64,000 nucleotides of DNA, taken from positions 1 to 64,000 of the forward strand of contig NZ_JABASU010000008.1 in assembly GCF_016107555.1 (NCBI RefSeq), in the 5' to 3' direction. Source of the stretch: Psychrobacter celer. GTDB lineage: Bacteria; Pseudomonadota; Gammaproteobacteria; Pseudomonadales; Moraxellaceae. Position numbers and translations under genes: made by a program. Of this stretch, positions 1 to 64,000 are shown piece by piece (positions within the stretch are counted from its first letter, which is position 1; the number at the start of each line of letters is the position of its first letter). Under the pieces are notes generated by a model that worked only from the letters and a program-made list of their open reading frames with translations, made no database searches and was not told where the DNA came from.

Positions 1-24
1 GGTATTTTATAAGAGATTCTACGT

Positions 25-285
25 TTGAGCTGTGCTATTTTAGGGGATAGTTACAATTTTGACGATAACTTAATAACTAACGAGAGTTTCTCTGATACTA
101 CTAAATCTGCTATTTTCATTACTGATGCCTTACAGAATGCAGTACGTTGTAAGATATGTAATGCGAGAATTCATAGAAATTCTATGTCTATAGATCATAT
201 AGTTAGGAAGCAGGATGGTGGCATAGGAAACTTTGAGAATGGTCAGTTAACGCATCCATACTGCAACACCACATATAAGAATTAA
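25..285 (+). pseudogene. HNH-endonuclease C-terminal fragment
   Basis: The translation carries a compact HNH zinc-finger nuclease signature: a CKIC pair, an SIDHI motif about 15 residues later, and an HPYCN segment near the C-terminus, about 45 residues in all. This layout resembles the C-terminal HNH domain of large DUF262-type restriction or defence proteins. The reading frame has a stop codon at 10-12, so the 86 codons (possible TTG start at 25) cannot simply continue into an upstream gene in this frame. The segment before the HNH motif has no recognisable domain. It is base-poor in G and C compared with the genes that follow. I read it as a broken or frameshifted remnant, or the tail of an accessory gene to the left; a free-standing small HNH protein is possible. 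Confidence 0.5.
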
Positions 286-322
286 TTTCTTAAAATATTT
301 TTAAATATCAATGAATCTAATT

Positions 323-361
323 AAAAAAAGCAGCCCTCCAAAACGAGCGCTGCTTTTTTTA
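323..361. terminator. Bidirectional rho-independent terminator
   Basis: AGCAGC and GCTGCT form a stem around a GC-containing loop, flanked by an A-run on the left and a T-run on the right. It can serve both the HNH fragment (plus) and acuI (minus). Confidence 0.75.
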
Positions 362-376
362 TAGCAAGCCTAAAAC

Positions 377-1396
377 CTAACCCCGCACATTCACCACATA
401 ACGCCCCACCGCCTGACCATCAATAAAGCGGTCTAGGTATTCTGGGGTTTGCTCAAGGGTGATTTCTTCCGCGTATTGCTCCAGATTGGGTAGTTTCATG
501 TCCGTTGCCACGCGCTGCCAAATCGCTTTTTTGTCCTCAAGCGGGATAAATACCGAGTCGATACCCAGTAGCGATACCGCACGCGTGATAAACGGCAATA
601 CGGTCATCGAAAATGACGCTGATGCTGCAAGGCCACAGGTCGTCACTGCGCCACCTGGTTTGGTTTGCTTGAGTAGGTTGGCAAGATAGTCACCGCCGAC
701 GGTATCGATGGCATTGGCCCATAGCGGACGGCCAACAGGGCGATTGCCGACTTCATTGATGGTGTCACGATGGCGCACTTCGGTGGCGCCTAACTCTTTC
801 AAGTGTTCGCTTTGCTCAGGCTTACCAGAGAAGGCGATAGACTCGTAGCCCAGCTGCGAGAGGATAGCGATACTGATAGTGCCCACACCGCCTGTCGCGC
901 CTGATACGGCAACGGGGCCATCGCTTGGTTTTGCGCCCATTTTCTCCAGCTTTTGGATGCTTAGCGCCGCCGTTAGGCCGCCTGTACCATAGATCATCGC
1001 TTCTTTTAGGCTCAGCGCTTCAGGACAAGGCAATGCCCAGTCGGCAGGGATGGCAATCATTTGCCCGAGTCCGCCTGCGGTGTTCATACCTAAATCATAG
1101 CCGAATACCACGACCTCTTGACCTTCGTTAAAAGTGCCAGACTTGTCGCTGACCACCACGCCTGCCGCGTCAATACCAGGGGTGTGCGGATAGTTTTTGG
1201 TGATGCTCTTATTGCCTGAGGCCGACATGGCATCTTTATAGTTGAGCGAGGAGTAATGTACTTCGATCAATAGATCATTGTCAGGCAGGTCGCTGACGTA
1301 GCGTTCTTGAATGTTTTTTGCGAACGTGCCTTCGCTGGTTTCTTCGACCACTAAGGCTTTAAAGGTTTTATTATCAGAGTTTGTTTGATTGGACAT
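377..1396 (-). CDS. acuI: AcuI/YhdH-type NADPH-dependent acryloyl-CoA reductase (MDR family)
   Basis: A 339-residue medium-chain dehydrogenase/reductase without the zinc ligands of classical alcohol dehydrogenases. The N-terminal GroES-like domain has the YhdH/AcuI hallmark SSLNYKDAM followed by HTPGIDAAG (about residues 50-80). The Rossmann half contains the GATGGVG nucleotide-binding loop (about 166-172). Characterised AcuI proteins reduce acryloyl-CoA to propionyl-CoA with NADPH and detoxify acrylate. An AGAGGAA ribosome-binding site sits 8 nt before the ATG. It follows another MDR gene by 42 nt on the same strand, so the two are probably co-transcribed and end at the terminator around 342. 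The exact substrate is inferred from family. Confidence 0.85.
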   Translation of the reverse strand: MSNQTNSDNKTFKALVVEETSEGTFAKNIQERYVSDLPDNDLLIEVHYSSLNYKDAMSASGNKSITKNYPHTPGIDAAGVVVSDKSGTFNEGQEVVVFGYDLGMNTAGGLGQMIAIPADWALPCPEALSLKEAMIYGTGGLTAALSIQKLEKMGAKPSDGPVAVSGATGGVGTISIAILSQLGYESIAFSGKPEQSEHLKELGATEVRHRDTINEVGNRPVGRPLWANAIDTVGGDYLANLLKQTKPGGAVTTCGLAASASFSMTVLPFITRAVSLLGIDSVFIPLEDKKAIWQRVATDMKLPNLEQYAEEITLEQTPEYLDRFIDGQAVGRYVVNVRG

Positions 1397-1438
1397 AATA
1401 TTATTCCTCTTTTGGTAAATAAACTTTACGGCGATACA

Positions 1439-2419
1439 TTAAGGCTTGATGAGTATCTTACCTTTTTTGTCTGATTGTACCTCATCAGAGACCGCTTTTT
1501 GGATGTCGTTTAAATCGTAAACACCGCCAGTCGGTAGTTTTAGGGTGCCATTAGCAGCATTTTCGATTAGCTCACCAGTTAAGCGCTGCATATCGTCTTT
1601 ACTGATGGTTTGCATCATATCGCTCGCCCAAAAGCCTTTGACTTGCGCCAGATTAAAGATCAGATTGCTAGGATTCAGCATCAGCGGTTTACCTGACATT
1701 GCGCCGAGTGACGCCATGACGCCATGTTTACCCAGCATTGATACTAGCTCGCCGCCTGGCTGACCACCAACGGCATCGACTGCGCCGCTGATTTGAGCAT
1801 CGCCAACGATTTTTTTGACTTGCTCTTTCCAGTCGTCATTATCAGTCACGACGTTGTTGTCAGTGATACCTAAATCGATAAGCTCTTGCTCAGATTTTTT
1901 GCTTCGTACTAGATTAATGGTGTTGATTTTACGAGTAGGAGCGAGCATCGCCATCGATTCACCAACCGCACCGTTAGCAGCGTTTTGGATGATCCATTGA
2001 CCCGGCTTGATGTTTAAAAACTCAATGAGCAACAGCGCGCTCATCGGCATAGCGATTAATTGAGCGGCCATCTCATCATCGATAGCGTCTGGTATAGGGA
2101 TGATGCTTTGAACTGGGGAGATAAAATACTCCGCCCACGTGCCTTGTACGCCTGAGACTACGACGCGCTGACCTTTTTCAAAGCCTGTGACCTCACTGCC
2201 TAAAGCATCAATAGTCCCTACCGCCTCACTACCGCCTGTCGCAGGCAGTTTAGGTTTATTACCGTACTCGCCTTTGATGGTAACAAGGTCGTGATTATGA
2301 ATGGAAGATAAGACAGTCTTGATACGGACTTCGTTGTCTTTGGGCTCTGGAGTCGGGCTGTCACTCACGCTAAGCACGTCAGATGGTTTGCCAAATTCGT
2401 TATAAGTTGCAGTGCGCAT
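1439..2419 (-). CDS. Zinc-independent MDR oxidoreductase, enoyl-reductase-like (paralogue A)
   Basis: A 326-residue MDR-superfamily protein. The N-terminal GroES-like domain contains SIHNHD and GGSEAVG, and the Rossmann domain has the NAANGAVG loop (about 145-152), an arrangement typical of 2-enoyl thioester reductase/quinone-oxidoreductase-like members. The start at 2419 is preferred because AAGGA lies 7 nt upstream of that ATG; a 12-codon upstream extension lacks such a site. The protein is strongly similar along its whole length to the product of 2743-3720, so the two arose by tandem duplication. It lies directly upstream of acuI. Substrate is unknown; reduction of an activated C=C bond with NADPH is the inference. 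Confidence 0.75.
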   Translation of the reverse strand: MRTATYNEFGKPSDVLSVSDSPTPEPKDNEVRIKTVLSSIHNHDLVTIKGEYGNKPKLPATGGSEAVGTIDALGSEVTGFEKGQRVVVSGVQGTWAEYFISPVQSIIPIPDAIDDEMAAQLIAMPMSALLLIEFLNIKPGQWIIQNAANGAVGESMAMLAPTRKINTINLVRSKKSEQELIDLGITDNNVVTDNDDWKEQVKKIVGDAQISGAVDAVGGQPGGELVSMLGKHGVMASLGAMSGKPLMLNPSNLIFNLAQVKGFWASDMMQTISKDDMQRLTGELIENAANGTLKLPTGGVYDLNDIQKAVSDEVQSDKKGKILIKP

Positions 2420-2654
2420 AGAAGTATCCTTTTTATTATTTATCCGTTTGAGCACTTAAAGAGATTATTGAGTACTCAAAGAAATTAAGTTTAACAATTT
2501 GCTTTTTATAAAAGATAACAACTCAGACTAAGCGTTCTCAACTTGGTTTTGGTTACTTAACGTTGTGGCTGACTTAGAATTGTAAGGGAGTCGAGATTAA
2601 GCATAAGGCTTTCTTAACGAGTGCTACTTTTGCACCAGAATTAACATTCTGCAT

Positions 2655-2693
2655 AAAAAAACAGCGCTTCTATCATAAGAAGCACTGTTTTGA
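2655..2693 (-). terminator. Rho-independent terminator downstream of MDR paralogue B
   Basis: On the minus strand an AGTGCTTCT / AGAAGCGCT stem with one mismatch closes a short loop and is followed by seven T residues. It separates the 2743-3720 gene from the 1439-2419 gene. Confidence 0.7.
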
Positions 2694-2742
2694 GTGAGCT
2701 GTTAAAGGACTTTAGATCAGGTAATTTACGCGTAGCAAATTC

Positions 2743-3720
2743 TTATGGCTTTAACAGCACCTTACCGTTTTTACCTGATTGTAGTTTGCCATCAACGGCC
2801 TTTGTGATATCTGCTAGATCAAATGTCGCTTCAACGGGCAATTTCAACTTGCCTTCGACGGCGCGCTCAATAAGCTCGTTGATAAGACGCTGTTTATTAT
2901 CCACGCTCATCTCTTGGCTGATTTTACTGCCCCAAAATCCTTTTACGATGGCTTGTTTAAAGATAAGATGCGTCGGATTGAGCGTCATGGGCTTACCTGA
3001 CATGATGCCAAAGGACGCCAAGGTGCCACCATGACCGAGCAGTGATAATAAGTCGCCACTGGCGTCGCCGCCGACAGAGTCGACTGCTGCGCTGATGCTG
3101 TCATCGCCGATGATTTGTCGGACTTGGTCTTTCCAGTCGTCATCTTCGGTGTTGATATTGTGTTTGATGTTGAGGGCTGCTAACTCTTTGACGGCCTCGC
3201 CACTACGTACGACGTTGATGGTATGGACGCCGCGCGCCGACGCCAGCATGGCAAGTGACTTACCGACTGCGCCATTGGCGGCATTGTGAATAAGCCATTG
3301 ACCGCTTTTTACTTCCAAGAACTCCAGCAGCATCAAGGCACTAAGCGGCATGGCGATTAATTGCGCGGCCATCTCATCATCCAGGCTTTCAGGGATGGCA
3401 AACACCATGTCCTCGTCAGCGACGAAGTACTCCGCCCAAGTCGCTTGCACACTGGCCGCCGCCACGCGTTGCCCGACTTTTAACCCTTTAACGTCACTAC
3501 CAACGGCGTCAATAATGCCCAGCGCTTCACTACCGCCGATCGCCGGCAGCTCGGGTTTAAAGCCATACTGACCGCGCACGGTGAGCAAGTCATGGTTGTG
3601 GATAGAGGCGAGTACCGTTTTGACACGGACTTCATTGGCCTGTGGCTCAGGGATAGGGCGATCGCCGAGGCTGAGGACTTCGGTGGGTTTGCCAAATTCG
3701 TTATAAGTTGCGCTACGCAT
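2743..3720 (-). CDS. Zinc-independent MDR oxidoreductase, enoyl-reductase-like (paralogue B)
   Basis: A 325-residue paralogue of the neighbouring MDR protein. It shares the opening TYNEFGKP, the SIHNHD block, GGSEALG, the HNAANGAVG dinucleotide loop and the C-terminal GKVLLKP. AAGGA precedes the ATG by a normal spacing. Unlike paralogue A it has its own terminator and so its own transcription unit. Its closeness to A and shared orientation point to local duplication followed by divergence; the downstream acuI is a more distant member of the same superfamily. Physiological substrate cannot be read from the sequence. Confidence 0.75.
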   Translation of the reverse strand: MRSATYNEFGKPTEVLSLGDRPIPEPQANEVRVKTVLASIHNHDLLTVRGQYGFKPELPAIGGSEALGIIDAVGSDVKGLKVGQRVAAASVQATWAEYFVADEDMVFAIPESLDDEMAAQLIAMPLSALMLLEFLEVKSGQWLIHNAANGAVGKSLAMLASARGVHTINVVRSGEAVKELAALNIKHNINTEDDDWKDQVRQIIGDDSISAAVDSVGGDASGDLLSLLGHGGTLASFGIMSGKPMTLNPTHLIFKQAIVKGFWGSKISQEMSVDNKQRLINELIERAVEGKLKLPVEATFDLADITKAVDGKLQSGKNGKVLLKP

Positions 3721-3770
3721 AATATATTCCTTTTTATCATTTATAAGGGTTTATAAGTATTGTTAGAGTG

Positions 3771-3885
3771 GGGCGTGTCTTCAATTCACTCGATAGTCAT
3801 CTAAATGGGCTAAAAATGGCTAATTTTCTTGTTTGACGACAATTTATCTCATTTTTATCGCCATTTTTGAAATGAAGACACGCCC
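3771..3885. mobile_element. MITE-like element with 13-bp terminal inverted repeats
   Basis: The ends are perfect inverted repeats, GGGCGTGTCTTCA at 3771-3783 and its reverse complement at 3873-3885, extending to 16 of 17 matches. A second nested inverted repeat, AAAAATGGC at 3812-3820 and GCCATTTTT at 3860-3868, makes the element a partial palindrome. There is no coding capacity. The right end abuts TAG, as does a related-looking element at 47376-47457. It lies upstream of MDR paralogue B. A non-autonomous transposon is the best reading; no parent transposase is in the window. Confidence 0.5.
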
Positions 3886-4010
3886 TAGTATTTATTAAGA
3901 AAACAATTTAGAACTACCTTAACAAGGGGTTTGGATCACTGACAAGGCAACTTTGGTTACCTGATGTTGTGAGTGGTTTTAGCTATGAATTTTTTAAAAA
4001 ATTACAAGGA

Positions 4011-4640
4011 TTAATTATCAATACTCGCTTCATGGTCAAGGCTATTAGTTTCAGGGTTACTCATCTTAGGATCGATTACCTTAAACTTCTCATCGACCAT
4101 ATTAGTCAGTAAAGGCTCACCGTCATCATTAACCCGGAATAAGCCATATTCAGCCGCCTCAAAAGCCTCGGCATGACCTTCTTGAAAGAAAAAAGCGTTG
4201 GTCGCCAGTTTGAGTACGCCATTACGGAGACGATAATAAATCGCCCTCTCATTTGTGCTTAAGTTGTCAGGCTTACTCTCTGCCAAGTGCTCAAACTGTC
4301 CGACATTATTATTATCCAAAGCGACGATGACATAGCCTTCCTCATGAGTAGGATAGCTGCCCGGAGCTGTATTTAAGGCGGCAAATACCTCATTCTCTAG
4401 CGCATAACGTAGCGTCATATAGTCGCCCTGCATAAAGCCGCGTGGATCAACGGGCGCAAGCTCAAGCAGTACGGTATCACCAGTGGCTAAATGGGTCTCG
4501 TATTTGGCGACATTGAGAGTCATTACTACTAAGATAACGATTAAGCCAAACAGCGCAATAGTAATTCTAACTGCTCGTTTTTCAAGCCAGCCAATCGAGC
4601 TAAGCACGGATGAATTTTGAGCCATAGTCTTATTATTCAT
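4011..4640 (-). CDS. GDYXXLXY-domain membrane-anchored protein
   Basis: A 209-residue protein with one N-terminal transmembrane segment (about residues 26-46) and a periplasm-facing remainder. It contains the family signature PRGFMQGDYMTLRY (about 66-79), which defines the GDYXXLXY domain. Members commonly occur next to DUF2157 and DUF4401 membrane proteins, exactly as here. The start overlaps the stop of the DUF4401 gene by 4 nt (4637-4640), so translational coupling is likely. The biochemical function of the family is unknown to me; the shared operon suggests one membrane complex. Confidence 0.8.
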   Translation of the reverse strand: MNNKTMAQNSSVLSSIGWLEKRAVRITIALFGLIVILVVMTLNVAKYETHLATGDTVLLELAPVDPRGFMQGDYMTLRYALENEVFAALNTAPGSYPTHEEGYVIVALDNNNVGQFEHLAESKPDNLSTNERAIYYRLRNGVLKLATNAFFFQEGHAEAFEAAEYGLFRVNDDGEPLLTNMVDEKFKVIDPKMSNPETNSLDHEASIDN

Positions 4641-5785
4641 GACAAGCGCTCCTTATCAGTACTCGTTGCTAATGCCACATTACTGGCAAAGTAACGTTTG
4701 ATCAGTAGCCAGCGCATCAGCAATAAGCCAACTCCGATAATAAGCATAGAAGCGGCTTTGAGTAATAATGACGTATCGAGCTGATAGTAATACCAAAAGA
4801 TATAGCTGACTAAGGCGATAATACCAAGCGCTAATAGCACTCGCTGACTATTGGCAAACGCTATGACAATAATAAGGCTAGTGGCGAGCAACCCTGAAAC
4901 GTAAATCGATACCACCCCAAGCACGGCGGTAGCGCCGACTATAATCAGTCCCGTTGCTGAGAGCAGTTGGATACGGTAGCGCTTCAAGATTAAGTAAGCG
5001 GCACATAAGCTAGCAAGGGCCAATAATCCTTGCGCTAAATAGTAGTTATAACGAAAAGGGTTACCGTCATTATCGAAGCTGCCATCATATTCAGCAACGA
5101 TAAAATAGACCGAAACGCCAAGCAACACAAGGGCGCTTGCATAGCCAAACGCGCTAATAATAGATTGTGCATAGACTTGATGTGGACGAGGAACGCGCCG
5201 TAATAGCGGATAGCGTTGCAATTGCGTCACGATAGTCAAGAGCGCTAATACGCCTAAACTTAGCTCAGGGAACTGATAATAATTGAACAAATAGACCATA
5301 AGCCCAAGCACGAGGCTAGCACCTAGCAGTCGATACACCACATTGGGCATGATAAAAGTCAAATAGCTTTGAATAATCAAAAATAGCCAGACTGATAAGG
5401 GGCGCTCTACGGCATAAAAGAACAATCCAGCAGCGACATACAACTGTCCTGTGATACTGATAGCAAAGGCTGAATATTCAAAGAATAGATTGCGATGTTT
5501 GCTTGCGGTATTAAAGAGCCAAAAGGCAAGAGCGCTTAAAGCTAGACCTACTATAATAAGGCCTATAGCGCTTTTTAACACATTACTTTCAGCCAAAAAT
5601 AAAGTCAAAAAACCTGTAAAAAACAAACTGGCTAACAAGCCACCGAAACCAATAAAAAGTTGCAGATACCAAGGGGTATGTTTCTGTGAGTCGTCATCTA
5701 AATGGTCGTTATATACGCTAAAATCTTTAGCGATTAGACCGATATTTTGCAGCGATGCCAGCGCTTGTTGGTCGTTATTATTCAT
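4637..5785 (-). CDS. DUF4401 polytopic membrane protein
   Basis: A 382-residue, very hydrophobic protein with a soluble N-terminal stretch of about 40 residues and then roughly ten or more predicted transmembrane segments to the C-terminus. The sequence and its position between DUF2157 and GDYXXLXY genes match the DUF4401 family. The start overlaps the upstream reading frame by 8 nt and the stop overlaps the downstream start by 4 nt, so the three frames form a tightly coupled operon. No catalytic motif is visible and no function should be assigned. Confidence 0.75.
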   Translation of the reverse strand: MNNNDQQALASLQNIGLIAKDFSVYNDHLDDDSQKHTPWYLQLFIGFGGLLASLFFTGFLTLFLAESNVLKSAIGLIIVGLALSALAFWLFNTASKHRNLFFEYSAFAISITGQLYVAAGLFFYAVERPLSVWLFLIIQSYLTFIMPNVVYRLLGASLVLGLMVYLFNYYQFPELSLGVLALLTIVTQLQRYPLLRRVPRPHQVYAQSIISAFGYASALVLLGVSVYFIVAEYDGSFDNDGNPFRYNYYLAQGLLALASLCAAYLILKRYRIQLLSATGLIIVGATAVLGVVSIYVSGLLATSLIIVIAFANSQRVLLALGIIALVSYIFWYYYQLDTSLLLKAASMLIIGVGLLLMRWLLIKRYFASNVALATSTDKERLS

Positions 5786-6059
5786 GATCGGTTCCTTTTT
5801 TATTCAAAGGAGTATTCACCGCTTGTAAGATTTTAAGGTCTTCAGAAGGAGAGTTATCTGATTTTATAACTTCAAATAACCACTTGATAGCATAAGTAAC
5901 CATGCCAATCAGTAGAAGGGTTAAGACGAGTAGGCTGCCTGCATCAAAGTCATTAGGTAGTATGTTAACTGCCCAAGACATCACTACAATAATGAGAGAA
6001 AAGCAAAGGTAGGTCAGCATCAGTAGATCACTGCGCTGTCGATAAAAACGCCAATACAT
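5778..6059 (-). CDS. C-terminal piece of amber-interrupted DUF2157 membrane protein
   Basis: This 93-codon frame encodes two hydrophobic segments and a polar tail. It lies in the same reading frame as the DUF2157 gene just upstream: between them are only a TAG at 6084-6086 and eight sense codons (6060-6083). Joined, the two parts give about 387 residues, a normal DUF2157 length. I therefore read it as the severed C-terminus of that gene. The ATG at 6059 has no clear ribosome-binding site, so independent translation is doubtful, though coupled re-initiation or read-through cannot be excluded. Its end overlaps the DUF4401 start by 8 nt. Confidence 0.6.
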   Translation of the reverse strand: MYWRFYRQRSDLLMLTYLCFSLIIVVMSWAVNILPNDFDAGSLLVLTLLLIGMVTYAIKWLFEVIKSDNSPSEDLKILQAVNTPLNKKGTDHE

Positions 6060-6083
6060 AAAGGCGCACCAGCCCGCCCAAAG

Positions 6084-6941
6084 CTATAAAGACAGGAGCG
6101 TCGCCAACACACTATCCACAGCAAAAACAGTAATAATAGCGAGGAAAGTGATAGCGATAGTGCTGATTAAACCAACAAGATAAGTACTCCAGTGCAAACC
6201 TGCTTGAGCTTGCAATAGTATATCGTCGTAAGTCGTTTTGGAGCTTGAAAGGTTAGGACTAGCAATAGAAGTATCTGAACCAACAATCTCGCTATTAACT
6301 TGGCTAGACATCGCACGTTTTTGACCCAAAAAGATAAGCCAAAGATTTAGGGCAACCAAATTGATCAGTGCCACTATCGCCACTCTTATAACATCTTGAT
6401 AGCTACTATCAACGAACGATAGATCTACCACCTCCAAATAAAGCAATAGAAAAGTATTAAGCAGCCCAAGCCACAATAGCCACAGTGCCGGAAAGCGGGC
6501 AATAATGACCCAAGGGGTAATCAATACTGCCCAAGCAAAAAACAGCTGCCAAGTATCCGCGCCAGTCTGATATACCTGCCCAAATAGCGCCAGCAAACTA
6601 CCCGTAATGATACTAGCGACCAGCAATAATAGCTGGCGAATAAAATGAAACCTGCGCCGAAAAGAGAGAGCCACGTAGAGCGCAATAGTGATAACCAGAG
6701 CGCCCTCGACCAAAGCGAATTTGCCTAGCTTACCCAAATTTTGCCAGTTATAAGCAATAAAAAACACCAGTGATAATACCAATGCCAGCGCACCGATAAT
6801 CAGCAAGGCTTTATCAAAGAAGCTAAGCCATGTTCTTTTGCTGGGATAGACTTTTAGGTGTTTGGCAGCAGCCTCTGCATGCTTGAGAGGAAGTTTGTGT
6901 TGTTCAATGAGTTGTTCGATAGCACGCCGCGTTTGACTCAT
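6084..6941 (-). CDS. DUF2157 membrane protein, truncated by an in-frame TAG
   Basis: A 285-residue product whose first 60 residues are soluble and helical, followed by several transmembrane segments, matching the DUF2157 family. AGAGGG lies 7 nt before the ATG. The frame ends at an amber codon (6084-6086), yet the same frame stays open afterwards for another 101 codons down to 5778. The family length is near 390 residues, so the present stop removes the last quarter. Either this is a recent nonsense mutation, a sequencing error, or a read-through site. The gene heads an operon with DUF4401 and GDYXXLXY genes. Confidence 0.75.
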   Translation of the reverse strand: MSQTRRAIEQLIEQHKLPLKHAEAAAKHLKVYPSKRTWLSFFDKALLIIGALALVLSLVFFIAYNWQNLGKLGKFALVEGALVITIALYVALSFRRRFHFIRQLLLLVASIITGSLLALFGQVYQTGADTWQLFFAWAVLITPWVIIARFPALWLLWLGLLNTFLLLYLEVVDLSFVDSSYQDVIRVAIVALINLVALNLWLIFLGQKRAMSSQVNSEIVGSDTSIASPNLSSSKTTYDDILLQAQAGLHWSTYLVGLISTIAITFLAIITVFAVDSVLATLLSL

Positions 6942-7071
6942 AGCGCCCTCTGTTTAACAGAATATTTAGCTTATCTTAGCGGTTTTTTTAGGCGGCATTT
7001 ATAGAGTTGAGTAAACAGAGGTAGGCGGGTGCAGCTAGAGGGTTTGAGGGTTTGAGGGTTTTAAGAGTAAA

Positions 7072-7323
7072 CTAATAAAACTCAATGCGGCTCAGCACGT
7101 GCTCTTGGATAAAATATGCGCAGATATAAGCGCTCGGCCAAGCAAACACAAAGGCTAAACTCCACGAACCCAATAAATCAGAGAAAAAATGATCGCTATA
7201 GCCAGCCTTTACCAGTATCAACGCCGCTGAAATAATAAGCGACATCATCATGGCCATTAGTCCGGTAAATACGAGACGATAAAGCTTACGACTCATACGT
7301 ATTCTCAGGGTAGGAAGTGCCAT
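7072..7323 (-). CDS. DUF2798 small membrane protein
   Basis: An 83-residue protein with a basic N-terminus and two transmembrane helices (about residues 15-37 and 50-70), fitting the DUF2798 family. An alternative start is the ATG at 7296, nine codons in, which keeps the whole hydrophobic core; neither start has a strong ribosome-binding site. It stands alone between the DUF2157 operon and the divergent racemase gene. The family has no established function. Confidence 0.6.
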   Translation of the reverse strand: MALPTLRIRMSRKLYRLVFTGLMAMMMSLIISAALILVKAGYSDHFFSDLLGSWSLAFVFAWPSAYICAYFIQEHVLSRIEFY

Positions 7324-7449
7324 AGATTTTTATCCCAAAATTTTGATAATGGCTATCATATAGTCTCTACTTTGCTGGGTAAATTGGTTATTGTTAATCA
7401 CTATGTTTGTAATAGCTGAATTATCATAAAGCTATCGCTAATATTGTGA

Positions 7450-7477
7450 TTGACTAATATTTGTGACTGCATAATAA
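7450..7477 (+). promoter_or_regulatory. Candidate sigma-70 promoter for the racemase gene
   Basis: TTGACT at 7450-7455 and TAATAA at 7472-7477 are separated by 16 nt and lie 20 nt before the start codon. Read by eye only. Confidence 0.4.
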
Positions 7478-7496
7478 ATGATAAAAGGAAGGGACG

Positions 7497-8228
7497 ATGA
7501 GAACTGAGAAACAAAAAATGCCGCACCAAAAAACGTTAGGCATCATCGGTGGCATGAGTTGGGAGAGTACCGAGAGCTATTATCGACTGATCAATGAAGG
7601 GGTCAAGGCTGAATTAGGTGGCCTGCATTCAGCGGACCTGCTTATTCATAGCTTAGACTTTGCGCCGATTGGTGAGCTGCAAGCAAAAGGCGAGTGGGCA
7701 CAGATGGGCGCGATATTAGTGAGTAGCGGCAAACGTCTGCAAGCGGCTGGCGCGCAAGGCTTGCTTATTGCGACTAATACCATGCACAAGGTAGCTGATG
7801 AGGTACAGGAGGCCACAGGCTTACCGATTATTCATATTGCCAATACAACCGCTAGTGCGATTCAAGCGCAGGGTCTGACTAAGATAGGTTTGCTCGGTAC
7901 GCAGTTTACCATGACGCAGGGTTTTTATAAGCAGCGCCTGACAGATAGCGGTTTGCAAGTGGTGATACCTAAAGATGCGGCGAGAGCAGAGGTGCACCGA
8001 ATTATCTATGAGGAGCTGTGCCAAGGGCAGTTATTGGACAGCTCAAGAGAATATTATCAAAGGGTCATTGAGCAATTAGCTGATGCAGGCTGCGAGGGGG
8101 TGATTTTGGGCTGTACTGAAATTGGCATGCTGATTAAGCAAGCGGACAGCCCCATCCCTGTGTTTGATACCACTGCTATCCATGCGCGAGCGGCGGTAAG
8201 GTTTTTAGTGGATAAGGCAGTCGGCTAA
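7497..8228 (+). CDS. Aspartate/glutamate racemase, YgeA-like
   Basis: A 243-residue member of the PLP-independent Asp/Glu racemase family. The N-terminus has the GIIGGMSWEST motif (about 15-25). The first catalytic position reads TNTMHK (about 87-92), with Thr where aspartate racemases have Cys; the second, GCTEIG (about 202-207), keeps its Cys. This Thr/Cys arrangement is that of E. coli YgeA, an L-Asp/L-Glu-preferring racemase, so similar specificity is inferred. AAGGAAGG precedes the ATG at good spacing, and a TTGACT/TAATAA promoter lies upstream. It appears monocistronic. Confidence 0.85.
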   Translation: MRTEKQKMPHQKTLGIIGGMSWESTESYYRLINEGVKAELGGLHSADLLIHSLDFAPIGELQAKGEWAQMGAILVSSGKRLQAAGAQGLLIATNTMHKVADEVQEATGLPIIHIANTTASAIQAQGLTKIGLLGTQFTMTQGFYKQRLTDSGLQVVIPKDAARAEVHRIIYEELCQGQLLDSSREYYQRVIEQLADAGCEGVILGCTEIGMLIKQADSPIPVFDTTAIHARAAVRFLVDKAVG

Positions 8229-8285
8229 ATACTGCAAAGATAGCATAAAACCTGCTGCGACCGTTTAGCCTTTATCGTAAGTTGG

Positions 8286-8444
8286 TTAATGGCTACCATG
8301 AACCTTTTCATACACTTTGATGATACGGCGCAGCGGTAAGCGCTTCCATGACGTCGTTGGTAGGGCAAATAGCAGCATGGTTTTGGCGATAGACCCTTTG
8401 GTAAGGTCACGCGATTTACTGGAGGGCGTACTCGTGTCGCTCAA
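8286..8444 (-). pseudogene. MATE efflux-pump N-terminal remnant
   Basis: Reading from a TTG at 8444, preceded by AAGGA, the frame gives SRDLTKGSIAKTMLLFALPT, the characteristic N-terminal stretch of MATE-family multidrug transporters. The reading then departs into an unrelated basic tail and stops after 52 residues instead of about 450. The rest of a MATE gene is absent: the lip1 and racemase genes flank it. I infer a large internal deletion that left the start region, possibly joined to the last residues of the same gene. The remaining gap to lip1 (8445-8750) shows nothing else I can support. Confidence 0.5.
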
Positions 8445-8750
8445 GGTGCATCCTTTTATGCCACTTTGATTGGGCTTTGATGAGTGTCAGTTGGGTTTAA
8501 TTGAGAATAGATGGTGAGCTTAGGGTTGTAGTTATAACCACTACTGCTATAAAACGCTCCTATTATAAATAACAATGCCTAAGCTATCTGGGCTAGAAAG
8601 GTAAACAAAAGCTAACGATAGTCTTGTATATGAACATAGAAGATAAGGTTTTGACTAGAAAGTTATAAATTAAAAAATCTAGGCACAAGTTTAGCGCTAA
8701 AATCAAAGTCAGATTTTGTTTCCACCTTAATTCTAAACAAGGATGCCTCC

Positions 8751-9701
8751 ATGCTATTTAAACGCTTAGGCCTTGCCGCACTATTTAGTCTCTCTATCGT
8801 AGGCTGTACCACAGCGCCCAATACGCTTGCCGTTAACACTACCCAAAAAATCATTCAATATGAGCGCAATAAGTCTGATCTAGACGTCAAATCATTTACG
8901 CTAGCTTCTGGCGACAAGTTAGTTTATGCCGAAAACGCCAACCTAACAGGCGAGCCCTTACTCCTTATTCACGGTTTTGGTGGTAATAAGGACAACTTCA
9001 CCCGTATCGCTGACGAGTTAGAGGACTATCATCTGATCATTCCTGATCTGCTGGGTTTTGGCGAGTCGAGCAAACCTATGAGCGCAGACTATCGCTCACA
9101 GGCACAGGCCACGCGCTTACATGAGCTGTTGCAAGCTAAGGGATTGGCAAGCAATATTCACATCGGCGGTAACTCGATGGGCGGCGCGATCAGTGTCGCG
9201 TATGCCGCAAAGTACCCAAAAGACGTCAAGAGTCTATGGCTCGTCGATACCGCAGGGTTTTGGTCAGCAGGCGTGCCAAAATCGCTTGAGGGCGCAACCT
9301 TTGAGAACAACCCATTGCTGATCAATAGCAAAGAAGACTTCTACAAGATGTACGATTTTGTCATGTATAAGCCGCCTTATTTGCCCAAGTCAGTCAAAGC
9401 GGTATTCGCACAAGAGCGTATCAATAATAAGGAGTTGGACGCCAAAATCCTTGAGCAAATCGTCACTGATAATGTCGAGGAGCGTGCTCAAATCATCGCG
9501 GACTATCATATTCCAACGCTCGTGGTTTGGGGTGATAAAGATCAAGTCATCAAACCTGAAACGGTCAATGTGATCAAAGACATCATCCCGCAAGCGCAAG
9601 TCATTATGATGGAAGATATCGGTCACGTACCGATGATAGAGGCAGTAGAGCAAACGGCTGAGGATTATAAAGGGTTTCGTGCAACGCTGAAGGGTCAGTA
9701 A
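8751..9701 (+). CDS. lip1: Lip1-like alpha/beta-hydrolase lipoprotein (lipase/esterase)
   Basis: A 316-residue exported hydrolase. The signal peptide ends in a lipobox with Cys19 (SIVGC), so the protein should be lipid-anchored. The hydrolase fold shows the oxyanion HGFGG (about 74-78), the nucleophile elbow GGNSMGG (Ser about 143), a VVWGDKDQV segment with the acid residue, and GHVPM with the catalytic His. From memory it is very close to Lip1 of Psychrobacter immobilis, a cold-active lipase. An AAGGA site precedes the start. It ends 1 nt short of the convergent nitronate monooxygenase gene. Confidence 0.88.
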   Translation: MLFKRLGLAALFSLSIVGCTTAPNTLAVNTTQKIIQYERNKSDLDVKSFTLASGDKLVYAENANLTGEPLLLIHGFGGNKDNFTRIADELEDYHLIIPDLLGFGESSKPMSADYRSQAQATRLHELLQAKGLASNIHIGGNSMGGAISVAYAAKYPKDVKSLWLVDTAGFWSAGVPKSLEGATFENNPLLINSKEDFYKMYDFVMYKPPYLPKSVKAVFAQERINNKELDAKILEQIVTDNVEERAQIIADYHIPTLVVWGDKDQVIKPETVNVIKDIIPQAQVIMMEDIGHVPMIEAVEQTAEDYKGFRATLKGQ

Positions 9702-9702
9702 T

Positions 9703-10749
9703 TCACAAGTCTTTTGTTAATCGTGTCAGTAAGGCGTCTGTACTTTCGTCTCTGACTAACGTGACGCCTTGCCCTGCCCATAACGACAGATGCTCGGCGT
9801 CCAAACGCTTGGCCGCATCCGCTCGCATAAACTTGGTCATGGCATTGAGTTGCGGGTAGGGCGGTAGCGCATCTGCACACTCAAACTGAGCAAAATCACG
9901 CAAATAGTTGTTTAATAATCCACGTGCAAGCTTACCTGAGAACAATCTGGTTAAGCGCGTCTCGCTACTACGTTTACCTTGACTGGCATCAATGAGCGCT
10001 TGCTTATAGGTATCATTAATACCGCATTGATCTGTGGTCAAAAATGCCGTTCCCATTTGCGCAAGTTCGGCTCCTGCCGCTTGTACTGCCTTGATATCCT
10101 GTCCCGTCATAATGCCACCTGCGGCAATCAACGGAATATCTGTGCAAGCGTGCGTTTGGCTAATCAGCGTCAATAATCCTAATGGATCGGTTTCGCTTTG
10201 TGGCAACCAACCACCGCGATGACCGCCAGCTTCTGCTCCTTGCAAGCAAACTGCATCTGCACCAATATCGCTCCATGCTTTGGCTTCCAATGGATGGTTT
10301 GCCGTACCGATGACGTGTGTGCCAACACTTTGCAGACGCTGAACTTGCTCAGCACTGATAATACCAAAAGTAAAACTTGCGACAGGTACAGGATTGTCAT
10401 AGAGGACTTGTAACTGCTCAGCAAAGCTCTGAGCTGGACGCGCGGGTAGCGTAAATTCTATATTCTGCTCTTGGTAATAATTACTCAGCCAATTCGGCAT
10501 GGCGGTGTCAAAGCTGCTCGACTCCTGCTCAGATAACACCATCAGATTGACCATAAAAGGACGGTCGGTCAGCGTCTTAATTGTATTGATTTGGCTATTC
10601 AAAACATCTGGCGCGGTCATGCCAGCGCCCAACGATCCTAGTCCACCAAAGTTACTGACACTTGCAATCAGCTCAGGGGTGGTGGCACCGCCTGCCATTG
10701 GCGCTTGGACGATTGGATGGGTCAACTGCAGAGTATCTAGTAAGGACAT
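9703..10749 (-). CDS. Nitronate monooxygenase (2-nitropropane dioxygenase family)
   Basis: A 348-residue FMN-dependent TIM-barrel enzyme. The N-terminus has HPIVQAPMAGG (about 11-21) and GGLGSLGAG, and the barrel contains CLQGAEAGGHRG with the conserved His of class I enzymes and AAGGIMTG for phosphate binding. Such enzymes oxidise alkyl nitronates, including propionate 3-nitronate, to carbonyls and nitrite. The start at 10749 is chosen because GGAG lies 8 nt upstream; an 11-codon extension has no such support. It converges on lip1 and is separate from the thioesterase gene. Confidence 0.85.
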   Translation of the reverse strand: MSLLDTLQLTHPIVQAPMAGGATTPELIASVSNFGGLGSLGAGMTAPDVLNSQINTIKTLTDRPFMVNLMVLSEQESSSFDTAMPNWLSNYYQEQNIEFTLPARPAQSFAEQLQVLYDNPVPVASFTFGIISAEQVQRLQSVGTHVIGTANHPLEAKAWSDIGADAVCLQGAEAGGHRGGWLPQSETDPLGLLTLISQTHACTDIPLIAAGGIMTGQDIKAVQAAGAELAQMGTAFLTTDQCGINDTYKQALIDASQGKRSSETRLTRLFSGKLARGLLNNYLRDFAQFECADALPPYPQLNAMTKFMRADAAKRLDAEHLSLWAGQGVTLVRDESTDALLTRLTKDL

Positions 10750-10768
10750 GACGGGTCTCCTGTTGATT

Positions 10769-10894
10769 TTATACCAAACCAAAAAAGCACGGGTGGCAAA
10801 TTGCCCAGCTACCTAGCCAGCCACCTAATAAGGCACCTGCGCTCGTTTGCTCGGCCACTTCGGCTTTTTTGGTGGTGTGGTTATGAAATAGCAT
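10769..10894 (-). CDS. Candidate 41-residue small protein upstream of nitronate monooxygenase
   Basis: The frame reads MLFHNHTTKKAEVAEQTSAG and then a Gly/Trp-rich hydrophobic tail with two Cys residues. It ends 19 nt before the nitronate monooxygenase start, on the same strand. A weak AGTAAG-like site precedes the ATG. No family is recognised; the hydrophobic end could be a fragment of a lost membrane protein. It may also be a chance open frame. Confidence 0.2.
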   Translation of the reverse strand: MLFHNHTTKKAEVAEQTSAGALLGGWLGSWAICHPCFFGLV

Positions 10895-11462
10895 GACTTA
10901 CTGTAGCAAAGCTGGGTGCTCGGTGGGTGAGATAGTGCTTATTTAGTTGCTAAATAAGGATAGCAGAGGCACCGTAAATCGTCGTCAAACAAGCTCAAGA
11001 AAAAACGATATAAAACATAAAGCTTAATGCAAAAAAAGGTCAGATTTTAAACCTCGGTTGGACTCTGCGTTATCAAATAACATGCCCACGTAGTCCGTGC
11101 GATAGTCCGTATTATTTACTATGTTATTCTCCTTATGGACAATGTTGAGTAGTAACCTATGATTAAATATCACTATAGCACTTACTATGCTTGTTTATAT
11201 AATGTCGTGTTGGCAAATAGTAATCATAAGGTTACTCTATGGTGACTTACGCTACCGCTTAGATATAGTTAAGAAGGTGTTGAATATTCACAAACAGGTA
11301 CCGCGCGATTGGTATTTCTTTGTCTTGCGTGCTGTGCTGACGCCGACAGATGCTACGCAACATAAACACCAGTAGCAGGTGGCACCACGTAACACCATGT
11401 CATACAGAGTATCTTGCATGCCCGTTTTATTTTATTGAGGATTGTCTATCTGGGCGCTATGC
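10895..11462. other. Intergenic stretch, 568 nt, no supported gene
   Basis: This non-coding-looking region lies between the small frame and the thioesterase gene. A 62-codon plus-strand frame at 11187-11375 has no convincing start or family. Around 11312-11368 the bases loosely resemble the dispersed repeat seen at 23341 and 31584 (shared CTTGCGTGCTG), with many differences. Confidence 0.4.
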
Positions 11463-11999
11463 TTACGGTGGCCATGGACGATCGGCATCACTGATGATCC
11501 ACTCTGCCACGTAGCCTGTCGGCGGTAGCTGCCAGTCTGATTGCCCCATCACCTCTAGGATGCGCGCGGTTTTTATTACTTTGCCGCCTTCGGTGACGCC
11601 AGTACGCAGTAGGGCGGAGGAGCAGGGTTTGCCCTTGACCCACATTGACTGCTCGATATAGATCCAGCGCTCATCAAACCCCACCACTCTGGTCTTGAGC
11701 GTGACTTTATCAAAGGCGCGAATACGCTTGCGGTATTGGATGGTACTGCCAGCGACCACCAAGCCCCAACGCTGCTTGAGCAGCTGACGACCCAGCCCGC
11801 TTCGTACTGCAAAGTCCGTACGACCCAAGTCATACAGAGTGAGGACGCGGCCATTATTCATCTCAAGGAAATTGTCGATATCTGACAGACGACAGCGAAA
11901 ATGGATTTCGCTGGTATCTTTAAACGTTAAGGTACGGCCTCTTTTTGCTTGTAGCGCAGCATGCGCGATGGTGCTGGCATAACGAATAAATGGATACAT
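11463..11999 (-). CDS. Acyl-CoA thioesterase-like protein (hot-dog fold)
   Basis: A 178-residue protein matching thioesterase-like proteins of the YbgC/4HBT type. The segment FRCRLSDIDNFLEMNNGRVL (about 33-52) holds the D-x-x-x-H/N-M-N-N type motif of the hot-dog core, followed by the conserved strands ending in SSALLRTGVTEGGKV. These enzymes hydrolyse acyl-CoA thioesters in the cytoplasm. It ends near the YheT-type hydrolase gene, with 94 nt between them on the same strand, and could share its transcript. Substrate chain length cannot be judged. Confidence 0.65.
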   Translation of the reverse strand: MYPFIRYASTIAHAALQAKRGRTLTFKDTSEIHFRCRLSDIDNFLEMNNGRVLTLYDLGRTDFAVRSGLGRQLLKQRWGLVVAGSTIQYRKRIRAFDKVTLKTRVVGFDERWIYIEQSMWVKGKPCSSALLRTGVTEGGKVIKTARILEVMGQSDWQLPPTGYVAEWIISDADRPWPP

Positions 12000-12093
12000 A
12001 GGACAGTCTCAAAGGGTTAGTAGTCTCAAAAGACAGGGAGTCAGGTAAAAGGTAACGCTGGCGGGATACGATAAAACGCCGCCCGCTCGATTA

Positions 12094-13131
12094 TCACGCC
12101 GCAGAGGGCACGCCAATGTGTTTAAAGTACGTGCAGACGGTTTCGGGTAACCAATTGATATCAAATCGGGACTGTGTGTACAGAGGCGTCGATTTGTCTT
12201 TGCTCGTGCGATAACGAATAAAGCCCACGTGCCCGCCGTGCTCGGTGTCCAAGATAGTGACAGTGTCTGATACGTCATTTTCTGTGGCGGTAAAGCCCAA
12301 GAAAGGATCGTCTTTGGCGCTGATGAGTAATAGTGGGCGGGTGACATTGATAAGGTGCGGCAGAGCAGAGGCACTATAGTAATAGTGATTGTTTGAGCGG
12401 TAGCCGTGGCGCGGTGCGGTGAAGATATCATCAAAATCGCTGATACGATTGACCGCTTTGATCGATGCCATCTCCTCTGGGCTGATGTCGTTGGCGAGGG
12501 CTTTTTTGATAATTGGATTAAGCAAGTAGGGCGTATAAATGCGATGGCTCAAAAAACTGTGCATACTCAGCGCCGCTGACGACATATCGACTGGTGCTGA
12601 GATCACAGCAGCGCCTTTACATAGCGCTTGATCGCCATATTCGCCTAGGTATTTTGCCAAGGCATTACCGCCAAGTGAAACGCCGACGGCATAGATATTG
12701 GTATACTGCTCGCGCAGCGTTTGTAGCATATGATGCACCTCGTCTGTGTCACCAGCGTTATAAAACACGCGGCCTTTTGCTGGAATGCCGCCGCAGCTAC
12801 GAAAATGGGCGACGACGAAATGCCAGCCCTGCGCGTGTACCTGATACGCCAAAGCGCGCGCATAATGGCTATCGCTACTGCCTTCCATACCGTGGAACAA
12901 AACGATTAATGGCGTTTGTTCAAGTTCACCATTTTCTGAGTTTTCTGAATGTTCTATAGGATGCGCATCATAAAAGTCATAGGCAATATCACTCTCGTCC
13001 AAGGAATCTTTGCGCACCACTCGTCTGTACTCGGGTGCTTTGGGCGCAAAAAACTTTGGCAGAATGCTTTGCAAGTGTGGATTGGTTAGCCAAAAGGGCG
13101 GCTTAAAGGGGGTATAAGTAAAGGTCGTCAT
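12094..13131 (-). CDS. YheT-family alpha/beta hydrolase
   Basis: A 345-residue hydrolase with the YheT signature beginning PPFWLTNPHLQ (about 10-20). The oxyanion region is LFHGMEGS (about 79-86), the nucleophile elbow is GVSLGG (Ser about 158) and the C-terminal His is in HGGHVGF. The family (also called AB-hydrolase 4) includes E. coli YheT, of uncertain substrate. It is followed on the same strand by the thioesterase gene. The region upstream contains an exact parS site 66 nt before the start. Confidence 0.82.
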   Translation of the reverse strand: MTTFTYTPFKPPFWLTNPHLQSILPKFFAPKAPEYRRVVRKDSLDESDIAYDFYDAHPIEHSENSENGELEQTPLIVLFHGMEGSSDSHYARALAYQVHAQGWHFVVAHFRSCGGIPAKGRVFYNAGDTDEVHHMLQTLREQYTNIYAVGVSLGGNALAKYLGEYGDQALCKGAAVISAPVDMSSAALSMHSFLSHRIYTPYLLNPIIKKALANDISPEEMASIKAVNRISDFDDIFTAPRHGYRSNNHYYYSASALPHLINVTRPLLLISAKDDPFLGFTATENDVSDTVTILDTEHGGHVGFIRYRTSKDKSTPLYTQSRFDINWLPETVCTYFKHIGVPSAA

Positions 13132-13196
13132 AGTAGGGTTTCTACAGTTGTAAAATAAAAGTATAAATAGAAAATATGAGTATGATTTAAATAGCT

Positions 13197-13212
13197 AGTT
13201 TCACGTGAAACA
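13197..13212. promoter_or_regulatory. parS centromere site (exact 14-bp core)
   Basis: AGTTTCACGTGAAACA contains the palindrome GTTTCACGTGAAAC, the conserved ParB-binding core of bacterial chromosomes. It is intergenic between yheT-like and yigZ genes. Confidence 0.85.
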
Positions 13213-13370
13213 AAGCAGTTTTATAAGACTAAGTCTATAAATCGTTAATTTAACGAATTTGTCATCATACTAAGCTCGCAGCAAGCTTCCAACAGCTTTC
13301 GGTGAACGGCTCAGTGAACAGATGATTACTGTATTATTTAATTAAGCTCAGCTTGCTTCTTTAAAACATA

Positions 13371-13970
13371 CTAGTCTGTGGGTTCTATCACTCTACCTGC
13401 CATCGCCAGTTCAGTTTTTAAGGTCTCAATATCAACCTCAGCAATAGTGACAGTTAAGGTGACTTGTTTGCTATAGGCGACATCTTCGATAGTGCCCTCT
13501 AAGCTCTCAACCACATAACGACACTGAGCTTCAGTCGCAAAGTCCGCTAGTATTTGCACTTGCGTCATCGGCACGTGAGGTTGCAATATCATCTGATCGA
13601 CTGCTGCTTGTGCAGAGCCTGCATAGGCACGCGTGAGACCGCCTGCGCCAAGCTTAATACCGCCAAAGTAGCGCACCACGATAATGATAATATTGCCGAT
13701 AGATTTATGCTGCAGCACGCCTAATATTGGTCGCCCTGCGGTACCATTCGGCTCGCCATCATCATCGAAACCTGCGCTCGTAGTATTATCAGGGTCGCCA
13801 ATGATATAGGCCCAGCACCAATGCCGAGCATCAGGGTACTTTTCTCGTAGTTGTTCCACATGAAACATCGCTTGCTCACGTGAGCTGACAGGATAGGCAT
13901 GAGCGATAAACTCAGATTTTTTGATCTCAAGCCGCGCGGTCACGGGGTTTTTTAAGGTTTGATAGCTCAT
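13371..13970 (-). CDS. yigZ: YigZ/IMPACT-family protein
   Basis: A protein of about 199 residues when started at the ATG at 13970; an upstream GTG at 13988 adds six residues. It has the UPF0029/IMPACT N-terminal domain: KKSEFIAHAYPV, HWCWAYIIG, FDDDGEPNGTAGRP and VVRYFGGIKLGAGGL are all typical. A C-terminal ferredoxin-like domain follows, as in E. coli YigZ. The eukaryotic relative regulates the GCN2 pathway; the bacterial role is unclear. A near-parS sequence lies within the coding region (13852-13867). It is divergent from rsuA with about 90 nt between. Confidence 0.85.
   Translation of the reverse strand: MSYQTLKNPVTARLEIKKSEFIAHAYPVSSREQAMFHVEQLREKYPDARHWCWAYIIGDPDNTTSAGFDDDGEPNGTAGRPILGVLQHKSIGNIIIIVVRYFGGIKLGAGGLTRAYAGSAQAAVDQMILQPHVPMTQVQILADFATEAQCRYVVESLEGTIEDVAYSKQVTLTVTIAEVDIETLKTELAMAGRVIEPTD
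13852..13867. promoter_or_regulatory. Near-consensus parS site inside yigZ
   Basis: TGTTCCACATGAAACA matches the parS pattern TGTTNCACGTGAAACA at all but one fixed position. Whether ParB binds it is unknown. Confidence 0.45.
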
Positions 13971-14061
13971 ATTGCATCGATGGTACACTTAGGGTTAGAT
14001 GGGATATGTTAAACTGACACCACTATAACAAAACCCTATATGACTAAAGGTAGTAAAAAGT

Positions 14062-14766
14062 ATGCGTCTCGATAAATTTATCAGTAAAGCCACTGAGCTG
14101 TCACGCAAAGAGTCCAAAAAAATCCTCCACGCCTCTGAGATCACCGTCAATGATGAGGTGGTCAAAGACCCTGGCCTACATGTCGATATTATCAATGATG
14201 AAGTGCTGTGGGCAGGCGAGCCGCTCTCGGTGGCGACGGGTAATCGTTATATCTTGCTGCATAAGCCTGAAGGCTTTGAGTGTACGCTAAAAGCCAAAGA
14301 GCATCCGATTGTCACCGAGCTGATCGCTGTGCCTGAGCTTGCCAGCTTGCGTATTGCAGGCCGCCTCGATGTCGATACCACAGGCGCACTTCTACTGAGT
14401 GATGATGGCAGCTGGCTACACCGCGTGACCAGTCCCAAGCATGAGCACGCTAAAGTCTATGAGCTAACGCTTGCTGATCCTATGAATGAGGAGGAGCAAG
14501 CCCACGCAATCAAAAAGGTGGGCGAAGGTATTTTGTTGGAGGGCGATTACGAGCCGACCAAACCGGCTACCCTTGAGTTTATCGATGAAACTCATGCGCG
14601 TCTGACGCTTGAGCAAGGCAAATATCATCAGGTCAAACGTATGATGGGGTATTTTGGCAATAAAGTCGTTGAGCTGCACCGTGCCAGTATCGGCCATATC
14701 ACGCTTGATGGATTAGAAAAAGGCGACAGCCGCTTTTTGAGCGCAGAAGAAGTGGGCAAATTCTAA
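14062..14766 (+). CDS. rsuA: 16S rRNA pseudouridine(516) synthase RsuA
   Basis: A 234-residue enzyme of the RsuA/RluB family. Residues 1-60 form an S4-like RNA-binding domain (RLDKFISKATELSR). The catalytic core has LLHKPEGFECT and AGRLDVDTTGALLL, where the Asp after RL is the catalytic residue, and later QGKYHQVKRMMG. RsuA isomerises U516 of 16S rRNA. It is a single gene, divergent from yigZ, and ends at a terminator around 14840. RsuA is preferred to RluB/E/F from overall length and motif spacing. Confidence 0.85.
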   Translation: MRLDKFISKATELSRKESKKILHASEITVNDEVVKDPGLHVDIINDEVLWAGEPLSVATGNRYILLHKPEGFECTLKAKEHPIVTELIAVPELASLRIAGRLDVDTTGALLLSDDGSWLHRVTSPKHEHAKVYELTLADPMNEEEQAHAIKKVGEGILLEGDYEPTKPATLEFIDETHARLTLEQGKYHQVKRMMGYFGNKVVELHRASIGHITLDGLEKGDSRFLSAEEVGKF

Positions 14767-14823
14767 CATTGAGTTTGAGTGCCGACTGGTCAAAGCGATA
14801 ACACGTCACTAAAGACACCTCAT

Positions 14824-14854
14824 CAGCAGCCACGTTATGTGTGCTGCTTTTTTT
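14824..14854 (+). terminator. Rho-independent terminator after rsuA
   Basis: AGCAGC and GCTGCT, with an inner CAC/GTG extension, form a stem followed by seven T residues. The remaining 300 nt to the DsbC-like gene shows no supported feature. Confidence 0.7.
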
Positions 14855-15170
14855 ATGAAAAAATCATCTATGGCAGCTTGTGCGTTGCCTATCTCTTAAA
14901 GCTGGGTAGCAATTTTGCAAACTTGCGCCCTGAGCGCTTTGCAAATACCCTGCTTGTGCTAAAGTCTTGTTATTATTTTTACTTCGTTTTTTTACATAAT
15001 ATCGTTGTCTTTATTGATAGCCATTTTTGATAAAACTGTTTTGATAGCGCCTGTGGCAGCACACATAAGTAGTACGTGCCGATGCCTTATTAGCAGCGAT
15101 TTGATAGTAATGCCTATCGCCGTTTGTTTGATAAACACTTGCTATCAATCCACCAAATAGGATGGTCTTT

Positions 15171-16223
15171 GTGAAACTCCCTGTATTAAAATTTACCAGC
15201 TTGATGGCGGCCATGTTACTTACTGCTACCGCCTGTGCGCAGCCGAGCGCCACCGACGTCAGCAAAAAAACGCCCAATCAAATGCAATCAGCAGGCAGTG
15301 TGAGCCAAACGCTCGATAGTCAGTTGCGTGAGCGCTTGACCCAAGCGGGTATCAAAGCTCAGATTACGGCGATTGTGCCATCGCAGCTGCCCAATATGTA
15401 TCAGGTCAGTCTCGCCGGCCAGCCGCCACTACATATCACCGAAGATGGCAAGTACGTCATCCAAGGCGAGCTACAAAAAAACCCCAGTAAGCAGGTGGTG
15501 ACCAAAACCCCTGCCCGCAGCCGTAGTGAGCAAGCAGGGCAGCCGGTGAGTGCCGAGACCAAGTCGGCCATCCTCGCCAATATGAGTGCGCTCAAACACA
15601 TGAGTGCCAAGACCCCGTTTTTTTATACCGCGGTGCCAGGGGTGATCTGGGGCGCGACGCTAGAGGGCGTGCCGTTTTTGTTGTCCGATGATGCGCAGTA
15701 CATCACTGACGGCGAGATATCTGTCATGGAAAACGGTCGATTTATGGGGTTAGATGAAACCTTTGAGCAGCGCAAAAACCAGTCAGTCTTTCAGGGGTTA
15801 GACCGTCAGCAGCTCATCACTTATCCTGCCACCACTACCGAAAAAGCGGTGATTTATGTGGCGGACGATGTCAACTGTCCTTATTGCCGCCGCTTCCATC
15901 AGCAGCTACCGATGCTCAATGACAAAGGCGTCACGGTGCATATTATTGGTTATCCGATATATGAAGCATCGCCTGAGCAGATGCGTGCTATCTGGTGTCA
16001 AGGCAGTGAAGATAGCCGCCGTCAAGCGTTTGACAAAGCCATGCTGCAAGGAGAGATGACGCCTGCCCCAGCAAGCTGCCAGGCCGACCATCTGACCCCC
16101 AATCGCGAAAAAGCAGCAGGGCTGGCCGTGATGGCGACGCCAGCTATCTACCGCGAAGACGGCGTGCTGTATCAAGCTAGTTTTGAGAGCCCGGAGTTTT
16201 TAGAGTTTTTGGGCGTGGAGTAA
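15171..16223 (+). CDS. Exported DsbC/DsbG-like thiol:disulfide protein with extended N-terminus
   Basis: A 350-residue protein from the GTG at 15171, chosen because AGGA lies 7-8 nt upstream; an ATG at 15162 overlaps that site. The signal peptide ends near TACAQ, either a weak lipobox (Cys22) or a signal-peptidase I site. Two successive segments (about 55-100 and 125-185) each look like the DsbC N-terminal dimerisation domain, and the thioredoxin-fold domain carries NCPYCRRF (Cys near 236). DsbC of E. coli is about 236 residues with CGYC, so both length and motif differ. An isomerase or reductase acting in the periplasm is inferred. Confidence 0.7.
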   Translation: MKLPVLKFTSLMAAMLLTATACAQPSATDVSKKTPNQMQSAGSVSQTLDSQLRERLTQAGIKAQITAIVPSQLPNMYQVSLAGQPPLHITEDGKYVIQGELQKNPSKQVVTKTPARSRSEQAGQPVSAETKSAILANMSALKHMSAKTPFFYTAVPGVIWGATLEGVPFLLSDDAQYITDGEISVMENGRFMGLDETFEQRKNQSVFQGLDRQQLITYPATTTEKAVIYVADDVNCPYCRRFHQQLPMLNDKGVTVHIIGYPIYEASPEQMRAIWCQGSEDSRRQAFDKAMLQGEMTPAPASCQADHLTPNREKAAGLAVMATPAIYREDGVLYQASFESPEFLEFLGVE

Positions 16224-16236
16224 ATAGATGAGCGGT

Positions 16237-16262
16237 CGCACGGCATACATAAATGCTGTGCG
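16237..16262 (+). terminator. Hairpin after the DsbC-like gene, possible weak terminator
   Basis: CGCACGGCAT and ATGCTGTGCG pair with one wobble around a 6-nt loop, 13 nt after the stop codon. There is no strong T-run. Confidence 0.4.
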
Positions 16263-16365
16263 GTGTTTATTGTATATGCTGGATTTAGCGCAAACGTGTC
16301 GTAGCGCTAGTGCTCTCAACCAATAATGACACGGCGCTTATCGCAACATACTGATAAACAGAGAC

Positions 16366-17016
16366 TTATGGCAACACAATATCGACGATTTTCCATTCAA
16401 TCAGGCCTTGTCGCTGCATCTCGATGGTCAGCGGATAGCCTTTGATCTGTCCGCTGATAGTAAAGCAGTTAATGCCACAATAGCTCAGCGCTGGCTTGTC
16501 ACTATCATTGCCTTGCATGGCTTGTTTTTCTAGCTCAGCCGCTTGTTTTTGCATGACCTGTTGCATTTGATCTTTGACCACCGCATCGATATCACCGCGA
16601 TGAATGATGAGGTTTTGAATCAAGTTTTTTAGATTGACCTGATTGCTGGCGATGGCCCACGCCGCCGCCAGCTCTTTGGTCGCGGTATTGGCTTGACCTT
16701 GGGTGTTGATGACGGTTTCGATGTTTTGTGCGGTGATGGCACCATTGACGGCCTTTATGATAAAGGTGTTGGCCGCTTGTATTAATGGCTCGCCGCCGAG
16801 CTCGGCTACCAACGGGTAGCTGCGTATGGTGGTCGCAAATTGATTGGTGAGCTGGGTTTGTACGCTTGGCCTGACTTGCTCGTAGTCGATGGCGGCTGCA
16901 ATCGCCGCACCGTCGTTGGCATCATAGGCGTTTTTGAGCTGATAGGTACTGTAGTAAGGCGAGCCTGCATAAACTGTCACCGCAATGACGATCAATAAAA
17001 CCAAAAGCTTTTTCAT
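16366..17016 (-). CDS. DUF2939 membrane-anchored protein
   Basis: A 216-residue protein with an N-terminal hydrophobic anchor or signal (about residues 3-20) and the DUF2939 hallmark SPYYSTYQLKNAYDANDGAA, then an acidic Asp-Tyr turn and EQVRPSVQTQL. The remainder is predicted helical and probably periplasmic; two Cys residues occur in CGINC near residue 179. It is a single gene convergent with the DsbC-like gene and divergent from dnaJ. The family has no known activity. Confidence 0.75.
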   Translation of the reverse strand: MKKLLVLLIVIAVTVYAGSPYYSTYQLKNAYDANDGAAIAAAIDYEQVRPSVQTQLTNQFATTIRSYPLVAELGGEPLIQAANTFIIKAVNGAITAQNIETVINTQGQANTATKELAAAWAIASNQVNLKNLIQNLIIHRGDIDAVVKDQMQQVMQKQAAELEKQAMQGNDSDKPALSYCGINCFTISGQIKGYPLTIEMQRQGLIEWKIVDIVLP

Positions 17017-17426
17017 AAAAAATACTACCTTATCGCCAATCTAAAAGCCTAAATTTAAATGCGTACGAATATGGCGATAAATACTAGCATGAAGGCCTGC
17101 CAAAAAGGTATAAAAACCTTTGTGCTATTCTTAACGAACTCTGTTTTGGGCGCCCATCATCTTCTGTCCGACAATTTCGCCTCTAATGCGCTTGATAAAT
17201 CACCTTGCCATCTCCATAAATAGCGCAAACTTTTAATAATTGATTTGGCTAAGCAGCACCCCGCCGCATTCGCTTGTACGATTCAGACGATTCTCTTCTT
17301 TGCTTTTTATTGTCTCGCCATGTTTCATGTGAAACAGCATTGCGAGTCTGAATAGCAACAGACGATAATTGCTATGGGTTGATGAATCGATCGATCGGCG
17401 GCGCTGCGAAGACGATAGGAGAGCCC
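17017..17426. other. Intergenic region upstream of dnaJ, 410 nt
   Basis: The stretch holds a near-parS palindrome at 17321-17336 and a short AAAGGT/ACCTTT inverted repeat at 17104-17121. I see no gene, no dnaK remnant, and no convincing heat-shock promoter. Confidence 0.4.
17321..17336. promoter_or_regulatory. Near-consensus parS site upstream of dnaJ
   Basis: TGTTTCATGTGAAACA differs from the parS palindrome by one base (CACGTG to CATGTG). Confidence 0.55.
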
Positions 17427-18554
17427 ATGAGTAAGCGCGATTTTTATGAAGTATTAGGTATCAGTAAAACCGCTGACAGCAAAGAAATTAAGCGAGCCTA
17501 CCGCAAGCTGGCCATGAAATACCATCCAGATCGCAACTCTGATGACCCTGATGCCGAAGAAAAATTCAAAGAAGCATCGATGGCGTATGAGGTGTTGAGC
17601 GATGAAGAAAAGCGCTCAGCCTATGATCGTATGGGTCATGCGGCGTTTGAAAACGGCATGGGCGGCGGCGGTTTTGGTGGCGGCGGCAACTTCCAAGACA
17701 TCTTCGGTGATATCTTTGGCAATTTTGGCGATATCTTTGGTCAGTCGCGCGGCGGCGGTGGTCGCTCACGTCGCGGCTCGGACTTGCGTTATGTGATCGA
17801 GCTCACCCTCGAAGAAGCGGTACGCGGTACTAAAAAAGAAATCAGCTTTACCGCGCCTGCACCTTGCGACACTTGTGACGGTAAAGGCGCAAAAGACGCC
17901 TCTGACGTGGTGACGTGCCAGATGTGTCATGGTCAAGGCCAAGTACGTATGCAGCAAGGCTTTTTTGCTGTACAGCAGTCTTGCCCGCAGTGTGGCGGCT
18001 CAGGTAAGCAAATCAAAAACCCATGCCCTGACTGTCATGGTAATGGCGTCAAGGATAAGTCACGCACGCTTGAAGTCTCTATCCCAGCCGGCGTCGATGA
18101 TGGCGACCGAGTTCGTCTCGCAGGTGAAGGCGAAGCGGGTGGCGCTGGCGTACAAAATGGCGACCTGTATGTCGAGGTACGCGTCAAACCTCATGACGTC
18201 TTTACTCGCCAAGGCGCGGATCTGTATATGGATGTGCCCGTCAGCATCACTGATGCCGCTTTGGGTAAAGAAGTGGAAATCCCAACCTTGGATGGTAAAG
18301 TCAAAATCAAGGTCGCTGAAGGTACGCAAAGTGGCAAGCTGTTACGCGTGCGCGGTAAAGGCGTGACGCCAGTACGCACCACCATGAAAGGTGATCTGAT
18401 CTGCCGTGTGGTCATCGAGACGCCCGTGAACCTAACGCGTGAGCAAAAAGACCTATTGCGTCAATTCCAAGACACACTAGATGGTGATAGCAAGCATCAG
18501 CAGTCGCCGCACAAAAAATCTTTCTTTAAAAAGATCGGCGATCTATTTGATTGA
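17427..18554 (+). CDS. dnaJ: Chaperone protein DnaJ
   Basis: A 375-residue class I Hsp40 that stimulates DnaK ATPase. The J domain (1-70) has [13 protein letters not shown] with the HPD tripeptide. A Gly/Phe-rich linker follows (about 75-125), then a zinc domain with four CxxCxGxG-type repeats ([32 protein letters not shown]) and the C-terminal substrate-binding domain. GGAGAG stands 5 nt before the ATG at 17427, which begins [11 protein letters not shown]; the frame is open upstream but unsupported. dnaK is not adjacent in this window. It ends at a terminator whose stem contains parS. Confidence 0.95.
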
Positions 18555-18609
18555 TCAAAGGGTTTTCATCGCGTTGATCACGCATGTGGCTTAATGATTC
18601 AATAACAGA

Positions 18610-18644
18610 CCCCTAGTGTTTCACGTGAAACGCTAGGGGTTTTT
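18610..18644 (+). terminator. dnaJ terminator whose stem is built on a parS palindrome
   Basis: CCCCTAG and CTAGGGG flank the palindrome GTTTCACGTGAAAC, giving an inverted repeat of about 15 bp per arm with one wobble pair, followed by GTTTTTAA. Confidence 0.75.
18618..18631. promoter_or_regulatory. parS centromere site inside the dnaJ terminator
   Basis: GTTTCACGTGAAAC is an exact match to the conserved ParB-binding core. Confidence 0.85.
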
Positions 18645-18747
18645 AATGGGTGTATAAAAAACCACCCATGCAGGGATATTTGCTAAACTTAGGATAAATG
18701 ACCTATAAGCACCACCGTGCTAAAAACATAAATATCTAGGACAAAAC

Positions 18748-19590
18748 ATGACTCAACAAACCAAAAAACAAACACAAGAACAAACCATCAAAGTCGGCGT
18801 CATCGGTGCTGGTGGCCGTATGGGACGCATGCTCATCGAAGCGGTACAAGACAACCCACAAACGACACTGAGCGCCGCAATTGAACGTCAAGGCTCAAGC
18901 CTTGTCGGTGCAGATGCGGGCGAGGTCGCGGCGATTGGGCATTTAAAGGTGCAAATCGTCGATGATTTAAAGGCAGTGATTCATGACATCGATGTGCTGA
19001 TTGATTTTAGCTTGCCCGATGCCACTGAGCAAAATATGCAAGTCTGTGCGGCAAATGACGTTGCGATGGTGATCGGCACCACAGGTTTTAATGAGCAGCA
19101 AGAGCAAGTGCTAAAAACTGCCAGCGAGCAAATCGCTATCGTCTACGCAGGCAACTATTCAACGGGCGTTAATTTATCGCTAAAGCTGCTCGGTATGGCA
19201 GCCAAAGCCTTTGGTGATGACGCCGATGTTGAGGTCATCGAAGCCCATCATAAGCACAAAATCGATGCACCATCGGGCACCGCCTACATGATGGCAGAAG
19301 CAGTGGCCGACGCGCGCGGACAGAGATTAAAAGACGTCGCTGTCTATGGCCGTGAAGGGCAGACCGGCGAGCGCGAAGCGGGTAGCATTGGCATTCATGC
19401 GATACGCGGCGGTGAGATCATCGGTGATCATACAGTAATGTTTATCGCTGATGGTGAAGTGGTCGAGATTACCCACCGCGCCCGTGCACGTATGACCTTT
19501 GCCGCTGGTGCAGTACGCGCCGCAACTTGGGTAATTGAGCAGGGCGCTGGGCAATATAATATGCAAGATGTACTGGGTTTAAATGAGTAG
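18748..19590 (+). CDS. dapB: 4-hydroxy-tetrahydrodipicolinate reductase DapB
   Basis: A 280-residue enzyme that reduces 4-hydroxy-tetrahydrodipicolinate to tetrahydrodipicolinate in lysine and diaminopimelate synthesis. The NAD(P)H loop is GAGGRMGR (about 20-27). The catalytic segment is EAHHKHKIDAPSGTA (about 163-177), with His and Lys in their usual places. GTTGFNEQQ matches the family as well. AGGAC lies near the start. A short Gln/Lys-rich tail precedes the Rossmann fold at the N-terminus. The stop overlaps the start of the next gene (ATGAGTAG), implying coupling with the secretin-domain protein. Confidence 0.95.
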   Translation: MTQQTKKQTQEQTIKVGVIGAGGRMGRMLIEAVQDNPQTTLSAAIERQGSSLVGADAGEVAAIGHLKVQIVDDLKAVIHDIDVLIDFSLPDATEQNMQVCAANDVAMVIGTTGFNEQQEQVLKTASEQIAIVYAGNYSTGVNLSLKLLGMAAKAFGDDADVEVIEAHHKHKIDAPSGTAYMMAEAVADARGQRLKDVAVYGREGQTGEREAGSIGIHAIRGGEIIGDHTVMFIADGEVVEITHRARARMTFAAGAVRAATWVIEQGAGQYNMQDVLGLNE

Positions 19591-20530
19591 CTCTGCCCGT
19601 GCTTATCTTAAAGTGCTCAGTTATGCGGTAGCGACTGTGATGGCAGTCAAACATAGTCGCCGTGTCCTTTATAGCCATGCTGTTTATAAAAGCCTACTAG
19701 CCACGGCTGTTGGTATGACGGTGCCGCTGGTGGCTGTCCAAGCGGCGACTTATGAAACTTATGTCATTGATACCTATGGTGGTCAGGCACTTATACCAGC
19801 GGTACGCCAGCAGTTAGAGAGTAGCCGTGACGGTGGTACGGTGACCAGTTATCAAGACAAGCTGGTCATCCGCACCACGCCTGCCAATTACCCAAAGCTG
19901 CAGCAGCTACTGTCTTTGATTGATCGTCAGCCGCAAGCGCTCACGGTGACGGTACGCGTTGGTAATGACCGCCAGTCACAACGTAGCATCCAGCAAGGTC
20001 AGATTGTTATTAATCATCGCGTTATTCAAGGTGCAGGTATTACACACCAGCAGAGCAGTCAACAGCAAGGTAGTAACTTATATCAAATCCAAACGCTGTC
20101 AGGCAGTGCGGCCAGTATTAGCACAGCTACTCTGTATTCATTAAACCAAACCCATATTGCCAATGGCTATCCGAATTATCACCGTCCTATAGGGCAGATT
20201 GTGATTCAGCAGCAGGTACTACTACCAACGACGCAAGGCATTGAAGTGACGCCAAGAGTATTACCAAGCGGGCAAATCGAAGTGAGATTAGTCCAAGTCG
20301 CAGAACAGCTCGAGCGCGACCATTCTGCTGATAATCGAGACAACGATTACAGTCACCTCGCCCATCGCATGCAAGGCCAAAGGCTTGCTAGCACGATGAT
20401 CGTCCCGCGTGGGCAGTGGGTCACTATCGGGCAAATCTCACAAAACAATCAAACCCAAAGCTCAGGTTATGGCAGTCATAGTACGCGAGATAGCAGCAAC
20501 AACACGCCTATTTCATTATTAATACAGTGA
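19583..20530 (+). CDS. Exported secretin-domain-like protein coupled to dapB
   Basis: A 315-residue protein, hydrophobic around residues 35-55, with a predicted cleavage after VQAA. Residues about 58-115 resemble the N1/NolW-type repeat of secretins (ALIPAVRQQLESS, ending in LLSLIDRQPQAL). The C-terminal part reads VTPRVLPSGQIEVRLVQV and later TMIVPRGQWVTIGQI, the pattern of the secretin beta domain. Full secretins are 600 residues or more, so this is a short relative of unknown role; such proteins are often labelled NolW-like. Its start overlaps dapB by 8 nt. An unusually Gln-rich, Ser-rich middle and tail are notable. Confidence 0.6.
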   Translation: MSSSARAYLKVLSYAVATVMAVKHSRRVLYSHAVYKSLLATAVGMTVPLVAVQAATYETYVIDTYGGQALIPAVRQQLESSRDGGTVTSYQDKLVIRTTPANYPKLQQLLSLIDRQPQALTVTVRVGNDRQSQRSIQQGQIVINHRVIQGAGITHQQSSQQQGSNLYQIQTLSGSAASISTATLYSLNQTHIANGYPNYHRPIGQIVIQQQVLLPTTQGIEVTPRVLPSGQIEVRLVQVAEQLERDHSADNRDNDYSHLAHRMQGQRLASTMIVPRGQWVTIGQISQNNQTQSSGYGSHSTRDSSNNTPISLLIQ

Positions 20531-20604
20531 GTGGTCGTCAATATATTCGGTAGTGCTAACGCTCGGTCGTGTTTCTGGTCTTTTAACCATGAGCAAATCT
20601 GCAC

Positions 20605-20643
20605 AAAAAAGCGCGGCACTGCTTATCGCAGTGCCGCGCTTTA
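20605..20643. terminator. Bidirectional terminator between convergent genes
   Basis: AGCGCGGCACTGC and GCAGTGCCGCGCT form a perfect 13-bp stem around a short loop, with A and T tracts on the two sides. Confidence 0.8.
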
Positions 20644-20675
20644 TGATGGATATCAACGGTCTAAAAGTTGAAAAG

Positions 20676-21857
20676 TTAATCAATATAAACCACGTCTAAC
20701 GGCGGAAAGCCGTTAAACTCGACCGAAGAATACGAGTTGGTATAAGCGCCCGTGGTCAGCCAATAGATTTTGTCACCAATCTCCAGCTCTTCTGGCAGCT
20801 GATAACCTGCTTCTTCGTACATGATATCGGTTGAGTCACAGGTTGGTCCTGCCAGTACGACCGTCCCTTCACTGGTAGACGTTTCCATCTTGGGAGTATA
20901 AACAGGATATTTGATGGCTTCGCCGAGCGTCTCGATTAAGCCTTGGAATAAACCAACATCCGTATATACCCAGCGAGCCAAATCAGTGTCTGACTTACGA
21001 GAGATTAGTACCACATCACTGACCAACACGCCTGAGCCGCCGACCAACGAGCGGCCTGGTTCTAAAATAATCTCAGGCATCTCGTCATCATTATAATCAT
21101 CAGTCAAATAGCTGGTAATCTCTTCTGCATAGACTTTGATAGGATTGACTTCGCTGATGTAGTTGGTTGGGAAGCCGCCACCTAGATTGATCATTTGTAG
21201 CTTGATGCCTTCTTCGTTCTTCATCCAGTCAAACATATATTTAACTTTGGCTAATGCATCATCCCATGCAGCAACGTCTTTTTGCTGGCTACCCACATGG
21301 AACGAGATACCATAAGGCACCAAACCCAGCTCACGTGCTTGAATGAGCAAATCAATGGCCATATTTGGATGACAGCCAAACTTACGAGATAATGGCCATT
21401 CTGCCGTCTCTGATCCCTGTACTAAGATACGTACAAACACTTTAGAACCAGGGGCGTGTTTGGCGATGTTTTTTAGATCCGCTTCTGAGTCAGTAGCATA
21501 TAGCTCGATGCCTTTATCAAAGGCGTATTTGACGTGCTCGGCTTTTTTGATGGTGTTGCCATACGAGATGCGTGATGGCTCAACGCCGCAATCAAGCACG
21601 CGGTCCAGCTCATAGATGGAAGCACAGTCAAAGTTTGACCCCAGCTCTGCCAATAGCTCGATGACTTCAACCGCTGGGCTGGCCTTCATGGCATAGTGGA
21701 TTTTTGCTTTTGGAAACAGACTGACCATCTCATGATACTTGGCTTTGATACGACTAAGATCCACCACCAAAAATGGGGTTTGGCGACCTTCAGCGGCTTT
21801 GGTAAATTTCTGCCAAGCGGCAGAGTCAAAATATTGGTCAATTTTGATCATCGTCAT
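20676..21857 (-). CDS. Ornithine/lysine-type PLP decarboxylase (fold III)
   Basis: A 393-residue alanine-racemase-fold decarboxylase. The PLP lysine is in HYAMKASP (Lys about 58). HVGSQ (about 195-199), GGGFP (about 233-237) and EPGR (about 275-278) bind cofactor. The C-terminal GPTCDSTD carries the active-site Cys and Asp in the ornithine-decarboxylase pattern; diaminopimelate decarboxylase would show a CESGD form. Ornithine to putrescine is the likely reaction, with possible lysine activity. The gene lies 42 nt downstream of def on the same strand, so the two may be co-transcribed. Confidence 0.8.
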   Translation of the reverse strand: MTMIKIDQYFDSAAWQKFTKAAEGRQTPFLVVDLSRIKAKYHEMVSLFPKAKIHYAMKASPAVEVIELLAELGSNFDCASIYELDRVLDCGVEPSRISYGNTIKKAEHVKYAFDKGIELYATDSEADLKNIAKHAPGSKVFVRILVQGSETAEWPLSRKFGCHPNMAIDLLIQARELGLVPYGISFHVGSQQKDVAAWDDALAKVKYMFDWMKNEEGIKLQMINLGGGFPTNYISEVNPIKVYAEEITSYLTDDYNDDEMPEIILEPGRSLVGGSGVLVSDVVLISRKSDTDLARWVYTDVGLFQGLIETLGEAIKYPVYTPKMETSTSEGTVVLAGPTCDSTDIMYEEAGYQLPEELEIGDKIYWLTTGAYTNSYSSVEFNGFPPLDVVYID

Positions 21858-21899
21858 ATAAAAAACCTTTGGTAAAAGCGAATAGCAAATATGCTTGGC

Positions 21900-22454
21900 T
21901 TATGCGTTAGTGGTTTGCGGCTGTTGTTCAGCAGCATTTGCGCCTTGTTTTTCGCGGATTTTGATTACTTTACGTACTTTATCGCGTGCTCGTGTTTGCT
22001 TGAGACGAGACAAGTAATCGACAAAAATGACCCCATTTAAGTGGTCCATTTCGTGCTGGATACATACTGCGAGCAGGCCTTCGACCTCTTCGTCTATCTT
22101 GTCGCCGTTTTCGTCTAGGGCTTCGATGCGAACCTTAGTCGGACGCTCGACTTTGTCATAGACATCCGGCACTGACAGACAGCCTTCTTCGTACGGTTGT
22201 TTTTCTTCGACCAGTGGCGTCACTTTTGGGTTGATAAACACGCGCGGCTGGCTTTTATCTTCAGATAAATCCATGACGATTAGCTGAATATGGCGATCCA
22301 CTTGACTGGCTGCCAAACCGATACCCTGGGCATCATACATGGTCTCAATCATATCGGCGATCAAGGTTTTGATTTCAGCAGTCACTTCCTTGACAGGCTC
22401 AGCGATCGTACGCAAACGCGGATCTGGATAGTTTAAAATAGGGAGTAATGCCAT
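21900..22454 (-). CDS. def: Peptide deformylase
   Basis: A 184-residue metalloenzyme that removes formyl from the N-terminal methionine of nascent proteins. All three family motifs are present: GIGLAASQ (about 45-52), EGCLSVP (about 92-98, metal Cys) and QHEMDHLNG (about 134-142, metal His pair and catalytic Glu). GAGGT precedes the ATG by 7 nt. The C-terminal tail is Gln-rich. In many gammaproteobacteria def sits beside fmt, but here the neighbour is a decarboxylase. Confidence 0.95.
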
Positions 22455-22578
22455 AATGCTTACCTCAATGCTAAGGATAAAATAGGGTATATATTATAAG
22501 GTAAATGGGGACAAAAGTAATGCTTATCAATACTTTCCCTTTATGTTCGCGGGCGTTAGAATTTATGCCGGTACATAC

Positions 22579-22609
22579 AAAAGCCCTGCTAGTCGCAAGG
22601 CTTTTGGGT
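22579..22609. terminator. Candidate hairpin terminator
   Basis: AAAAGCC at 22579-22585 and GGCTTTT at 22599-22605 can pair. It lies between def and the GlsB-type gene and could end the latter's transcript. Confidence 0.4.
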
Positions 22610-22723
22610 AAGATAGATATATTTGCTTGATGAGTTTTGCTTGATTGATTTTGTTCAAAACTATCTTTTTTATCAATGCAGTTTTATCAAGTTATCTGTA
22701 CCAAATTAGCTAAGATGCGTTTC

Positions 22724-22978
22724 TTATACGCGGCGCTTAGTGACGATCATCTCATACAAGAACAGTAAGATGATGGCACCAATGACAGAGAAGATAAGAC
22801 CTATAAAGCCGCCGTCGGCATCGATACCGATAAGCCCTGCAATAAAGCCACCGAGCATCGCCCCGACGATACCTAATACAATCGTCATAATCCAGCCCAT
22901 GGGATCGCTACCTGGCTTGATAGCACGTGCTAATAACCCTGCAACCAAACCGACGATAATCATCCAAATAAAGCTCAT
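22724..22978 (-). CDS. GlsB/YeaQ/YmgE-family stress membrane protein
   Basis: An 84-residue protein made of three transmembrane segments rich in Gly and Ala: GLVAGLLARAIKPGSDPMG is the family opening, followed by GIVGAMLGGF and a C-terminal helix. Family members (also called transglycosylase-associated proteins) are induced by stress in other bacteria. AGGAG-like bases precede the start. It is a single gene between def and mpl. Function beyond a membrane stress role is not established. Confidence 0.85.
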   Translation of the reverse strand: MSFIWMIIVGLVAGLLARAIKPGSDPMGWIMTIVLGIVGAMLGGFIAGLIGIDADGGFIGLIFSVIGAIILLFLYEMIVTKRRV

Positions 22979-23215
22979 ATTATTCTCCTAATTTTTTATC
23001 ATTTATAATTGTGTGATGTGCTTTGATGAATTTATTGTAGTCATTCTAAGGATTGAAGAGTAAGCACAAAATGTTATCTGTGTATGGGCTATGTGAGGAA
23101 AAACCGCTGTTTGCTATCAAGCAGAGGAAATAGGTAAACGGAAGGTTACAAAGGTAGTAAAGTCGCTAACGGGTGGCAAAGATATGTGCTGAAGTAAAAA
23201 ACGATAAACATCAGA

Positions 23216-23253
23216 AAAAAAAGCGCCGTTTATCATCCATAAACGGCGCTTTG
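23216..23253 (-). terminator. Rho-independent terminator downstream of mpl
   Basis: AAGCGCCGTTTAT and ATAAACGGCGCTT form a 13-bp stem; on the minus strand it is followed by a long T-run. Confidence 0.7.
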
Positions 23254-23340
23254 GGTAGGTGATAGGCGGCTTCTAACAGTGTTAAATACAATAAATCAGA
23301 TATAGCCAATTGACAATAAAACGGTGATATACGTTCAAAC

Positions 23341-23374
23341 GCGCTACTGGTATCAATTTGACTTGTGTGCTGCG
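23341..23374. repeat. Dispersed 34-bp repeat, copy 1
   Basis: The sequence starting GCGCTACTGGTAT matches positions 31584-31617 at 31 of 34 bases. It abuts the stop codon of mpl. Confidence 0.5.
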
Positions 23375-23375
23375 C

Positions 23376-24860
23376 CTATCGCTCGCGCAGGGCGGTGAGT
23401 AGTCGCTGATGAATTCCTTCAAAGCCGCCATTAGACATAATGACGATGGCATCACCTGACTGCGCATACGCACAGAGATGCTCAATAATACCCTCAATAC
23501 TACAAAGTACTTGCTGATGACCGATGGTACTATCCTCGGCCATCGCGGTATCAATAACTTCTTTAAGCCCCCACTCCAGCCCAGACGGCTCATACCAGAG
23601 CGTATCGTCGGCTAGCGCCGCTGACTGTGCAAGGCTGTCTTGATGAATGCCCATCTTCATGGTGTTGCTACGCGGCTCGATGATGGCCCAAATGCGTCGG
23701 TCCGCCAGCTTCTTTTTGGCACCGTCTAAGGTAGTGGTGATCGCAGTTGGATGATGGGCAAAGTCATCGAAAACCAAGATATCATCGACATTACCAATCA
23801 GTTCCATACGGCGCTTGATACCTGCAAAGTCTGATAGAGCAGCACACGCGGTCTCTACACTCACGCCCACATCGTAGGCGGCGGCGACTGCGACGAGGGC
23901 ATTGTTGACATTATGCATACCGCTCATCGACCACTCTACAATCGCTGCTGCGTTATCGGCAGGATAGCTGAGCTGAAAACGACTACCGTCAGCGGTTAAT
24001 AGCTTAGCATGCCAGTCACTACCATCCGTGGCGCTGTCTGAGGCAGTGATATTTGTATCATCAATCGCGGTGCGCCAGACGGGCGTCCAGACGCCTTTTG
24101 CCAAGGTGTCCTCTAGGCTGGCTGTGGCGGCAGGTATGATGATTTTACCCGTACTAGGAATCATGCGCACCATATGATGGAACTGCGTTTGAATCGCATT
24201 GAGATCGGCAAAGATATCGGCATGATCAAACTCAAGGTTGTTTAAGATAGCCGTACGCGGACGATAATGGACAAACTTAGAGCGCTTATCAAAGAATGCA
24301 GAGTCATACTCATCGGCTTCGATGACAAAATAGCCGCCGTTTTTATCCTCACTGTCTTTATTCGCTGCAAGTTTGTCTGCACCAAGATAGCTGCTGTGGG
24401 CAAACACTTGCTGCAAGTGCGTGTCAGGCGTATCGACCAGTGGCACCCCGCCGATCAAAAACCCTGCATCGATACCAGCATAGTGCAGTATCCAAGCGAG
24501 CATCGTCGTGGTCGTGGTCTTGCCGTGCGTACCGGCTACTGCGATGACGTGACGCGACTGCAATACTTGCTCAGACAAAAACTGCGGACCTGAGGTGTAG
24601 CGCAGTCCTTCGTTTAGCAGGTACTCGATGACATCCATACCGCGTTTCATGGCATTGCCTACCACCACTAAGTCTGGCGCCGGCTGTAAATGCTCGATCA
24701 GGTATCCTTCTTCGATGACGACGCCGGCATTTTGTAGTTGGGTCGACATCGGCGGATAGACATTGGCATCTGAGCCGGTAACCTTGTGCCCAAGCGCGCG
24801 CGCCAGCAATGCCAGCGACCCCATAAAAGTACCACAAATGCCAAGGATATGAATATGCAT
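23376..24860 (-). CDS. mpl: UDP-N-acetylmuramate:L-alanyl-gamma-D-glutamyl-meso-diaminopimelate ligase
   Basis: A 494-residue Mur-ligase-family enzyme that attaches recycled murein tripeptide to UDP-MurNAc. The N-terminus MHIHILGICGTFMG is typical of Mpl, the ATP loop is GTHGKTTTT (about 112-120), and the middle domain has EADEYDSAFFDKRSKF and LNNLEFDHADIF, both Mpl/MurC hallmarks. The C-terminal domain shows DDFAHHPTAI. It is longer than E. coli Mpl by a few dozen residues, partly in a Ser/Asp-rich insert (about 270-285). It stands alone with its own terminator downstream. Confidence 0.95.
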   Translation of the reverse strand: MHIHILGICGTFMGSLALLARALGHKVTGSDANVYPPMSTQLQNAGVVIEEGYLIEHLQPAPDLVVVGNAMKRGMDVIEYLLNEGLRYTSGPQFLSEQVLQSRHVIAVAGTHGKTTTTTMLAWILHYAGIDAGFLIGGVPLVDTPDTHLQQVFAHSSYLGADKLAANKDSEDKNGGYFVIEADEYDSAFFDKRSKFVHYRPRTAILNNLEFDHADIFADLNAIQTQFHHMVRMIPSTGKIIIPAATASLEDTLAKGVWTPVWRTAIDDTNITASDSATDGSDWHAKLLTADGSRFQLSYPADNAAAIVEWSMSGMHNVNNALVAVAAAYDVGVSVETACAALSDFAGIKRRMELIGNVDDILVFDDFAHHPTAITTTLDGAKKKLADRRIWAIIEPRSNTMKMGIHQDSLAQSAALADDTLWYEPSGLEWGLKEVIDTAMAEDSTIGHQQVLCSIEGIIEHLCAYAQSGDAIVIMSNGGFEGIHQRLLTALRER

Positions 24861-25126
24861 AGACGTTCCGTACGTGCTGAAGTAAAAAGGTGGACTCTCA
24901 AGCTGGTAGACCCAAAGACATAAGATCTATCGGGGCAAACTTGCTGGCTAGACTTGCTGATTAGAGTTCGTTTGCAAGGTTGGATGTGCAAACGTTTGGT
25001 GCCCAAAAGTGGGATTCATTGTAAAGTAAACGTCGTTCGATGACCAATAAAAAAACACCTAATGGTGGGTAGGCGCAGTATTGAGGCTTTATCATAACAG
25101 GCATGAGTCAGCAACAAACGGATACG

Positions 25127-25771
25127 CTATTTACGCGATAAAACATAATCGTCATCGAGCTGTTTGTCATTGTCCATCAATATCAGATGATTGTCTTGAA
25201 TACGGTAGGTCTCTATGTTTTCTTGCTCATAAACGATGGTAATGAGGTCGTTATCTTGACGATAAATGCCAGACTCAATCGTCGGGACTTTGGGCTGGGA
25301 AGGGTTGTTATACAGACTGGTTTTTAGGACGGAGCCATCGGCAAATAGGTTTAGGGTGATATCGATACTTTCACAAAAAGAGCAGGGCACCATACCGCCG
25401 TAGTCGCCTATTAGCGTGGCTTGTAGCGAGCTATAATTGGCGGTGTCTCCATCCCTATCTACAGTGTCAATGCTGCTATCGGCAGTTGATTGCGCTGCCA
25501 TGATCAGTGAGCGACCTTCTACGGCGTCGAGCTCGTCGGCATCAGCCTTAGGTTTAGATAGGCTGTCTGCCAGATCGACGGTAGATGGGCTGCTGTCTGC
25601 AGCGTTATTGACCGGCGCAACTTTAGTACTCACTTCTTTGTTGGTATTAGAAGAGGCGCTATCGCAGCCAATCACCAACACGCAAAGCGGTATACCTAAG
25701 AGCAGACGATGAAAGCGTCTGATCGTCGATACATTAAAAGAGCAACTAGGCGCACGGTATATCATGGTCAC
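25127..25771 (-). CDS. NlpE-domain lipoprotein
   Basis: A 214-residue lipoprotein. A long basic N-region precedes the lipobox VIGC (Cys36). Residues about 40-125 are a low-complexity Ser/Asp/Ala linker. The C-terminal part (about 128-214) matches the NlpE N-terminal domain: GDYGGMVPCSFCESIDITL with its CxxC pair, then repeated beta strands ending in YVLSRK. In E. coli NlpE activates the Cpx envelope-stress response and senses lipoprotein trafficking and copper. This protein lacks the second, OB-fold domain of E. coli NlpE. It is a single gene. Confidence 0.75.
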   Translation of the reverse strand: MTMIYRAPSCSFNVSTIRRFHRLLLGIPLCVLVIGCDSASSNTNKEVSTKVAPVNNAADSSPSTVDLADSLSKPKADADELDAVEGRSLIMAAQSTADSSIDTVDRDGDTANYSSLQATLIGDYGGMVPCSFCESIDITLNLFADGSVLKTSLYNNPSQPKVPTIESGIYRQDNDLITIVYEQENIETYRIQDNHLILMDNDKQLDDDYVLSRK

Positions 25772-26140
25772 ACCAAAAACAGTTTTTTAAACAACATCTG
25801 AAAAGACTGCCTATCATATCGGCCAGTTCAGGGTATTGTCAAAATCGAGAAGTAATGAAAAAACCAGACAAACCATCAAAAACCATGATTTTTATGAGGC
25901 GATTATCATGTGACTCATCGTTGGTTTTGAGGTAGATAAACAGCGTTCAATCGCTTGGCAATTCTATAAAGCGGCGTATGTCACGCAGGTCTGCTTATCA
26001 GCAAATAGAATAAGCTGTGACAAGATATCAAAGGTTTAGAACATCTTTGTAGCGTTTTTGTTATTGGTTATTTTTATAAATCCATGCCATACCGATAGGC
26101 GTATCGGTATGGCATGGGGATAATATGGGGATAAAGAGGA
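25772..26140. other. Intergenic region with a strong hairpin, 369 nt
   Basis: Apart from the perfect inverted repeat at 26082-26117 I see no gene or RNA here. Confidence 0.4.
26082..26117 (-). terminator. Perfect 16-bp hairpin downstream of dsbB
   Basis: CCATGCCATACCGATA pairs exactly with TATCGGTATGGCATGG around a 4-nt loop. It begins 24 nt past the dsbB stop. The minus-strand sequence after it is A/T-rich without a clean T-run, so it may be a terminator or an RNA-stabilising element. Confidence 0.55.
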
Positions 26141-26659
26141 CTATTTAGAGGCGATAGGATGTACGATACGCCACAACACCAAACCGTGGACGACCAGCAA
26201 TAGGCTAAACAAAATCAAAGACTGCTCAGGGATGCTCAGTCCCATAAACGTCCAGTCGATAGCGGCGCACTCACCAGAGCCTGCAAAAACTTCTTTAAAC
26301 ACTTGCAAAATAGGTAAGGTATCTAGCCAGTAGTCTAGCCCCGGACCACAAGAAGGCACTTGATCGGCAGGTAGGTGCTGTAGCCAGACGTGACGGCCTG
26401 CCACTACAGTCGACCAGCCAATACCCACCAAGCTACCTAGCCATAATACCAGACGCACCGCCATAGATTTGGGGTGAAATAAAGCCGCCATCAGAGCAAA
26501 CACGCCCATCACAATCAGCCCGATACGCTGAAAAACACAAAGCGGGCAAGGGGTAAACCCCATATAGCGCTGCAAAAAGAACAGCGCAAAGCTCATACCT
26601 ATCACGGCCATAACGACCAAAAATACTTGTAGATTGCGGTAAGTGGTCAGCGGTAGCAT
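26141..26659 (-). CDS. dsbB: Disulfide bond formation protein DsbB
   Basis: A 172-residue inner-membrane protein with four transmembrane helices that reoxidises DsbA and passes electrons to quinone. The first periplasmic loop carries CPLC (about 38-41) and the second the CGPGL... Cys near 104 and the ECAA Cys near 129, the two catalytic pairs. The short gap downstream of gshA (60 nt) on the same strand suggests possible co-transcription, grouping thiol metabolism genes. The exported DsbC-like protein at 15171 may use the same pathway, but no DsbA is present here. Confidence 0.92.
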   Translation of the reverse strand: MLPLTTYRNLQVFLVVMAVIGMSFALFFLQRYMGFTPCPLCVFQRIGLIVMGVFALMAALFHPKSMAVRLVLWLGSLVGIGWSTVVAGRHVWLQHLPADQVPSCGPGLDYWLDTLPILQVFKEVFAGSGECAAIDWTFMGLSIPEQSLILFSLLLVVHGLVLWRIVHPIASK

Positions 26660-26719
26660 GGGACAGTCACTCTTATTAGGTCGTTGTCTAAGGTATCAAA
26701 CCAGTGGTTAAGTTGGTTG

Positions 26720-28303
26720 CTAGCGGTATTGTTGTAAAAAGTCCATAAAGTCTTCAGTTTCGGCAGACTCAATCTCTGCTTGTTGCAAAATAGACTTTTC
26801 TGCCAATACCTCATATTTGGCTTGGGTGTTGGGGCTCAAGGTCTGCTGCAACAACGCGTCACGATGCTGCTCTGCCAAGGTAAAGCCAAGTTGCCATAAG
26901 CTGCCCAAGCGTTTGCTATCGGCATTGACTTGCGCCGAAATCGTCGATTCTGGATGACTGGCTTTGCCTTGCATCAAGGCTACGGCTGCTCGGTAGTCAT
27001 TGCCACCGTAGTGCGCGTCAAATAGCTCGGCAAGTGGTTGCATACGGTCTAAATGCATAAGCATCCAGCTCTCAAGCGATTGCTCTTCGCTGTTATTGAT
27101 GATGTGCAAGCCCTCGCGGCGACCTTCGTTTACCACGCGCTCAAGGTTGATTGCCAGTGCTTCTTCTTCCTCAGGGAGCAAGTCAGGCGAGTCATTTAGC
27201 AGACAGTACAGCGCCATGACTTCTAAAAAACAAGCGCTAGAGAGACGGATACCGACATCGCTATACGGGTCGAGATCGATGGCGCGAAACTCGACATAGG
27301 CGATACCACGGCGCTCTAGTGCCTCGGTTGGCGTCTCACCGCTCATGGCGATTTGTTTGGGGCGGATAGGACTATAGTACTCGTTTTCTATTTGTAAAAT
27401 ATGATTGTTAATCTGAATAGGATTGCCGTCTGCATCATCCAAACCCAGTTTTTTAAAGCTCTCATGCGGCGTCTGAATCGCGCGGCGCAGTCCTTTGATA
27501 TACTCAGGCAAGTTGTTGTAGCGGATGTCGAGCTGCTCTTGTACGCTGTTGGTGTAGCCAAGTTTGCCCATCCGTAGGCTGGTGGCGGTAGGTCTGTAGT
27601 AGGTCGAGTCATTGAGGCGCTCTAGGTCATGCTCGCGCCCCGCCAAAAAACACGGACAAACGCTGGGGCTGGCTCCCAATAGATACAGCACCAAGCTGGT
27701 TAGGCGCTTAAAATTACGGATCAGTCCAAGATACTTATCGTTTTTAAACTCCGTCAGCGTCAGATTTTGCGCCGCTGGCGTCTTTGCTTGCCAAGCCGCA
27801 AACAAATCATCACCAAACGACAAATTATAATGCAAGCCTGCGATGGTCTGCATACGGCGACCATAGCGGATACCAAGCCCGCTGCGATACAGTGTTTTTA
27901 ACTTGCCCGTATTAGAGCTGCCATAGTCGGCCAGCGGAATATCTTCATCGTTCGATGACAGCATGCACGGCATGGATAACGGCCACATCAGCTCACCCTC
28001 AGGCATACCTTGATAGACCAGCAAATGCAGCTGGCGCAGCATGTTTAAGGTTTCTTTGGGAGAGGTTTTTGGGTCAGTGATCAGCTCAAGCAGACTTTCT
28101 GAGTAATCTGTGGTAATGAACGGATGAGTAAGTTTGGAGCCCAGTTTGGCCGGATGCGGGGTTTGTGCCAAAAAACCATCAGGTTTAACACGCAAGCCTT
28201 CTTTTTCGATACCGCGGAGCATCCCAGTCAGATGCTGATGGTCAAACCAATTGGGGATTTCAAAGTTCACAAAGCTACTCACAAAATTACTCATAATAGG
28301 CAT
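26720..28303 (-). CDS. gshA: Glutamate-cysteine ligase GshA (proteobacterial type)
   Basis: A 527-residue enzyme for the first step of glutathione synthesis (L-Glu + L-Cys + ATP). The N-terminal half shows GIEKEGLRV (about 31-39), the family signature, followed by the conserved DYSESLLELIT and the AGLHYNLSF block; later VEFRAIDLDPYSDVGI is typical. Length agrees with E. coli GshA (518). An alternative ATG three codons in gives almost the same protein; neither has a clear Shine-Dalgarno. It lies upstream of dsbB. Confidence 0.95.
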   Translation of the reverse strand: MPIMSNFVSSFVNFEIPNWFDHQHLTGMLRGIEKEGLRVKPDGFLAQTPHPAKLGSKLTHPFITTDYSESLLELITDPKTSPKETLNMLRQLHLLVYQGMPEGELMWPLSMPCMLSSNDEDIPLADYGSSNTGKLKTLYRSGLGIRYGRRMQTIAGLHYNLSFGDDLFAAWQAKTPAAQNLTLTEFKNDKYLGLIRNFKRLTSLVLYLLGASPSVCPCFLAGREHDLERLNDSTYYRPTATSLRMGKLGYTNSVQEQLDIRYNNLPEYIKGLRRAIQTPHESFKKLGLDDADGNPIQINNHILQIENEYYSPIRPKQIAMSGETPTEALERRGIAYVEFRAIDLDPYSDVGIRLSSACFLEVMALYCLLNDSPDLLPEEEEALAINLERVVNEGRREGLHIINNSEEQSLESWMLMHLDRMQPLAELFDAHYGGNDYRAAVALMQGKASHPESTISAQVNADSKRLGSLWQLGFTLAEQHRDALLQQTLSPNTQAKYEVLAEKSILQQAEIESAETEDFMDFLQQYR

Positions 28304-28626
28304 CTATTGTTATTGATTATGGCAGACCAAAACACGACGGGTGTTTGACCATAAAAAAGGTAAATATAAGGATGAAGAATTTGGTCAGTTTAGCTCAAAG
28401 CAGTCCTGAAAACCACGGACAATTACAAATACGATAAGCTTTATCCAAGGCGGTTTTGGCTGGTTTTATTAAAAAAATTGACACACAAATCACAGAAAAA
28501 AGCAGTCTGGTTTACTGCCCATGTAGCGAATGAGCAGGCACGAGACGAAAAAGCACCTATAGATAAGATAGAAGACTTATCCATAGGTGCTTGAACCGTC
28601 GTTTTCAAACCGCAAAAAAGCGTCAT
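28304..28626. other. Intergenic region between gshA and erpA, 323 nt
   Basis: It contains the erpA terminator near 28551 and otherwise no supported feature. Confidence 0.4.
28551..28592 (-). terminator. Rho-independent terminator downstream of erpA
   Basis: AAGCACCTAT...ATAGGTGCTT, with an inner GATAAG/CTTATC extension, forms a long stem followed on the minus strand by a T-run. Confidence 0.65.
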
Positions 28627-29007
28627 TTAGATAGAGAATGACGAGCCGCAGCCACACGTCGTAGTGGCGTTGGGGTTGGTCACGATAAAACGCGCTCCCT
28701 CTAAGCCCTCGGTGTAGTCAACGGTAGAGCCTTGCAGGTATTGATAGCTCATCGAGTCGACGACCAAGGTCACATCGCCATTATCAAAATTGGCGTCGTC
28801 TTCGTTTAGGTCATTGGCAAAATTAAAGCCATAAGAAAATCCTGAGCAGCCGCCACCGGTGACATAGACGCGCAGCATCAAGGTGTCATCGCCTTCTTCT
28901 TCGCGCAGGCGGCGCACTTTTTGAGCGGCGCTGTCCGTTAGGTTTAAAACCGTTGGGTCTACAGGCTGGGCGGCGCTTGGGTTAAATTGATTGGCTGATT
29001 CGTTCAT
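28627..29007 (-). CDS. erpA: Iron-sulfur cluster insertion protein ErpA
   Basis: A 126-residue A-type Fe-S carrier. The three conserved cysteines appear in GGGCSGF (about 68-74) and CGCGSSFSI at the C-terminus. ErpA-type features include the [10 protein letters not shown] opening and [15 protein letters not shown]. The start at 29007 is supported by GAGGT 7 nt upstream; an in-frame extension to 29058 lacks support. The protein delivers clusters to targets such as IspG and IspH in E. coli. It is a single gene, divergent from the ABC-F gene. Confidence 0.93.
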
Positions 29008-29514
29008 ATCTACCTCAGTTACTAGGATCAAAGGCTGTCGTCCTGTTTGGGTTTGCAAGCACAGTCATGCAAAAAAAGATACGCACGGCGTTTGATTCAA
29101 TGGAATGCTGTCATTATGGCAAAGCGATGCGCGCGTTATCAATCCTCGTTATCAATATAATACAAGTGTCATCACTCACGCGCTAAATACATGCTCGGCC
29201 ACGGGCACTTATGGTATCGCAGTATATCATAATGGGGGTGTTGATTCGTTTGTCAAGAGTGACGCTTGGTTATGCGCTATTAATAAACAAAACTGCCTTC
29301 GCGATGCTGCCGTACGGCCTCACCGAGGCGACTATGTTTACCGACCACGTTTAGCGATGATAGCCATCATAGCAATCAAGATTTGCTTTTAAAATAGTGA
29401 TTTAATCGTTTGCCTATCGGTGAGGCGTTTGAAATAATAGCCGCCAGTAAACATGCCAGACGTGTGTTTTTTATTGCCTTGAGTTTTATATTATTGTTGA
29501 GATGAAGAGAGTAT
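29008..29514. other. Divergent intergenic region erpA/ABC-F gene, 507 nt
   Basis: A 95-codon plus-strand frame (29105-29392) crosses it but has no family resemblance or ribosome-binding site. Promoters for both neighbours must lie here; none stands out by eye. Confidence 0.4.
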
Positions 29515-31536
29515 ATGATCGAATTTAAAGACGTAAGCGTACGCCGTGATGGTCGAGAGTTGTTTGCAGGGGCAAGCTTTCAGCTCCATCCGGGTCATAA
29601 AGTCGGCCTAACGGGCAATAATGGCACCGGCAAATCTACCTTGTTTGCGCTACTGCTTACGCAGATGGGTACGGGGGACACCGAGGTCACGCTGGACAAA
29701 GGCGAGGTGAGTATCCCTGATAGTTGGCAGGTGGCGCACATGGCGCAGGAGGTCGGAGCCAGTGATCAGACGGCGATTGATTATGTGTTGAGCGGTGATG
29801 AGCAGTGGTACGAGATTAATGCTGCGCTCAATGATTTAAGCGCTGTCAGTGATGAGCAAATTGGGGTGTTGCATCAGCAGTTCGATGAAATCGATGGCTA
29901 CCGTACACCGACCAAAGCGGCACAAATCATGGCAGGCCTTGGGTTTAACACTAGTCAGCACGAGCTGCCTGTCTCAGGGTTTTCGGGTGGCTGGCGCATG
30001 CGCTTAAACCTCGCCAAAACCTTGATGAGCCGCGCTGATTTGATGTTGCTCGATGAGCCGACCAACCATTTAGACTTAGACGCCATTCTCTGGCTTGAGA
30101 CTTGGATCAATGCTTATACCGGACTGGTCATCGTCATCTCGCATGACCAAGCGTTTTTGGATGCTACCGTCGGTCATATCTTGCACGTCGAACAACAAAA
30201 AATCACCCTTTATACCGGTAATTATCAGCAGTTTATTCGTACCCGTCACGAGCGTATGGCGCAGCAGCAGCAAGCGTTTGAAAAACAGCAAGCGACCCGC
30301 GCCCACTTGGACGACTTTATTCGTCGTTTCCGTGCTAAAGCCAGTAAAGCCAAACAGGCACAAAGCCGTATCAAGCAGCTTGAGCGTATGGCAGAGCTGT
30401 CGCCGATGATAGCGGACAACCCATTCTCTTTTCGCTTTTATGAGCCAGCCAATATGAGCTCGCCGCTGATTGAGATGACACACGCCGATATTGGCTATAG
30501 CGATACGCCTTTGCTTCGTAACGCTAATGTGCAGGTTACGCCTGATACGCGTCTTGGGCTACTGGGTATGAATGGCGCCGGTAAGTCGACCTTGATTAAA
30601 GCCTTGGTCGGCGAGCTGAAAATTTTGTCAGGTACTTACCGCGTGTCCGATACCTTAAAACTTGGCTACTTTAACCAGCATCAAATGGACGCTTTAGATG
30701 CGGCGGCCACCCCGCTACAGATGATGCGCCGCCTAGCTGGTAAGACATCAGACGCCGATTTGCGTTCGTTTCTCGGTAGCTTTGATTTTCGTGGTGATCG
30801 TATCGATACGCCAAGTGAGCTGTTCTCTGGTGGCGAGCGCGCTCGTCTGACGCTGGCTTTGATTGTCTGGCAGCGTCCAAACGTGCTGGTCCTCGATGAG
30901 CCGACCAACCATTTGGACTTACAAATGCGTCAGGCGCTGACCCTGGCCTTACAAGGCTTTAAGGGAGCGGTAGTGCTGGTCTCGCATGATCGTGAGCTGA
31001 TTGCCAATGTCTGTGATGAGCTATATTTGGTGCATGACGGGCAAATCGATGCGTTCGATGGTGATATTAGCGACTACGGAAAATGGCTGAGCGAGAAGCG
31101 CAAACAAGAAAATAGCTCAGACAAAGCAGCAGGTAAGAAAAAAAGCAAAAAAGAGAGTAAAAACTTTGTTTCACGTGAAACACGCGATAGCCTAGCAAAT
31201 ACAGCAGCGCCTACTGTAGCAGCCAAAGACGACCCTACATCGCCTGCTTTGAGCAAAGAAGAGCAGCGCAAAATGGCCGCCGAACAGCGTAAACTGACTG
31301 CACCGGTTCGCCGCGAGATTGAAGATACCGAAAAAGTATTGGCTAAGACTGAAACGGCGCTGACAGCCATAGAAGAAAAGCTTGCCGATACCAGTCTGTA
31401 TGAAGAAAGCCGAAAAGCGGACTTGCTAAAACTGCTGGATGAGCAAAGCACCCTACAGCAGCAGCAAAGCGCTAATGAAGAAAAATTACTGCTGGCCATG
31501 ACAACGCTGGAAGAAATGGAAGCGGGTTTTGAATAG
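29515..31536 (+). CDS. ABC-F family ATP-binding protein (YheS/Uup-like)
   Basis: A 673-residue soluble protein with two ABC ATPase domains. Domain 1 has GNNGTGKST (about 35-43), FSGGWRMRL and LLDEPTNHLDLDA; domain 2 has GMNGAGKST (about 352-360), FSGGERARL and VLDEPTNHLDL. The linker (about 240-300) is the helical P-site-tRNA interaction motif. The C-terminal region is Lys/Ala/Glu-rich and likely coiled coil. ABC-F proteins act on ribosomes; YheS is the best fit from motif order. A perfect parS site lies within the low-complexity linker after domain 2 (31167-31182). Confidence 0.88.
   Translation: MIEFKDVSVRRDGRELFAGASFQLHPGHKVGLTGNNGTGKSTLFALLLTQMGTGDTEVTLDKGEVSIPDSWQVAHMAQEVGASDQTAIDYVLSGDEQWYEINAALNDLSAVSDEQIGVLHQQFDEIDGYRTPTKAAQIMAGLGFNTSQHELPVSGFSGGWRMRLNLAKTLMSRADLMLLDEPTNHLDLDAILWLETWINAYTGLVIVISHDQAFLDATVGHILHVEQQKITLYTGNYQQFIRTRHERMAQQQQAFEKQQATRAHLDDFIRRFRAKASKAKQAQSRIKQLERMAELSPMIADNPFSFRFYEPANMSSPLIEMTHADIGYSDTPLLRNANVQVTPDTRLGLLGMNGAGKSTLIKALVGELKILSGTYRVSDTLKLGYFNQHQMDALDAAATPLQMMRRLAGKTSDADLRSFLGSFDFRGDRIDTPSELFSGGERARLTLALIVWQRPNVLVLDEPTNHLDLQMRQALTLALQGFKGAVVLVSHDRELIANVCDELYLVHDGQIDAFDGDISDYGKWLSEKRKQENSSDKAAGKKKSKKESKNFVSRETRDSLANTAAPTVAAKDDPTSPALSKEEQRKMAAEQRKLTAPVRREIEDTEKVLAKTETALTAIEEKLADTSLYEESRKADLLKLLDEQSTLQQQQSANEEKLLLAMTTLEEMEAGFE
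31167..31182. promoter_or_regulatory. parS centromere site inside the ABC-F coding region
   Basis: TGTTTCACGTGAAACA is an exact 16-bp parS palindrome. It encodes part of a poorly conserved linker (VSRET), so the DNA site costs little at the protein level. Confidence 0.9.
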
Positions 31537-31583
31537 AGCCGTACCTATAGTCAGCTGAATGTAAAACTGTTATGGATTGAAAT

Positions 31584-31617
31584 GCGCTACTGGTATAAAT
31601 TTTACTTGCGTGCTGCG
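31584..31617. repeat. Dispersed 34-bp repeat, copy 2
   Basis: It matches 23341-23374 at 31 of 34 bases and lies just after the ABC-F gene. Confidence 0.5.
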
Positions 31618-31711
31618 TTCCCAGAGGCTGCGCAACCTACATTTAAAAACAGCATCCTAGTGGCGCTATTACATTTTTAGAGTGTATCGACTATAGAGAA
31701 AGCGCCACACA

Positions 31712-31745
31712 TAAAAAAAGGGAGAGCATAGGCTCTCCCTTTTGT
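31712..31745. terminator. Bidirectional terminator between convergent genes
   Basis: AAAAGGGAGAGC and GCTCTCCCTTTT form a stem with a short loop, serving the ABC-F gene and the RlpA-like gene. Confidence 0.8.
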
Positions 31746-31751
31746 TTCACA

Positions 31752-32114
31752 TTATTCTTTACGGTATTTACCATCACCATAAGACAGTATCTCCATGGTA
31801 GTGGTGCACAATTGGCAGTTGATTTGACCAGCAGCGGCTTTCGACAAATCTAAAATACGGCCTCGTATAAAAGGCCCTCTATCCGTGATTTTGACGATCA
31901 CGCTTTGCTTTGTCTTTTGATTGGTCACTTGTACCTTAGTACCGAAGGGCAGCGTACGATGCGCAGCGGTCAAGGCATTCATATCAAAAATACTGCCACT
32001 GGCAGTACGCTTTCCGTGAAACTTGCTACCATAATAACTGGTGTTACCTGCAAAAACGCTGGTGCTTAGTAGCAGTGACAAGGTGATAACCAAAGACTTG
32101 ATTAAATACGACAT
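31752..32114 (-). CDS. RlpA-like double-psi beta-barrel protein
   Basis: A 120-residue exported protein. The signal peptide ends at VFA-GN (about residue 22). The mature part is a single DPBB domain with the RlpA hallmarks TSYYGSKFHGKRTASG, TAAHRTLPFGT and VKITDRGPFIRGRILDLSKAAA. RlpA enzymes are septal-ring lytic transglycosylases acting on denuded glycan strands; this short form lacks the C-terminal SPOR domain that targets E. coli RlpA. A short Cys-containing tail (NCQLCTT) follows the barrel. It is transcribed alone toward a terminator. Confidence 0.8.
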   Translation of the reverse strand: MSYLIKSLVITLSLLLSTSVFAGNTSYYGSKFHGKRTASGSIFDMNALTAAHRTLPFGTKVQVTNQKTKQSVIVKITDRGPFIRGRILDLSKAAAGQINCQLCTTTMEILSYGDGKYRKE

Positions 32115-32707
32115 TCAATACCTTTATATAGTTTATAAAATAGACAGATAACTTTGCCTATATCATCGATACTCCCTGTGAGTATCAAAGTTATATTCAT
32201 TTTATAGCACATAGATTGTCGTATCCTTACGGCTCTGTTAAAAAACGCCCCAGTTCAAATAAGGGTTAGAATACGAGAAAATCATTTTTATAATTCAGGC
32301 AGTTTTGTATATTCAGTTTTCTAAACGTTGATTTATATGGCATCACACTGTGGAAAACTATCATGACGTTAAGTGAACAAATGTGTTTCCTCATAAATAT
32401 AACAGCGTTATCGCATCAAAATGAATAATGATAATGATTGAGTTTATATAGAATTTGGGCCTTTATCTTCAGGGAAATCATAGGGAACCCTTGAGCTACA
32501 AGGGGTGGTTCCATATGTTTAATAGCTGGAATATCAGTAAAAGCAACCTAAAATAGCTTTTAATTTAATGTAAAAAATCTTGCTATATTCTTACAATTTT
32601 GTAAAATATGTAGGATTGAACATTATTTCATAATATTGAGTAGTCACTAAAGATATTTTGAGTAAAGGTTTGATAATTCGTTTTTTATCACTCTTTAAGG
32701 AAGTTGT
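32115..32707. other. AT-rich intergenic region upstream of the DUF3015 gene, 593 nt
   Basis: The region is divergent-promoter space between the RlpA-like and DUF3015 genes. It contains an imperfect inverted repeat at 32483-32512 (outer GGAACC/GGTTCC, inner CTTG/CAAG) and a TTGCTA...TAAAAT candidate promoter at 32580-32607. No gene is supported. Confidence 0.45.
32580..32607 (+). promoter_or_regulatory. Candidate promoter for the DUF3015 gene
   Basis: TTGCTA and TAAAAT separated by 16 nt, about 100 nt before the start codon. Confidence 0.3.
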
Positions 32708-33199
32708 ATGTTGAAAAAAATTGCAATTGCTTCAGTTGTTGCTGCCATGATTCCATTTAGCGCAGCTAATGCCGATCTTGGTTCTAAATTTAAAACTGCA
32801 GAAACTGGTCGCACTATCGAGCAGATTTATAAGCAGTGTGGTATTGGTGGTGCTTTGTTTGGTAATTCTAGCCCTATCTTAGCTATTATCTCTAACGTGA
32901 CTTGGGATTTAGGTACTACGGCTGCTACTTCTGACTCTATGTCTCCTGAAACTTGCCAAGGTGGTAACGTCAGAGCTGCGGTTTTGATTAAAGAAGCCTT
33001 CCCAAGTGTTGAAAAAGATCTAGCTTCAGGCCAAGGTGCTCATTTATCAGCATTACAAAGCGTTGCTAACTGTGATTCGGCCGCTAGTGTACGTGCACAG
33101 TATGGTCAATATGCACAGACTTCTGCATATCGCACTGCTACCCAAGATCAAAATGCAGAAGCGCTATTCAGCATCGTTAAAACAAGCTGTGCTATCTAA
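32708..33199 (+). CDS. DUF3015 secreted protein
   Basis: A 163-residue protein with a clear signal peptide ending SAANA-DL (about residue 22). The mature part has the DUF3015 features: IYKQCGIGGALFG, then ISNVTWDLGTTAATSDSMSP with a Cys after it, then paired Cys near the C-terminus (VANCDS and TSCAI). Four Cys suggest two periplasmic disulfides. AAGGA precedes the start. It is followed by a DUF4105 gene, a pairing I have seen described in Moraxellaceae, with a terminator between them. Confidence 0.8.
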   Translation: MLKKIAIASVVAAMIPFSAANADLGSKFKTAETGRTIEQIYKQCGIGGALFGNSSPILAIISNVTWDLGTTAATSDSMSPETCQGGNVRAAVLIKEAFPSVEKDLASGQGAHLSALQSVANCDSAASVRAQYGQYAQTSAYRTATQDQNAEALFSIVKTSCAI

Positions 33200-33264
33200 A
33201 GCTTGTCAGTTTTAACGTATTAAGTCATTGGTTTAATGATTAAGCTTTTGACTGTTTAATGATA

Positions 33265-33298
33265 AAAACACGTAAACCTAGTGCTTACGTGTTTTTTA
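33265..33298 (+). terminator. Terminator between DUF3015 and DUF4105 genes
   Basis: AACACGTAA and TTACGTGTT form a stem followed by six T residues, ending about 30 nt before the DUF4105 start. Confidence 0.7.
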
Positions 33299-33328
33299 TT
33301 GCTTATGTGTTTATGGTGCTAATAAAAA

Positions 33329-35398
33329 ATGCAAAAAATATTTTTGTGCGTAGCTTGTCTTGCTGTACCTACTGTCTATGCCGCTGAACCCTACCTAATG
33401 AATTCGGTAATGGATTCGATAGTAGTTGAAGAAAAAGACAATAGTATTTTTACTCACGATGGGAATGCTGATAATAATGAGACTTCTGAACCACGCATGC
33501 TTGCTAACGGACAGGATATTTCATTAGCGAAAGAGCAGGGCATGCAGATGCCTAGTGATAAAACCATTATTGAAGAAAAACGACAACTCAGTAAAAACAC
33601 AGCTACCACTTTTGCCAAGCTAAAAGCATTATCTAAGCACTCTCAATGGCAACATTTACTATTTTACAAAAATGGCAAAGCTGAAGTTATTTCACCAGAT
33701 TTTTATTTAACCAATCCAAAACCACGCTCAAAACGCAATTTTGATCCTTATGCAGAACTGATGGCAACGATAGAGCAGGCAAGTAATGAGAGCGTTGTTT
33801 GTAAGTATCCAGCCAGATATTTATGGCTTAATCACCATTTACCCGAACTAAATAGTAATCTAAAAGATTGCCCGCTGCTGCCAGATCCCAATCAAGAGAT
33901 AAGCCTAATCTTAGTCAGTAATTACTTAAAAAATCCAGCCTCTTCGTTCGGTCATGTATTGGTAAAGTCCAGTATGGCTGCAGAGGCTGAAGACAGTATG
34001 AACAAAGAAGTCAAAGTGCTTTCAAGCGAGGATTTACTTAATAATTCATACAACTTTGGCGCGCGCATTCCAGCCAATGAGAACGGAGCAATGTACGCTA
34101 TTAAGGGGCTCTTTGGACTCTACGATGCGGGTTTTTCGGAGACGGAATTTTTTAAGCAAGATGCCGTGTACTCCAAAAACGAGCAACGAGATATGTGGGA
34201 ATATGTGCTAAATCTTGAAGCATTTGAAACGCAATTACTCAACTACCATTTATACGAAGCAAAATCCGCTCGATTTGATTATTACTTCATCAAACAAAAC
34301 TGTGGTTATCGTTCAGGAGAGATATTAGAGCTGATAAGCGATGTAAAAACGACTGAGCGCATAGGCCCTTGGTACGCGCCAGATTATATATTTGATCAGT
34401 TGTTAGAGCATGATAGTGGCACAGGATCGTTAGTTTCCTCGGTACGTTACCTACCTTCTGAGCAAACACAGTTGCGAGAGAAGTTTGTACAACTATCAAA
34501 GCCAATACAAAATATTGTTAATGAAGTCATTCGTACAGAAAATACCGCACCGCTTGCCACGCTGAATACCGATGACAGAGCACTTGCGCTTGATTTTCTA
34601 ATCTTACATCGCACCTATAAAATATCACAAGACAATACCCCAGAGCAGCTAGCATTTAAAAATGAATTGTTGAGCCAACGTTTTGCGCTACCAGCCAGTG
34701 ATGGTTTAGCTAAGCTGGTTGTACCTAATAAAGCGTCACCCGCACTCAGTAACAAAACCACGCAAACCAAAGTAATTTTATCTGATGAGCGTGCGCAGGT
34801 GGGATTATCACTATTTGTGAAAGATCCTCTCAACGCTTACACTGATATTGCTAAACGGTTTGAAGCAGTACAAGCCTCTTTAGGTTATGATTTTGATGAT
34901 AGCAAATGGACGCTGACAGACTTTGTCTTTTTAGACATGCAGCAGATCGAAAACTTGAGACAACCGTTATCAGGCGAACCCAAATTGTCTTGGCAATTAA
35001 AAACAGGCGTGCGCACAGACTTGTTTACTGGTAGCAACCACAGTCCTTATGCGCAAGCTGGCATGGGAGCCGGTGCAAAATTTGGTAAGCACATGCTTGG
35101 TTATGGTATGGTAAATGCAACAGTCCACGATCAAGACCGGCATGCAGATATAGGGGTTGAGTTTGGTTTGCGCGCTAAACGTGATACTCAAAGTGCTGAG
35201 TTGTCTTATAGTGCCTCTAAACGAGAGGGACGTGCCTCCATTGCCCTCACTAAATTGACATTACGGCAACAGTTATCAAAGAACAATGATGCCAGAATCA
35301 TAGTGACACACGCTAATATAGAGACACAAGCTGATTATAATGCTTTAAGCGGTTTAGATAATACAAATGCTAGTATCGCTTGGCATCATTATTGGTAA
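33329..35398 (+). CDS. DUF4105-domain exported protein with predicted C-terminal beta barrel
   Basis: A 689-residue protein with a short signal peptide (cleavage near VYA-AE, residue 18). Residues about 30-150 form a charged N-terminal region, about 190-350 match the DUF4105 (Lnb N-terminal-type) domain, including SSFGHVLVK, YNFGARIP and QNCGYRSGEILEL with a possible catalytic His and Cys, and the last 230 residues alternate polar and aromatic as in an outer-membrane beta barrel. No clear ribosome-binding site precedes the ATG. It follows the DUF3015 gene after a terminator, so expression may depend on read-through or its own promoter. Function unknown. Confidence 0.8.
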   Translation: MQKIFLCVACLAVPTVYAAEPYLMNSVMDSIVVEEKDNSIFTHDGNADNNETSEPRMLANGQDISLAKEQGMQMPSDKTIIEEKRQLSKNTATTFAKLKALSKHSQWQHLLFYKNGKAEVISPDFYLTNPKPRSKRNFDPYAELMATIEQASNESVVCKYPARYLWLNHHLPELNSNLKDCPLLPDPNQEISLILVSNYLKNPASSFGHVLVKSSMAAEAEDSMNKEVKVLSSEDLLNNSYNFGARIPANENGAMYAIKGLFGLYDAGFSETEFFKQDAVYSKNEQRDMWEYVLNLEAFETQLLNYHLYEAKSARFDYYFIKQNCGYRSGEILELISDVKTTERIGPWYAPDYIFDQLLEHDSGTGSLVSSVRYLPSEQTQLREKFVQLSKPIQNIVNEVIRTENTAPLATLNTDDRALALDFLILHRTYKISQDNTPEQLAFKNELLSQRFALPASDGLAKLVVPNKASPALSNKTTQTKVILSDERAQVGLSLFVKDPLNAYTDIAKRFEAVQASLGYDFDDSKWTLTDFVFLDMQQIENLRQPLSGEPKLSWQLKTGVRTDLFTGSNHSPYAQAGMGAGAKFGKHMLGYGMVNATVHDQDRHADIGVEFGLRAKRDTQSAELSYSASKREGRASIALTKLTLRQQLSKNNDARIIVTHANIETQADYNALSGLDNTNASIAWHHYW

Positions 35399-35512
35399 TA
35401 TCTTAAAGATCAAAGTTATGTTTATAGGTAAAGAAATGAAATATTGCCGCATCATCCCTATATTATGTATTAAGTAAATCGTTAATAATAAATGCGATAA
35501 GGAAAAAATAAT

Positions 35513-36550
35513 ATGGCAGAAAAAAACTACTACGACATTTTGGGGGTCAAAAAAGACGCCTCAGACGCTGATATCAAAAAAAAATACCGTAAACTGGTTC
35601 GTCAGTATCACCCCGATGTGAGCGACGACCCAAACGCGGATAATAAAATTGCTGAAATCAACAACGCTTATGAAACGCTTAGAGATAAAGACAAGCGTGC
35701 GCAATATGATGCTATGCTAGACAACCCCTTTGCCGGTCAAGGCGGCGCTGGTGGCTTTGGCGGGTTTGGTGGTCAGTCGGCAGGCGGACAAGGTGGTTTT
35801 CGCTGGGAGGATATCAAAGATCAGTTTGGTGATGGACAAGCCTTTGGCGATGGCGGCTTTCGCTTTGATGATATATTTTCGGCATTTGGTCGCGGCGCGC
35901 GTGGCTCAGCTGGTGGACAGGCAGGAGGCCGCACGCAAGGTAGCGGCTTCGAGCAGTTTGGGGGTGGCTTTGGCGCGCAGGATAATAAAGGCCAAGATCA
36001 GCACGCCGAGATTGCGGTGGACTTGGCCTCAGTCTATAGCGGTGACGACTATAGCATCAAACTAAACGTGCCGGTACGCCAGCCCGATGGCAGCGTGGAT
36101 TATGAAAATAAAACCCTTAAGATTAAAATCCCAAAAGGCATCACTGATGGCAAGCAAATCCGCCTAGCAGGTCAAGGCTCAGCTGGCATGGGTGGCGGCA
36201 AAAACGGTGATTTGTTTTTAAAGGTGAAAATTCGCCACGACCCCAATATCCGTATCGAGGGCGCTGATGTCTATCAGACAGTAAATATCGCGCCATGGGA
36301 AGCGGCATTGGGTGGCAAAATCAATGTCAGTACGCCCGCTGGCACCCTTGGCGTGACCATCCCCAAAAATAGTAAATCTGGTAGCAATTTACGTCTAAAA
36401 GGTAAGGGCATCCCTGCCAAACAAGCGGGCGACTTATACTTAACTCTCAATATCGTCAACCCTGATATCACTGATAGCAATAGAGAGGCTGTGACAAAAG
36501 CCTATGAGCAGCTAAAGCAAGCCTTTGCTGATACCAGTATTAATCGCTGA
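35513..36550 (+). CDS. cbpA: Curved-DNA-binding protein / class II Hsp40 CbpA
   Basis: A 345-residue J-domain protein. The J domain (1-68) has VRQYHPDVSDD with HPD. A Gly/Phe-rich segment (about 75-155) follows, and then the C-terminal substrate-binding domain without a zinc-finger domain, which separates it from the DnaJ at 17427. E. coli CbpA is a DnaK co-chaperone and nucleoid protein of stationary phase. AAGGA lies before the ATG. The downstream gene encodes a CbpM-type modulator, confirming the assignment by context. The Gly-rich linker is longer than in E. coli CbpA (306 residues). Confidence 0.9.
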   Translation: MAEKNYYDILGVKKDASDADIKKKYRKLVRQYHPDVSDDPNADNKIAEINNAYETLRDKDKRAQYDAMLDNPFAGQGGAGGFGGFGGQSAGGQGGFRWEDIKDQFGDGQAFGDGGFRFDDIFSAFGRGARGSAGGQAGGRTQGSGFEQFGGGFGAQDNKGQDQHAEIAVDLASVYSGDDYSIKLNVPVRQPDGSVDYENKTLKIKIPKGITDGKQIRLAGQGSAGMGGGKNGDLFLKVKIRHDPNIRIEGADVYQTVNIAPWEAALGGKINVSTPAGTLGVTIPKNSKSGSNLRLKGKGIPAKQAGDLYLTLNIVNPDITDSNREAVTKAYEQLKQAFADTSINR

Positions 36551-36666
36551 TAGCTGCCGCGCTGCTATCGACAGAGATCAGCGAAAAGCGATAACGGGGA
36601 GAGATGAAAACGATCACGATGACATAAAGCACAAATAAGGATAGCAACCAAAAGAGGATAATAATA

Positions 36667-36990
36667 ATGAAACACTCGTCTGAATTTACCGATATTATCA
36701 TGAGCTTGGATGAGCTGGTATCTGCCTGTGGTCAAGAGCGTCAATGGGTCATCGAGCTGATGGAAGAAAACATCATCGAGTACGACGTGCCAGAGCGTGA
36801 GCAGTTTACCGGCTATCAGCTCACCACGGTGCGCCGCGCCTCTCGTCTGAGCCGTGACTTTGATGCCAGTGTGCCCGCGATCGGCCTGATACTGGAGCTA
36901 TTAGAAGAAGTCGAGCAGCTGCGTCAGCTCAAACGTCAGCTAGAAGGACAGACGCCAATCATTGAAGTGGATACTGAGTATCTAAAGTAA
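36667..36990 (+). CDS. cbpM: Chaperone modulator CbpM
   Basis: A 107-residue protein of the CbpM/MerR-like family. It begins with a hydrophilic stretch, then SLDELVSACGQERQWVIELM, the usual helix-turn-helix-like core, and ends in a leucine-rich coiled coil (GLILELLEEVEQLRQLKRQL). CbpM binds the J domain of CbpA and blocks its action with DnaK. It lies 116 nt downstream of cbpA with its own AGAGGA site and ends at a terminator. Confidence 0.88.
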   Translation: MKHSSEFTDIIMSLDELVSACGQERQWVIELMEENIIEYDVPEREQFTGYQLTTVRRASRLSRDFDASVPAIGLILELLEEVEQLRQLKRQLEGQTPIIEVDTEYLK

Positions 36991-37017
36991 CAAAACCATT
37001 GATAAAGCACCGCTCAT

Positions 37018-37056
37018 AAAAAAGGCCTCATTGCGATCATTGAGGCCTTTTATTTT
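37018..37056. terminator. Bidirectional terminator between cbpM and sstT
   Basis: AAAAGGCCTCA and TGAGGCCTTTT form an 11-bp stem with a 10-nt loop, with A- and T-runs on either side. Confidence 0.8.
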
Positions 37057-37091
37057 ACAGTGTGTGATGTACAGATACGGATTGCGCCGGC

Positions 37092-38294
37092 TTAACGCGC
37101 GTATTTAGGATCGGCTGCCGCAGTAAACAAGACGTCAGTTGACGAGTTGAGCGCGGTCTCGGCCGAGTCTTGAATCACGCCGATGATAAAGCCGATGGCA
37201 ACCACTTGCATGGCAATGTCATTGGGGATACTAAAGAGGCTTGCAGCCAGAGGAATCAGCAATAACGACCCACCAGCGACCCCAGAGGCACCGCAAGCAC
37301 TAATGGTCGCGACCAAACTCAATAAGAGCGCAGAGGCAAAGCTCACCTCGATACCGAGCGTATGCGCTGCCGCCAGCGTCAAGACGTTGATGGTAATCGC
37401 CGCCCCTGCCATATTGATAGTTGCACCAAGTGGAATGGTGACAGAGTAAGTGTCTTCGTGTAGGCCCAGTTTGCGTGCAAGGTTCATGTTTACAGGGATG
37501 TTGGCCGCCGAACTACGCGTAAAGAATGCTGTAATCCCTGACTCACGCAGGCAAGTAAATATCAGAGGGTAAGGGTTTTTGCCGGTTTTGAGTAAGACGA
37601 TAATAGGGTTGGCAACGAGGGCAATAAATATCATACAGCCGACCAATACCATCAAGATACGAGCATAACCTGCCAATGATGCAAAGCCTGTCTCAGCGAC
37701 TGTATTGGCAACCAAACCTAAGATACCAAAAGGCGCGAGAGCGATGACCCATTTCACCACTTGTGAGATGGCATTGGCAAAGTCGCCGACGACAGTACGC
37801 GCGGTATCGCTGGCTTGACGCAGTGCAAAGCCGATGATAATCGCCCAAGCCAAGATACCAATATAGTTGGCCTCAGCGATGGCATTGACAGGGTTTGCCA
37901 CCAGATTCATCAGCAAGTTGGTCAATACTTCTTTGAGGTTGGCCGGTGGTACTTGCTCGACAGTTGCGTTGACGAGTACCAGCTCAGTTGGGAATAAAAA
38001 ACTGGCGCCGACAGCGGTCAATGCTGCCAAAAATGTGCCAAACATATACATGATGAGCACTGGTTTGACATACACTTCGTTGCCACTACGATGCTGACTA
38101 ATCGCCGCCATCACCAGCACAAAGACCAATATCGGCGCGACTGCTTTTAGCGCACCGACAAATAGCGTCCCCAACAATCCTAAGGCGATACCAACGCTTG
38201 GTGCTAGCCAGCCTATTAGCACCCCTAATATTAAACCGATAATAATGAGCGGTACCAGCCCTATACGCTGGTACATCGCAATCAATGAACGCAT
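37092..38294 (-). CDS. sstT: Serine/threonine:Na+ symporter SstT
   Basis: A 400-residue membrane transporter of the dicarboxylate/amino acid:cation symporter family. It shows eight or so hydrophobic segments, the re-entrant-loop motif [14 protein letters not shown] (about 263-276), and the TM7 and TM8 motifs NMAGAAITI and [11 protein letters not shown]. Length and sequence match SstT rather than GltP. A (GGAAA)5 pentanucleotide run lies about 180 nt upstream of the start on the coding-strand complement. It is a single gene. Confidence 0.93.
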
Positions 38295-38470
38295 TTGTAC
38301 ACCCTCGAGTTAGTCAGTCAGAAGTAAATGAATCATAAAAATAGAAAAACAATCGGAGGATAGTAGCATTTTTTCGGATACTCGCCTACCAGTCAGACTG
38401 GACGCGGCAAATCAGACGGCAACCAACCCAACCACGCTGTAAAAACCATAAAAAGGGTAGGTAAAATAAA

Positions 38471-38497
38471 GGAAAGGAAAGGAAAGGAAAGGAAAGG
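38471..38497. repeat. (GGAAA)5 pentanucleotide microsatellite
   Basis: Five tandem GGAAA units plus GG, followed by GGCAGGCAGGC. It lies in the 364-nt gap between holC and sstT, on the upstream side of sstT. The rest of that gap shows no supported feature. Confidence 0.85.
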
Positions 38498-38658
38498 CAG
38501 GCAGGCGCGCGGGGAAAACTGAGCAAGGCGACTGATAAAATAAAGCTAATGAGACAAAGTTAAGATAGCAAAGCTGGAAAACAAACCAGCAGACAGCCCG
38601 CAAGGAACATGTATAGCAGTAGCGTTGTGTCGTCTTTAGAACAAATCAACTGTATAAG

Positions 38659-39168
38659 CTACACCGTATAGTGCGTCAGCTCGTAGCCAAGCTGTTTATA
38701 ATGCTTATATTTATGACGGCCTTCTTGCATACTTTTGGCATCAGGTTTTATCAGCTCAAGTATTCGAGTGGGTTTGGCAGGACTGGTCGCGGCTATAAAA
38801 TCGCTGACAGGCTGCAATGTGGTATTGAGAACGATACCTGAGAAGTCCGCTGGCATATAACTGCCGAGCATGACGGGCGCTGATACTGCCTCATCGATAT
38901 CGGAGGTAACAGGCTTTGCGGCATCAGACTCCATCGTATCAGGTTCTATGGAGTGAGGATCGCGGCCCAAAAGGCGCTGGTGCGGGATAAAGCTGGTCGC
39001 GTCGTGCGTCCATAGCGCTTCATCAAGCAAGCTGAGTAATGCCTCATCTTGAGACAAAATCAGTAGCGATTGGCTGCTTTTATTGAGCGCCGTTTGGGTC
39101 AGCTGACAAATAAAGCCCAAGATTTCTTGGGCTTTACGCTCGCTTAATACATAAAAACTTACGTTCAT
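38659..39168 (-). CDS. holC: DNA polymerase III chi subunit HolC
   Basis: A 169-residue protein in the usual place just downstream of pepA. It opens VSFYVLSERKAQEILGFICQ and contains LLILSQDEALLSLLDEALW and SFIPHQRLLG, the chi-subunit pattern of handing positively charged and hydrophobic contacts to SSB and psi. A Ser/Asp-rich stretch (about 82-95) lengthens it relative to E. coli HolC (147). The short 21-nt gap to pepA suggests one transcript. Confidence 0.85.
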   Translation of the reverse strand: MNVSFYVLSERKAQEILGFICQLTQTALNKSSQSLLILSQDEALLSLLDEALWTHDATSFIPHQRLLGRDPHSIEPDTMESDAAKPVTSDIDEAVSAPVMLGSYMPADFSGIVLNTTLQPVSDFIAATSPAKPTRILELIKPDAKSMQEGRHKYKHYKQLGYELTHYTV

Positions 39169-39189
39169 AAATTGGTCATCATCACTGCA

Positions 39190-40845
39190 TTAAGCGTTGT
39201 TTGCGCTGTTTTTTAAGTACTGCATAAATAAAGGCACAGGGCGACCGGTTGCCGCTTTATCTTTGCCTGAGTTCCATGCGGTGCCTGCGATGTCTAGGTG
39301 CGCCCATGGCTGACCTTCTTCGACGAAGCGTGATAAGAAGCAAGCTGCGGTTACAGCACCTGCGCCTTTACCACCGATGTTTTGCATATCAGCGATGGGT
39401 GAGTCAAGCTGTGCCTGATAGTCGTCATCTAATGGCATGTGCCAGATGAGGTCACCTGATGAGTAGCTGGCGTTTTCTAATTCAAACAACACATCTTCAT
39501 CATTACTAAAGACCGCTGAGCGTACATGCCCTAAGGCCACCACGCAAGCGCCCGTCAACGTCGCCACATCGATGATGGCTTTTGGCTGATAGCGCTGGAC
39601 GTAGCATAAGGTATCGGCCAACACCAAACGACCTTCAGCATCGGTGTTTAAGATTTCAACCGATTTGCCGTTCATGGCTTTGACGATATCACCAGGACGC
39701 GTGGCCTCACCTGATGGCATGTTTTCTGCACAAGCAAGTGCCCCCACGACATTAATTGGTAGACGCGCTTCGCACAGCGCTTTGATGGTACCCAATACAG
39801 ACGCTGAGCCGCCCATATCGAACTTCATCTCATCCATGGCCGCGCCTGGCTTGATAGAGATACCGCCTGAGTCAAAGGTCACGCCTTTACCGACCAACAC
39901 GATAGGCGCATCGTCATGGCTGCTATCAGTGTTTTTGTCTGATTTTTTGCTAGGCAGTTTGGTGGGGAGCTTGTCAGCCAACGCTTTTAGACCACCGGTG
40001 ACTTTTGCACTGCTATTGCCGGCTGTGTAAGTATCAGTCGCGCCTGCTTTGGCACTAAAGTTAGACTTGCCGCGATACTCGAGTAGTACCAATTTGCCTT
40101 CTTTGCTAGAGCCTCTAGCCACCGCTAAAAAGCAGTTCATGCCAAGCGCCGACATCTCATCTTCGCCCAGCACCGTCACTTTTAGGAGGTCAGGATAGGT
40201 CTTTGCAAGCGCTTGGGCTTGTTCTGCCATATACGCTGGAAAGCAGATATTGCCTGGCTCATTGGCGACGTCACGAGTCAAGCTTTGACCGGCGAACACC
40301 GCTTGCGCGAAGTCTAGCGCTGGCTGCAATGCTGCATCGGCCAACAAATACACATCTGTAAGTACCGGTGTGGTTTGCTCAGACTTGTATTTATCAAAAC
40401 GATAGCTGGCCGCTAGTAGATTTAGCGCAAATTGGCCAAAGTGGTTTTCTTCTAGATCATCGCCGAGCGCGACCGTGATAGAGGCGACGCGTTTTTGCGT
40501 ATTGTTATAGATGGTTTTGGCGATTTTTTGTAGGGCAGTGTGGTTGATCTTATCGATATTACCGACACCGACCAACAATAACTGAACTGGGTTTTGTTTG
40601 GTGGTTTTTTTGTCACCGGCCAATGCCAAATCAGCAACGGTTTCGCAGGCCTTACCACTAAAGTGTGACACTTCCATCAATTGCTCAATACGAGCGCTAT
40701 AGTCAGCTAGCGCAGACTCAGCGAAGAGATTTTTTTTGTCATCCACCAACACCACCAAACAAGCCGCGTCTTTACTCTTCGCTTCTTTTTTGAGGATTTT
40801 TTGGGTATGGGTTTTGGGGAGCTGCTGAGTTAATTTGATATTCAT
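39190..40845 (-). CDS. pepA: Cytosol leucyl aminopeptidase PepA (M17)
   Basis: A 551-residue manganese/zinc aminopeptidase. The catalytic domain has VGKGVTFDSGGISIKPG (about 314-330), MKFDMGG, and the family signature NTDAEGRLVL (about 394-403). The N-terminal domain carries the macrodomain-like fold. Before the catalytic domain there is a low-complexity Lys/Ser/Asp insert of about 45 residues (about 268-312), which makes the protein longer than E. coli PepA (503). E. coli PepA also binds DNA for Xer recombination and gene regulation; xerD lies 5 kb away here. Confidence 0.93.
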   Translation of the reverse strand: MNIKLTQQLPKTHTQKILKKEAKSKDAACLVVLVDDKKNLFAESALADYSARIEQLMEVSHFSGKACETVADLALAGDKKTTKQNPVQLLLVGVGNIDKINHTALQKIAKTIYNNTQKRVASITVALGDDLEENHFGQFALNLLAASYRFDKYKSEQTTPVLTDVYLLADAALQPALDFAQAVFAGQSLTRDVANEPGNICFPAYMAEQAQALAKTYPDLLKVTVLGEDEMSALGMNCFLAVARGSSKEGKLVLLEYRGKSNFSAKAGATDTYTAGNSSAKVTGGLKALADKLPTKLPSKKSDKNTDSSHDDAPIVLVGKGVTFDSGGISIKPGAAMDEMKFDMGGSASVLGTIKALCEARLPINVVGALACAENMPSGEATRPGDIVKAMNGKSVEILNTDAEGRLVLADTLCYVQRYQPKAIIDVATLTGACVVALGHVRSAVFSNDEDVLFELENASYSSGDLIWHMPLDDDYQAQLDSPIADMQNIGGKGAGAVTAACFLSRFVEEGQPWAHLDIAGTAWNSGKDKAATGRPVPLFMQYLKNSANNA

Positions 40846-41593
40846 ATAGTTATCCTTATTTGAATGGTCAATAGATGCCGCCTTTTAATCGGGGTACGAA
40901 ACAATCAGATTATTAAACTAAATAGCTAAGCTGTTCAATCAGTTAAATCAATTATCACCGAGCCAAGCGGCCGTTTATCACCAGCTTAGTTTTTCGTAAG
41001 CTTAATGTCTCACAGACTCAGTGCAATAGCCGCACGACAAGTGACTGCCAGATGCTGCCTGAGATTATGTGTATGGTTTGAGGTGATAAAAACATAGAGT
41101 CATCTTGCCCAGCCGATATCTGATCTCTGTGCTCAAACCAACGATAAAATCCAAGATTAAGCCATTGGTTCAGTCAAAGCTTCAGTCAAAGCATTGGAAG
41201 GTTGGGCGTTTGTTGTAGTGTAGCATATCAGGTAATCAGCGTGCTGTCGGCATCGGTTAAGTAATGTTTTCGTATATATTTGCTGCGCGATCTTAAGAGC
41301 AAAGGCTGCATAAACCACCGCCTCAATCTTAGCAAGTGTTAGGTAATGTTTTAGCACATTTTTCACAGCCATTTTTTGCCAAAACATGCTAGCATTAACG
41401 GTTATATTCAAGGCTTATATTTGTGTAGTATCGCTAACGATACTACTGTTAGTTGTTATTATCCGTTAACTATCGGCGAGCGGTACAAACCTGCCGCCCA
41501 AAAAAGCCCATTATAATAGTCATATAAGCGCCACGCCTGAGCCAGCGCTCTATCATACAGCACGCGCATACCAACTGTTTAAGAGTCCCTATT
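40846..41593. other. Divergent promoter region pepA/lptF, 748 nt
   Basis: The longest non-coding gap in the window. An 84-codon minus-strand frame (41157-41411) crosses it with no family match or ribosome-binding site. Promoters for both divergent operons should lie here, but I cannot pick them securely. Confidence 0.4.
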
Positions 41594-42934
41594 GTGATAT
41601 TACGCCGCTACATGACCCAACAAGTTGCCTCGACCACCGCTTTGGTGTTGGGGTTTTTAGTGGTGATGATGCTCGGTGGGCGCTTGATTCGTTACTTTGG
41701 GATAGCCGCTGAAGGTCGCTTAGACATCAGTTTGTTATTTACCATTATCGGCTACAATCTGCCGTACTTTTTAGAGCTTATCTTGCCATTGGCGTTTTTT
41801 ATTGCGCTGATGCTGGTATTTGGCCGTCTATATGTCGATCAAGAAATGGCAGTCATCAATGCCAGCGGTGTGTCGCGTGGTAAGCTGGCACGCTTGATGA
41901 CGCCATTTATCCTCGCGCTGTTTGTCGGCGAGGCGGCTTTGTCTATCGTTGGTAAGCCGTGGGGGGTGCGCTCATCTGAGGCGGTGTGGCAACAGCAAGC
42001 CTTGACCAGTGCCTTTGATTTGATTCGCCCAAAAGAGTTTATCAGTAATGGTAATTATCATCTGTATGTCGGCAGTCTGAGCGAGGACAAAAAGCAGCTG
42101 CAAGATGTGATATTGATTCAATCAGAAAAACCAGAAAAAGGCAGTCAGCCCAAAAACGCGGCGGCCAATACAGCAAAAAATGAGCGTGATCAAAGCGCCG
42201 CGGTCTCTGTCGATAATCGCATCGACCCCAAAACCGCTGAGCAGTTGGATATTCCAGAACTGCCAAAGACACTCGTCAATCATGATATCAGCAAAGACAC
42301 CATCACCTTAGCCAAACGTGCCGAGCAGGTCGATACAGGGAGCCGCGGCGTGACGCAATTGGATTTGTTTCAAGGACGACGATACGAAGTCGGCGCAGGG
42401 AGTCTAAAGTACAATCAAGTAGGCTTTGATCGCTACCGTATCAGCTTGACTGAGTCTGCCAAAGACGTCATCACCGAAGACAATATCGAAACCCAAGCCA
42501 TCGGGCCGTTGTGGCAAGCGGCAACCGGTAGCGGCAGTACACAAGTGAGCACGGTCGAGGCCAAGCGCGCTGCGCAAGGTGAGCTCGGTTATCGTTTTGC
42601 GTTGCCTTGGCTGATGATTATCGCGCCGATGCTGGCGGTACCGCTGGCACAAGTGCGTCCCCGTCAAGGTCGCTGGTTGCGTTTGTTTCCCGCGATTTTA
42701 TTGTTTGTCAGCTGTGCACTGGGTATCATTTCGCTCAAAAATGCGGTGAGTAAAGGCAGCGTCAGCGTGTGGGCGTATGCGTGGCTAATCTTAGGGTTTA
42801 TGGCGTTGGCGCTGTATATGAACTGGGGCAGCCGCGTGCAGCATCGCCTGCGCTTTCGCAAACCTCAGCAGCCGCAAACAGTGGCCGACAGTCGCGCCAA
42901 TCCAAATGACAGCATGTCAGGAGGGCAATCGTAA
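41594..42934 (+). CDS. lptF: LPS export permease LptF
   Basis: A 446-residue inner-membrane protein with three N-terminal transmembrane helices (to about residue 120), a large periplasmic domain, and three C-terminal helices. It begins ILRRYMTQQVAST, typical of LptF, from a GTG start. LptF with LptG forms the LptB2FG transporter that extracts LPS from the inner membrane. The periplasmic domain has an extra hydrophilic stretch (about 175-240) that makes it about 80 residues longer than E. coli LptF. The stop overlaps the lptG start by one base. Confidence 0.92.
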   Translation: MILRRYMTQQVASTTALVLGFLVVMMLGGRLIRYFGIAAEGRLDISLLFTIIGYNLPYFLELILPLAFFIALMLVFGRLYVDQEMAVINASGVSRGKLARLMTPFILALFVGEAALSIVGKPWGVRSSEAVWQQQALTSAFDLIRPKEFISNGNYHLYVGSLSEDKKQLQDVILIQSEKPEKGSQPKNAAANTAKNERDQSAAVSVDNRIDPKTAEQLDIPELPKTLVNHDISKDTITLAKRAEQVDTGSRGVTQLDLFQGRRYEVGAGSLKYNQVGFDRYRISLTESAKDVITEDNIETQAIGPLWQAATGSGSTQVSTVEAKRAAQGELGYRFALPWLMIIAPMLAVPLAQVRPRQGRWLRLFPAILLFVSCALGIISLKNAVSKGSVSVWAYAWLILGFMALALYMNWGSRVQHRLRFRKPQQPQTVADSRANPNDSMSGGQS

Positions 42935-44142
42935 TGCGCTCCTTATTTGCCAAAACCCCAAGCGCCGAGCCACTGGCCCAAAAACCCGGTCAACTAAAAG
43001 TGCTCGGCCGCTATGTCAGACGCAATGCGTTGCTTGCTATCATCGGGGCCGTTGTCGGTCTATGGGCCTTGCAGCTTATTTTTTCTTACTTATCCGAGCT
43101 TGATTCGCTCGATGATAGCTATACGATGAGTGAGGCGATTAAGTATATCTTTTATCGCTCGCCTTACTTTTTAGAGCAATTTATTCCGACAGGGGCGCTA
43201 CTTGGGGCGGTCGTAGGTTTGGGGCTGCTGGCCAACAAAAGCGAGCTGGTCGTCATGCGTGCCGCTGGCGTCAGTATCTATCGCATCGTCGGTTGGGTGC
43301 TACAACCCGCTCTGATTTTTGTGCTGCTTGCCTTAGCGATCAATCAGTTTGTCTTGCCACATTCCAATCAGTTGGCAAAAGACATCAATGATGAAGACAG
43401 CCGCTCGCTTGTGACCTCGGTACGCGGCTACTGGACGGTGCAGCCACGCTTTGAAAATGCACAAGATGGCAGTACAAAGCCTGCTGGCAGCGATATTTTA
43501 TATATCGACTATGCCGACGTACAAGGCAACATCGGTGAGGTGAAGCGCTGGCATTTGGACAATGATGGCAACTTGCAAACCGCTATTCATGCCAAAGATG
43601 GGCAATATGTCGGTCGGCAAGCTCTGGATAGCAGCAGCGGCACGCCGAGCGGACAGTATCGTTACGAGTGGCAACTCAATGACATGACCACGCTTAGTAT
43701 CAACCAAGGCTTTGAGAGTAGGCAAGCTGTATTCGCCTCCGATACGCTCAGTTTGCCATTTGCCCCAGAGTCGGTGTATCTACTGACGCGTAAGGCAGAG
43801 GATTTGTCTCTGACGCAACTATATGAGCATCGTCAGTTTATGCGAGGGCAGGGCAATCGCTCTTTAGAGCATGAGCTGGCATTTTGGCAAAAGCTGCTGT
43901 CGCCGCTATCGATTTTATCGCTGGTGATCGTTGCTTGCTCATTTGTCTTTGGCTCGCTGCGTACGCACAGCTTGGGTCTGCGTATCGTCGTCGCGCTACT
44001 CTTTGGTTTGCTATTTAGCTATGTGCAAGATTTGGTCGGCTTTATCTCATTAGCGACAGGATTTTCGCCATTATTGATGGTGCTATTACCGATACTTGGT
44101 AGCGCCGCCTTGGGTTTTTATCTGATAAAACGGCAGATGTAA
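42934..44142 (+). CDS. lptG: LPS export permease LptG
   Basis: A 402-residue partner of LptF with the same 3+3 transmembrane layout. It opens with a soluble 25-residue region, then LGRYVRRNALLAIIGA, and has SELVVMRAAGVSIYRIVGWVL (coupling helix region, about 100-120) that contacts LptB. It directly follows lptF (TAATG overlap) and ends at a strong bidirectional terminator, so the two are co-translated. lptB and lptC are not in this window. The N-terminal soluble extension is longer than in E. coli LptG. Confidence 0.92.
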   Translation: MRSLFAKTPSAEPLAQKPGQLKVLGRYVRRNALLAIIGAVVGLWALQLIFSYLSELDSLDDSYTMSEAIKYIFYRSPYFLEQFIPTGALLGAVVGLGLLANKSELVVMRAAGVSIYRIVGWVLQPALIFVLLALAINQFVLPHSNQLAKDINDEDSRSLVTSVRGYWTVQPRFENAQDGSTKPAGSDILYIDYADVQGNIGEVKRWHLDNDGNLQTAIHAKDGQYVGRQALDSSSGTPSGQYRYEWQLNDMTTLSINQGFESRQAVFASDTLSLPFAPESVYLLTRKAEDLSLTQLYEHRQFMRGQGNRSLEHELAFWQKLLSPLSILSLVIVACSFVFGSLRTHSLGLRIVVALLFGLLFSYVQDLVGFISLATGFSPLLMVLLPILGSAALGFYLIKRQM

Positions 44143-44197
44143 GACCATGTGGTAGGTGGTATGCCATCTTTAATGCCCTAAGCAAGAGAATAAAAAA

Positions 44198-44240
44198 CAA
44201 AAATCCCGCTAACATGCTGATGTGTTGGCGGGATTTTTGT
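44198..44240. terminator. Bidirectional terminator after lptG
   Basis: AAAAATCCCGC and GCGGGATTTTT form the stem, with an AACA/TGTT inner extension, flanked by A- and T-runs. Confidence 0.85.
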
Positions 44241-44266
44241 TTGTGCAGCTTTTAAGTTACTGAAGC

Positions 44267-44887
44267 TTATTCTTTGGTCGCCATAGTAATGGTATAGGTT
44301 TTGCCCTGTTTGACCTTTTCGCTATTACCAAACACTTCGGTAAACGAGCGCTTCATAAACTGGCGCAAACCATTGATGGTCACCACATAAAACCGCCCGC
44401 CTTGACGCATGCGCGCATAGGCATCGAGGAAGTATAGATAGTGCTGCTCTTTGCCGACTTTGGCTGGCAAGTTTGACATCACAAGGCTAAAGTCTTTGTC
44501 CGCTGCCACATGATTGAAGCCGTTTGATAAATGTACATCGACATTTTTTAGACCGTTTTGCACGCAGTTACGGCGCGCATATTCTACCGCCATAAAGTCT
44601 TTATCAATAAGTGTATGCTGACCGTTCGGGCACTCACGCGCTGCCGTCATGCCGAGCACGCCATAGCCGCAGCCTAAATCGATCGAATCATCATCCGCCC
44701 GAAAATCCACATAATCGAGCAGCATTAGGCTACCGTCATCGAGCTTTTGTGGTGAAAAAATACCCCAAGTGGTCGAAAAATCAAACGGTTTACCCAGTAC
44801 CTCTTGGCGAAAATGAATGTCTTCGCGCCAGTGTTCAGCATTTTTTAGCAGGTCGGCAGGGGGACGGTGGTTTGTAGAGTGGCTCAT
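44267..44887 (-). CDS. RsmC-like class I methyltransferase
   Basis: A 206-residue SAM-dependent methyltransferase consisting of a single Rossmann domain. SAM motif I is DLGCGYGVLG (about 71-80), and the target-base motif is SNLPAKVGKE (about 138-147), a variant of the NPP motif of N-methyltransferases. Family relatives of this size are the MTS/YbxB type, related to the C-terminal half of RsmC, the 16S rRNA m2G1207 enzyme. The substrate is not certain; rRNA guanine is likely. It converges with lptG at the shared terminator. Confidence 0.75.
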   Translation of the reverse strand: MSHSTNHRPPADLLKNAEHWREDIHFRQEVLGKPFDFSTTWGIFSPQKLDDGSLMLLDYVDFRADDDSIDLGCGYGVLGMTAARECPNGQHTLIDKDFMAVEYARRNCVQNGLKNVDVHLSNGFNHVAADKDFSLVMSNLPAKVGKEQHYLYFLDAYARMRQGGRFYVVTINGLRQFMKRSFTEVFGNSEKVKQGKTYTITMATKE

Positions 44888-45090
44888 GGGATTCTCGGAT
44901 AGTAGATAGGTAAAAGGTTAATAAGCTATGGCAGGTATTGTAGCGAGAAAAGGGTCAGTTTGCAGCTAGGCATTGATAGAGCAGATTCTATACTTTACCG
45001 CCTCTATCTCAGATTGTGCTCTGCATATCAAATCTACAATCTCGCTTTCACCACATAAGTATAGGTTTGAGTCATTGAAATTTTTTAATA

Positions 45091-45429
45091 TTACTTCCCC
45101 AAACTCTTCTTCAGTAAATAATCAAACACAAACGGGCCAAATGGCAAAAATGAGCCGAGCACGCCAGCCGGCATGGCCCATAGCGGCAGCTTTATTTTGC
45201 TGGCTGTGAGCAGCAGCATCAGGATATAAGCGATAAATAGTGCGCCATGTGTCATACCGATATATGTCACCGCCTCAGAAATGCCGAGCATATATTTTAG
45301 TGGCATAGCGATACCAAGCAATAATAAAAAAGACGTGCCTTCTAAATAACCCGTTATGGTCAAGTTTTTGAGGGCAGCATGCTGCCCTTTGGTGAGCGTA
45401 GGCTGCAAAGATGGCTGAGCTTGCGACAC
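45091..45429 (-). CDS. DUF3817 membrane protein
   Basis: A 112-residue protein with three or four transmembrane segments, matching DUF3817: GYLEGTSFLLLLGIAMPLKY and THGALFIAYILMLL are the family blocks, with conserved Glu and His inside hydrophobic segments. It precedes no obvious partner; the next gene upstream is xerD, on the same strand with a 58-nt gap. Function is unknown. The 200-nt gap towards the methyltransferase holds nothing I can identify. Confidence 0.8.
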   Translation of the reverse strand: MSQAQPSLQPTLTKGQHAALKNLTITGYLEGTSFLLLLGIAMPLKYMLGISEAVTYIGMTHGALFIAYILMLLLTASKIKLPLWAMPAGVLGSFLPFGPFVFDYLLKKSLGK

Positions 45430-45487
45430 GTTATATTCCTCTTATAATCTTCAATAAATAGTCAGTTTTTATGTTGACCGTTCAATA

Positions 45488-46426
45488 TTAGCCGCGTGGA
45501 TGATGTTCGGCATGCAATTTTTGCAGTCTCGCTGTCGCCACATGCGTATAAATCTGTGTGGTAGACAAATCACTATGTCCAAGCAATAGCTGTACGCTGC
45601 GCAAGTCAGCACCGTGGTTGAGTAGGTGGGTGGCAAAGGCGTGACGTAAGGTATGCGGTGATAGTTCCTTATCAATACTAGCTACTTTGGCGTAACGCTT
45701 GATAAGATACCAAAAGTTTTGCCGCGTCATATAGCCGCCTTGCGCCGTCAAAAACACTGCTTGGCAATTGCCTGACTTGAGATGTGCAATCAGATCGCCA
45801 CGCCCGTAAGAAAGATAGTCCTCTAGCGCATCGCTTGCATATTCACCAAGGGGCACCAGTCGGGTTTTATTGCCTTTACCTGTGATTTGTAGCCAGCCTG
45901 CGTTTAGATTGACTTGCTCAAGCGATAAATTAATCAGCTCACTGACGCGCAGGCCGCAGGCATAGAGCACCTCTAACATGGCCTTGTCCCGTAGGCCAAG
46001 TGCGGTGCTGGTATCAGGTGCGGCAAGGAGATTATCGACATCAGCCTCGGCCAAATCCTTTGGTAACGGACGTCCAAGCTTTGGGCTTTTGATACGCTCG
46101 CAGGGATTGTCTTCGCGCAGATTGCTGGCTATCATCCATAGATAGAACTGGCGCAGGCTTGAGAGCATACGCGCTTGGGTGCGTGGGGTTTTACCATCTT
46201 GGGCAAGCAGCGAAAGGCAGTGCAGCACATCATCAGGCTGCCAGCGGGTCAGGGCGAGTGGGTTGGTCAACTCACAAGAACGCAAGTCGCGCACATAAGC
46301 ATTACGGGTACGCGTTGCCAAACCACGTGCTAGCATGGCTTGGCGAAACTCGGTGATATAGGCAGGCTCGTCATCGACAGCCAATGCTTTGGGTTGGCGC
46401 TGTTGTACGGCACGGTCACGGCTCAT
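45488..46426 (-). CDS. xerD: Tyrosine recombinase XerD
   Basis: A 312-residue site-specific recombinase resolving chromosome dimers at dif with XerC and FtsK. The N-terminal SAM-like domain (about 20-105) is followed by the catalytic domain with Arg in GLRVSELINL (about 155-165), Lys in ITGKGNKTR, HTLRHAFATHLL (His, Arg), LLGHSDLSTTQIYTHV with the tyrosine nucleophile near 291. The strong similarity to housekeeping XerD, and its core-gene neighbours, argue against a phage integrase. It begins with about 20 extra polar residues. Confidence 0.92.
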   Translation of the reverse strand: MSRDRAVQQRQPKALAVDDEPAYITEFRQAMLARGLATRTRNAYVRDLRSCELTNPLALTRWQPDDVLHCLSLLAQDGKTPRTQARMLSSLRQFYLWMIASNLREDNPCERIKSPKLGRPLPKDLAEADVDNLLAAPDTSTALGLRDKAMLEVLYACGLRVSELINLSLEQVNLNAGWLQITGKGNKTRLVPLGEYASDALEDYLSYGRGDLIAHLKSGNCQAVFLTAQGGYMTRQNFWYLIKRYAKVASIDKELSPHTLRHAFATHLLNHGADLRSVQLLLGHSDLSTTQIYTHVATARLQKLHAEHHPRG

Positions 46427-46455
46427 AGGATGCTCGGATATAGGTCAGATATAAG

Positions 46456-46782
46456 TTAACCACTTTTTTTCTTCACCACATAACGATATAGCGTCACGCT
46501 TGCTGGCGTGGTGTCATCGCCATCAATAGTGATTTCATCGGGATCAGCGTCTAGGTTGATGTTTTCTGCCAGTGTTTCTTGAGTCATCAGCTCATGACCC
46601 AGATGACGACAGAAATTTGGAATGTCGCGGGTGGTAGCAGGGTCAGTGGCCAGTATCTCAATCACCTCACCGCTATCTGCTTTTCGGATGACTCGGTGCA
46701 GCATCATCACAGGCTCAGGACAGATCAGCCCTTGCGTATCTAGGTGATGGTCAATGTCAGTATTTGGTATTGAAGTGGTCAT
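46456..46782 (-). CDS. tusA: TusA-family sulfurtransferase
   Basis: A 108-residue protein with the TusA core. The active-site motif LICPEPVMMLHRVIRK (about 19-34) contains the catalytic Cys of the CPxP signature. TusA relays sulfur from IscS for tRNA 2-thiouridine and other pathways. The C-terminal 30 residues, rich in Asp and ending VVKKKSG, extend beyond E. coli TusA (81 residues). It lies 29 nt upstream of xerD on the same strand. Confidence 0.88.
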   Translation of the reverse strand: MTTSIPNTDIDHHLDTQGLICPEPVMMLHRVIRKADSGEVIEILATDPATTRDIPNFCRHLGHELMTQETLAENINLDADPDEITIDGDDTTPASVTLYRYVVKKKSG

Positions 46783-46839
46783 AGTTATTATCGTAAAGCT
46801 AAGTAGGTAGGTTAAAGAATGGATCGTTTGTTTAATCGC

Positions 46840-47349
46840 TTACTGAGGTGTACTGTCTAGATCGTCTACGGCTGCTGTCTCTTTGTCAGTGTTTGCCACG
46901 TCTAAGAAGTTAAAAAAGCGCTTGAAACTGACTTTAAACAAAAACGCCACACCCACCCAGCAAGACAGTCCTAGCCAAGCCGTATCAGCAAATAACAAAC
47001 CGCCGAGTAGCACGATGCTTGAGACGCCGATGGTCATGATTACCATTGATGCTTGGTTTAGGCGATAACGATAAATAATAAAGGCATCATAAAGGCTGAC
47101 AGGAATGGTCAGCGCCACCAAGGCATAAGGCAGGTTATAAAATAACTGATAAAGCAGCTGACTGTCATGAAAGGCCTTGATGCTAGCGATGGTACCAAAG
47201 ACCACAAAAGCAAAAATGGCCGCATAAATCAGATAAATCGCCAGCTGGTTGGCTCGCTGCGCGCCTCTAATACGAGCAATAGCAAGCGGCGCAAAACCAT
47301 GTCGCGACTTATTAGATACAGGTTGGTTTAAAGCGGTGGTCATAATCAT
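46840..47349 (-). CDS. Unrecognised four-helix membrane protein
   Basis: A 169-residue protein with four predicted transmembrane segments (about 35-55, 68-88, 100-120 and 122-142) and charged ends. The N-terminus is basic (RHGFAPLAIARIRGAQRANQ) and the C-terminal tail acidic. I do not recognise the family. It lies 57 nt upstream of tusA on the same strand, downstream of ruvX and separated from it by a small inverted-repeat element at 47376-47457. An ATG two codons in is an equal start choice. Confidence 0.5.
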   Translation of the reverse strand: MIMTTALNQPVSNKSRHGFAPLAIARIRGAQRANQLAIYLIYAAIFAFVVFGTIASIKAFHDSQLLYQLFYNLPYALVALTIPVSLYDAFIIYRYRLNQASMVIMTIGVSSIVLLGGLLFADTAWLGLSCWVGVAFLFKVSFKRFFNFLDVANTDKETAAVDDLDSTPQ

Positions 47350-47375
47350 CAGTCGTATATATTGGTTTAGAGGAT

Positions 47376-47457
47376 GGGCGTGGCAATATCTAAGCGTTAA
47401 ATACTAGCCGTCCGCTTGTGCGCGACTACCTGCGCGTCACTGCTTGAGGACACGCCC
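47376..47457. mobile_element. Short inverted-repeat element related to the one at 3771
   Basis: Left end GGGCGTGGC and right end GGACACGCCC form a short imperfect inverted repeat of the same family as the 3771-3885 element (both right ends read ACACGCCC followed by TAG). The right boundary falls inside the ruvX stop codon. At 82 nt it has no coding capacity. Confidence 0.35.
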
Positions 47458-48038
47458 TAGTCAGGCTTGATCGCATCGATAGCCAAGCTGCTATTTGGAT
47501 CGGCAAAATACGTCGACATCAAAATACACGCAGAGATATCATCAATCGGGTCGCGCTCGTTTTGGATCCAGCCATTCTCCCACGCGATTTCACGCGCTGC
47601 TACCGACGTCAGACGCTCATCACACAGCGTCACAGTCACTGGTAGACGCTGCTCCATGACTCTATGCGCCAGCCGCCGCGCAAATTTGTGCGCCCGTTTA
47701 GAGAGCATGGAGCTGCTACCGTCCATATTTAGTGGTAAGCCGACCACCACCTTTGCCACGCCCCATACTTTTATGATACCCAGTAAGTTGTCCCAGTCAG
47801 GTTGACCATTGTTCATCGCCAAGATATCAAAGGCGCGTGCGGTTTGGGTCAAGCTATTACCGAGTGCCATGCCCATTTTTTTGACACCATAATCTAGCGC
47901 CAAAATAAGATGCGGCTTTATTTCTGGCTCAGAGTCGCTAAGACCGTTGATGTTAGACTCATTACTGTTAATGCTATTTATATCAAAATCATGATCTGCA
48001 GCTTCTTTGCTATCTACCATAAAAGTACTATCCACCAT
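47457..48038 (-). CDS. ruvX: Holliday-junction resolvase-like protein RuvX/YqgF
   Basis: A 193-residue RNase H-fold protein. The active-site strand is LALDYGVKKMGMALG (about 44-58) with the catalytic Asp, then VVGLPLNMDGS and CDERLTS with the acidic residue. YqgF processes pre-16S rRNA and is a predicted Holliday-junction nuclease. The 38 N-terminal residues are a polar, Asp/Ser/Asn-rich extension not found in E. coli YqgF (138 residues). It follows algH by 50 nt, the classical YqgE-YqgF pair. Confidence 0.9.
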   Translation of the reverse strand: MVDSTFMVDSKEAADHDFDINSINSNESNINGLSDSEPEIKPHLILALDYGVKKMGMALGNSLTQTARAFDILAMNNGQPDWDNLLGIIKVWGVAKVVVGLPLNMDGSSSMLSKRAHKFARRLAHRVMEQRLPVTVTLCDERLTSVAAREIAWENGWIQNERDPIDDISACILMSTYFADPNSSLAIDAIKPD

Positions 48039-48088
48039 AGTGACGGCTATCCTTTATTTTTTTATCTGTATTCATAGAGCATATGCTA

Positions 48089-48652
48089 TTAAGCATGACC
48101 GATGTCACTGCTAAGATAGTCAAAGTTGACGCCGATTTTGTCAGCAGCGATCTGCCAGCGCTCCGCAAACGGGGTATCAAACAACAAGTTGAGATCCGCT
48201 GGACACACCAGCCAGTCACCACTTGCAAGCTCACGCTCTAACTGGTCTTTGCCCCAGCTGGCATGCCCCAAGCACAGATGATAGTGACCAACGCCTTGGC
48301 CTGCGGCGATACGCTTGAGGATATCTTGGCTGGTGGTGATACAGACATTCTCTGAAATAGCAAACGACGATGCCCACTCCGGCTGGCCAGTATGCAGCAC
48401 AAAACCGACCTCAGGATACATCGGCCCGCCTTCTAAGGCCACGTCTTCCATCACTTGCGAGTCGGTCACTTCGATGCTCAGATCCTCTAATAGCTTGCCC
48501 ACGCGCGACTGCTCTAAGGGACGATTGACCATCAGACCAAGCGCGCCATGTGCATCATGACGACAGATATAAATCAGCGCCTGCTCAAACCGTGGGTCTG
48601 GCAGCTCTGGTGCCGCGATTAAGAAATGATGGGTCAAATTGGCTTTAGACAT
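48089..48652 (-). CDS. algH: YqgE/AlgH family protein (UPF0301)
   Basis: A 187-residue protein matching the YqgE/AlgH family: [29 protein letters not shown]-type opening, [11 protein letters not shown], and [18 protein letters not shown] near the C-terminus. The alginate-regulator name from Pseudomonas does not imply that function here; the biochemical role is unclear. It is directly upstream of ruvX on the same strand. A 261-nt gap to recN shows nothing distinctive. Confidence 0.9.
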
Positions 48653-48913
48653 AGAAGCAACTGCAACCTAATAATAAAATCAACAATAAAAAGATAAAGA
48701 CATTACTACATTAAAAACACAACCACACCGGCAAGAGAAGATTATATGGCGATGATGACCAAAAAAATCAACCAAAGCAAATATTTAGCAGCGGTTTGAT
48801 TTTAGTAATCTCGCTCTCAATGGTTTTTTAGCCCTGCGCTCGCTGTTTTAAAATAGGCTAACGATATCCCCCTATGCAGAGCAGAGAGGGCACTGTGCAG
48901 GATAGCAAACGCC

Positions 48914-50596
48914 TTATTTGACATCCGTTAGTAAGCTACGAGCGTGATCACGAGTGACCTCCGTGATGGTCACGCCGCCCGACATGCGTGCCAGCTCATC
49001 GACTTGCGCGTTATCTGTCAAGATGACCAGCTCACTTTCGGTTTGCTCGTCATGATGTTTTTGTACCAAGATATGTTGGTGCGCTTGCGCGGCGACCTGT
49101 GCTTGGTGCGTGATGGCCAGTAGCTGCTGAGTCTGCCCCAGTTTACGCAGGAGCTCACCGACCACCTGCGCGGTGCCGCCACTGATACCGACATCGACCT
49201 CGTCAAAGACCAACATAGGCTTAGCGGCATCATTGTCCGCATTGGTGGCTTGTAGCACTTGCATCACCAGTGCCATCCGCGACAGCTCCCCGCCTGAAGC
49301 GATTTTATGCAGCGGCTGCATGGGCATACCGACATTGGCGCTAAACAACAAATCGATGTCATGACAACCTTGCGCATTATATTGGCTTGGGTCGGGTTTT
49401 TTGGTAAAGACAAACTTACAGCGCGCATTGGGTAGCGCTAGTGGCTGCAGCTGCTGGACCAGTTGTTTGCTGATATGTGGTGCGGCTTTTTCGCGTGCTT
49501 TTTGGAGTTTGGTGGCCAGCAGCAGATATTGCTGCCACGCTTGCTCGATTTGCGCGGCCATGGCATCACTACTTGGTTCGTTTTCTAATTGTTCTAATTG
49601 CGCTTGCCAGTGGTTGGCTTCCTCAATCAAATCAACGGCGGGTAAGCCGTGCTTGCGCGAGAGGCGATGACCGAGGCTGATGAGATTGTCTAAGGTTTGC
49701 AAGCGCTCAGGGTCGGGCAGTTGTTGTTCGGCATAATCTGATAGTAATCCTGTGACTTCGGTGATTTGCTGCTGAGCCAGATGTAGCTGCTCTGAGGCTT
49801 GCTCAAACGTCTGACTGACTCCCAGTTGATTATCACACAGCTTGATCGCTTGTCCAAGCAGGGTCATGACGTCTGGCTCATCGGTATCGTTGTCGAGCAA
49901 ATGCAGGCCATGACTGGCTTCCATCATCAAAGCTTCAATATTAGACAGCTCTTCGTGCTCCGCTTCGATGTCGGTATAATCAACAGCGAGGAGCGGCTCG
50001 ATGTCTGCCAGCTGGCTTTGTAACAGCTGGATACGGTCATGGCGCAGCGCTTCGCGGCTGGCAATCTCATCAGCGCGGCGTTTTAGCTGCTGATAGTGTT
50101 GATAGCTGCTCGCGGTTTGCGCAGCCAGTGTGGTGGTTTGTGCCATGGCATCCAACCACTGCACCACAAACTGCGGCTTTAGTAGTGCTTGCTGGGCGTG
50201 CTGGCTATGAATATTGACCAACAGTGTACCGAGGCTCTTTAGCTCAGCTAAGCTGACGGGCGTACCATTTAACCAAGCCTTTGAGCGCCCTGTTTGGCTA
50301 AGCTGGCGACGAATCAACACATCTGGCTCATCTAAGGCGCGATCATGCTCAGCAAACCACTCTGCGACAAGTGCATTGTTTACCACATCAAACTGAGCAT
50401 AGATATCGGCATGTGCCGCCCCATGTCTGATCATGGCGCTGTCGGCTCGCTCACCTGCACACAACGACAGCGCATCGAGCAGCAGCGACTTACCGGCACC
50501 TGTCTCACCGGTGATGACGTTAAAGCCTTCCGCCATACTCAGCTCATGCTGAGCGATCAATGCAAACTGATGTAAAGTGAGTGATACTAGCATCAA
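48914..50596 (-). CDS. recN: DNA repair protein RecN
   Basis: A 560-residue SMC-like ATPase of double-strand-break repair. Walker A is GETGAGKS (about 30-37); the ABC signature and Walker B appear near the end (ASGGELSRM, VFDEVDVGISGGTA), with the coiled-coil arms between about 160 and 365. Length agrees with E. coli RecN (553). It is often LexA-regulated in other bacteria; I do not see a clear SOS box upstream by eye. It is a single gene. Confidence 0.95.
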   Translation of the reverse strand: MMLVSLTLHQFALIAQHELSMAEGFNVITGETGAGKSLLLDALSLCAGERADSAMIRHGAAHADIYAQFDVVNNALVAEWFAEHDRALDEPDVLIRRQLSQTGRSKAWLNGTPVSLAELKSLGTLLVNIHSQHAQQALLKPQFVVQWLDAMAQTTTLAAQTASSYQHYQQLKRRADEIASREALRHDRIQLLQSQLADIEPLLAVDYTDIEAEHEELSNIEALMMEASHGLHLLDNDTDEPDVMTLLGQAIKLCDNQLGVSQTFEQASEQLHLAQQQITEVTGLLSDYAEQQLPDPERLQTLDNLISLGHRLSRKHGLPAVDLIEEANHWQAQLEQLENEPSSDAMAAQIEQAWQQYLLLATKLQKAREKAAPHISKQLVQQLQPLALPNARCKFVFTKKPDPSQYNAQGCHDIDLLFSANVGMPMQPLHKIASGGELSRMALVMQVLQATNADNDAAKPMLVFDEVDVGISGGTAQVVGELLRKLGQTQQLLAITHQAQVAAQAHQHILVQKHHDEQTESELVILTDNAQVDELARMSGGVTITEVTRDHARSLLTDVK

Positions 50597-51212
50597 CGCC
50601 TCTCATGACAGACAATGAGTTTCACCGATTCTTTAGATGAAGTCATCGCTAAAATAGAATAAATACAACGATAAAATGGCTCGTTTATGGTACTCAATAG
50701 ACTATAGTGATTGGCAAATATTATGGTGGCAAACGCCGCTAAATACAAATCATAAAGCCGCGCAATAACATAAATCTCTGCAGCCCGCTTTGGATAAAGT
50801 CAGCGGCCCACCGGTGGCACCTCTTGCGCCTGCCGCAACATTTTCCTTGCCCCTGTAACAAACTTTATAGATATAATGTGGTAGCATAATCTCACATAAT
50901 GACAAACGCTTGCTAGCTTGTTTTATGCTTGTCGTCTGATAATGATAAGTCATCTTATCGTAATATCTCATCGATACCATAGTCGGCATACGCGGGTAGG
51001 CATCTTAAGTTGTCAACCAGATGTCAACCAGATATTAAGGCTGATGTCAGTATGTGTGCGAGTCTGTGTCCGCGATTGGGCAAAGACTGTCACTCGATCG
51101 AATACAGCACATTTATATAGTAGGCTAGGCCGCTTGCAATGCTGATTCATAAAGTCATTTCATCTGTACTTATTTTTTAGTTTTACCATAATTATTTGAT
51201 AAGGAAGCCACT
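50597..51212. other. Divergent region recN/ppnP, 616 nt
   Basis: Short frames on both strands (for example 50750-50989) have no family resemblance. No RNA gene or strong hairpin is visible. Promoters for recN and ppnP should be here. Confidence 0.4.
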
Positions 51213-51548
51213 ATGACAGCGGCGCAATTTACCAATGTAACAGTCAATGCTCATGCGACGGTCTCTTATGATGGTCGTTGCTCAAGCCATACCATTATGT
51301 TTGAGGATGGACGTCATAAGACGCTAGGCATCATCTTACCTTGTGATAATTTGGTGGAGCATTATCATTTTAGTACCAATACTTCTGAGCGTATCGAGAT
51401 CACCAGCGGGGAGTGCGAGGTCAAAATAAATGGTGAGGAAGCGTTTAGCTACTACCGTGCAGGCCAGTCATTTGTGGTCGAAGGCAACAGCGGCTTTAAC
51501 CTCAGAACCGAAGAGATCGTACAGTATATCTGTCATTTAGAAGGCTAA
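51213..51548 (+). CDS. ppnP: Pyrimidine/purine nucleoside phosphorylase PpnP
   Basis: A 111-residue cupin-fold enzyme of the former DUF1255/YaiE family. The pattern KTLGIILPC, SERIEITSGECEVKIN and RAGQSFVVEGNSGFNL fits the family closely. PpnP phosphorolyses various nucleosides. AAGGA precedes the ATG. It is about 15 residues longer than E. coli PpnP, with the extra length in the N-terminal third (about 20-35). A terminator follows at 51691. Confidence 0.85.
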   Translation: MTAAQFTNVTVNAHATVSYDGRCSSHTIMFEDGRHKTLGIILPCDNLVEHYHFSTNTSERIEITSGECEVKINGEEAFSYYRAGQSFVVEGNSGFNLRTEEIVQYICHLEG

Positions 51549-51690
51549 AGACGCATACACTAAGCCATTGGCGCAAGTCCGCGCCTACCTGCATTTTGCT
51601 AGATAATCTACATATAGTCTCCTTAGCAAAATCAACCAAATTAGGTACTCATCAAGCGTCACCCCAAATAAAAACCTCAATCGATCGCGG

Positions 51691-51728
51691 ATAAACCATA
51701 TCAGTCGGTATGGTTTATTTGTTTTTGA
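51691..51728 (+). terminator. Rho-independent terminator after ppnP
   Basis: ATAAACCATA and TATGGTTTAT form a perfect 10-bp stem followed by a T-rich run. Confidence 0.7.
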
Positions 51729-51816
51729 TGAGGCTGCACTGTTTTTTTATTGTTGTTTTTTATCGTTACTTCTTATCGCTTTAGCGATATCCATTTGATA
51801 CTTAAGTAGGCCTATT

Positions 51817-52587
51817 ATGGCAAAACCCATTTATTTTTATGGCATTCATGCAATTGATGCCTTACTCAAACATCGTCCGCTCGATGGTCTTAGCTTGTTT
51901 GTCCAACAAGGCCGTGACAGCGACCCTCACGTGCAAGGAATCATGGCCGAAGCCGAGGCCAATGGCATCAGTATTCAGCCCACACAAAAAGACAAGCTGA
52001 CCCAGCTGTGCGGCAGCCCGCAGCACCAGGGCGTGGTGCTTAATGCCCGCCCTCTAGGTTTTGCTGACGAAGCGCTGCTAGACACCATCGCGGGGCGCGA
52101 GCAGTGTTTGTTGCTGATACTCGATCAAATCACTGATGCGCATAACTTCGGTGCGTGTTTGCGTACAGCTGTTGCGATGGGCGTGGATGCGGTGGTTTGT
52201 CCAAAACATCACGCCGCCAGTCTCACCCCAACAGTGGCAAAAGTCTCTGTAGGCGCCGCTGAGCTGATGCCGATTGTCAGTGTGACCAATTTGGCGCGTA
52301 CGCTTGACCACATCAAAAACGCTGGTGTATTTGTGTTTGGTACGGCGCTTAGTGATGCGGCCAAGCCCATACATGCAGCGGACTTGACCGGCAAAACGGC
52401 CATTATCATGGGTTCAGAAGGAGAGGGCATGCGCCGATTGACCACAGAGCGCTGTGATGAGCTGGTCTATATCCCGATGTTGGGCAATGAGCATGGCAAC
52501 TTACAAAGCCTAAACGTCAGCGTGGCTACCGGTATGGCGCTGTATGAGGTCAATCGGCAGCGTACTTTAGCTGCTGGGCAAGCGTAA
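51817..52587 (+). CDS. rlmB: 23S rRNA (guanosine-2'-O-)-methyltransferase RlmB
   Basis: A 256-residue SPOUT methyltransferase methylating Gm2251 of 23S rRNA. An N-terminal L30e-like domain (about 1-80) is followed by the trefoil-knot domain with LDQITDAHNFGACLRTA (about 103-119), MGSEGEGMRRL and SLNVSVATGMALYE. These are the SpoU motifs 1-3. The C-terminus ends 38 nt inside the convergent coaE gene, an overlap of both coding regions. Confidence 0.93.
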   Translation: MAKPIYFYGIHAIDALLKHRPLDGLSLFVQQGRDSDPHVQGIMAEAEANGISIQPTQKDKLTQLCGSPQHQGVVLNARPLGFADEALLDTIAGREQCLLLILDQITDAHNFGACLRTAVAMGVDAVVCPKHHAASLTPTVAKVSVGAAELMPIVSVTNLARTLDHIKNAGVFVFGTALSDAAKPIHAADLTGKTAIIMGSEGEGMRRLTTERCDELVYIPMLGNEHGNLQSLNVSVATGMALYEVNRQRTLAAGQA

Positions 52588-53236
52588 GATAGTTTTGGTG
52601 TAGCGGCTCCAGCTGTGCATACAGAGCCGCTAGGTCGCGATCGTTTAAGATGACATCATCAGCGTGACGGTTGCGCGCTTCGCGGCTTAATTGATTGAGC
52701 ATGATGGCTTTGATCTTTTGGACACTTTGCTCATCACGCTGGCTGGCGCGCTCAAGCTGGGTGTCTTCGCTGGCATCAATCACCAGTACTCGTTGGCACA
52801 AGTTTGCCAGCCCCGCTTCTGCCGCCTCTATGAGTAGCGGCGCGGACAGCACCACATAAGGCGAAGTGCTGGCGGCTAGCTGTGCTTTTGCCGCTTCTCT
52901 TATCGCTGGGTGAGTAATGGCTTCAAGCTCGATGAGCGCCTCAGGATGAGTAAAAACGTGCGTACGCACCGCCGCTCTGTCCATCGAGCCGTCGCCATTT
53001 AACACCCAATCGCCAAATTTTCTTTGAATTTTGCGCAATGTCGCGCTGCCTTTTGCCACCACCTCATGGGCGATCACATCAGCATCGATAATATTGATGC
53101 CTTGCTGCGCAAACCAGTCACTAGCGGCAGATTTGCCACTACCGATACCGCCTGTCAATCCGACCACCAGTGTCTTGCTTTGCTTTTGGTGGGTTTGCGG
53201 TTTGTGAGAATAAGGTGAAGCGTTAGCGTTTGACAT
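52550..53236 (-). CDS. coaE: Dephospho-CoA kinase CoaE
   Basis: A 228-residue P-loop kinase for the last step of CoA synthesis. The P-loop is GLTGGIGSGKSA (about 26-37), then the DADVIAHEV motif and VLSAPLLIEA. The first 22 residues are a polar Gln/His/Lys-rich extension beyond the E. coli protein. It follows pilD in transcription order (pilB-pilC-pilD-coaE), an arrangement common in gammaproteobacteria. Its 3' end overlaps rlmB by 38 nt in opposite orientation. Confidence 0.93.
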   Translation of the reverse strand: MSNANASPYSHKPQTHQKQSKTLVVGLTGGIGSGKSAASDWFAQQGINIIDADVIAHEVVAKGSATLRKIQRKFGDWVLNGDGSMDRAAVRTHVFTHPEALIELEAITHPAIREAAKAQLAASTSPYVVLSAPLLIEAAEAGLANLCQRVLVIDASEDTQLERASQRDEQSVQKIKAIMLNQLSREARNRHADDVILNDRDLAALYAQLEPLHQNYLTLAQQLKYAAD

Positions 53237-53420
53237 AATAATGACTTATCTGACCGATATGATAGAGATGATAGAGATGAAAACGTGAGCAGCTGTTTTG
53301 CCCAATCTGTGCTGATGATTTGAGGCTGGCACAAAGATGAGAGAGGTAAGCGCCATTGCCACTTACCCTGCTACTTTTACAGTATGTTTTTTAAAACGTA
53401 TGGTAAAACTCACGCCTGTT

Positions 53421-54323
53421 TTAATAAGTATACATGCCTAAGTACCAACTGACGATATCTGTGCCATATAATAAGGCGACAATACCGGCAATAGCAATGT
53501 AAGGGCCGAAGGCAAAGGGTCTGCTCTCGCCTTGTTTTTTCATTAAGATCAGCCCGACGATAGAGCCGAGCAGGGAGGAGAGTAAGATGATAAGCGGTAG
53601 CATCATAGGCCCCAGCCAAGCGCCCAATACGGCCAACAACTTAAAGTCGCCCTGACCCATGCCGTGTTTTTTGGTGATCAAATAAAACAGCTTCACCACC
53701 ACCCATAATGACAAAAACCCCAACAGTAACCCCCAAATAGACTGGCTGGGTGAGACAAACCAGCCTTGGCTGTTGACTGCTAGACCTAGCCCCGCCAAAG
53801 GGAAGGTTAAGCGATCAGGGAGGAGCTGAGTATCAAAATCGATACCGGTTAAGGCGATTAGCGTCCATACTAAGACCAATGCCGACAAGCCTGTTGCACT
53901 CACCCCAAATTGATAAATGATCAGCACAGAGAGTAGGGCGGTGATCAGCTCCACCAGCGGATAGCGGATACCGATGGCGGCGTTACAAGCAGCGCAGCGC
54001 CCGCGCAGCATCAGCCAACTGATCAAAGGGATGTTTTGATACCAGGTGATTTTATGAGCGCAGTGCGGGCAGCGCGACGCCGGCCGACTCAAGGTAATGG
54101 CGTTGTCGCCTGCGACGATACGGGTCAGTGGCTGCGTATGCTCGCGCGGCATGTCTGCTTGCTCAGCCAGAAACTGACTACATTCTTGCCGCCAGCTTGC
54201 AAACATCATCAGCGGGAGCCGATGGATGACCACATTTAAAAAACTACCGACACAAAGCCCTAATAACCCAAATACGACCAAAGCCACGGTCGTATTGTCT
54301 TGTAATAACTGTATAAATTGCAT
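53421..54323 (-). CDS. pilD: Type IV prepilin peptidase/N-methyltransferase PilD
   Basis: A 300-residue polytopic membrane aspartic protease that cleaves and N-methylates prepilins. The cytoplasmic loop has two CxxC pairs (CPHC and CAAC, about 80-120), and the catalytic aspartates are in GIDFDTQLLPD (about 156-166) and GQGDFKLLAVLGAW (about 215-228). The start at 54323 has AAGGA 11 nt upstream and begins directly before the first membrane helix; a 24-codon extension into pilC-overlapping sequence is less likely. It sits 25 nt after pilC. Confidence 0.92.
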   Translation of the reverse strand: MQFIQLLQDNTTVALVVFGLLGLCVGSFLNVVIHRLPLMMFASWRQECSQFLAEQADMPREHTQPLTRIVAGDNAITLSRPASRCPHCAHKITWYQNIPLISWLMLRGRCAACNAAIGIRYPLVELITALLSVLIIYQFGVSATGLSALVLVWTLIALTGIDFDTQLLPDRLTFPLAGLGLAVNSQGWFVSPSQSIWGLLLGFLSLWVVVKLFYLITKKHGMGQGDFKLLAVLGAWLGPMMLPLIILLSSLLGSIVGLILMKKQGESRPFAFGPYIAIAGIVALLYGTDIVSWYLGMYTY

Positions 54324-54348
54324 GAAATCGCAGTCCTTGAGTGAGGTA

Positions 54349-55572
54349 TTAGCCGACCACTGAGCCCATTTGGAAGATCGGCAGATACATCGCAATCACG
54401 AGGCCACCGACCAATACCCCAAGCACCGCCATAATCATAGGCTCCATCAAACTGGTCAGGCCATCAACCGCGTTATCGACTTCGCTCTCATAATAGACCG
54501 CCACCTTGTCTAGCATCTCCTCTAAGCTACCAGACTCCTCACCGATACCGACCATCTGTATGGCCATACTAGGAAATAAATTGGTAGAACGTATCGAAAA
54601 CTGCAACTGCTGACCGGTAGAGACGTCATTTTTGATCTGCTGAGTGGCATTATAAAACACCACGTTGTTGGTCGCGCCTGCTGTGGAGTCCAGCGCATCG
54701 ATGAGCGGTACCCCAGCGGCAAAAGTCGTTGAGAGGGTGCGGGCAAAGCGGGCGATAATCGCTTGATAAGCGATATTACCAAACACAGGTACCTTCAAAA
54801 CAGCGCGGTCCAAAAAGTCACGGAATTTTTTTGAGCGTTTTTTCGCTTCTGAAAACCCGATAATGGCGCCGCCGACGAGCACAATCAAAACAAACCACCA
54901 TGACTGCATCCACTCAGACATGCCCACCACCATTTGGGTAAAGGCGGGCAGCTCAGCACCAAAAGACTCAAAAAGATCAGAGAACACGGGTACCACTTTG
55001 ATGAGCAAAATCATGGTCACGATGACGGCGACGATAATAACGGCAATCGGGTATTTGACCGCTTTTTTGATTTTGGCTTTGAGCATCTCACTTTTTTCTT
55101 TATAAGTGGCCACCCGCTCGAGCATGGTCTCAAGCGAGCCTGATTGCTCACCAGAATCCACCAACGAGCAAAATAGGTCATCAAAGTAGCGTGGATGCTT
55201 GCGTAGGGCAGAGGCAAAGGTACCACCAGATTCAATATCAGATTTTATTTGCAACACCAAATCTTTCATACTGGGATTTTCTAATGAGTCAGCGACAATC
55301 TCAAAAGACTGCGTCAAAGGCACCCCAGCTTTCATCATGGTGGCCAATTGACGAGAAAAAATCGCGATATCGATAGGTTTAATGGCTTTTTTAAAGGTAT
55401 AAAGTGGCTTAGGTTTTTTCTTGATGCCCTTAACCGTAATACCCTGTTTGCGCAAAGTAGCTTTGGCCAGCTCTAAGCTGCGACTGGTGGTCTCGCCTTT
55501 TACCTTTTGTCCGCGCCGGTTTACGCCATCGTAGACAAAGTCTGACAGCATGTCGGTCTTCGCTTTTGCCAT
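54349..55572 (-). CDS. pilC: Type IV pilus inner-membrane platform protein PilC
   Basis: A 407-residue protein of the GspF/PilC family with two repeated cytoplasmic helical domains (about 70-190 and 275-390) separated by transmembrane segments, and a final membrane helix. It contains FSRQLATMMKAGVPLTQSFE and later ARTLSTTFAAGVPLIDALD, the two halves of the internal repeat. PilC couples the PilB ATPase to pilin extraction. It is downstream of pilB after a 368-nt gap and upstream of pilD. Confidence 0.95.
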   Translation of the reverse strand: MAKAKTDMLSDFVYDGVNRRGQKVKGETTSRSLELAKATLRKQGITVKGIKKKPKPLYTFKKAIKPIDIAIFSRQLATMMKAGVPLTQSFEIVADSLENPSMKDLVLQIKSDIESGGTFASALRKHPRYFDDLFCSLVDSGEQSGSLETMLERVATYKEKSEMLKAKIKKAVKYPIAVIIVAVIVTMILLIKVVPVFSDLFESFGAELPAFTQMVVGMSEWMQSWWFVLIVLVGGAIIGFSEAKKRSKKFRDFLDRAVLKVPVFGNIAYQAIIARFARTLSTTFAAGVPLIDALDSTAGATNNVVFYNATQQIKNDVSTGQQLQFSIRSTNLFPSMAIQMVGIGEESGSLEEMLDKVAVYYESEVDNAVDGLTSLMEPMIMAVLGVLVGGLVIAMYLPIFQMGSVVG

Positions 55573-55940
55573 GTTTCTACCCTCAAAAATTGTCTTATTA
55601 GATATTGCAAATATATAAACGATGGTTCGCCAATAACGTTGACTTTAGCCACTTTTATAACAGTGGTTTTATGGCACTGCTCTTGTAAATACAGCTGGGC
55701 ACAGCGTAGTAGCGATAGCACAACCTTTTGCATTTCTTACTTTATTTTAGCCTAAAAAACCAGTGCTCATCTGTTTTATTTTGAAATATATCTGGTAGAT
55801 ATTATTGCTAGTTTATAAAAGAAAAGCCATACCTACTTATGACTGGCAAATGATGACCAAGGTTACTGCTGGTGTCTTTGATAAAAACACCATTTAGCAA
55901 TGACGCAGTATGCTCCTCTTTGACGCAATGAGAGTTGGTG
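55573..55940. other. Gap between pilB and pilC, 368 nt
   Basis: The region is unusually long for a pilB-pilC junction. A small CCACTG/TAGTGG-like stem near 55651-55668 is the only structure seen; no gene is supported. Confidence 0.35.
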
Positions 55941-57656
55941 CTATTCAGAGGTTACTCGCATCATCTCTTGAATACTGGTCACCCCTTGTAATACCTTTAA
56001 AATGCCAGAGCGGCGCAGATCGCGAAAGCCGTTTTTGAGCGCAGCGTCTTTGATATCCATGGCATTGCCATCTTCCATAATGATGCGAGAGATGTCTGGG
56101 CTGACCTTCATGACTTCATAAACACCCACTCGGCCTTTATAGCCTTCACGGCATTCATTACAGCCGACAGGCTCATAGATGACGTTGTCTGGATCGTCTA
56201 GATCGGCATCCGTAAAGCCAAGCTCAAGCAAGCTTTGCCGCGGTACATTGATGGCTTTTTTGCAGTTTTTACACAAGCGCCGTGCCAAACGCTGAGCAAT
56301 GACCAAGTTGACAGAGGTGGCAATGTTAAAAGAAGCCACCCCCATATTGCGTAGACGAGTCAACGTCTCAGGAGCAGAGTTCGTGTGCAGGGTTGAGAGT
56401 ACCATGTGGCCTGTTTGCGCCGCTTTTATTGCAATCTCCGCAGTCTCTAAATCTCGAATCTCACCGACCATGACGATATCAGGATCCTGACGCAAAAACG
56501 ACTTCAAAGCATTGGCAAAGGTTAGGCCAACTTTTTGGTTGACGTTGACCTGATTGATGCCTTCAAGGTTGATCTCCACTGGATCCTCGGCAGTGGAGAT
56601 ATTGGTTGCTCCCGTGTTGAGGATGTTGATACCAGTATATAGCGATACGGTTTTACCAGACCCTGTCGGACCTGTGATCAACAGCATGCCCTGCGGCTTA
56701 TGAAGAGCCTCTAAAAACATCTCTTGCTGATCTGGCTCATAACCTAAGGCATCAATCCCGAGCATGGCCGATGAGGGGTCCAAGATACGTAGTACGATTT
56801 TTTCGCCAAACAGCGTCGGCAAGGAGTTTACCCGAAAATCGATGGCTTTGTTTTTTGACAGTTTTAGTTTGATACGGCCATCTTGCGGGATACGGCGCTC
56901 AGAGATGTCCATTTGTGACATGACCTTTAGGCGCGCTGCGATCTTACCGGCAAGCTGGACAGGCGGGCTGGCAATTTTTTGCATGACCCCATCGACACGA
57001 AAACGTACGCGGTAGGTCTTTTCATAGGGTTCAAAATGCAGATCTGAAGCTCCCATACGAATGGCATCCACCAGCATCTTATTGACAAACTTAACGACAG
57101 GGGCCTCATCGACGCTATCACTGAGCTTGGTTTCACCCTCATCAGCCGCGTCATCCCCTTCTTCAAAACCGACGTTAAAATCGCTATCAGAAAAGCTATC
57201 AAAGCTTTGCATACTGTCTGCATAGACCGCTTCGATGCGTTGTTTGAGCTTATCTTCTTCGACCACCACCGTTTCGATAGACAGCCGCGAGTTAAACGCA
57301 ATGGCATCAATGGCATCGATACGTGTTGGATCACTTAAGGCGACAAACAAACGCTGACCGCGCTTAAACAAAGGCAAGGCATTAAACTTACGGACGATTT
57401 TTTCATCGACCAAGTCTTTAGGAATGACATCGAGGCTCAGGGCGTCTAAATCAAACAAAGGATCGCCAAAAGCTTGTGAGAGCATTTGTGCCAAGTGATA
57501 GGCGTCGGCCAGCTTGTTGTCTACCAAGTATGACACCAGTCCTATTTGCTGCTGCTGCGACTCGGTTTGTGCGGTTTTCATATTTGCTTCGCTAACGATA
57601 CCTTCGCTAATCAGCTGCTGCGCTAAACCACCATATTTGCTGGTTGTGATAGACAT
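55941..57656 (-). CDS. pilB: Type IV pilus extension ATPase PilB
   Basis: A 571-residue hexameric ATPase of the GspE/PilB family. Residues 1-150 form MshEN-type domains, followed by a short acidic linker, then the ATPase core with Walker A GPTGSGKTVS (about 331-340), Asp box and Walker B around DPDIVMVGEIRDLETAE (about 393-409), and the four-Cys zinc site CKNC...CNEC (about 465-500). The MshEN domain in relatives can bind c-di-GMP. It heads the pilB-pilC-pilD-coaE group. Confidence 0.95.
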   Translation of the reverse strand: MSITTSKYGGLAQQLISEGIVSEANMKTAQTESQQQQIGLVSYLVDNKLADAYHLAQMLSQAFGDPLFDLDALSLDVIPKDLVDEKIVRKFNALPLFKRGQRLFVALSDPTRIDAIDAIAFNSRLSIETVVVEEDKLKQRIEAVYADSMQSFDSFSDSDFNVGFEEGDDAADEGETKLSDSVDEAPVVKFVNKMLVDAIRMGASDLHFEPYEKTYRVRFRVDGVMQKIASPPVQLAGKIAARLKVMSQMDISERRIPQDGRIKLKLSKNKAIDFRVNSLPTLFGEKIVLRILDPSSAMLGIDALGYEPDQQEMFLEALHKPQGMLLITGPTGSGKTVSLYTGINILNTGATNISTAEDPVEINLEGINQVNVNQKVGLTFANALKSFLRQDPDIVMVGEIRDLETAEIAIKAAQTGHMVLSTLHTNSAPETLTRLRNMGVASFNIATSVNLVIAQRLARRLCKNCKKAINVPRQSLLELGFTDADLDDPDNVIYEPVGCNECREGYKGRVGVYEVMKVSPDISRIIMEDGNAMDIKDAALKNGFRDLRRSGILKVLQGVTSIQEMMRVTSE

Positions 57657-58006
57657 GACGACCTCTCCTCAATAACAAACGTTTGTATCGTTATCTGCTG
57701 TTGCACGAATAAATAGGTAGTAAACGAATGCTACTATGCAGTTTTTTTGGGTATTAGGGTAATAATATAGAACATTACTTTAGTTTAAAGAACTTATGGC
57801 AACTATTAAACTGTTTATTGACGACACCAAAAAGATAATAAGAGGTCAATAAATAGCGTCAGATGGCTTAGTGCGGTCAGCCGATGCAGCCATATCAAGC
57901 CATGACAGCCGATGCAGCACCATACTATAGCAGTTGTGAATTATTTGTTATACTGGCGCGCACATTAGCCGAATTGGCATAAATACTTAAGACAGGGTAA
58001 CTACAG
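57657..58006. other. Divergent region pilB/tpiA, 350 nt
   Basis: It separates the two divergent genes. A TGTTATACT extended -10-like element lies at 57946-57954, 52 nt before tpiA. Nothing else is supported. Confidence 0.35.
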
Positions 58007-58807
58007 ATGCAAGCTTGGGTAATTGGTAATTGGAAACAAAATCCTGCAACGAGCAATGATGTCCAGACATTATTAAGCGATTTATTGGCGACTGCTGATA
58101 AAGATGACGGTGCCAATAGCGCTGGTTGCCAGTTAATGGTGGCCCCTAGCTGTATCCACTTGGCCGGTGTCAGCACCCATCTACAAGACAGCCCAGTACT
58201 GTGTGCTGCGCAAGATATCAGCGCGCATAGTGGCACTACAGGTGCCTATACGGGGGATTGCTCCGCGCAGCAGGTGGCAGATGCTGGCGCAACTTGGACA
58301 TTACTTGGTCACTCTGAGCGCCGCCAGTATCATCAAGAGATGCATGCTTGTTTACTCAGTAAAATGACCCATGCGTTTGACCAAGGCCTAGGCGTGGTGT
58401 TTTGTATTGGGGAGACACAAGCACAGTATGACGCTGGACAAACACTTGCGGTTATCGATGAGCAGCTCACCGTCATAAAAGACATACTAACGCAGCAGCC
58501 TGCGCTTGCTGATACCTTATCCGATCGCCTTATCATCGCTTATGAGCCAGTATGGGCCATCGGCACAGGTAAAGTGCCTACCGTGGCCGAAGTCAGCGCG
58601 ACGCATCAGCATATCAAGCAGACGGTCGCAGACTATGGGGAAGCATTGGACAATATCACAGTCTTATATGGAGGTAGCGTCAATGCTGATAATGCCCATA
58701 GTTTTGCGGCAGATGCTATGATTGATGGCGCACTGGTCGGCGGCGCTTCATTAAAGGCTGCCAGCTTTTTGGCAATTGCGCAAGCTTTTGGCAATGGGCA
58801 AGCCTAA
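58007..58807 (+). CDS. tpiA: Triosephosphate isomerase
   Basis: A 266-residue TIM barrel interconverting dihydroxyacetone phosphate and glyceraldehyde-3-phosphate. Catalytic residues are Lys in IGNWKQNP (about 4-11), His in LGHSERR (about 101-107) and Glu in [12 protein letters not shown] (about 182-193); loop 7 GGSVN is present. An extended -10-like TGTTATACT lies about 55 nt upstream. It is followed by secG after 441 nt, the usual tpiA-secG order. Confidence 0.95.
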
Positions 58808-58951
58808 GGCGTCTGACATTACGTTGAACATCGCAGCTGGGTCACTGTTATGTATAGTGCTGCTGGTACTGGCGCGGGCACTATAAGCATACGGTTATGG
58901 TAAGGTCATCATTTGTATACAAAATGTCTTTATCGGTTGATAAAAGTGGGT

Positions 58952-58980
58952 TTAACAGTGCCCTTGTAATCGTGTACAAT
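58952..58980 (+). promoter_or_regulatory. Candidate promoter for secG / tRNA-Leu
   Basis: TTAACA at 58952-58957 and TACAAT at 58975-58980 are separated by exactly 17 nt. A transcript from here would have a leader of about 260 nt that includes an AGTGACT/AGTCACT hairpin at 59021-59043. The rest of the 441-nt tpiA-secG gap shows no gene. Confidence 0.5.
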
Positions 58981-59248
58981 GCGCCTTATTTATATACTCT
59001 CATATATAAGCGGGTCGGGCAGTGACTTTTGCGTGGAGTCACTTCTGTGTTTGCATAGCAGATAAAGTAGAGTTAGTAGGTAACGTAAAAGGTTGGCACT
59101 AAAAAGTTAACATTGTTATTTGCTAATATTCCAGACTTTTAAGTCGCCTTGTTAGATTGTCGCTTTGTTAGACTCAAGTCAGCTTATATATTGATTCTTA
59201 GATTTATTTTCCGTTATCAGTCGTCGTTACGCGGCAAAAGAGGCCACC

Positions 59249-59557
59249 ATGTTTACGTTTATATTAGCCCTGCATATTATTGTGGCGATTGCCATGATTG
59301 GCTTGATTTTGATACAGCATGGTAAAGGGGCAGACGCTGGGGCTTCTTTTGGTGCAGGCTCGTCTGGTACCGTCTTTGGGGCGGCAGGCTCCGCAAACTT
59401 TTTGACGCGCGCGACCGCTGTTTTGACAGTGATATTTTTTATTACCAGTATGACACTCGCGGTACATGCGCGTAAGCAAGCAGAAGATCAGTTTCGCTTA
59501 GATGCACCTGTGTCAGCACCGCAAACGCCGCGCCCCTTGACCCAAGACCCTCAATAA
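59249..59557 (+). CDS. secG: Preprotein translocase subunit SecG
   Basis: A 102-residue membrane protein with two transmembrane helices (about 1-20 and 50-72) linked by the conserved GADAGASFGAGSSGTVFGAAGSAN-type loop; only the first part GADAGASFG is quoted as the recognisable core. SecG supports SecYE in protein export. It sits between tpiA and tRNA-Leu as in many gammaproteobacteria. A Pro/Gln-rich tail ends the protein. Confidence 0.9.
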   Translation: MFTFILALHIIVAIAMIGLILIQHGKGADAGASFGAGSSGTVFGAAGSANFLTRATAVLTVIFFITSMTLAVHARKQAEDQFRLDAPVSAPQTPRPLTQDPQ

Positions 59558-59782
59558 CGGCTGGCTCACTACCGGTCTATAGGGGTAGCCTTGTAGGCAA
59601 TAGAGTAGTAAGTGGTTGGTTTTTTATGGATTGGGGTTTGAATGACGGTCTTTTTTTCAGCAGTACTTGCTATTTTTAGACGTTAGATTTACAATGCCTT
59701 TTCTGTTTTTCACAGTCTAGCTTTAGAGTGGCTTATATAGATACTCAACAAGCTAAACGGCAGAGTAAAAGCAGTAAAAAAC

Positions 59783-59867
59783 GCGATTGTGGTGGAATTG
59801 GTAGACACGCCATCTTGAGGGGGTGGTAGCGCAAGCTGTGGGGGTTCAAGTCCCCCCAATCGCACCA
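59783..59867 (+). tRNA. tRNA-Leu (GAG)
   Basis: Acceptor GCGATTG pairs with CAATCGC, the 3' end ACCA is encoded, the anticodon loop TTGAGGG gives GAG, and the class II variable arm and TTCAAGTCC T-loop are present. It lies 225 nt after secG and reads CUC (and CUU by wobble) codons. Confidence 0.95.
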
Positions 59868-59947
59868 AGTTTTATGACGCAGCATGACGTCAGGGCAGAT
59901 TGATTGATGATAAATGGCTTGTTTAAATTTTATTTAAAAAATAAGCA

Positions 59948-59976
59948 TTGACAATCATACAAACCTTCCCTATAAT
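59948..59976 (+). promoter_or_regulatory. Consensus sigma-70 promoter of tRNA-fMet
   Basis: TTGACA at 59948-59953 and TATAAT at 59971-59976 have a 17-nt spacer, an exact consensus promoter ending 16 nt before the tRNA. Confidence 0.9.
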
Positions 59977-59992
59977 ATGCGTTCTAGATTGA

Positions 59993-60069
<77 letters not shown>

Positions 60070-60114
60070 CTTTTTATACTGATGTTTTGTACACTAAATT
60101 TGTCAGTAACGATT

Positions 60115-60143
60115 AACCCACCATAATGTTTGTGGGTTTTTTT
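60115..60143 (+). terminator. Rho-independent terminator after tRNA-fMet
   Basis: AACCCAC and GTGGGTT form a stem followed by a run of T residues. It separates the tRNA transcript from rimP. Confidence 0.75.
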
Positions 60144-60507
60144 GTATCTGAAGGTCAGTGTTATCGCGGTATCTATCCTACTTATGCTAAGCTCTATGTC
60201 TATAGAGCACGATACGGGTCGTCACTTGCCGCCATTGGCATGATTGTTTCGTAAGCACACTATCTTTTATTCCTCACTCCTTTATCGATAGTACTGCTTT
60301 ATGAATAATAAAAGCAATGTTTGGCTGAGCTTGATGTTTTTTTGCTCAGCCTTATATAAACGCGCATACATACAACGATCTGTCTTGGTTTACAATATAT
60401 GAGTATGACTCATTACGGTGAGTGATTATCATCGGTAAACGATCAGCATAACTTTAATAGAGTTTGTGAGTACGATAGATAAGTGAACAGGAAAATATAA
60501 ATAAATT
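60144..60507. other. Leader region of rimP-nusA-infB, 364 nt
   Basis: It contains a GGCTGAGC/GCTCAGCC inverted repeat at 60323-60351 with a T-rich loop. No gene is supported; the operon promoter should lie here. Confidence 0.4.
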
Positions 60508-61008
60508 ATGAAGCTTTCGACCAAAGTTGCAGAACTGACCAATATCATCGCGCCTGCAGTTGCTGCTTGTGATGTGGCGCTATGGGGCATAGAGTTTGCG
60601 CCGCAAGGCCGTCGCTCGTTGCTGCGCATTTATATCGAAGCACTGCCAGAAGAGCAGGCTCAGGGCAAACACGTCACTATAGAAGACTGTGCGGCGGTGA
60701 ACCATCAAGTCAGCGGTATTCTTGAAGTGCATGATCCCATCGCAGGTGAGTACGTCTTAGAGGTGTCATCGCCTGGTTTTGATCGCGCGTTTTTCTCAGA
60801 TGAGCAAATGCATGCGTATGTTGGTCAAACCATCAGCCTGCGCTTGATCCAAGCGATCGGGACAGGTGAGCAAAAACGCCGCAAAGTGACAGGTACGTTA
60901 GACAGTATCGATGCCACTTCATTGAAGTTGACGGCGGCTGATGGCGAGCAGTTTGATATTGCGTTAAGTAATATTGATAAAGCCAATCTGGTATACGAAG
61001 ATGCTTAG
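60508..61008 (+). CDS. rimP: Ribosome maturation factor RimP
   Basis: A 166-residue protein for 30S assembly. The N-terminal domain contains VALWGIEFAPQGRRSLLRIYIE (about 23-44; shown in part as WGIEFAPQG) and DCAAVNHQVSGILEV, and the C-terminal Sm-like domain ends in NIDKANLVYE. DPIAGEYVLEVSSPGFDRAFF is the family core. It heads the rimP-nusA-infB operon, 113 nt before nusA. No strong ribosome-binding site is visible beyond GGAAA. Confidence 0.93.
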   Translation: MKLSTKVAELTNIIAPAVAACDVALWGIEFAPQGRRSLLRIYIEALPEEQAQGKHVTIEDCAAVNHQVSGILEVHDPIAGEYVLEVSSPGFDRAFFSDEQMHAYVGQTISLRLIQAIGTGEQKRRKVTGTLDSIDATSLKLTAADGEQFDIALSNIDKANLVYEDA

Positions 61009-61121
61009 GTGGCCTACCTGGGCGACTGCACAAATGACCTAGATGGTTTATGGTGAAAAACAACGTTAATACATTAATGATAAAATTTAAGTCAATTAAA
61101 AAATGATAGGACAGGTATAGC

Positions 61122-62606
61122 ATGAGTCGTGAAATCTTAACGGTAGTAGAAACTGTCAGTAATGAAAAGGGCTTAAATCCTGAAGATATCTTTGAAGCTA
61201 TAGAAGATGCTTTGGTGGTATCAACCAAGAAAAAAGTATATACCGACCAGCCAGAAGTGGCGGTACGCGTATCAATCGACCGTGCAACTGGCGATTATGA
61301 TACTTATCGTTATTGGACAGTGGTTGCCGATGAAGATCACGAAATGCCGGCTTGTCAGTTGGCCATCAGTGACTTAGATCAAGACGAGTGGTCCATCGGT
61401 GACATCAAAGAAGAGCAGATTGAGTCGATTGAGTTTGGCCGTATCGCTGCCACACAAGCCAAACAAGTCATTATCCAAAAAATTCGTGAAGCGGAGCGTG
61501 CACTGGTTGCAGACGCTTTTGAGCCACGTATCGGTGAGATGATGTATGGCGAAGTAAAAAAACAAACTCGTGATGGCTATATCATCGACTTAGGTGATAA
61601 TGCCGAAGGCTATTTGTCGCGCGATCAGATGTTGCCTCGTGAGCAGTTACGTCCAAAATCACGTATCAACGCTATTTTATATCATGTTAACCGTGAAAAC
61701 CGCGGTGCCCAGCTGCTTTTATCACGCACGCACCCTGAGATGCTCTCAGCTTTGATGCAAAAAGAAGTGCCTGAAATTGCAGAGCAAATCATCGAAATCC
61801 GTAACGTCGCTCGCTTGCCCGGGACTCGTGCTAAAATAGCAGTCAAGACCAACGACCATCGTATTGATCCAGTTGGCGCTTGTATTGGTATGCGTGGTAC
61901 GCGTATCCAAGCGGTGCAGCAAGAGCTCGATGGTGAGCGTATCGATGTGGTGGTGTGGTCAGATGACCCAGCCCAATTTATCATCAGTGCGCTAGAGCCA
62001 GCCGATGTTAGCAGTATCATCCTCGATGAAGACACCCAGACCGCTGACATTATCTTTAGCACCAACGACCAGCTCGCGCGTGCGATTGGCTCACAAGGTC
62101 AAAACGTCCGTCTGGCCTCAGAGCTGACTGGTTATAAGCTCAATATGATGCTAGAAGAAGAGTATCAGCAGCGTCAAGAAAACGAATCCAAAGCCTTTAT
62201 TGAGCTGTTTTATGAGCGTTTGGAGGTCGATCATGATCTGGCACAAGCGCTGGTGGATATTGGCTTTACCAGTATCGAAGAAGTCGCCTACGTACCTGTA
62301 GAGACTTTTTATGATATCGAAGGTTTGGACGACGAAGCGATTGACATCATTCAAGAGCGTGCAAAAGAAGTGGTCATCGCAGATGAGCTGGTCAAACAAC
62401 AAAACATGAAAGAGCCAAGTCAAGAGCTGCAAGAGCTTGAAGGTATGACGGTCAGCTGGGCCTATAAAATGGCACAAAAAGACATCATCACCGTAGATGA
62501 CTTGGCAGAACAAGCCGTCTTCGATTTAGAAGATATCGAAGGATTAGATTCTGAAACTGCAGGACAACTCATCATGAAAGCTCGGGAATCTTGGTTCGAT
62601 GAATAA
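61122..62606 (+). CDS. nusA: Transcription termination/antitermination factor NusA
   Basis: A 494-residue RNA polymerase-binding factor. The N-terminal domain (about 1-125) is followed by an S1 domain (YGEVKKQTRDGYIIDLG, about 138-155), KH1 with GACIGMRGTRIQAV (about 250-263) and KH2 with RAIGSQGQNVRLASELTG (about 318-335), and two C-terminal acidic helix-hairpin repeats (about 360-420 and 435-490), as in E. coli NusA (495). AGGA precedes the start. It lies between rimP and infB. Confidence 0.96.
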   Translation: MSREILTVVETVSNEKGLNPEDIFEAIEDALVVSTKKKVYTDQPEVAVRVSIDRATGDYDTYRYWTVVADEDHEMPACQLAISDLDQDEWSIGDIKEEQIESIEFGRIAATQAKQVIIQKIREAERALVADAFEPRIGEMMYGEVKKQTRDGYIIDLGDNAEGYLSRDQMLPREQLRPKSRINAILYHVNRENRGAQLLLSRTHPEMLSALMQKEVPEIAEQIIEIRNVARLPGTRAKIAVKTNDHRIDPVGACIGMRGTRIQAVQQELDGERIDVVVWSDDPAQFIISALEPADVSSIILDEDTQTADIIFSTNDQLARAIGSQGQNVRLASELTGYKLNMMLEEEYQQRQENESKAFIELFYERLEVDHDLAQALVDIGFTSIEEVAYVPVETFYDIEGLDDEAIDIIQERAKEVVIADELVKQQNMKEPSQELQELEGMTVSWAYKMAQKDIITVDDLAEQAVFDLEDIEGLDSETAGQLIMKARESWFDE

Positions 62607-62803
62607 GCGGTAACTGCATATCGCTGTCTTTTGGTGATATGCTATTGAAAATAAAGCGCTGATAACAGGCACTCATACCGTCACAGGCATTATTGCCGTA
62701 TCAATACGGACAGATGAGTGTATGAAATCAGCCTTACCCCAATCATTTGTAGCCAACAACTGAATTGAACATATAGCAAATAATAGACAGTAGGTGATAA
62801 TAA

Positions 62804-64000
62804 ATGGCAGATAAGACCGTCAAAGAACTGGCAGATATGGTAGGCAAAACCGCAAGTGCTGTAAGACAGCAACTGGTGGATGCCGGGCTGCCTGCTCGCG
62901 CAGAGGATGACCCAGTCACCGAGCTTGAGCAAGAGAAGTTGGTGACGTATTTAAAGCAAAGTCATGGTCAGCAAGAAAAGCGCCGTATTAGTCTGAAGTC
63001 TAAGACGACTAGCACTGCGCGTGTGACCGGCTCTTCAGGTAAGTCTAAGAGCGTCAATGTGGAAGTGCGTAAAAAGAAAGTCTTTGAAAAACCCAATCCA
63101 GAAAAAATGGCTGAAGAGTTGGCTGCTCGTGAGCAAGCCTTAATCGAAGCCCAAGCTCGTGCTGCTAAAGAAGCAGAAGAACGTGCTGCTGCTAAGAAAA
63201 AAGCAGAAGAGCGTCAAGCGGCAACGCTGGCCGCTATGCGTGCAAGCCTAGGTTCAAGCAAAAAGTCTGACGATAAAAACGACGATATTTCAGCCTCTGT
63301 GGTGGTAAAAAAAGGTGGCAAAGCAGCCACTGAAGTGAAGCCAAAAGAGCAACCGAAGAAAAAAGCCGCTGTGACCAAACCGAAGGTAGAAACCGCTGCT
63401 GAGCGTAAAGCTCGTGAAGCACGCGAAGCCGAGGAAGCGCGTCTGCGTGAAATTGAGGCAGAAACACGCCGCAAGCAAGCAGAAGAAGCGCAAAAGCGTA
63501 CGCTTGAGCAAATGCGTAAAATGGCAGGCAAATATACCGATCGTGAGCCTGTGGCAGAAGTGCGTAAAGATGAGCCGTTGGCCGAAGGTCTGGTCGGTGA
63601 TGCTCTAGAAGAGTCGTTTGAAAAAGAGCGCCGTGAGATCAAGCGTGGTGCTAATAGCACGGGTGCTCGTGGCCGCCGCCGTAAAAACCAAGATGAGCGT
63701 GAATTCAAAAACCGCAAAAACGGTTTACGTTCAACGCAAGCCTCACAGCACAAGTTCGAAAAACCTGTCGAAAAAATCATCTATGACGTCGAAATCAGTG
63801 AGCATATCACTGTTGCAGATCTTGCACAGCGTATGGCAGTCAAGGCTCGTGAAGTCATTAAGCTACTGATGAAAATGGGTGAAATCGCTCGCGAATCAGA
63901 CACCATCGATCAAGCGACAGCAAGTCTGATCGTTGAAGAGATGGGTCACAACCCTGTCCTTGTCAGTGATACCAAGGTCGAAGACGATCTACAAGATGCT
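62804..64000 (+). CDS. infB: Translation initiation factor IF-2, N-terminal part (cut by window end)
   Basis: The frame is open from the ATG at 62804 to the last base, 399 codons without a stop. Residues 1-50 form the IF2 N-terminal winged domain (KTVKELADMVGKTASAVRQQ), followed by the long Lys/Glu/Ala-rich region (about 90-260) and a second IF2-N-type domain (ITVADLAQRMAVKAREVIKL, about 335-355). The GTPase domain lies beyond the window. It follows nusA in the canonical operon. Confidence 0.95.
   Translation, partial: MADKTVKELADMVGKTASAVRQQLVDAGLPARAEDDPVTELEQEKLVTYLKQSHGQQEKRRISLKSKTTSTARVTGSSGKSKSVNVEVRKKKVFEKPNPEKMAEELAAREQALIEAQARAAKEAEERAAAKKKAEERQAATLAAMRASLGSSKKSDDKNDDISASVVVKKGGKAATEVKPKEQPKKKAAVTKPKVETAAERKAREAREAEEARLREIEAETRRKQAEEAQKRTLEQMRKMAGKYTDREPVAEVRKDEPLAEGLVGDALEESFEKERREIKRGANSTGARGRRRKNQDEREFKNRKNGLRSTQASQHKFEKPVEKIIYDVEISEHITVADLAQRMAVKAREVIKLLMKMGEIARESDTIDQATASLIVEEMGHNPVLVSDTKVEDDLQDA

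What the first reader, a model, noticed from the sequence alone, without database searches (positions are those of the whole stretch)
5778..6941. DUF2157 gene interrupted by an in-frame amber codon
Two frames on the minus strand are collinear, in the same phase, separated only by TAG and eight codons, and together restore the normal family length near 387 residues. This is a nonsense mutation, a base-call error or a read-through site in an otherwise intact operon.
Basis: seen in the sequence. Interest (0 to 1): 0.6.

Follow-up and report, generated by a model that had tools for sequence, protein, structure and literature searches.

The report
Membrane gene broken by one stop
In this Psychrobacter genome the first gene of a little-studied three-gene membrane operon carries a single stop codon about three quarters of the way along; nearly all related species compared here have the gene whole or have no operon, so this looks like an ordinary, recent gene breakage rather than a new way of reading stop codons.

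Summary
On the minus strand a DUF2157 frame opens at 6941, meets TAG at 6086-6084 (codon 286) and stays open in the same phase to TAA at 5780-5778. The C-terminal piece is homologous to relatives, not chance: one 68.9% identical alignment to G089 crosses the TAG. In 58 of 58 other Psychrobacter genomes with one readable frame the TAG column holds a sense codon (Leu 27, Ser 12, Ile 6, Val 4, Ala 4, Thr 3, Gly 2). Readthrough is disfavoured: release factor 1 is present, none of 42 tRNA places has a CTA anticodon, TAG ends 10 of 37 genes with conserved ends, and no relative has the stop. Best reading: a recent nonsense mutation (a base error or mutated isolate cannot be excluded) that removes most of the eighth and all of the ninth and tenth long predicted helices. 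The operon looks dispensable in the genus: 42 of 105 genomes lack it, 24 of these with the flanking genes closed up, and one keeps only a decayed remnant of about 80 codons. Ordinary; low interest.

The parts
6084..6941 (-). 5' part of the DUF2157 gene: 285 codons and the TAG at 6086-6084
   Evidence: Pfam PF09925 5.3e-30
6084..6086 (-). in-frame TAG, codon 286, inside predicted helix 278-302
   Evidence: model; sense codon in 58 of 58 congeners
5778..6083 (-). 3' part of the DUF2157 gene, 101 codons and TAA, still open; listed ORF starts at ATG 6059
   Evidence: homologous to relatives across the TAG
4637..5785 (-). DUF4401 membrane protein gene, intact; its ATG overlaps the DUF2157 end by 8 bases
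   Evidence: Pfam PF14351 2.5e-36; match in 63 of 105 genomes
4011..4640 (-). GDYXXLXY protein gene, intact; overlaps the DUF4401 end by 4 bases
   Evidence: Pfam PF14345 5.8e-35; match in 62 of 105 genomes
7072..7323 (-). DUF2798 gene, upstream flank used to find empty sites
   Evidence: match in 100 of 105 genomes, one of them weak
2743..3720 (-). alcohol-dehydrogenase-like gene (name recalled from its sequence, no family search), downstream flank
   Evidence: match in 104 of 105 genomes, 96 of them at E <= 1e-90 and the rest probably paralogues

Best explanation
A single-base nonsense mutation, recent on the scale of the genus, created TAG at codon 286 of a DUF2157 gene. Ribosomes stop there, giving a 285-residue protein that lacks most of predicted long helix 8 and all of helices 9 and 10. 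Relatives carry DUF2157, DUF4401 and GDYXXLXY as neighbouring genes or fused into one chain, so the three very likely form one membrane complex; losing the end of DUF2157 should disable it and may also weaken translation of DUF4401, which starts inside the untranslated 3' end. Shown: the TAG, the open 3' frame, its absence in relatives, RF1 and the tRNA set, repeated absence of the operon in the genus. Inferred: that the helices lie in the membrane, that the protein is inactive, that the change is one base and recent, and that it is in the living strain rather than the assembly.
For: 58 of 58 congeners have a sense codon at the column and go on to a later end; the column is variable (7 amino acids) and 13 of 58 codons are one substitution from TAG. 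RF1 present above the curated cut-off. 42 tRNA places read, none with a CTA anticodon. TAG ends 10 of 37 genes with conserved ends. Fusions: 12 of 58 genes share one frame with DUF4401, and in G044 one 1027-codon frame holds all three. The operon looks dispensable: DUF2157 gives no match in 43 of 105 genomes, one of them because its contig ends in the gene (G080); in 24 of the other 42 the two flanking genes are no more than 1.3 kb apart (counted by hand), and in 12 of 12 such sites fetched no operon match is left. G072 keeps only about 80 codons of DUF2157 in two frames between the flanks.
Against: No second lesion has gathered in the 3' part, and codon rates give no clear sign of relaxed selection: omega on this branch for the 91 C-terminal codons is 0.57 against 0.24 elsewhere, not distinguishable from 0.24 (2dL 1.84) or from 1 (2dL 0.49), and the intact relative G089 gives 0.94 for the same codons, higher than its background (2dL 4.66). 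So decay is not shown; the lesion only has to be recent. Reads and other strains of the species were not available. Some of the 42 genomes without a match are incomplete, and divergent copies could be missed.
Confidence: 0.78

Rival explanations
1. Sequencing or assembly error: the strain's gene is intact and one base of contig 72 is wrong.
For: The rest of the frame is clean with no further lesion; 13 of 58 relatives' codons are one substitution from TAG; draft of 73 contigs.
Against: No other gene of 40 compared with G089 carries an internal stop, nor does any of 46 ORFs compared with G100; the genome scores 99.99% complete. Substitution errors are rarer than indels in finished contigs (general knowledge, not tested).
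Confidence: 0.12
2. The gene has become two genes: the ribosome restarts at ATG 6059 after the TAG and the two pieces assemble, keeping the complex and the translational link to DUF4401.
For: An ATG lies eight codons after the stop and the frame then runs into the DUF4401 start; the 3' part is still open; the 20 bases before this ATG pair with the anti-Shine-Dalgarno string at -5.8 kcal/mol, within the range of five annotated-like starts nearby (-4.0 to -8.5).
Against: The G-rich stretch that pairs lies about 13 bases or more upstream of the ATG, further than usual (sequence). The cut falls inside a predicted helix, not in the low-confidence stretch 210-247. A Met at this place is found in 38 of 58 unbroken relatives (read by eye), so it needs no special reason. 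0 of 58 relatives are split here.
Confidence: 0.06
3. Programmed or leaky readthrough of the TAG makes some full-length protein.
For: 3' part open and of normal length; the sequence after the TAG is G-rich, which raised readthrough in E. coli reporters, and TAG reporters there averaged 0.49% at 18 C and 0.80% at 25 C against 0.03% at 37 C, with hotspots (passages of PMC11126739); Psychrobacter has cold-living members (recalled).
Against: TAG in none of 58 relatives; no suppressor tRNA found, RF1 present; UAG readthrough of 0.01% (P. putida, judged from the UGA value beside it), 1 in 20,000 (P. aeruginosa, likewise) and, in E. coli, 500 times below a UGA level of about 12% (passages of PMC9481147).
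Confidence: 0.03

Closest known systems
DUF2157 membrane protein family (Pfam PF09925)
   Same: Residues 23-154 hit the family at 5.3e-30; longer homologues in 58 Psychrobacter genomes
   Different: Here interrupted by TAG; the Pfam model covers only about the first 40% of the gene
Nonsense-allele pseudogene (recent gene inactivation)
   Same: Single in-frame stop, rest of frame open, private to one genome, gene dispensable in the genus
   Different: No second lesion and no shown relaxation, so very young or an error
LiaF of the Bacillus lia/PSP system, whose N-terminal helices are assigned to DUF2157 (PMC11237479, one passage seen)
   Same: Shares the Pfam domain name
   Different: LiaF has a C-terminal DUF2154 globular domain per that passage; here ten long predicted helices and partners DUF4401 and GDYXXLXY
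GDYXXLXY protein that copurified with FtsX and EnvC in Fusobacterium nucleatum (PMC5915739, Table 2 passage seen)
   Same: Same family name as the third gene of this operon
   Different: Distant organism; one name in a list of 16 proteins, no test of this operon's function

Membership tests
DUF2157 (PF09925) | Pfam match above the gathering score | tested here: met
   104.5 bits against 32.4
Pseudogene by nonsense mutation | Premature stop absent from orthologues | tested here: met
   0 of 58 congeners stop at the column
Pseudogene by nonsense mutation | Relaxed selection after the lesion | tested here: inconclusive
   C-terminal omega 0.57, not distinguishable from background or from 1; control branch G089 0.94
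Pseudogene by nonsense mutation | Lesion confirmed in reads or other strains | not testable with these tools
   one genome per species is held; no reads
Programmed stop-codon readthrough gene | Stop conserved among relatives with conserved 3' frame | tested here: not met
   sense codon in 58 of 58 congeners
Amber reassignment or suppression (pyrrolysine, suppressor tRNA) | tRNA with CTA anticodon; RF1 missing or TAG rare as stop | tested here: not met
   no CTA among 42 tRNA places; RF1 present; TAG ends 10 of 37 conserved gene ends. Pyrrolysine enzymes were not searched for.
Naturally split gene | Relatives with the same two-piece layout | tested here: not met
   0 of 58
LiaF / PSP system | DUF2154 (Toastrack) domain beside DUF2157 helices | tested here: not met
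   only DUF2157 found in the first piece and nothing in the second at E <= 0.001

The most novel reading that the evidence does not exclude
The TAG is a leaky, temperature-sensitive valve: in the cold some ribosomes pass it (or restart at ATG 6059), so a cold-living Psychrobacter makes the DUF2157-DUF4401-GDYXXLXY complex only at low temperature.
Probability: 0.03. Interest if true: 0.5.

Novelty: new member of a known kind. Interest (0 to 1): 0.12.

Why it matters
As a broken gene it matters little beyond annotation. The context is mildly useful: a three-part membrane system without a known function in what I searched, fused into one chain in some species and missing or decaying in others, so strains with and without it, and this natural truncation, could be compared to find what it does.

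Tried and rejected
Readthrough by a changed code or suppressor tRNA: disfavoured. Split-gene layout shared by relatives: not found. Relaxed-selection test: inconclusive, and intact control branches vary as much (C-terminal part, G089 0.94; whole gene, this branch 0.27 with 2dL 1.36, G082 0.31 with 2dL 4.09; DUF4401, G089 0.10 with 2dL 5.5). Two apparent further broken genes (DUF4401 and 44270-44980) are over-extended start sites in the reference ORFs. Structure comparison: the model (mean pLDDT 72.8, pTM 0.60) has 0 matches with E <= 0.001 in the PDB; the seven top rows are ESX secretion membrane parts with query TM-scores of 0.22-0.33, although Foldseek gives probabilities up to 0.99; not used. 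NCBIfam: no family at E <= 0.01 for the first piece, DUF4401 and GDYXXLXY. Promoter and terminator patterns: 14 promoter-like sites against 7.9 expected by shuffling, 7 terminator-like against 3.8, two of these just after the TAG; not used. Papers: searches for DUF2157, DUF4401 and GDYXXLXY gave three papers, of which passages of two were read and PMC9848294 was seen only in the listing with the start of its abstract. The readthrough search listed 12 of 50 papers; passages of two were read. A search for Psychrobacter with pseudogene and nonsense mutation gave none.

The notebook's first entry gives the TAG place wrongly by three bases; the third entry and this report correct it (6086-6084).

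Full report
What is there. Translating 6941 to 5778 on the minus strand gives 285 residues, TAG at 6086-6084, then 101 residues to TAA. The first piece is DUF2157 (PF09925, residues 23-154), the genes downstream are DUF4401 and GDYXXLXY. The three genes overlap by 8 and 4 bases, so translation of each is probably linked to the one before (inference). Of 18 named loci that encode a relative, 14 are Psychrobacter, and the genus search sets the window's genome among 104 others; the species was not identified.

Is it chance. No. The relative G089 aligns from residue 1 to 395 with 68.9% identity and one stop. After the TAG, 91 comparable codons are 62.6% identical to G089 and 44-54% to seven further relatives.

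What occupies the column. I aligned the gene from 58 congeners: 29 loci given and 29 stretches taken; one further row (L041) was a duplicate and is not counted. Of the 62 of 105 genomes with a match, the four not in this count are the window's own, G072 (remnant), G075 (gene in four pieces in two frames; 85% complete) and G091 (split between two contigs). At the column: Leu 27, Ser 12, Ile 6, Val 4, Ala 4, Thr 3, Gly 2; no stop. Thirteen of the 58 codons are one substitution from TAG. An earlier count on 43 rows with duplicates also had no stop. Outside the genus, Shewanella, Sulfurovum and Halomonas homologues also align past the position (to residues 355-361); a Campylobacterales one aligned only to residue 210.

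Is TAG read as a residue here. RF1 matches its model at 524.5 bits against a cut-off of 423.25 with no stop inside. The tRNA model found 42 places; 30 came as loci and stretches were fetched for the other 12. ARAGORN was run on 33 loci that between them hold all 42 places, and no gene has anticodon CTA or TCA. In the window, 37 of 39 genes compared with G089 have conserved ends: TAA 22, TAG 10, TGA 5. UAG readthrough measured in Pseudomonas and E. coli was of the order of 0.005-0.03% (passages of PMC9481147; the E. coli figure is worked out from 12% divided by 500). In E. coli reporters TAG averaged below 1% at each of four temperatures, higher in the cold, with hotspots (passages of PMC11126739).

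What is lost. An AlphaFold model of the read-through protein on 19 sequences (mean pLDDT 72.8; ten-residue blocks of 78-95 over residues 251-360) has ten helices of 19 residues or more; codon 286 lies in the eighth (278-302) and two more long ones follow. A protein ending at 285 lacks most of the eighth and the last two. A restart at Met 295 would begin in the same helix.

Is the gene decaying. Rates on this branch: N-terminal 255 codons omega 0.27, C-terminal 91 codons 0.57, DUF4401 339 codons 0.12, against 0.16, 0.24 and 0.19 elsewhere; none differs significantly from its background (2dL 2.3, 1.8, 2.3); omega 1 is rejected for the N-terminal part and DUF4401 but not for the C-terminal part (2dL 11.6, 34.4, 0.5). 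Control: with the intact G089 as the tested branch the C-terminal value is 0.94, above its background (2dL 4.66). So the data neither show nor exclude relaxation; the lesion, if real, is young. The codon model was my own script, nine sequences, with long branches, so these values are rough.

The operon in the genus. DUF2157 gives a match in 62, DUF4401 in 63 and GDYXXLXY in 62 of 105 genomes (the weakest DUF4401 match, G096, is a doubtful 5.7e-4). The flanking genes give matches in 100 (DUF2798) and 104 (reductase-like; 96 at E <= 1e-90). Of the 43 genomes without a DUF2157 match, G080 lacks it only because its contig ends inside the gene, leaving 42, several of them incomplete. Hand count: in 24 of the 42 the two flanks lie within 1.3 kb on one contig; in 14 they lie 6.5-7.2 kb apart; in 4 (G062, G073, G074, G081) the pair could not be placed. 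In 12 of 12 closed sites that I fetched, no operon match is left. Of the 14 wider sites three were fetched and hold no operon match either (G054, G098, G045); I read the genes of one, G045, where five ORFs look like an oligopeptide-type ABC transporter (by eye). G072, a single-contig genome, keeps the first 80 or so codons of DUF2157 in two frames between the flanks and nothing of the other two genes. G100 has the flanks about 225 bp apart; it shares 97% identical DNA with the window at 372-1403 and 8380-9679 and 92% at 1402-3737, but only 80% at 7074-7737 and mostly 66-86% over the rest of the window, which suggests recent exchange around the site (inference). The picture is an operon that comes and goes, which makes a nonsense mutation in it unsurprising.

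What the operon does is unknown in what I searched. In 12 of 58 genomes DUF2157 shares one frame with DUF4401 and in G044 all three share one frame, which points to one complex. A GDYXXLXY protein is in a list of 16 that copurified with both FtsX and EnvC in Fusobacterium (PMC5915739, Table 2 passage), so a role at the cell envelope is plausible, no more.

Verdict. A stop codon private to this genome, most likely a real and recent nonsense mutation, with an assembly error as the main rival.

Noticed in passing
window 3771-3885: A short element with 18-nt inverted ends (GGGCGTGTCTTCA...) just downstream of the operon; 73 matching pieces in this genome, itself included (40 of 84 candidates scored), so a high-copy MITE-like repeat. 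Other copies show as two pieces about 45 bases apart, so the window copy seems to lack that middle part.
   Followed up: partly
window 1442-2419 and 2743-3720: Two tandem reductase-like genes about 60% identical to each other; the first is 97.5% identical to G100 while the second is 88%.
   Followed up: no
window 372-3737 and 8380-9679 against G100 contig 4: 92-97% DNA identity to a genome that is otherwise mostly 66-86% identical in this window: probable recent exchange around the operon site, with the operon absent in G100.
   Followed up: partly
L158 (G044:C1:24000-27400): One frame of about 1020 codons holds DUF2157, DUF4401 and GDYXXLXY; 11 further genomes fuse the first two.
   Followed up: partly
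L095 (G072:C1:576000-585000): Remnant of DUF2157 (about 80 codons, two frames) between the flanks, the rest of the operon gone; the neighbouring gene like window 7497-8228 also matches over only about 52 residues at high identity.
   Followed up: yes
L112 (G045:C2:577000-589000) 2227-8228: Five ORFs that look by eye like an oligopeptide ABC transporter occupy the site between the two flanks where the operon would lie.
   Followed up: no
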